From: a virus
Length of the DNA: 20,827 nucleotides
IMG/VR virus record: IMGVR_UViG_3300010151_000252
Coordinates: 1-20,827 of that record
Strand: one strand, 5' to 3'
Shown piece after piece: positions 1 to 20,827 of this stretch. A model generated the notes under the pieces. The model saw only the letters and a list, made by a program, of their open reading frames with translations, had not been told where the DNA came from and did no database searches. A program made the translations under genes and the position numbers. Position 1 is the first letter of the stretch; every line of letters begins with the position of its first letter.

Positions 1-966
1 GCTATATTTGATGTAGATACGGCTGGAAGTTTAGGGGCTTTAACTTGGGAATATCGTAAAAGTGATGATACTTGGGTAGAATTTATTCCAGCTTCTGGTA
101 GATTTTCTACAGACCCAGATGATGATGAGGGAGGACAATACGATTTTTCTGAAGATGGAGCTGAAATATTCCCAGCCAATTTATTAGTCAATTGGGCAAC
201 TCAAACTATAAATAGTGCAAATTTATATTGGGTTAGAGTAACAGCAGCTAGTGTAGCTACAGAACCTACAATTAAAAGAATTCAATGTAGACCTTTTGCT
301 ATTTATACTACCAGTAAGAATGTCTTCGAGTTGCTACAATTAAAGAATGTTACTACATCAGATGGAAGTGGAACAGACTTTACAACTTCTACTGTACCTA
401 CAAAGGAAACAGTAGAGTTTTATATTAATGAAGCCCAATCATATATTGATATGAATACTAGAAAATCATGGAGACCTAATTATGTAGTAGATGAGTATCA
501 TGAATTTAATTTAAATGGTATGAAATTAGAAATGCCAAACCCACAAAAAATAATAAGTTTAAAAATATGGAATGGAGCTAGTTGGGATTCTAAAAGTCAA
601 GGTAGAACTCAAGATTTTTTCTTTGTACCAACTACTGGTATGGTGCAATTTTCTAGATATTTCTTATTGCCAGCAAGATTTACATCTTATAATGCTCCTG
701 TATGGAGATGGGGTGGTGGTGAATTTACAATGCCTATAAAGATAACCTATTTAGCTGGTAGAGATATTAATACGGATGCCTTACAAGGTGGTATAGTTCA
801 AGAGATTGCTAAAAAAATGGCAGCTATAGATGTTGTGAGAAGTGCAGATTTTGGAAATCTAGCTGTTAGTGGTATGGATAGAGTAAGTATGAGTGAAAAA
901 GTAAATGCTTGGCAAGAAGAAATTGAAGATAGACTTGACTTCCTGACAGCATTTGAGGTATTTTAA
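1..966 (+). CDS. Head-tail connector/adaptor-like protein with N-terminal beta domain (5' partial)
   Basis: The reading frame is open from the first base of the window, with no stop before 964-966, so at least 321 residues are visible and the true start lies upstream. The TTG at 331 is only an internal codon with no Shine-Dalgarno sequence. Visible residues 1-100 look like a beta-sandwich, with W/Y-rich strands (TWEYRKSDDTWVEF, LYWVRVTAAS) typical of phage structural accessory domains. From about residue 135 the pattern changes to VEFYINEAQSYID followed by RKSW, a helix plus Trp pattern seen in gp6-type head-tail connector proteins, then alternating strands and a closing helical region with acidic residues. 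The gene abuts a probable tail-terminator gene and precedes the tail genes, which fits a neck role at the portal-tail interface. Family assignment is by pattern only; the fusion of two parts is seen directly. Confidence 0.6.
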   Translation, partial: AIFDVDTAGSLGALTWEYRKSDDTWVEFIPASGRFSTDPDDDEGGQYDFSEDGAEIFPANLLVNWATQTINSANLYWVRVTAASVATEPTIKRIQCRPFAIYTTSKNVFELLQLKNVTTSDGSGTDFTTSTVPTKETVEFYINEAQSYIDMNTRKSWRPNYVVDEYHEFNLNGMKLEMPNPQKIISLKIWNGASWDSKSQGRTQDFFFVPTTGMVQFSRYFLLPARFTSYNAPVWRWGGGEFTMPIKITYLAGRDINTDALQGGIVQEIAKKMAAIDVVRSADFGNLAVSGMDRVSMSEKVNAWQEEIEDRLDFLTAFEVF

Positions 967-1416
967 ATGCCAGCAGAACCAAGACCTGTTAATGAATTTT
1001 TTACTGATTTAGAAGACCAATGGACATTTAGTAATGTCTCTGGTACATCAGCAAAGCCAGCATTTGTAGAAGTTACAGGTGCTGATGAACCTATGAGGTT
1101 TGATTTAAATGTGAACGACCATTTCGTAGGTAGAGCTGGAAACCCAGCTATGGAAGAACAGCCTATAGGTAATTGGAAATACGGTAATAGAATGTATAAT
1201 ATAGAGATAGAAGTCTATACTTTAACTAATAGAAATAGATTATATGACTTAATGAGAGAGCTTAGAAGAATATGCCATAAAAGAATGCATAGTCTAACAA
1301 GCTTTCAACGTATACAATTTCAAAATTTTCAAGAACTAACTCAGGAACAAGCTAACATCTGGGCTGGTACAATTAATATAGAGTTAGTAAATAACGCAGT
1401 TTTATTAGAAACTTAG
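967..1416 (+). CDS. Probable tail terminator/tail completion protein
   Basis: 149-residue protein starting at the ATG directly after the upstream stop codon; a GAGGT Shine-Dalgarno lies about 7 bases before the start. The sequence has a mixed alpha/beta layout: strands around NIEIEVYTL, a basic helix with RLYDLMRELRRICHKR, and a final strand pair with W-x-G-x-INIELV. Size, the helix between strands and the terminal W-G-x-I-x-I-E pattern resemble tail terminator (gpU-like) and related neck proteins that cap the tail tube and join it to the head. The position between a connector gene and the tail-tube gene is where such proteins are encoded. No single diagnostic motif is present, so the function rests mainly on gene order and general shape. 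Confidence 0.5.
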   Translation: MPAEPRPVNEFFTDLEDQWTFSNVSGTSAKPAFVEVTGADEPMRFDLNVNDHFVGRAGNPAMEEQPIGNWKYGNRMYNIEIEVYTLTNRNRLYDLMRELRRICHKRMHSLTSFQRIQFQNFQELTQEQANIWAGTINIELVNNAVLLET

Positions 1417-1427
1417 AGTACAAATAG

Positions 1428-1438
1428 TATAATATAAT
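1428..1438 (+). promoter_or_regulatory. Possible -10 element upstream of the tail-tube gene
   Basis: The 47-base gap before the tail-tube gene holds two overlapping TATAAT hexamers (1428-1433 and 1433-1438), followed by a GGAGGA ribosome binding site. There is no good -35 box: TTAGAA sits 17 bases upstream of the first hexamer and matches only half of TTGACA. It could be an activator- or phage-sigma-dependent late promoter for an abundantly needed tail protein, or simply chance in an AT-rich gap. Confidence 0.25.
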
Positions 1439-1463
1439 AGACTGAAATTTATGGAGGAATAAT

Positions 1464-3356
1464 ATGGCAATTTATAGGTCTGACCAAGCGAGTGTGACTT
1501 TCGGAGCTGAAGCAGCTCAAGGAGCTTATCCTGAGTATGCAGATATAGGTGGGAGTCCAACTGATACAAATTTAGGACATTTAGCTATTACTGCTGGAGA
1601 TAAAACTGTAACATTATCAGCAGCACTTACTACAAGTGTTTTATCTGGTGGAGCGAACCTTAAATGTCTTATTATTATAGGTAATCATGGAACAGTTGCT
1701 GGGCGACCTAATACTGGCCCTAAAGAAGTTCGTAGAGTAGTGGGAGGTTTCGGTTCTACTACTATAACAGTAGATGCTCCTTTTGCTTTTAATCATATTG
1801 CAACTACAAGTGATGCTTCCGACAATAGTGTATATGCTAAAGTTATAGCAGCAGATGGTTCAGCAGATAGTCTAACAGATGATAATGCTGGAAAGTTTGC
1901 AACATGGTTGCCCGGAATTTATGAGTCAGTCGATTGCCCTGACCCAGAACAAGCCTTTGAACCAAGATATATTCTAGGTGGATTAACAAACCGTAATTTC
2001 TATCAGATGTATGCTGGACAAGAGACTTTAACTGGTTCTCTTGCTGGAATGGTTATGTTAAATGGATTTCCTCTTAGATTTGCTATGGGTAAAGTTGTAA
2101 CTGTACCAGTAACTGCATCTACAACTAGTAGACAACTACAAGGTACTGCTAATAAAGGAGATATTACAGTTAATATTAAATCTCAAAGTGGTGCATGGGC
2201 TGCTGGAGATTATATGGTATTTGGAAATAATACTAGTACATGCCCTAATGATGAATTTTACACTAATGGAGGAACTCAAAGACCTGATGGGGATACCTTA
2301 AATTATGAAGTAAGGCAGATTATGGAAGCTATTCCTAGTGCAGGACAAAATGAGATTGTTTCATTAAATTACCCATTACAATTTGGTCATAAGCTTAATG
2401 ATTATGTCTTTAAAATTGCTGCTGCTGGTGTAACTGCTGGTACTGAGAGATTTAAACACACTATACTAGAAGCTGTAGTTCTGCCTTCATTAACATGGAA
2501 TGTTTCAGTATTAGATGATAGTGGTTCTAATATATGGCAACGAAGATATATTGGTGGAAAAGTAGGAAATATGACATTAGGTGCTGAACAGGGAGGCTTA
2601 TTAACAGGTGGATGGGAAGGAGTTAATTTCTTAGATATGCTACATAATCAGAAAACTCATCCAAATATGCCAGCCAATCAACCTATGCCTAGATATGCAG
2701 CTATGCAAGAAATAACTACTAGTAATGTAGGTAGACCAACATACAGTAGTAGTTCATCTGATGGATATAGGTCTTTTACTAGACCTACTACATCACCTTA
2801 TTACTTCTCTCAGGGTACTCTTAAAATGTTTGATAGTACAACTGATGCAAGTTCTGGTGGTACAGCTATTAAAGAAGTAGGGAGATTATTAAATTTTAGT
2901 ATATCTATGGGAAATACTGCTGAACCTAGATATTATGTAGGACAACAATATGATGGACGTAGAGGGCCAAAAGAAATATTTGAAGGTCAAAGAGAGTATT
3001 CAATGTCAGCTACAGTAGCTACAGATGATTCAGTAAATAATGAAACATCAGATACAACAAACGTATTTAAAGAATTATTACTAGCTGGAGACTATAGAAC
3101 AACAGCAGGAGGATTTAAAGGATTTGGACTAAATTTGAAATTTATAAGAGATTCAGGTGAAGGAACTAGTAATGATACTATGGAAATAGATATTCCTGAT
3201 GATGCTACAGCTAATATAGGTGGTAATGAACAAGGTGCTTTTATAAGGTCAGCAACACATAATATAGGAGATGATGCTCCTATACAAGCAGATTTAGATA
3301 TAGCATTTAGAAGTATGACGATTAAAATTGAGGATTATGAACCAATATACCCATAA
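1464..3356 (+). CDS. Major tail tube-type protein (630 aa)
   Basis: ATG start preceded by GGAGGA at a good distance. The protein has features of large phage tail-tube proteins: a PGIYE-x-VDCPDPEQAF stretch followed by ILGGLTNRNFYQMYAG, and a C-terminal part with YYFSQGTLKMFD, a SISMGNTAEPRYYVGQ strand pair and a GQREYSMSATVATDD strand. Length is well above the usual 150-350 residues of simple tube proteins; the excess comes partly from two similar inserted segments (about residues 45-111 and 232-309), each with a G-x-x-TV strand, a IGN/FGN turn, an EVR strand and a P-F/L-x-F-x-H end. It is followed directly by the tail assembly chaperone pair, as expected for a tail tube gene. There is no neighbouring sheath gene, which argues for a long non-contractile tail. 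Tube identity is by pattern and synteny. Confidence 0.6.
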   Translation: MAIYRSDQASVTFGAEAAQGAYPEYADIGGSPTDTNLGHLAITAGDKTVTLSAALTTSVLSGGANLKCLIIIGNHGTVAGRPNTGPKEVRRVVGGFGSTTITVDAPFAFNHIATTSDASDNSVYAKVIAADGSADSLTDDNAGKFATWLPGIYESVDCPDPEQAFEPRYILGGLTNRNFYQMYAGQETLTGSLAGMVMLNGFPLRFAMGKVVTVPVTASTTSRQLQGTANKGDITVNIKSQSGAWAAGDYMVFGNNTSTCPNDEFYTNGGTQRPDGDTLNYEVRQIMEAIPSAGQNEIVSLNYPLQFGHKLNDYVFKIAAAGVTAGTERFKHTILEAVVLPSLTWNVSVLDDSGSNIWQRRYIGGKVGNMTLGAEQGGLLTGGWEGVNFLDMLHNQKTHPNMPANQPMPRYAAMQEITTSNVGRPTYSSSSSDGYRSFTRPTTSPYYFSQGTLKMFDSTTDASSGGTAIKEVGRLLNFSISMGNTAEPRYYVGQQYDGRRGPKEIFEGQREYSMSATVATDDSVNNETSDTTNVFKELLLAGDYRTTAGGFKGFGLNLKFIRDSGEGTSNDTMEIDIPDDATANIGGNEQGAFIRSATHNIGDDAPIQADLDIAFRSMTIKIEDYEPIYP

Positions 3357-3365
3357 GGAGGGAAA

Positions 3366-3773
3366 ATGACAACACAGAAAAAGAAAAGTAAAGCAGTAGG
3401 AATAGTAAAAACATTCGACCATAATAAATATCTAATTTCACATGAACCAGAAAGAAAAATAGTGGAGATAGAAGCTACTGGAGAATCGTTTGAGGTAGGT
3501 ATTAAAGCTTTATCATGGAGTAAAAGGAACCAGTTAATATCTAAAAATATGACTTGGGACAATGCAGGTAATACTTCATTTAGTGCAGATGCTTATGTTA
3601 GAGATTGTCTTAAAGAGATGATTGTAGATGCTCCTTGGGGAAGAACTACAGAAAGTCTTTTATTATCTTTTGATGAAAGAATAGGAGCAGCTTTAGAAGA
3701 CTTAGTTCCAAAAGCTTTTGGTACAGATGATACTGATGAGAATACTGTTGATGCAGTAAAAAAAGAGCTCTAG
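3366..3773 (+). CDS. Tail assembly chaperone, short form (gpG-like)
   Basis: 135-residue protein with an AAGGAGGG ribosome binding site overlapping the end of the tail-tube gene. The middle (FEVGIKALSWSKRNQL, then a helical DAYVRDCLKEMIVDAPWG and an AALEDLVPKAFG helix) resembles the G part of siphovirus tail assembly chaperones, which bind tube subunits and guide polymerisation around the tape measure. It lies between the tube and tape-measure genes, the standard location. The last codons run GTA AAA AAA GAG before a TAG stop, so the heptamer A AAA AAA at 3758-3764 lets a fraction of ribosomes shift to the -1 frame and make the longer product. The acidic tail (TDDTDEN) precedes the shift site. 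The frameshift reading is strongly supported by frame geometry; chaperone identity is by context. Confidence 0.72.
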   Translation: MTTQKKKSKAVGIVKTFDHNKYLISHEPERKIVEIEATGESFEVGIKALSWSKRNQLISKNMTWDNAGNTSFSADAYVRDCLKEMIVDAPWGRTTESLLLSFDERIGAALEDLVPKAFGTDDTDENTVDAVKKEL

Positions 3774-3991
3774 TATATATGAGAGGGGTTGCTACTACCA
3801 ATGACCCCATAGAAAACTTAGTATATACTTATTGGATGACGGTAGTACAATTATTAAAAAACGGAATACCATGGGAGGCGATACAGCTCTTATCAGAAGG
3901 TGAAATTACTTTTATTATAGGAATTATTTCGGCTTTCCGACAAAAAGAAGAGGAAGACGAACAAAGAAGTATGAGTAAGCTAAAATTTTAA
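3366..3991 (+). CDS. Tail assembly chaperone, -1 frameshift fusion (gpGT-like)
   Basis: Predicted 208-residue fusion: 133 codons in the first frame through 3764, then, after a -1 slip on A AAA AAA, codons read from 3764 (R-A-L-V-Y) straight into the 70-codon downstream frame ending at the TAA at 3989-3991. There is no stop between the slip site and that frame. In lambda and many relatives the equivalent GT protein bridges tube subunits (G part) and tape measure (T part), and the ratio of the two products matters for tail assembly. The T-like part has IENLVYTYWMTVVQLL and a helical ITFIIGIISAFRQ end rich in charged residues. Use of the shift in vivo is inferred, not shown. Confidence 0.7.
3758..3764 (+). 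other. -1 programmed frameshift site (A AAA AAA)
   Basis: Seven A residues in the correct phase (X XXY YYZ with codons AAA AAA in the zero frame), three codons before the TAG stop at 3771-3773. The next open frame is exactly -1. A possible stimulatory hairpin pairs GGGG at 3785-3788 with CCCC at 3805-3808, but it starts about 20 bases downstream, farther than the usual 5-9, so its role is doubtful. The GAGCTC palindrome directly after the slip site is another weak candidate. Confidence 0.75.
3779..3991 (+). CDS. T-like C-terminal part of tail assembly chaperone
   Basis: 70-codon open frame in the -1 phase relative to the preceding gene. The ATG at 3779 has no usable ribosome binding site (the nearest purines are inside the GAGCTC sequence), so it is probably translated mainly as the C-terminal part of the frameshift fusion rather than on its own. 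The sequence is helical, with a W-rich segment (YTYWMTVVQLLKNGIPWEAI), a short hydrophobic helix (ITFIIGIISAF) and a charged tail (RQKEEEDEQ), as in T domains that contact the tape measure protein. The tape-measure gene follows after 16 bases. Confidence 0.6.
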   Translation: MRGVATTNDPIENLVYTYWMTVVQLLKNGIPWEAIQLLSEGEITFIIGIISAFRQKEEEDEQRSMSKLKF

Positions 3992-4007
3992 GGAGTATCG
4001 TAAATAA

Positions 4008-5660
4008 ATGGCGACTGCAACAGTAGATATATTATTAAGACGAGGAGGCCCTCCTTCTTCATCAGGACAAGGACAAGGTACTCCTGAATCAGGACAAGGT
4101 TCTCCGATAGAAGAACCTAAAGACCCACCTAAGTCTGAAAATTTAGGACAGATGTTCAAGAATCTACCTAAGTTGGTAGGAGCTGCTCTTAAAAAGACTG
4201 GAATATCTTTTGGCGTATCCTCTATGTTAAAACAGTCTCAGATATTTACTAGTACTATTGGTGTTATATTCCAGCTTTTTGGTGCTATGGTTGATGTAAT
4301 GTTAGCCCCATTAATTCCTTATGTATATCCTCTTATAGGTAAAATGGGGGGATGGATTCCTATTATAGCTAAATGGTCTGAAACAGCAGTTGATTGGCTT
4401 TTCAATGGCCCCGGTAGATTAATAGATTCTGTTAAGGGTAAAATGGCTGATGTGCAAAAGGGTTTAACTGATTGGCTCTCTCAAGGGTTTACTGATTTAA
4501 TTACAGATATAGGAAGTGCTATATCAACTTCTGCTTCATGGGTATGGGAACAAATAAAAGGTGCTTGGGAGACAGCAAAAGGACTCATACAATCTGTACC
4601 TCAAATAGTATGGCAAGGTATAGCTAGTTCTCTTAGTATGCATATGATTACAATTGGTAAATGGTGGGTACATCTTAAAGGTTTCCTTCCTAAATTGTTA
4701 TCTGGAACTGGTAAATTAGGTTTCTATCTTATTAAAGGAGCAGTTAAACTTTTAGCTAAATTTCTATTAGGCCCTTTTTATCCAGTAATTAAATTATTAG
4801 GAGGTATTGTTGGTAAGATATTAAAAATTGGTGGTAAAGTTCTAAAATTTGTTCTTGGTACGGTATGGACTAAACTTAAAAATTGGATTCTTAGACCTAT
4901 TTGGAATAAGATATCACAGCTAGGTGGTTGGATATGGACGAAAATTGAACCTGCTGTAACCGGCATTAAAAATTTTATCGCAAGATGGGCTTCGAAAATA
5001 GGGAATACTCTTACTAAGTATATAATAGACCCTTTACTGAATCTTGTCTTAAAATTTGCAAGACCCCTCTTTACAGCCCTCTCTAAGATACCTATGATAG
5101 GGAAAGGTTTTAAAGCAGTTCTTCCAGTACTTGACGATGCAAAAGCTTTGAGAGGTGCTGCGACAAGACTAGTAAAGCAAGGAGGAAAGGCAGCTAAATA
5201 TACTAAAGCTATACCTGTTCTAGGAGCAGTAGCAACTGCTGGATTTGGAGCTTATGAAACATATAAGAACTGGAAAGAATATGGTGCAAAAGCTGGTTTA
5301 GCTACATTAGGTAAAACTGTCTTAGCAACTGGTTTAGCTGCTGGAGGTCAGACATGGGCATCTACGGCTGTGGATTTAGGTGGTACAATGGCTATAAATA
5401 AATTTTTAAAAACTAACGAAGCAAAAAGACAAGCTGCACAACAAGGTGGTAGAGGCTGGAAGGGACTAACTACTATGGAAGATACGAATACTTGGTGGGG
5501 TTCAGGTACTGGTAGTAATTTGATGGGGGGAGCAAGTGGAAGAAATTTAACTGTAGTTATTAATAGTAAGTATGAGAAATCCCAAGAGCATGTTATTGCA
5601 GATGCTAATGCCTACAATCAAATAGAGTTTGATATGGACGTTGATAATGAAACTAAATAA
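4008..5660 (+). CDS. Tape measure-like tail protein
   Basis: 550 residues; ATG is the first possible start because an in-frame TAA lies just before it. AGGAG is 12 bases upstream, a long spacing. The N-terminus is low complexity (S/G/Q/P/E-rich, residues 12-40). A hydrophobic segment (about 83-112, including VIFQLFGAMVDVMLAPLIPY) is followed by long amphipathic helical sequence rich in Trp, Lys and Gly, and by hydrophobic Ala/Gly-rich segments near 397-455. Tape measure proteins span the tail lumen, set its length and often carry membrane-active segments used in DNA delivery. Placement right after the chaperone pair and before distal-tail genes strongly supports this. At the usual about 1.5 angstrom per residue, it would predict a tail near 80 nm. 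It is short for the family. The order supports identity better than the sequence does. Confidence 0.68.
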   Translation: MATATVDILLRRGGPPSSSGQGQGTPESGQGSPIEEPKDPPKSENLGQMFKNLPKLVGAALKKTGISFGVSSMLKQSQIFTSTIGVIFQLFGAMVDVMLAPLIPYVYPLIGKMGGWIPIIAKWSETAVDWLFNGPGRLIDSVKGKMADVQKGLTDWLSQGFTDLITDIGSAISTSASWVWEQIKGAWETAKGLIQSVPQIVWQGIASSLSMHMITIGKWWVHLKGFLPKLLSGTGKLGFYLIKGAVKLLAKFLLGPFYPVIKLLGGIVGKILKIGGKVLKFVLGTVWTKLKNWILRPIWNKISQLGGWIWTKIEPAVTGIKNFIARWASKIGNTLTKYIIDPLLNLVLKFARPLFTALSKIPMIGKGFKAVLPVLDDAKALRGAATRLVKQGGKAAKYTKAIPVLGAVATAGFGAYETYKNWKEYGAKAGLATLGKTVLATGLAAGGQTWASTAVDLGGTMAINKFLKTNEAKRQAAQQGGRGWKGLTTMEDTNTWWGSGTGSNLMGGASGRNLTVVINSKYEKSQEHVIADANAYNQIEFDMDVDNETK

Positions 5661-5679
5661 GGGGGTATAAGGAGAAGGA

Positions 5680-6435
5680 ATGGCAGCACCAGAAATAGCA
5701 GTATTATTAAGAGAATGTGGGCATGATGCAGCTACAGGTTCAAAAATTCGTTATGCATTAAAATGTGATAATATATCCATCAGTTACGCCAAAACGCCTA
5801 TACAAATACCTTTACCTAAGTTATCACCACAATTGATAGATATAGGGGTCTATAGGCCTTCTGTGAGCCTGTCTGGGGTTATAGATGCTGTAGGTGGAGA
5901 CTTAGGTAACACTACAGCAGGATTTGAAGGTATGGAATCTATTTCTTATGTTAGAACAACAGGTACTGGAGGACATGCTGATGCAAGAACTTATTATGTA
6001 CCATATAAAAATCATTTAGAAAATTTTGTTACTAATTATACTTTTAGTAGTAATGCTAATCCTTTAGAAATAGAATGGGGAGATGCATCCTTTCCTGTAA
6101 ATGTATCTTATACAGCAGGAACAGCATCTCAATCAGGAATTACTATAAGTGGTGGGAGTACAACTTGGACTGATGCTATGGTTGGTAGAGAGTTTTCTTT
6201 TGATTCAACTACATCTGGTGGAGGTAAAATAGCAGTCAGAAATAGTGACACAGAAATTGAAGTTGATACATCTGCAACAGTTGGTTCAGGAACCTATAAA
6301 ATAGATAGTTATTCCACAGGAGGAGCCGTATATCAATGTGCTATTCAGCAATGTAGATTTCAAGTAGATGCCTCAAAAGAAGATAGATATACATTTAGTA
6401 TGCAGCTTGTAGTATCCAAACGACAGGACTCCTAA
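5680..6435 (+). CDS. Distal tail/baseplate-like protein with inserted beta module
   Basis: 251 residues, ATG start with AAGGAG upstream. The N-terminal (1-140) and C-terminal (210-251) parts look like a single split beta domain: SISYAKTPIQIPLPKLSPQLIDIG and RPSVSLSGVIDAVGG at the front, CAIQQCRFQVDASKEDRYTFSMQLVV at the end. This arrangement suits a distal tail or baseplate ring protein between tape measure and hub. Residues about 141-209 form a Thr/Ser/Gly-rich beta module (ITISGGSTTWTDAMVGREF, ending GSGTYKID) that interrupts the host domain and recurs in the next protein with high DNA identity. The function call comes from gene order and fold impression; the inserted module is seen directly. 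It could instead be a minor tail protein without ring function. Confidence 0.5.
   Translation: MAAPEIAVLLRECGHDAATGSKIRYALKCDNISISYAKTPIQIPLPKLSPQLIDIGVYRPSVSLSGVIDAVGGDLGNTTAGFEGMESISYVRTTGTGGHADARTYYVPYKNHLENFVTNYTFSSNANPLEIEWGDASFPVNVSYTAGTASQSGITISGGSTTWTDAMVGREFSFDSTTSGGGKIAVRNSDTEIEVDTSATVGSGTYKIDSYSTGGAVYQCAIQQCRFQVDASKEDRYTFSMQLVVSKRQDS
6100..6306 (+). repeat. Shuffled beta module, copy 1 (in distal-tail-like gene)
   Basis: About 207 bases encoding a ~70-residue module that matches 6932-7138 in the next gene. Two stretches are identical in DNA: 22 bases at 6166-6187 and 21 bases at 6284-6304. The protein core TWTDAMVG-x-EFSFD and the end GTYKI are shared. Confidence 0.85.
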
Positions 6436-6439
6436 TAAG

Positions 6440-9400
6440 ATGGCTAAAAGTAAATTACAATATATAAATACTAGTGGTAACTGGACGGATGCTAATACAG
6501 TTGATTCAGAGAATGCATTAATAAATGTAACTATAGAAGATACTATTGGAAATCCTAGATTAGCTAAGGTAACTCTTTCTAATATTGCTCTAGCTCCTTT
6601 CGGTGCTGGTAGTAATAAGTATGGCCCTCTTACTACAGTCTTTAATCCAGATAATGCAGGTGGAGGTAATACTACTGAGTCTTTTGTAAGAGTCCGTATC
6701 ATAGAAACTGAGACTAATGTAACTCTATTTGAAGGTAGAGTATATGATTATAAAGATAAGAGAGCATCTTCATATGGGCCTATAATAGAAATAACTGCTA
6801 AAGATGCTCTTGCAGAACTGTCTGAGATACCAACAGATGATAAAAGTGTGCCTATAGTAGGATTACAAGATACTACAACAGGTGCAGCATCTAACATATT
6901 AACATCTTCAGTAGTAGCTGTGGATGCAATTAATGTAACTTATACAACAGGAACGGCAGTTCAAGTAGGAAGTACTATAACTGGTTCTGGTACTACATGG
7001 ACTGATGCTATGGTTGGTACAGAGTTTTCTTTCGATGCAACCGCATCTGGTGGGGGTACAATAACGGCTAGAGCCACCAATACCAGTATCACAGTTGATA
7101 CTAGTGCTTCAGTTAGTTCAGGAACCTATAAAATAGGAGGTATTAATTCTACTGAGACATCTATAATTGTAGATAATGTCGATAGATTTGCAGCAGCCTA
7201 TGATAGTGTAACAAGTACTATACTTATTGGTTCAGAACAAATGACTATTAGTTCAATTGCTAGTAGTACTTTAACTGTTGTTCGTGGACGAAATGGAACT
7301 ACTCCTGTGGCACATGCAGATAATGCTCTCATATATGCTCTTACTTTTACTTGTGATGATGGAACTCAATTTTCAGCAGGTCAAAGAATAAAGATTGGTA
7401 GTGAAGAAATGGATATTAAATCTATTGGTGGTACTAGTAATGGTGATACTATTACATTATTAAATCGTGGAGCTAACGGTACATTTGGTAATATTGCTAA
7501 TCATGCTGATGATACTGATATAATAGGATTAGAACATAGAAGTACAATTATTAAAAAAATAATTAGAGACCCTGCTAGTAGTCCACATCATTCTAGTTTA
7601 ATGGTTGATACAGCTAATATAGTAACAGATGACCCTCAGAAGTTTGAAATATCTACTAGGAGCTTTAATAAAGATGGAATAGATACAAATTTTAATATAG
7701 ATGCTTTAGGTAAACAAGGATTAAATGTTATAAATGCTATAGCAAAAAATGAACCACATTCAAATGATGATTCTAATAGTAAGTTAAATGCTTTTGGATA
7801 TGACTATTATGTAGATTCACAATCTGATTATGTGACTGCTGGTCATATGGCAGCCCAAGATTTCAATTTTTTTAAACGAGGTACTCGTTCTAAATATAGT
7901 TCAAATACAGCCCATTTTAAGGGATTAACCGTTGAGTATGGTGATACGTTATCTACTGAAACAGGGCTTAAATATCAAATGTTACCTCAGTATAAATTTG
8001 ATAAGCCTAAAAGAGACCTATATACAGGAGCAGTAGTAAAAATAGAGCATAAAATAGAAGCTGATGGAAAAACTTCTAATAGAAATGTAGCTTTAGAATT
8101 TGAGCTAATTAAAATTACAGCTTTATCTGCTGAGTTAAAACATAAAGAGGAAAATTCTAATTCAGCTTGGGAAGGTACTAAACTTTCTAAATATAGAGGT
8201 GATGGTGTATCAACGAATGGAGCAGTTGCTAGCACTATACAAACTTCAAGTGGTGTTGTTGTAGGTCGTCTTCAATATGTAGATGGGATTTCTGGTACAT
8301 GCTATGCGTTAATTTCTTTTGAACCTGATACTGTTACAAATGCTACAATAAATACTCAAAAAAAGAATTTTGAAGCTTTATCTGGAAGTAATACTGGAAT
8401 GGAAACGTATGATGGTAGTGCTACTTTTACTTATCATGCAGAACAAGGTAGAATGAAAAAGAGGTTAGGTATAAAAAAGCCTCTTCGTATATCAGGAAAT
8501 GAAACTGAAACTAAAGATGTGGATTCTTTACGAAGAAAGATATACAATACATTAGCTCGTACTCAAACAATACATACAGATAGTCTTGTAAGAACTATAC
8601 AACCTCCATATACTTATTTTGATACTTATGCTATATCATCTACTACTACAACGGCTGTACTTGCAGACGATACTAATGGTGTAGAAGGTCTTTGCGATGC
8701 ATGGGATTATGGAGTTAGAGCAGGAATGATGTGTGCTAAAATAGATTCAAATGGTGACCAAACTGCTTATGGTACAGTAACGGCTATATACCCTCAAGCT
8801 GTTACTGAGGATGATGGGAATAATCAACAGTCAATTACTAGTAGACAAACTAATAGTACAGGGATATCAATAGACTATTTAAATACAGGTAATTTAAGTG
8901 GCTATACAGGCAGTAGTAATAAACTTCGTTTTTATATTCCTGTTAGAGCAAGTCATTATATTCGTACTAAAAATGAACAAGCTAATGTAGATGAATATCA
9001 ATTTGTTAAAAAAATAATATATACCGAAGGTATTGGTATGCAAAATACTCAATACGAAGGAACAGGAGTTGCAGCTAATCAAGCAGAAGGTTTGGGAGTA
9101 TTAACTACTGGAACTAACAAAGCTATAGCAGCAGTAGAAAATAAAACTACTAAAGAAGAGAATCCACCTATTTCTACATTACCTGTAAGGTTTGAGGGGA
9201 TTGATGCTACTAAGAATGCTAAATTTATTCCTACAGGTTATCAAACTATAACATGGACAGCAGGAAAACTTATAATTAATGAGGCAGATGTCTATCCAAT
9301 AAAATCAGGTACTACTAGTAGCTTAACTACAGATGTAGATACTATTACAAAAGTTCCAAAAATGAATAGAATTTATTTTGACCCTAATCAGAATCCAGAT

Positions 9401-10726
9401 GGTAGTGGGGATTATACATTTGAGGTAGGTTTAGAAGAGACTGTTAAAGACAATGTTAATGTTAAAAGTTTAGCTAGAGTTAGAGCATCTGATATGGGTG
9501 CTGGTGGGAGTGAAGATGATGTCTATAATAGGGCATTACTAAAAAGTTCAGTTTTAGATGGTTTAGCTATTGACCCTGCTGGCACAGATGAAGTTAAAGC
9601 ACCAGTACCTGAAGTGCAGATTACAAATCCAACTGCTAATTCAGATGGTAGTGGTGGTGTAGCTGCTCAAAATTCTGTAGTATTAAAATCAGCAGCTACT
9701 GGAACTACTAATCAAACTATACATTTCCCTCCAGCAGTAGGAACTGCTAACCAAATACTTGAAATAGCTAGTGTAACAGGAACTGTAGCGACTATGGGAT
9801 GGGCAACAGCAGGTGCAGGAGATATTACTGGAGTAACACTAACTGCTGATGATTCTGGAACTGCTGCTGATGCATCAGGAAATGTTGACCTCACTATTGC
9901 AGGAGGGACTAATATAACCACTTCTGCTACTAGCAGTACTCTTACGATTAATGGGCCAGCTATAGATGATACTCCTGTTAATGGAGAAACGGCTGAACCA
10001 ATATCATCTAATTGGGCATATGACCATCTAAATAATGCAACTGCCCATCAAGGAGCGATTCATACACATAGTAGTTCAGCTCATGCTACTGTTAATAATT
10101 TATATGTTAATAATAATATAGAACATGTAAGTGATACTAATACTTATGTAGAAATGGGAACTGATAATATAGACATAATAGTTGGTGGAACTAGAGCACT
10201 TGATTGTAATCCTATTTCTGTGGGGGGCAATGCTTATGTAGGAATTAATAGTACAGGAGATTCAGGAATGACACTTGGTGGATTAAAAGTTGGTGGAGAT
10301 TTTCATGCTACTAATGACATTTCATGTGCAGGTGACCTTTCATATGCAGGTACTCTAACTGATACATCGGATAGTAGAGTCAAAACTAATATTGTTGATT
10401 TCTCTAATGCAAATTCTTTAGCCCTTATAGATAGCTTACAACCACGAACTTTTAAGAAATTAGATGCTGATGGTAATGCTGTAGATATATTAAGATATGG
10501 ATTAGTTGCTCAAGAAGTTGAGACTGTACTAACTGGATTAAGTATAGATAAAACAAAGTCAGGCATAATAAAATTACCAGATACTGAAACAGTTGAAGTA
10601 ACAGATGACGATGGAAACACACAAACAGTTGTTAATCCTAGAAAGATAAGCTATGTGGACTTGATAGCACCTCTAATAGGTGCAATTAAAGAATTAAAAG
10701 CTAGAATAATTGCCTTAGAATCATAG
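6440..10726 (+). CDS. Baseplate hub-tail fibre fusion with C-terminal S74 intramolecular chaperone
   Basis: 1428 residues. Residues 1-135 look like a phage baseplate hub N-domain (TIEDTIGNPRLAKVTLSNI, FVRVRI, TLFEGRVYDYKDK, IEITAKDALAEL). Residues 165-233 are a beta module shared with the preceding protein. Residues about 238-300 and 301-360 are two related modules with IGSEQM/IGSEEM and RGRNGT/NRGANGT motifs. A further hub-like stretch runs to about 570, followed by a long linker and fibre region. Around 1127-1175 is a GDITGVTLTADDSG repeat-type fibre segment; H-rich sequence with H1208-T-H1210 follows, a possible metal-binding HxH as in trimeric fibres. The C-terminus (1310-1428) is a Peptidase_S74 domain: S1310-D-S-R-V-K1315 has the Ser/Lys spacing of endosialidase-type self-cleaving chaperones, then GLVAQEVE and a final coiled-coil-like helix. 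Cleavage before S1310 would release about 119 residues. Likely host recognition and tail-tip assembly. Confidence 0.78.
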   Translation: MAKSKLQYINTSGNWTDANTVDSENALINVTIEDTIGNPRLAKVTLSNIALAPFGAGSNKYGPLTTVFNPDNAGGGNTTESFVRVRIIETETNVTLFEGRVYDYKDKRASSYGPIIEITAKDALAELSEIPTDDKSVPIVGLQDTTTGAASNILTSSVVAVDAINVTYTTGTAVQVGSTITGSGTTWTDAMVGTEFSFDATASGGGTITARATNTSITVDTSASVSSGTYKIGGINSTETSIIVDNVDRFAAAYDSVTSTILIGSEQMTISSIASSTLTVVRGRNGTTPVAHADNALIYALTFTCDDGTQFSAGQRIKIGSEEMDIKSIGGTSNGDTITLLNRGANGTFGNIANHADDTDIIGLEHRSTIIKKIIRDPASSPHHSSLMVDTANIVTDDPQKFEISTRSFNKDGIDTNFNIDALGKQGLNVINAIAKNEPHSNDDSNSKLNAFGYDYYVDSQSDYVTAGHMAAQDFNFFKRGTRSKYSSNTAHFKGLTVEYGDTLSTETGLKYQMLPQYKFDKPKRDLYTGAVVKIEHKIEADGKTSNRNVALEFELIKITALSAELKHKEENSNSAWEGTKLSKYRGDGVSTNGAVASTIQTSSGVVVGRLQYVDGISGTCYALISFEPDTVTNATINTQKKNFEALSGSNTGMETYDGSATFTYHAEQGRMKKRLGIKKPLRISGNETETKDVDSLRRKIYNTLARTQTIHTDSLVRTIQPPYTYFDTYAISSTTTTAVLADDTNGVEGLCDAWDYGVRAGMMCAKIDSNGDQTAYGTVTAIYPQAVTEDDGNNQQSITSRQTNSTGISIDYLNTGNLSGYTGSSNKLRFYIPVRASHYIRTKNEQANVDEYQFVKKIIYTEGIGMQNTQYEGTGVAANQAEGLGVLTTGTNKAIAAVENKTTKEENPPISTLPVRFEGIDATKNAKFIPTGYQTITWTAGKLIINEADVYPIKSGTTSSLTTDVDTITKVPKMNRIYFDPNQNPDGSGDYTFEVGLEETVKDNVNVKSLARVRASDMGAGGSEDDVYNRALLKSSVLDGLAIDPAGTDEVKAPVPEVQITNPTANSDGSGGVAAQNSVVLKSAATGTTNQTIHFPPAVGTANQILEIASVTGTVATMGWATAGAGDITGVTLTADDSGTAADASGNVDLTIAGGTNITTSATSSTLTINGPAIDDTPVNGETAEPISSNWAYDHLNNATAHQGAIHTHSSSAHATVNNLYVNNNIEHVSDTNTYVEMGTDNIDIIVGGTRALDCNPISVGGNAYVGINSTGDSGMTLGGLKVGGDFHATNDISCAGDLSYAGTLTDTSDSRVKTNIVDFSNANSLALIDSLQPRTFKKLDADGNAVDILRYGLVAQEVETVLTGLSIDKTKSGIIKLPDTETVEVTDDDGNTQTVVNPRKISYVDLIAPLIGAIKELKARIIALES
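6932..7138 (+). repeat. Shuffled beta module, copy 2 (in hub-fibre gene)
   Basis: Second copy of the ~207-base module. The 22-base identical core is at 6998-7019 and the 21-base identical end at 7116-7136. Protein residues about 165-233 of the hub-fibre protein. Third-position differences elsewhere in the module show it is not a perfect recent duplicate. Confidence 0.85.
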
Positions 10727-10729
10727 GTC

Positions 10730-11107
10730 ATGAAACCTAAAAATAAGATTATTAGATTAAAGACTAAGTATCCTTTAATGCCTAATGCTGAGATAGGTGA
10801 GCAAGTAGGAGTATCTAGAGGATATGTATACAAAGTTTTAAGAAATAATAACCTCAACACCATAGTCCCCAAGAAACGCAAGGTTAAATATTGCGAGATT
10901 TGTGGGAAAGTTATGGACATTCGTAAAGTACGCCCTGTATGTTCCAACCCCTGTAGATTTTTATATTACCGTATTAGAGTTACCTGTTCCTATTGCACCA
11001 TAGATTTCTATTTAAAACGTGGAGAAGTGGTACAAAGATACAAAAGAGGGTATAATAACATATACTGTTCACGTCCCTGTTATAATAAAGGTCAACGTAA
11101 GAGATAA
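10730..11107 (+). CDS. Small HTH and double zinc-finger protein
   Basis: 125 residues, strongly basic. Residues about 15-40 (NAEIGEQVGVSRGYVYKVLR) form a recognisable helix-turn-helix of the kind that senses or binds DNA. Two cysteine quartets follow: C55-x2-C58 with C71-x3-C75, and C86-x2-C89 with C113-x3-C117, each suited to one zinc ion in a treble-clef-like finger. No HNH His-Asn-His residues are visible, so a nuclease role is not supported. The start ATG lies 3 bases after the hub-fibre stop, with only a weak AGGT before it, so translation may be coupled. It sits at the end of the structural genes and directly ahead of the strong promoter at 11111-11139, a good place for a transcription regulator of the early module. 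That role is inference. Confidence 0.6.
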   Translation: MKPKNKIIRLKTKYPLMPNAEIGEQVGVSRGYVYKVLRNNNLNTIVPKKRKVKYCEICGKVMDIRKVRPVCSNPCRFLYYRIRVTCSYCTIDFYLKRGEVVQRYKRGYNNIYCSRPCYNKGQRKR

Positions 11108-11110
11108 CGC

Positions 11111-11139
11111 TTGACATTTTTTTCTACTTGTGATAAAGT
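11111..11139 (+). promoter_or_regulatory. Strong sigma-70 promoter with extended -10 (start of replication module)
   Basis: TTGACA at 11111-11116, a 17-base spacer, and TAAAGT at 11134-11139 with the extended TG at 11131-11132. Predicted transcript start near 11146, leaving a short leader before the AGGAGG site at 11161-11166 and the GTG start at 11174. It begins 3 bases after the stop of the HTH/zinc-finger gene, in the only real intergenic gap of the window, and faces the replication genes. Confidence 0.75.
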
Positions 11140-11141
11140 AG
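11124..11141. promoter_or_regulatory. Perfect inverted repeat overlapping the -10 box (candidate operator)
   Basis: CTACTT (11124-11129), 6-base loop, AAGTAG (11136-11141): a perfect 6-bp inverted repeat centred on the spacer/-10 region. It is not a terminator because no U-run follows it on either strand. A dimeric repressor bound here would block RNA polymerase; the adjacent HTH protein is one candidate, without direct evidence. Confidence 0.4.
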
Positions 11142-11173
11142 CTGTAGGTTGCAAAACCGAAGGAGGATGAATA

Positions 11174-11362
11174 GTGAAAAAATTATTAATTATTTCAGGG
11201 TCTATATCTTTAGCACACTTATTTGAAGATATAAGCTTGTTTATTATAGGTAGATATACAGATATACATTGGATTTTTGTGTTTATAGGGATTATATCGT
11301 TAGGACTTACTCTTGGTTTATTAGCTAGGCATCCTAAAATTAAGAAATATATAGGAGAGTAA
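11174..11362 (+). CDS. Small membrane protein of unknown function
   Basis: 62 residues. The GTG start is chosen because AGGAGG (11161-11166) is 7 bases upstream; an ATG at 11167 is out of frame and gives only a short peptide. The protein has an N-terminal moderately hydrophobic helix (about 4-26, with H15, E18 and D19 inside) and a clear membrane segment (about 31-51, IHWIFVFIGIISLGLTLGLLA), then a basic C-terminus (R52-HPKIKK). It could be a two-helix inner-membrane protein. It is the first gene after the strong promoter, so it would be made early. Early phage membrane peptides often act in superinfection exclusion or host takeover, but nothing here shows a specific role. A holin role is unlikely by position. 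Confidence 0.6.
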   Translation: MKKLLIISGSISLAHLFEDISLFIIGRYTDIHWIFVFIGIISLGLTLGLLARHPKIKKYIGE

Positions 11363-11364
11363 GT

Positions 11365-11874
11365 ATGGAAATAGATAATACATTAGTTATTAAATGGGAG
11401 CCTAAGATTCAGAAACTACTATCCAAAACTTTTATTGTAGGAATGGATAGAGATGATATTGCTCAAGAACTTAGGATAGCCATTATTAAGGCAGCCCAAG
11501 GATTTCAAGAAGATAAAGGAGTTATATTCCATACATATCTTCATACGTCTATGGTTAATACTATTAGAACATTAATATCTAAAGGTCAAAGAATTAGAAT
11601 AGAACCTAGTTTAGAAACGTCATTAACTTTAGAGATAGTCCCTTCAGATTTATTGAAAGCTATGGAAGATTCTTCTAATACGTTTGAAAATGTAGAATTC
11701 GATGAATTAATCAACGAATTGGACTTGACAAGCATAGAAAAGCGTTTTATAATATTAAGAGTCGAAGGTATGACGATGGATGAAATTTCGGAAGATTTAA
11801 AAACATCAGCATATAAATTAAGAGATATATTGCGTGAAAAATTGGAGGGTAAAATTGAGGAACTTAAAACCTAG
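11365..11874 (+). CDS. Phage RNA polymerase sigma factor (ECF/gp55-like)
   Basis: 169 residues; ATG with AGGAGAG overlapping the end of the preceding gene. Residues 28-71 (DRDDIAQELRIAIIKAA, then GVIFHTYLHTSMVNTIRTLI) match sigma region 2, including the D-x-x-Q acidic start and the F-x-T-Y-L segment. Residues 120-162 (LTSIEKRFIILRVEGMTMDE, followed by a helix ending LRDILREKLEG) match sigma region 4, an HTH that would read a -35 element. Regions 1 and 3 are missing, as in ECF and phage late sigma factors such as T4 gp55. It would redirect host RNA polymerase, most simply to the late structural genes, none of which has a visible sigma-70 promoter. The coding sequence itself carries a perfect consensus sigma-70 promoter. 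The factor's target sequence is not identifiable here. Confidence 0.8.
   Translation: MEIDNTLVIKWEPKIQKLLSKTFIVGMDRDDIAQELRIAIIKAAQGFQEDKGVIFHTYLHTSMVNTIRTLISKGQRIRIEPSLETSLTLEIVPSDLLKAMEDSSNTFENVEFDELINELDLTSIEKRFIILRVEGMTMDEISEDLKTSAYKLRDILREKLEGKIEELKT
11725..11753 (+). promoter_or_regulatory. Consensus sigma-70 promoter inside the sigma-factor gene
   Basis: TTGACA at 11725-11730, exactly 17 bases, TATAAT at 11748-11753: both boxes match the consensus fully. Predicted start near 11760, so it would drive the small gene at 11855 and the helicase operon. It lies within coding sequence (encoding LDLTSIEKRF and following residues), so some match could come from codon content, but a full 12/12 match at ideal spacing is unlikely by chance. 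Confidence 0.6.
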
Positions 11875-12100
11875 AAGGAAAGGTAAGTTAATTCAAAAGA
11901 ACTTGACAGAAGATAATAAAAAATATATACTTATTTATATTGATGATGAATATAAAAGAACTCAAACTTTAGGAAGTTATACATCTTTAGAAGAAGCTAA
12001 AACAAACCTTAATAAAAATATTAAAGACCTTAAAGAAGGAGTATTTTATATAATATCAGACGATAATAGAGTTATATATTCAGAAAAGGAGGAAAAATAG
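11855..12100 (+). CDS. Small hypothetical protein (81 aa)
   Basis: Start chosen at TTG 11855, because GGAGGG (11844-11849) is 5 bases upstream; the in-frame GTG at 11834 has no ribosome binding site. The gene overlaps the end of the sigma-factor gene by 20 bases and ends immediately before the helicase start. The product begins with a basic segment (MRNLKPRRKGK), followed by strands (KYILIYIDD), a charged helix (SLEEAKTNLNKNIKDLKE) and a strand (VFYIISDDNRVIY), a compact alpha/beta layout. The strand-strand-helix order is loosely like small DNA-binding arm-type (AP2/integrase-arm) domains, but I do not recognise a family. A near-consensus promoter lies inside its first third. Confidence 0.55.
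   Translation: MRNLKPRRKGKLIQKNLTEDNKKYILIYIDDEYKRTQTLGSYTSLEEAKTNLNKNIKDLKEGVFYIISDDNRVIYSEKEEK
11903..11931 (+). promoter_or_regulatory. Near-consensus sigma-70 promoter ahead of the helicase operon
   Basis: TTGACA at 11903-11908, 17-base spacer, TATACT at 11926-11931 (5 of 6). It lies inside the 81-residue gene, 170 bases before the helicase start. It shares 15 bases around and after the -35 box (CTTGACAGAAGATAA) with the site at 17031-17045. Confidence 0.5.
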
Positions 12101-13351
12101 ATGCAGAGTAATGATTATATAGAATCAGGCATTGTATTTGCATTGAATTCTAAAAGTGCTTTAGATAAATTTAAGTATTCTAATAATGATTTTCAAAAAC
12201 ATGGAGATGCTTTTAAATTTGTAGTCAGTTATTTTGACGAGTATGGGGAATTTCCAACTGTAGAGACTGTATGTGAGAGCTATCCAACTCTAGACCCATC
12301 AGCTCAGAGTTTAAATTTAGAATATGCAATAGATGTTTTTAGTAGCCAAGTATTATTTAGACAGATAGTAGGGGCTTTTCAGACAAATAAAGAATTAATT
12401 AGTGTAGAACCTAAGCAAGCGTTGTCAAAAATTATGGCATCCTTGAATGATATTGAACTTGTTTTTGATGAGGATGTAATAGATTATAATTCACAATCTG
12501 AAAAAAGATTAGACTTATGGAAAGATAGAAAGCAAAGAAGAGAGCGTAATGGAGGATTGATGGGTATACCCACATCTTTTTATTCATTGAATGATACAGG
12601 AGTGGGATGGATGCCGGGAGAATTAATTTCTTTATATGCTAGACCTACTGTAGGTAAAACTTGGATGTGTATTCATGCAGCAGCTACAGCAGTATTACAA
12701 GGAGTTAGAACATTATTAGTTTCTACAGAAATGCCTATAGAAGCTATTAGTATGAGAGCAGATGTAGTATTATCTAATATGATGGGATATAATCTATCAC
12801 ATAAAGCTATTCGAAATGGAGATGATATAGATGAAGAAGAGTATAGAATATTTCTTCAAGCGTTAGAAGATAATAAATTATTGGTTTGTGACCATATTGA
12901 GGGGGCAGCTAGTATAACAGTAGATAGTATTGCTAGTCTTATTAGGAAACATTCTCCAGAATTTGTTGTAATTGATGGAGTATATTTAGTAAGTACTAGT
13001 CTTAATACCAAAAAAGCCATGTGGGAACAGTCTCATGCAGTCTTTTATGGTATGAAGAATCTATGTCTTTCTACAAACACTCCTATTTTTGTATCTACAC
13101 AAGCTACTAGAGAAGCAGGAGCAGATATATATTCTCCACCTAGACCTGACCAAGTTGCATTTGGGGATGCTTTAATGAGGGCATCGGATGTAGCTATGTC
13201 TATGGCTAAAGTAGAAGGAGAAGAATCGAAAAGACTTATACAATTTCAGAAATATAGAGATGGTCAATTAACTTTTGATGCCTCTATGTTAAATTGGGAT
13301 GTGGATAATGGGAATATAAAAGAAATTCCCTTAGAAGAACAAACTTTTTAG
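12101..13351 (+). CDS. dnaB: Replicative DNA helicase, DnaB-type (SF4)
   Basis: 416 residues; ATG directly after the upstream stop, with AAGGAGG before it. Residues 1-150 are a DnaB-type helical N-region. The RecA-like motor has Walker A A180-RPTVGKT187 (DnaB consensus ARPGMGKT-like), Walker B with FVVID292 followed by Gly where most DnaB proteins have Tyr, a sensor-type S332-T-Q334, and a QFQKYRDGQ motif at 381-389 containing the arginine-finger position (R386; DnaB has KQRNG). It unwinds DNA ahead of the fork as a hexamer and would work with the primase encoded two genes downstream and the polymerase beyond. Length is slightly short of the 450-470 residues of bacterial DnaB, as is normal for phages. 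Family assignment is firm. Confidence 0.88.
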   Translation: MQSNDYIESGIVFALNSKSALDKFKYSNNDFQKHGDAFKFVVSYFDEYGEFPTVETVCESYPTLDPSAQSLNLEYAIDVFSSQVLFRQIVGAFQTNKELISVEPKQALSKIMASLNDIELVFDEDVIDYNSQSEKRLDLWKDRKQRRERNGGLMGIPTSFYSLNDTGVGWMPGELISLYARPTVGKTWMCIHAAATAVLQGVRTLLVSTEMPIEAISMRADVVLSNMMGYNLSHKAIRNGDDIDEEEYRIFLQALEDNKLLVCDHIEGAASITVDSIASLIRKHSPEFVVIDGVYLVSTSLNTKKAMWEQSHAVFYGMKNLCLSTNTPIFVSTQATREAGADIYSPPRPDQVAFGDALMRASDVAMSMAKVEGEESKRLIQFQKYRDGQLTFDASMLNWDVDNGNIKEIPLEEQTF

Positions 13352-13367
13352 AAAAGGAGGTGTAATC

Positions 13368-13562
13368 ATGGCGTTAAATATACTAGATTGGTTTACAGAT
13401 GATGGAGATGATGTGATTGTAAAATCTTTAACCAGTAAAGGTACAGGCAAAGAAGCTGTTAATATTACTGTACGAGATATTAGAAAAGGTATTGCTATGG
13501 ATTCTCGTGGATATGAGAATGAAGTAGTATTATTTCTAAGAAAAAATAAGGCAGATAGATAA
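13368..13562 (+). CDS. Small hypothetical protein (64 aa)
   Basis: ATG start with AAAAGGAGGTG upstream, an almost ideal ribosome binding site, so it is likely well translated. Its stop overlaps the primase start by one base (TAATG). The product has an acidic N-terminal segment (DWFTDDGDD), then strands with basic residues (VIVKSLTSKG, AVNITVRDIRKGIAM) and ends VVLFLRKNKADR. I do not recognise a family. Lying between helicase and primase with coupled translation, a replisome accessory role is plausible but unproven. Confidence 0.6.
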   Translation: MALNILDWFTDDGDDVIVKSLTSKGTGKEAVNITVRDIRKGIAMDSRGYENEVVLFLRKNKADR

Positions 13563-14428
13563 TGTCTGTCAATTGGGCAAATATTTTATTGGATACTGGA
13601 ATAGATGTACCAATACAAAAACCTCAATTTAATATTCAATGTCCATTTCACGAGGATACACACGCATCTTGTTCGATTAATGTGGACAAAGGTAAGTGGA
13701 TTTGTTTTGTGGGGTGTGGACAAGGTAGTTTACAGACATTAGTACAAAGAATACTAGGATTAAGTAAAGAAGCTATAGAGATGTATCTAATGGAAAAAAC
13801 TTTAGTGTTTGACATTGATATGTTTGATGAATACACACCCCTAAGTAACGATGCTTTACCTGAAGTAGAGTTTCCATTTACGAAGGGATATGTACCTTGG
13901 TGGATATTTGATAGAGGATTTACTAAGGAAGTCTTAAAAGAATGGGATTGTGGAGTAGATGATTACGACAATCTTATAATTCCCATAAAAGATAGGACTT
14001 CTAGATTAGTAGGATGGGTAACTAGACATTATGATAGGAATCCAAAATATATGTATTCAAAGGGATTAAAGAAGTCACAGGTTTTATTTGGTGAACATAA
14101 GATAAAACCTAGTCCTTTTATCTGTATTACAGAAGGGACTCTTGATACAATGTGGCTAGACCAACATGGGTTTAGTTCAGTTGCTATTTTAGGAGTGACT
14201 CTTTCACGAAATCAACAGGAAGCATTGATTAACTTGCCTACTGATGAGTTAGTATTGTGTTTAGATAACGATGAAGCAGGAGAAATTGGAAGGGATAAAG
14301 CAATGGCTTGCCTTTCTAAAAGTTTTGTGGTAAGCTACATACAAATACCAAATGAGTACAAAGATGTACAAGACATTAGAAATAAAAAAATTTTAAACGA
14401 ACTAATAGAATCAAGAACATTTTGGTAA
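13562..14428 (+). CDS. DNA primase, CHC2 zinc finger plus TOPRIM
   Basis: 288 residues. Near the N-terminus, C27-P-F-H30 with E-D-T-H and S-x-N-V-D-K-G-x-W-x-C48-F-V-G-C52-G is a DnaG-type CHC2 zinc-binding domain; the last pair has three residues between cysteines instead of the usual two. The C-terminal half is a TOPRIM domain: I-T-E191-G-T-L-D195 and L-D235-N-D237-E-A-G240 provide the conserved Glu and the DxD metal-binding pair. It would make RNA primers for lagging-strand synthesis. Compared with bacterial DnaG it lacks a C-terminal helicase-binding domain, so contact with the separate DnaB-type helicase may involve another surface or a small accessory protein. The gene overlaps the preceding stop by one base. 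Confidence 0.87.
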   Translation: MSVNWANILLDTGIDVPIQKPQFNIQCPFHEDTHASCSINVDKGKWICFVGCGQGSLQTLVQRILGLSKEAIEMYLMEKTLVFDIDMFDEYTPLSNDALPEVEFPFTKGYVPWWIFDRGFTKEVLKEWDCGVDDYDNLIIPIKDRTSRLVGWVTRHYDRNPKYMYSKGLKKSQVLFGEHKIKPSPFICITEGTLDTMWLDQHGFSSVAILGVTLSRNQQEALINLPTDELVLCLDNDEAGEIGRDKAMACLSKSFVVSYIQIPNEYKDVQDIRNKKILNELIESRTFW

Positions 14429-14440
14429 AAAGGAGATAAT

Positions 14441-15112
14441 ATGAGTGGAATAAGTAAGATAATGCAGAAAAGAGAAGATAGTAGGGCTCCAGCAGATAGA
14501 GCAACTAATAAAGAAGTATGGTTTAAAGATGGAGACCAAGTTTTTGTTACTCCTATAGCAACTGGAGAGGAGAATGACACTAATTTAGATGAAATCTATA
14601 TGTATACATTTAAGAATTCAGACTCTAGATGGACTAATCGTCTACAAGATGAGAATATAGATACTTCAGATGTACCATCTAATATAAGACCGTCCCATAA
14701 ATTTGCTTTTTGGGGTTATGTACATGAAATTATACATGGTGAAAAGAAGAATGATACATGGGAAGAGGTTGCTGGCCCCGGTGGGCGTAAGTTCTTTAAG
14801 GAATTAGTTAATGACTTTAGGGTTATTGCTATATCCTTTGGTCGTAGTGACTATGTTTGGAACCAATTAGTAGATATATACAATGATTGGGGTTCATTAA
14901 ACAAAGGAGTTATAAGAATTAAACGAGCTGGAGTAGGTATGTATGATACATCTTATACATTAACTGGAACAGCTAGAAGTTCTGAAGTTCCTGAAGAGTT
15001 TGTAGCCAAACAAAGTGAACTACCTTCTATAAAAGGTTACTTTGTAGAGAGGTATGGTAATACTCCATCTACTAATGGCAAAGTATCCTTAGATAAAGAA
15101 GAGTTATTCTAA
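14441..15112 (+). CDS. Probable single-stranded DNA-binding protein
   Basis: 223 residues; ATG with AAGGAG upstream. The N-terminus is basic and flexible (SKIMQKREDSRAPADR). The centre alternates strands with aromatic residues (VFVTPI, YMYTFK, KFAFWGYVHEII, FRVIAISFG) and a late segment K161-RAGVGMYDTSYTLTG resembles the strand pair of several phage SSBs. The C-terminal tip is acidic and ends in a hydrophobic residue (SLDKEELF), as in SSBs where it docks helicase, polymerase and primase partners. Position between primase and DNA polymerase matches phage SSB genes. It is not a classic E. coli-type SSB, and homology would need a profile search; an alternative is another replication accessory protein. 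Confidence 0.62.
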   Translation: MSGISKIMQKREDSRAPADRATNKEVWFKDGDQVFVTPIATGEENDTNLDEIYMYTFKNSDSRWTNRLQDENIDTSDVPSNIRPSHKFAFWGYVHEIIHGEKKNDTWEEVAGPGGRKFFKELVNDFRVIAISFGRSDYVWNQLVDIYNDWGSLNKGVIRIKRAGVGMYDTSYTLTGTARSSEVPEEFVAKQSELPSIKGYFVERYGNTPSTNGKVSLDKEELF

Positions 15113-15117
15113 ACAAC

Positions 15118-17082
15118 ATGCTTGTAACTGAACAAAATTATAAAGATGTTGAGTTAAAACTGGCTAAAATAGATACATGGGTGGTTGATGTAGAGACTAA
15201 TGGGTTAGACCCTTTTGGTAAGAATCAAATCTGTGGTCTAGGAGTAGGGACGTTAGAAGGGGAAACATATTATTTCCCCTTCAGACATCAGCAAGGAATT
15301 AACTTACCTATAGAAATGCAAAAAAATATAATAGCTTTAGCTAATTTAAGGAAGACCTTAATAGGGTATAACTTAAAATTTGATTTACATTTCTTAGCAG
15401 CAGAAGGTTTAGAGGTTTTAAATAAAACTTTAATTGACGTTATAGTAATGGTACGTTTAACTGAACCATCTGAAGAAAAAGAGATGGGATTATCTAAAAC
15501 TATTATTCGTAGTTATGGACAAGAAGCTGCTCAATATGATATAGATACTAAAAAATATCTACGAAGTAATAAGTGGCACAAAGATTTCTCATTAGCTCCT
15601 TCAGATATATTAGGAGAGTATTGTGAAAAAGATGTAGTATGGACAACTAAGCTATATATTGATAGGTTAAATAAAATTAAAGCTACAAAACAAGAAAGGA
15701 TATTTGCTTTAGAGTGTGAATTAACTAAAGTTTTATATGAAATGGAAAATGCTGGAGTACAAATAGATACTGATTATGCAAGAAATTCTCAGGACAAAAT
15801 TCAAGAGCGACAAGAACAACTAGCTAATAAGATTTTTGATTTAGTAGGGGAATTTAACATTAATAGTACTCAACAGTTATGTGAAGTTATGAATGCTAAT
15901 GGTATATTCTCACCTCTAGAAACACCTAAAGGTGCTCAATCGTGGGGGGAAATGGCATTAGTACAGATTAATAATCCTTTTGCAGGGTTTGTTAGGCAGT
16001 ACAGAGCTTTAGGTAAGTTATTATCTACTTATCTAGAACCTTATACAGAATCACCTACAATGCATACCAATTTTTGCAATTGGGGTACATTAACAGGTAG
16101 ACTATCTTCAAGAGAACCTAATCTTCAAAACATACCTAGAAACCATTTTAAATTAAGTGATGTAGTTTTGAATGAAGAAGAACGACATATAGTTAGAGGA
16201 AGGATTAATGCTTTGATATCATCTAAAGGAGGTACAGTAAATAGTACTTTAGATGATGATGTTATAGATACTTGGGGTTTTGTGGGAGATGAATCATACG
16301 AAGAAGCAGATTCAACTCAAATAGCTGTTCGTAGACTATTTACACCACGACCAGAGTACTCATTAGTAGCTTTTGACTACTCTCAAATGGAAGTTCGTGT
16401 GTTTTTAAGCTATTTTCAGAATGAGGAAATTGAGGAATTATTAAAACAGTCGGATATAGACTTTCATGGGGAGGCTGCGAAGTTAGCTTTTAATGTAAAT
16501 GAAGAGGACAAAGGGTTTAAAGAGTTCAGACAGATGGCTAAAGCTATTACTTTTGGCACTATTTATGGAATAGGTAGTAAGAAACTAGCTGTTCAGTTAG
16601 GAATCACCCCTAAACAGGCATTAGAATACAAAAGAAAGTACTTTGCAGGGCTTAAAGGGTCTAAAGAATTCTTTGACCAAGTGGTTCAAGCTGTAACTAT
16701 TAAAGGTTTTATAAAGAATAGGTATGGAAGATTATATAGAGTACCTAAAAATTTGGGGTATAAAGGAGTAAATTACTTAGTTCAGGGTACTTCAGCAGAT
16801 ATATTGAGTGAACGAATGATAGAAGTAGCCAGTTATTTAAGAAATACTAAAAGTAGATTGCTGTTACAGGTACACGATGAAGTTATATGTGAAGTACATA
16901 AGGATGACCTTAAAACAGTACCTCATAAGATTAAAGAATTGATGGAAATAAACAGTTTAGATATTCCCTTATATGTTGATATGGAATTCTGTAATCCTTC
17001 ATGGGCAAATAAGATAGATTTTGAAAAACCCTTGACAGAAGATAAAGAAGATGATATAGTAGATTATATAGATTGGAATTAG
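15118..17082 (+). CDS. polA: Family A DNA polymerase with 3'-5' exonuclease
   Basis: 654 residues, no 5'-3' exonuclease domain, as usual in phages. Exonuclease motifs: Exo I D24-V-E26-T-N-G, Exo II N85-L-K-F-D89, Exo III Y168-C-E-K-D172, all intact. Polymerase motifs: GRLSSREPNLQNIPR (to R341), motif A D420-Y-S-Q-M-E-V-R-V, motif B R471-x3-K475-x3-F479-G-T-I-Y483-G, motif C Q-V-H586-D587-E588. F479 aligns with E. coli Pol I Phe762, the wild-type form. Between R341 and R405 there is an extra segment of about 50 residues not present in E. coli Pol I (NALISSKGGTVNSTLDDD and neighbours). Start ATG is 5 bases after the SSB stop without a clear ribosome binding site, so translation may be coupled. 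It is the phage replicative polymerase. Confidence 0.93.
   Translation: MLVTEQNYKDVELKLAKIDTWVVDVETNGLDPFGKNQICGLGVGTLEGETYYFPFRHQQGINLPIEMQKNIIALANLRKTLIGYNLKFDLHFLAAEGLEVLNKTLIDVIVMVRLTEPSEEKEMGLSKTIIRSYGQEAAQYDIDTKKYLRSNKWHKDFSLAPSDILGEYCEKDVVWTTKLYIDRLNKIKATKQERIFALECELTKVLYEMENAGVQIDTDYARNSQDKIQERQEQLANKIFDLVGEFNINSTQQLCEVMNANGIFSPLETPKGAQSWGEMALVQINNPFAGFVRQYRALGKLLSTYLEPYTESPTMHTNFCNWGTLTGRLSSREPNLQNIPRNHFKLSDVVLNEEERHIVRGRINALISSKGGTVNSTLDDDVIDTWGFVGDESYEEADSTQIAVRRLFTPRPEYSLVAFDYSQMEVRVFLSYFQNEEIEELLKQSDIDFHGEAAKLAFNVNEEDKGFKEFRQMAKAITFGTIYGIGSKKLAVQLGITPKQALEYKRKYFAGLKGSKEFFDQVVQAVTIKGFIKNRYGRLYRVPKNLGYKGVNYLVQGTSADILSERMIEVASYLRNTKSRLLLQVHDEVICEVHKDDLKTVPHKIKELMEINSLDIPLYVDMEFCNPSWANKIDFEKPLTEDKEDDIVDYIDWN
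17032..17060 (+). promoter_or_regulatory. Near-consensus sigma-70 promoter ahead of the SET-domain gene
   Basis: TTGACA at 17032-17037, 17-base spacer, TATAGT at 17055-17060 (5 of 6), inside the last codons of the polymerase gene; predicted start near 17067. Next is AGGAGG (17086-17091) and the SET-domain gene. It shares CTTGACAGAAGATAA with the site at 11902. Confidence 0.5.
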
Positions 17083-17100
17083 ATTAGGAGGTATGAAGAT

Positions 17101-17424
17101 ATGTACAAACCATTACCAGACACGCTTAGTGTAGGAAGGTCAGAGATAGAAGGATTAGGATTATTTGTTGTAGAAGAAATTCCTGTTGGAACTACATTAG
17201 GTATAACTCATGTAGAGAATAAAGAATTTGAGAATGGTTGGATTAGAACCCCTCTTGGAGGATTCTATAACCATTCAGATACACCTAATTGTAAGTTAGA
17301 GACAAAATACTTAGAAACAGTAGAAGTAAAAGAATTATATACTTTAAAAGATTTAAAGTTAGGTGATGAGATAACTTGTGTATATACCATATGGGATATA
17401 GAAAAGGATTTAGCTGATGGATAA
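17101..17424 (+). CDS. SET-domain protein (putative lysine methyltransferase)
   Basis: 107 residues. Characteristic SET motifs occur in order: S14-E-I-E-G-L-G-L-F (start of the domain, the GxG turn that contacts S-adenosylmethionine), GGFYNHSDTPNC at 53-64 (the conserved N-H-S-x-x-P-N-C signature), and LKLGDEITCVY at 85-95 with Y95 at the catalytic tyrosine position. Such domains normally transfer methyl groups from SAM to lysine side chains of proteins. The protein is a minimal SET domain without pre- or post-SET cysteine clusters, similar in size to the viral vSET of chloroviruses. The substrate is unknown; host or phage proteins binding DNA are possible targets. The gene has AGGAGG upstream, a promoter-like site before it, and overlaps the next gene by 8 bases. 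Confidence 0.8.
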   Translation: MYKPLPDTLSVGRSEIEGLGLFVVEEIPVGTTLGITHVENKEFENGWIRTPLGGFYNHSDTPNCKLETKYLETVEVKELYTLKDLKLGDEITCVYTIWDIEKDLADG

Positions 17425-17704
17425 AGAAATTAGTGAATGGGTATCTGAATTCAATGAAGAGGCCTTGTTTGCAGATGGGTTTGAGGATGCTTTTGTAGGA
17501 GTAATAGAAAGATTTGGACAAGACCCTATTGCTGTATATGATAGAGAGAAATGTATAGCAATTCTTATGGAACAATTTGATGATGATAATGACGAAGAAA
17601 GAGATTTATATGAAGAAGCAGAAGACTATTTTGGTTATAATGTAATAGGGTCATGGGTAGGAGAAGGTACTCCAGCATTTATTACTAGATATGAAAAAGA
17701 ATAA
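17417..17704 (+). CDS. Acidic conserved-type phage hypothetical protein
   Basis: 95 residues, very acidic, overlapping the SET gene by 8 bases, which suggests translational coupling. The sequence has a pattern I have seen in many phage hypotheticals: FNEEALFADGFEDAFVG, AVYDREKCIAILM, then EEAEDYFGYNVIGSWVGEGTPAF. No enzymatic motif is evident. Its acidity and size would suit a protein that mimics DNA or binds a basic partner, but that is speculation. Confidence 0.7.
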   Translation: MDKEISEWVSEFNEEALFADGFEDAFVGVIERFGQDPIAVYDREKCIAILMEQFDDDNDEERDLYEEAEDYFGYNVIGSWVGEGTPAFITRYEKE

Positions 17705-17714
17705 GGAGGAAAGC

Positions 17715-17861
17715 ATGAAAAAATGGTTAGCAATATTAGGAACAAGTACTGTGTCAGCTATGGCATTAGCTGCATGGTGGGCTAAGGTGAAAGGAAAACA
17801 AAAGGTCGAAAGTAAAGAAGAAGAAGAAGAAGTAACCCAAGCAGACATTGGTTGGGGATAA
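17715..17861 (+). CDS. 48-residue membrane-anchored peptide
   Basis: Short gene with an excellent ribosome binding site (AAGGAGGA at 17703-17710, just after the preceding stop) and an ATG at 17715. It encodes one N-terminal hydrophobic helix (WLAILGTSTVSAMALAAWWA), a basic stretch (KVKGKQK), then a glutamate-rich run (KEEEEEV) and GWG end. The basic residues after the helix suggest that the C-terminal tail faces the cytoplasm, or that the helix is a signal sequence. Its TAA overlaps the ribosome binding site of the next gene. Function unknown. Confidence 0.6.
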   Translation: MKKWLAILGTSTVSAMALAAWWAKVKGKQKVESKEEEEEVTQADIGWG

Positions 17862-17871
17862 GGAGGTAAAT

Positions 17872-18090
17872 ATGTCAAAAGTAAGTGTACATTTAGGTTT
17901 TACATTCAGAGTAGGGCCACTAGACCAGAATCAATACGGTAGAGTTGACTTAACCTATGACCAGATTGATACTGAACTACCACTTCAGCCTCAATTAGAG
18001 GCATCTGATGAAGTATCAAATGTGGTTTGGAAAACTATAAAAGGTAAAGTAGACTCTCAAATTGATGAGATGCTAAACGAAGGAGGATAA
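17872..18090 (+). CDS. Small hypothetical protein (72 aa)
   Basis: Start chosen at ATG 17872 because AGGAGG at 17861-17866 is 5 bases upstream; the longer TTG start at 17848 would overlap the preceding gene without a ribosome binding site. The N-terminus is beta-like (VSVHLGFTFRVGPL), followed by YGRVDLTYDQIDTELPL and a helical C-terminus (VVWKTIKGKVDSQIDEML). Similar small proteins are found among phage replication genes, but no function is known to me. Confidence 0.6.
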   Translation: MSKVSVHLGFTFRVGPLDQNQYGRVDLTYDQIDTELPLQPQLEASDEVSNVVWKTIKGKVDSQIDEMLNEGG

Positions 18091-18091
18091 T

Positions 18092-18340
18092 ATGGGAGAA
18101 AGCCATCAAGCGACAGTTTTAGATGCTATATTATCTGAACGAGTTAGACAAGATGAAATATGGGGAGACCAATCGAAGCACAATGATTCAGAATGGAATG
18201 TTATAGCTACTCAACAACAAGGAGAAGTAGCTAAAACTATAAAAGAGAGTATGAATGCTAAGTTATTTATAGAGCTTATTCAGACTGGTGCTATATATTT
18301 TGCTTGGGCTGAGTCCCTTTTAAGGAGGATAGAGGAATGA
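18092..18340 (+). CDS. MazG-like (DUF550-type) protein with altered motif
   Basis: 82 residues, ATG with AAGGAGG upstream; its end overlaps the recA start by 4 bases (ATGA). The pattern E16-R-x-R-Q-D-E-I-W-G followed by H30-x-D and a helix pair is typical of phage MazG-like/DUF550 proteins related to all-alpha NTP pyrophosphohydrolases that clean nucleotide pools. In the active-site helix, where family members have E-E-x-G-E, this protein has Q41-Q-Q-G44-E45, so two of the glutamates that hold Mg are glutamines. The next helix keeps E61-L-I-Q. The hydrolase may be inactive or changed in metal use, or may act as a binding protein. Family membership is likely, activity is doubtful. Confidence 0.65.
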   Translation: MGESHQATVLDAILSERVRQDEIWGDQSKHNDSEWNVIATQQQGEVAKTIKESMNAKLFIELIQTGAIYFAWAESLLRRIEE

Positions 18341-19287
18341 AGAACTCTGCTGAAGAAGTCATACAAGACTTATTAAAAAGTACTAAACTTAATATACAAA
18401 GAGGGTCAGATGATGCGTTTATGTATAGTCGTATCCCTTTTGGAATACCAGCATTAGATGATTTAACTGGTGGAGGTATACCAAAGAAGCGAATGACTAT
18501 TCTATATGGCCCTACTAACGTAGGTAAATCATATCTAGCTTCACAGATAGTAGTTAATACCCAAAAAGAAGGGGGTACTGCTGCTTGGATAGATACAGAA
18601 CTATCATGGGATAGTGCATGGATGTCTAAATGTGGGGTGGATGTAGATAATACTTTAGTATCTCAACCTGTAAATGGTGAAGAAGCTATGGATATTATTA
18701 AAGAACTAATGCAGGTAGGTATAGATGTTATAGTATTAGACAGTATAGCAGGTTTAGTACCCACAGCAGTAGTACAAGAAGAGTTTTCTTATAATCCTAT
18801 GGCATGGCAAGCTAGATTTGTAAATTCAGCTCTGCCTAAAATTCTACCCAATCTAAAAATGGGGTCAGCATTTGTAGCCATAAATCAAGTACGAAGTAGT
18901 ATTGGGCCAGTAGCATTAGATAATATGCCCGGAGGATTAGCTCAAGCATTCTTTGCCCATTTCTTATTACAAGTACGAAGACAGGGCTGGTTAGAAGAGA
19001 TGAGAGGTAAGACTAAAACTAAAGTAGGATTTGATATGGAGGTTAGAGTACGCAAAACCAAAGTTGGTGGAGAGAATTGGGATTCTGCCGTAGTACCATT
19101 CAGAGTAGAAGGAGGAATTGATATAGTAGAAAGTTTTATTAGAGAAGCTATAGAGAAGAAAGTGATTACTCAAGCTGGAGCATGGTATACTTATGAAGGA
19201 GAGAAGGTTATGGGATTGAATGGGATTAAGAGTTTGTTTATAGATAACCCTAATAAGTTTGAAGCTCTACAAAAAGCTGTAGTATGA
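18337..19287 (+). CDS. recA: RecA-family recombinase
   Basis: 316 residues. Walker A G58-P-T-N-V-G-K64-S65, catalytic glutamate region W-I-D-T-E88 (equivalent to E96 of E. coli RecA), Walker B I-D-V-I-V-L-D135-S, and the ATP-sensing/L2 start F-V-A-I-N-Q184-V-R (equivalent to Q194) are all present. The C-terminal part AGAWYTYEGEKVMG matches the conserved end of bacterial RecA. Length is near bacterial RecA minus its acidic tail, and similarity is closer to RecA than to T4 UvsX by eye. It promotes strand exchange in recombination-dependent replication and repair of phage DNA. It overlaps the preceding gene and the next nuclease gene by 4 bases each, suggesting coupled translation. Confidence 0.9.
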   Translation: MKNSAEEVIQDLLKSTKLNIQRGSDDAFMYSRIPFGIPALDDLTGGGIPKKRMTILYGPTNVGKSYLASQIVVNTQKEGGTAAWIDTELSWDSAWMSKCGVDVDNTLVSQPVNGEEAMDIIKELMQVGIDVIVLDSIAGLVPTAVVQEEFSYNPMAWQARFVNSALPKILPNLKMGSAFVAINQVRSSIGPVALDNMPGGLAQAFFAHFLLQVRRQGWLEEMRGKTKTKVGFDMEVRVRKTKVGGENWDSAVVPFRVEGGIDIVESFIREAIEKKVITQAGAWYTYEGEKVMGLNGIKSLFIDNPNKFEALQKAVV

Positions 19288-19604
19288 ACATAACACCCAA
19301 AGATTATACATCTCAAGAGAATATAATAGCTGAATGTTTATCTGAATTTGGTATGAGATATGCTCAACAGTATGAGATTTCCCCATATACAGTAGATTTT
19401 TATATTCCTGATATAGGAACTATAATAGAAGCTGATGGAAAATATGGACATCTACAGAAAAGAGACAGAAAAAGAGATTGTTATCTATCAAATCAAAAAG
19501 GGATAGAGTATATTCTACATATTAAAGAATATACAAAAGAAAAGATAAAGGAGCAAGTATGGCAGGAATTAAACAAATTAGCAGTATACCAACCAAACAA
19601 CTAA
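19284..19604 (+). CDS. Vsr/DUF559-like PD-(D/E)XK endonuclease
   Basis: 106 residues, starting in the ATGA overlap with recA. A compact nuclease core is visible: E12 in the first helix, Y30-E-I-S-P-Y-T-V-D38-F-Y-I-P, then I-I-E49-A-D51-G-x-x-G-H56, followed by R60-D-R-K-R-D65. This arrangement matches small single-domain nucleases related to Vsr mismatch endonucleases and DUF559 proteins, with D38 and E49-x-D51 as likely metal ligands. Some such genes are free-standing phage homing or repair nucleases. Being inside the recombination operon suggests a repair or DNA-processing job rather than homing, but specificity cannot be read. It overlaps the following gene by 46 bases. Confidence 0.65.
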   Translation: MNITPKDYTSQENIIAECLSEFGMRYAQQYEISPYTVDFYIPDIGTIIEADGKYGHLQKRDRKRDCYLSNQKGIEYILHIKEYTKEKIKEQVWQELNKLAVYQPNN

Positions 19605-20263
19605 ACAAAAGTAAGAAACCAAGAAAGGCTAGAGTAAAAAATCAAGACCGAGCTCTTTTGACACATATAGAGGGAGTATTATGTTATAGTAAACCTTGGA
19701 CTACTAGTGGAGTATTTTATCCATCAATGTTAGGTAATAAGTGTGATAGATATTTATATCTTGCATATCAAGGAAATTTGCCTACTCAAACTATTACAGC
19801 TAAAACAGCTCGTATTTTTGATAATGGAAGTCAGTTAGAGGTTAGAATGAAGAGATACTTTGAAAGAATGGGGATATTTATAGCTGCTGAACAATCGGTT
19901 AAATTAGCTAATCCTAATATTTCAGGTAGGTATGACTTTCTATTATCACATATAAAGCATGGTCGAATACTTCTAGAATTAAAATCTATTAATACCAAAG
20001 GGTTTGAGGCTTTAATAGAAGCTCCTAAACCAGAACATGCTATACAATTGCAGATATATCTTAATCTAGCAGGTATAGATAATGGAGTTGTACTATATGA
20101 GAATAAAAATGACCAAGAATTAAAGGCTTTTAAGGTAGACAAAGACACTAAAGTATGGGATAATATAATAGAAAGGTGTATTAAGATTCAAAACATGTTG
20201 CCTCTAGATGCACCTAATATTTGTACTGGAGATTATTTTTGTGCCTGTAAGGAGGTTAAGTAA
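19559..20263 (+). CDS. Cas4/RecB-like PD-(D/E)XK exonuclease, probable Fe-S type
   Basis: 234 residues; ATG with AAGGAG (19548-19553) 5 bases upstream. Nuclease motifs: E94 in the helix, G-R-Y-D126-F-L, L-E140-L-K142-S, and Q163-L-Q-I-Y167, matching the RecB/Cas4 order D, ExK, QxxxY. Four cysteines are placed as in Cas4 and AddB-type Fe-S nucleases: C62 (N-K-C-D-R-Y) in the N-terminal part and C222, C228, C230 at the C-terminus. The spacing in the last group (C-x5-C-x-C) is slightly unusual. It likely resects DNA ends to make single-stranded tails for RecA. Adjacent to recA and the Vsr-like nuclease; there is no CRISPR locus here, so a CRISPR role is unlikely. Confidence 0.78.
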   Translation: MAGIKQISSIPTKQLNKSKKPRKARVKNQDRALLTHIEGVLCYSKPWTTSGVFYPSMLGNKCDRYLYLAYQGNLPTQTITAKTARIFDNGSQLEVRMKRYFERMGIFIAAEQSVKLANPNISGRYDFLLSHIKHGRILLELKSINTKGFEALIEAPKPEHAIQLQIYLNLAGIDNGVVLYENKNDQELKAFKVDKDTKVWDNIIERCIKIQNMLPLDAPNICTGDYFCACKEVK

Positions 20264-20772
20264 TGGATAATAGAGAAACTAAATGGACTCCTATAAAAGC
20301 ATTAGGTAGAGCACAGAAGTATGTGGATGATTTAATGATTCCTTCTATAGGAAAAGAGACTACAAAAGAATATGCTTTAAATTATTCTAATCTTATGAAT
20401 GAAGATAATCGTAAAATAGAAGAATATTTAACAGCTTATGGAGGATATAAAGCTTATCTAGAGATTCAATTATCGGATTGTTCTTCTAAAAAGACTGCAT
20501 TAGAAGCAGCTTTTGACGAAGGATATGCAACAGCTATATATAAATTAGCTGAAGAACGAGAAGAAGATGGAAAGAAAAAGTTAACTCGTGAAGAAGTACG
20601 AGGAGCAGCTATGTCAAAGTACGAACAGTTAAGAGAACTAAAAAGAGAGATTATAGAACAAGAAGCTATATGTACTAGAGTATCTGGCTTGTTAAATGCC
20701 TATAAAGCAACTTATGATGCTGTTTCTAGGATTGTGACTTTGAGAACATTTGGAAGTGACAATGCTAAATAA
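20263..20772 (+). CDS. Hypothetical helical protein of the recombination operon
   Basis: 169 residues, ATG overlapping the preceding stop (TAATG) with AAGGAGG upstream. The sequence is mostly helical with many charged residues, and a likely coiled-coil near residues 92-150 (KLAEEREEDGKKKLTREEVR and following KYEQLRELKREIIEQE). The end RVSGLLNAYKATYDAVSRIVTLR is typical of small phage proteins encoded next to Holliday-junction resolvase genes. Function is not known to me; a partner or loader for recombination proteins is plausible from position only. Confidence 0.6.
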   Translation: MDNRETKWTPIKALGRAQKYVDDLMIPSIGKETTKEYALNYSNLMNEDNRKIEEYLTAYGGYKAYLEIQLSDCSSKKTALEAAFDEGYATAIYKLAEEREEDGKKKLTREEVRGAAMSKYEQLRELKREIIEQEAICTRVSGLLNAYKATYDAVSRIVTLRTFGSDNAK

Positions 20773-20827
20773 GAATGTTTATATGGGATTAGATTGTTCT
20801 AGTAAAGCTATTCATAGTGTATGGATA
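20762..20827 (+). CDS. Probable RuvC-like Holliday junction resolvase (3' partial)
   Basis: An ATG at 20762, overlapping the end of the previous gene by 11 bases and preceded by GGAAG, opens a frame of 22 codons that runs to the end of the window. The visible N-terminus V-Y-M-G-L-D-C-S-S-K-A has the G-(I/L)-D-x-S-S start of RuvC/RNase H-like folds, with the Asp as the first catalytic metal ligand. The location after recA and two nucleases fits a resolvase. Only 22 residues are visible, so this is tentative. Confidence 0.45.
   Translation, partial: MLNKNVYMGLDCSSKAIHSVWI

Follow-up and report, generated by a model that had tools for sequence, protein, structure and literature searches.

SET enzymes are textbook chromatin modifiers, and most of those known methylate lysine on proteins. 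vSET (A612L), from the chlorella virus PBCV-1, is a minimal SET domain of viral origin, about 110-120 aa long and bordered by short flanks. It is an H3K27 methyltransferase that works as a dimer, and it shows that small flanks can suffice for a SET protein-lysine methyltransferase. The SET fold also occurs without a canonical active site, as in PR domains. In bacteria, the 172-aa SET enzyme BurB is a methionine S-methyltransferase that turns free methionine into S-methylmethionine, and it is a proven small-molecule SET enzyme (PMC7496086, PMC12542666). BurB contacts SAM through His72 and His93, which are 21 residues apart, and it keeps >60% of its activity when its Tyr is replaced with Phe (PMC12542666). 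Regarding phages, ORF62 of phage Ps15 is annotated as having a SET domain (PMC9025141), and our literature search found no study of a phage SET enzyme. Here we describe a compact, strongly conserved SET family whose carriers are marine viruses, numbering at least in the hundreds, together with part of SAR11 and some marine Flavobacteria, organisms without eukaryotic histones.

A small SET gene in an uncultured viral fragment

The window (the whole stretch of DNA that was analysed) comprises 20,827 bases and is a fragment from an uncultured virus. Its left part contains tail genes (a tape measure and a large tail protein with an S74 chaperone domain at its end), and its right part a sigma-like gene, a DnaB-like helicase, a primase, a candidate SSB, polymerase A, the SET gene, small ORFs and a RecA/UvsX-like gene. 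Host assignment of this phage gave none, and its polymerase and helicase are just 24-28% identical to those of cultured phages. The SET gene and the features in and around it are the following:

15118..17082, + strand: family-A DNA polymerase with a 3'-5' exonuclease domain, the upstream neighbour (Pfam E=1.5e-74)
17032..17060, + strand: candidate promoter motif of the sigma-70 type, TTGACA-17-TATAGT, within the polymerase gene
17086..17091, + strand: ribosome-binding site AGGAGG, 9 nt 5' of the ATG, read directly
17101..17424, + strand: SET-domain gene, 107 aa plus stop (open frame, Pfam PF00856, PHROG 28741, AlphaFold model)
17152..17160, + strand: GxG motif (G18, G20) of the predicted SAM site, aligned with the GxG of MLL SET domains (143 of 143 members)
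17209..17211, + strand: His37, a family-specific residue
17245..17277, + strand: signature RTPLGGFYNHS (residues 49-59), including the putative SAM-binding NHS, which aligns with FINHS of MLL1
17383..17385, + strand: predicted catalytic Tyr95 (GDEITCVY), which aligns with the ELTYDY Tyr of MLL1
17417..17704, + strand: downstream ORF of 95 aa, PHROG 13182 (unknown function), whose relatives lie close to SET in eight phage loci

A reading of this DNA from its sequence only had described a 107-residue ORF with the motifs NHSDTPNC and LGDEITCVY, located after the polymerase and with a candidate promoter of its own. The ORF and its position were borne out: the frame is open, it scores as a SET domain above the Pfam cut-off, and it begins 18 nt behind the stop of the family-A polymerase, and its last 8 nt are shared with the next ORF. 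The promoter stands in part. The motif is present, with 11 of 12 consensus positions and a TG preceding the -10, but the whole window holds three sites of this grade against 1.2 expected, so the one at 17032-17060 is suggestive only.

Other genes of the window are also worth describing. A 169-aa ORF (11365-11874) matches sigma-70 region 2 (E=1e-8) and, weakly, region 4, and is a candidate phage sigma factor. The RecA/UvsX-like gene is adjoined by a 106-aa protein of the DUF559 type (Vsr/REase-like; 19284-19604). In the tail region, two adjacent proteins (5680-6432 and 6440-10723) have a common repeated segment (TTWTDAMVG.EFSFD...), and the S74 endosialidase-chaperone domain is the C-terminal end of the second.

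Family assignment and predicted fold

The 107-aa protein matched the Pfam SET model PF00856 with E=1.3e-7 and 32.4 bits, above the gathering score of 22.4. It also matched PHROG 28741 along its full length (E=1.6e-19, residues 1-100 of 107 against positions 2-98 of 100); the phage proteins in this group are of the same size (100 aa), but the PHROG library gives them no function or SET label. PF00856 was matched independently by 71 of the 71 members of a diverse alignment (E<=0.01), so the SET assignment of the family is not due to chance. By profile comparison, then, the ORF is a new member of a large uncharacterised marine family, PHROG 28741. No NCBIfam model matched the window protein. Defence-system models matched neither it nor the SAR11 copy, and they did not match the product of the downstream ORF either.

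The predicted SET fold is a confident one. The AlphaFold model has a pLDDT of 90.3, with the final ten residues weak, and its top Foldseek and VIA-align matches are all SET domains (PFL0690c, ASH1L, MLL1 and vSET), which makes SET lysine methyltransferases the nearest solved structures. Foldseek matched PFL0690c (4rz0) with E 3.5e-7, and VIA-align gave a Z of 12.2 to MLL1 (2.7 A over 95 residues). The comparison with vSET, proposed as a check in the sequence-only reading, was positive (Z 11.7, 2.7 A over 90 residues), as was the profile match between both proteins (E=1.4e-8), although their identity is of ~23% and the target of vSET, a eukaryotic histone, is absent in bacteria. MLL1/KMT2, ASH1L and PFL0690c share with the window protein the GxG, NHS..PN and ELxxxY core in register (Z up to 12.2), and in HMM alignments Tyr95 falls on the catalytic Tyr of ELTYDY, and N57-H58-S59 on the NHS, of MLL SET domains. 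In contrast, KMT2 and ASH1L possess a complete SET-I as well as a post-SET region, and the phage protein is without nearly all of both.

Distribution of the family in viruses and bacteria

Among cultured phages, 11 of 50,697 records matched the family (E<=0.01). The carriers are Pelagibacter phage Kolga, cyanophages P-RSM6 and P-SSM7, a marine single-cell virus and more distant podoviral copies. In a single scan of IMG/VR, we found relatives encoded in at least 591 contigs. Hence, the rarity of SET domains in phages that had been assumed holds for cultured phages in the present family, but not for uncultured marine viruses. Two podoviral loci (L042:5431-6306 and L226:2527-3288) carry an RTPLG-type SET at the C-terminus of a longer ORF in a virion-gene region, the motif having been read directly in L042.

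Bacterial genomes gave at least 227 stretches with confirmed relatives. In evenly drawn samples, strong matches were found in 29 of the 197 genomes from Pelagibacteraceae and in 14 of the 299 from Flavobacteriaceae, and 1 of 398 Pseudomonadota genomes matched, the single one being the SAR11 centre genome itself. Some bacterial contigs (L123 and L189) are phage-like in appearance; the SAR11 copies and a copy from Formosa are chromosomal, judged by their gene context. In an unrooted tree of ~110 columns, the SAR11 copies group in a single clade (100/99), those of Flavobacteria fall into two, and all bacterial clades lie among phage sequences. This sharing with SAR11 and Flavobacteria chromosomes was out of reach for the sequence-only reading.

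Conservation of the active site

Across 143 unique full-length members, residues S14, G18, G20, G34, R49, P51, G53, N57 and H58 are invariant and H37 is present in 142, while residue 95 is Tyr, and never Phe, in the 142 members having this position. The family has a signature of its own, composed of YxPLP, G34..H37 and RTPLGGF[YI]NHS. Because most members came from a scan that used [TL]PLGGF[YI]N as its anchor, the conservation of the RTPLGGFYNHS stretch is partly imposed; G18, G20, G34, H37, E90 and Y95 are outside the anchor. The SET gene is under purifying selection, with a median dN/dS of 0.125 over 58 phage pairs, which are non-independent. The distance between H37 and the His of NHS is ~21 residues (exactly 21 for H37/H58 in 112 of the 143 members), which leaves SET-I nearly gone, and in most phage members the chain ends 5 to 15 residues past Tyr95. 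The family is thus without most of the SET-I insert and nearly everything past the catalytic Tyr.

One could argue that this is an inactive SET-like protein that only binds, as the activity of the family is predicted and PR domains are a case of the fold persisting without its canonical active site. We consider this very unlikely, given the invariant GxG, NH and Tyr95 and the purifying selection. The proposal of a minimal SET methyltransferase with its cofactor site and catalytic Tyr intact is upheld by family profiles, conservation, fold and selection alike.

Exchange of the gene between phages

The SET gene had been framed as part of a replication operon, and a survey of its neighbours in other phages had been suggested. 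We ran this survey over 58 diverse phage loci and found no recurrent partner: no PHROG was seen more than three times among 110 immediate neighbours. Likewise, no neighbour family occurred in more than 15 of 107 phage loci. The neighbours are mixed (endonuclease VII, clamp loader, thymidylate synthase, terminase and so on). In a sister phage (L049), the helicase, primase, SSB and polymerase are 69-76% identical to those of the window and the SET gene sits at the same place, yet it is ~50% identical. The closest relative of the window SET (77%) comes from a phage sharing, in the stretch compared, only the 95-aa ORF, which may partly travel with the SET gene. The gene looks to have been exchanged between phages, and the lack of a common neighbour together with differing alleles at the same place is what one would expect if it were a host-directed accessory gene. 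Its setting in a replication operon is incidental and uninformative; we find a family with a SAR11 host relative more interesting.

The gene context also bears on whether the target could be a phage protein, either from the virion or the replication machinery, whose methylation would for instance tune assembly. In podoviruses P26218 and MW202744 a SET of this kind makes up the C-terminal part of a longer ORF that lies among virion genes. In P-RSM6 the SET gene is located ahead of gp25 and a baseplate wedge gene, and in the window and L049 it follows the polymerase. However, no partner gene is kept across phages and the chromosomal copies have no phage genes around them, which makes a phage target improbable.

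Proposed activity

Our preferred reading, to which we give about an even chance, is that the protein is an active SAM-dependent methyltransferase whose target belongs to the host and is most probably a lysine amine. Being reduced to the SET core, it would bind SAM through GxG (18-20) and NHS (57-59), and an amine next to Tyr95 would meet SAM from the opposite side. The peptide-reading parts (SET-I insert and post-SET) appear nearly absent, and the acceptor site may be shaped by the YxPLP, G34..H37 and RTPLGGF surfaces, or by a dimer partner as in vSET. The acceptor amine would belong to a lysine in a host protein that is conserved across marine bacteria, a choice we favour because known SET enzymes mostly act on such lysines and Tyr95 is never Phe. 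Besides, as BurB stays largely active with Phe, a residue that is always Tyr favours amine over sulfur chemistry. Phages would carry the gene to their own benefit, as a swappable host-modifying accessory, and it may be the viral counterpart of a small SET gene in SAR11 osmolyte-catabolism operons. The loss of SET-I and post-SET and the very strict conservation on the acceptor side also fit a small-molecule substrate. The sequence-only reading had named RNA polymerase, nucleoid or ribosomal proteins of the host, or a phage protein, as possible targets; our analysis gave evidence for none of them, and a small-molecule acceptor was not on that list.

BurB is the obvious comparison for such a substrate. 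Like the present family it is a bacterial SET enzyme, and the spacing of its His72 and His93 is that of H37/H58. BurB is longer, and its C-terminal residues 130-138, which bind Met and SAM, are absent in most phage members. We take the His spacing as a lead and not as a test, since BurB was not among the matches listed for the sequence, the N-terminal-half profile, the window fold or the SAR11 fold, a result that does not disprove a link.

Chromosomal copies and their operons

The SAR11 SET proteins (142-146 aa) have the same signature as the window protein, ~45% identity to it and a place in the same family in the tree. They differ in ~36 extra residues between NHS and GDEL, in a conserved C-terminus and in being fixed in osmolyte or amine operons. 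From the gene functions predicted around them, these copies are located in operons for betaine and methylated-amine breakdown. We sampled 79 host loci, which are the best matches and come mostly from one SAR11 clade. In this sample, a GbcA-like Rieske gene lies directly 5' of SET in 57 loci, a small class-I methyltransferase at position -2 in 54, a dimethylglycine-dehydrogenase (DMGDH)-like gene in the vicinity in 59, and a DddP-like gene immediately after SET in 37; in nine, alanine dehydrogenase is followed by SET. Four SAR11 chromosomes (L151, L182, L126 and L199, at about 600-9500) show a conserved osmolyte cluster around SET, in the order OpuAC-like binding protein, BHMT-like, DMGDH-like, class-I methyltransferase, GbcA-like Rieske, SET and DddP-like M24 enzyme. 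In a Formosa MAG (L124:4659-4952), a 97-aa SET relative lies between argC and proC in an operon for arginine biosynthesis, the gene names being read from translations.

Since the chromosomal copies are in metabolite operons, a metabolite substrate has to be taken seriously. The enzyme could methylate a small molecule (a free amino acid, an osmolyte amine or a thioether) and so alter host methyl or osmolyte metabolism, which we regard as a tentative possibility. BurB provides the precedent and the matching His spacing, the SAR11 and Formosa contexts point the same way, and the short SET-I leaves little peptide groove. Against this, BurB is not among the best sequence or fold matches listed, the invariable Tyr95 favours amine over sulfur chemistry, and no osmolyte genes were recognised among the 110 neighbours of phage copies at 58 loci. 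Furthermore, the host-locus counts derive from the best 80 matches, with one clade dominating. The full form of this idea, in which a SET enzyme that marine phages have in common with the osmolyte-catabolism operons of SAR11 acts on a metabolite and not on a protein, seems rather unlikely to us. If true, viruses of the most abundant ocean bacteria would carry a new kind of auxiliary methyl-metabolism gene.

As for the preferred host-protein reading, the location of the chromosomal copies in small-molecule operons, with no obvious protein target alongside, counts against it; phage and host copies could differ in function. The substrate would reveal either a new phage modification of host proteins or a new methyl/osmolyte route in abundant ocean bacteria, and the SAR11 host operon supplies candidates that can be tested.

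SAR11 also has a second, separate SET gene of 157-163 aa (L223:3770-4243, L224:3742-4233 and L225:3897-4376). We considered it as a family member and rejected it, as its product is a more canonical SET protein, distinct from this family and equipped with a Cys-rich post-SET. This second gene seems to be widespread in Pelagibacteraceae.
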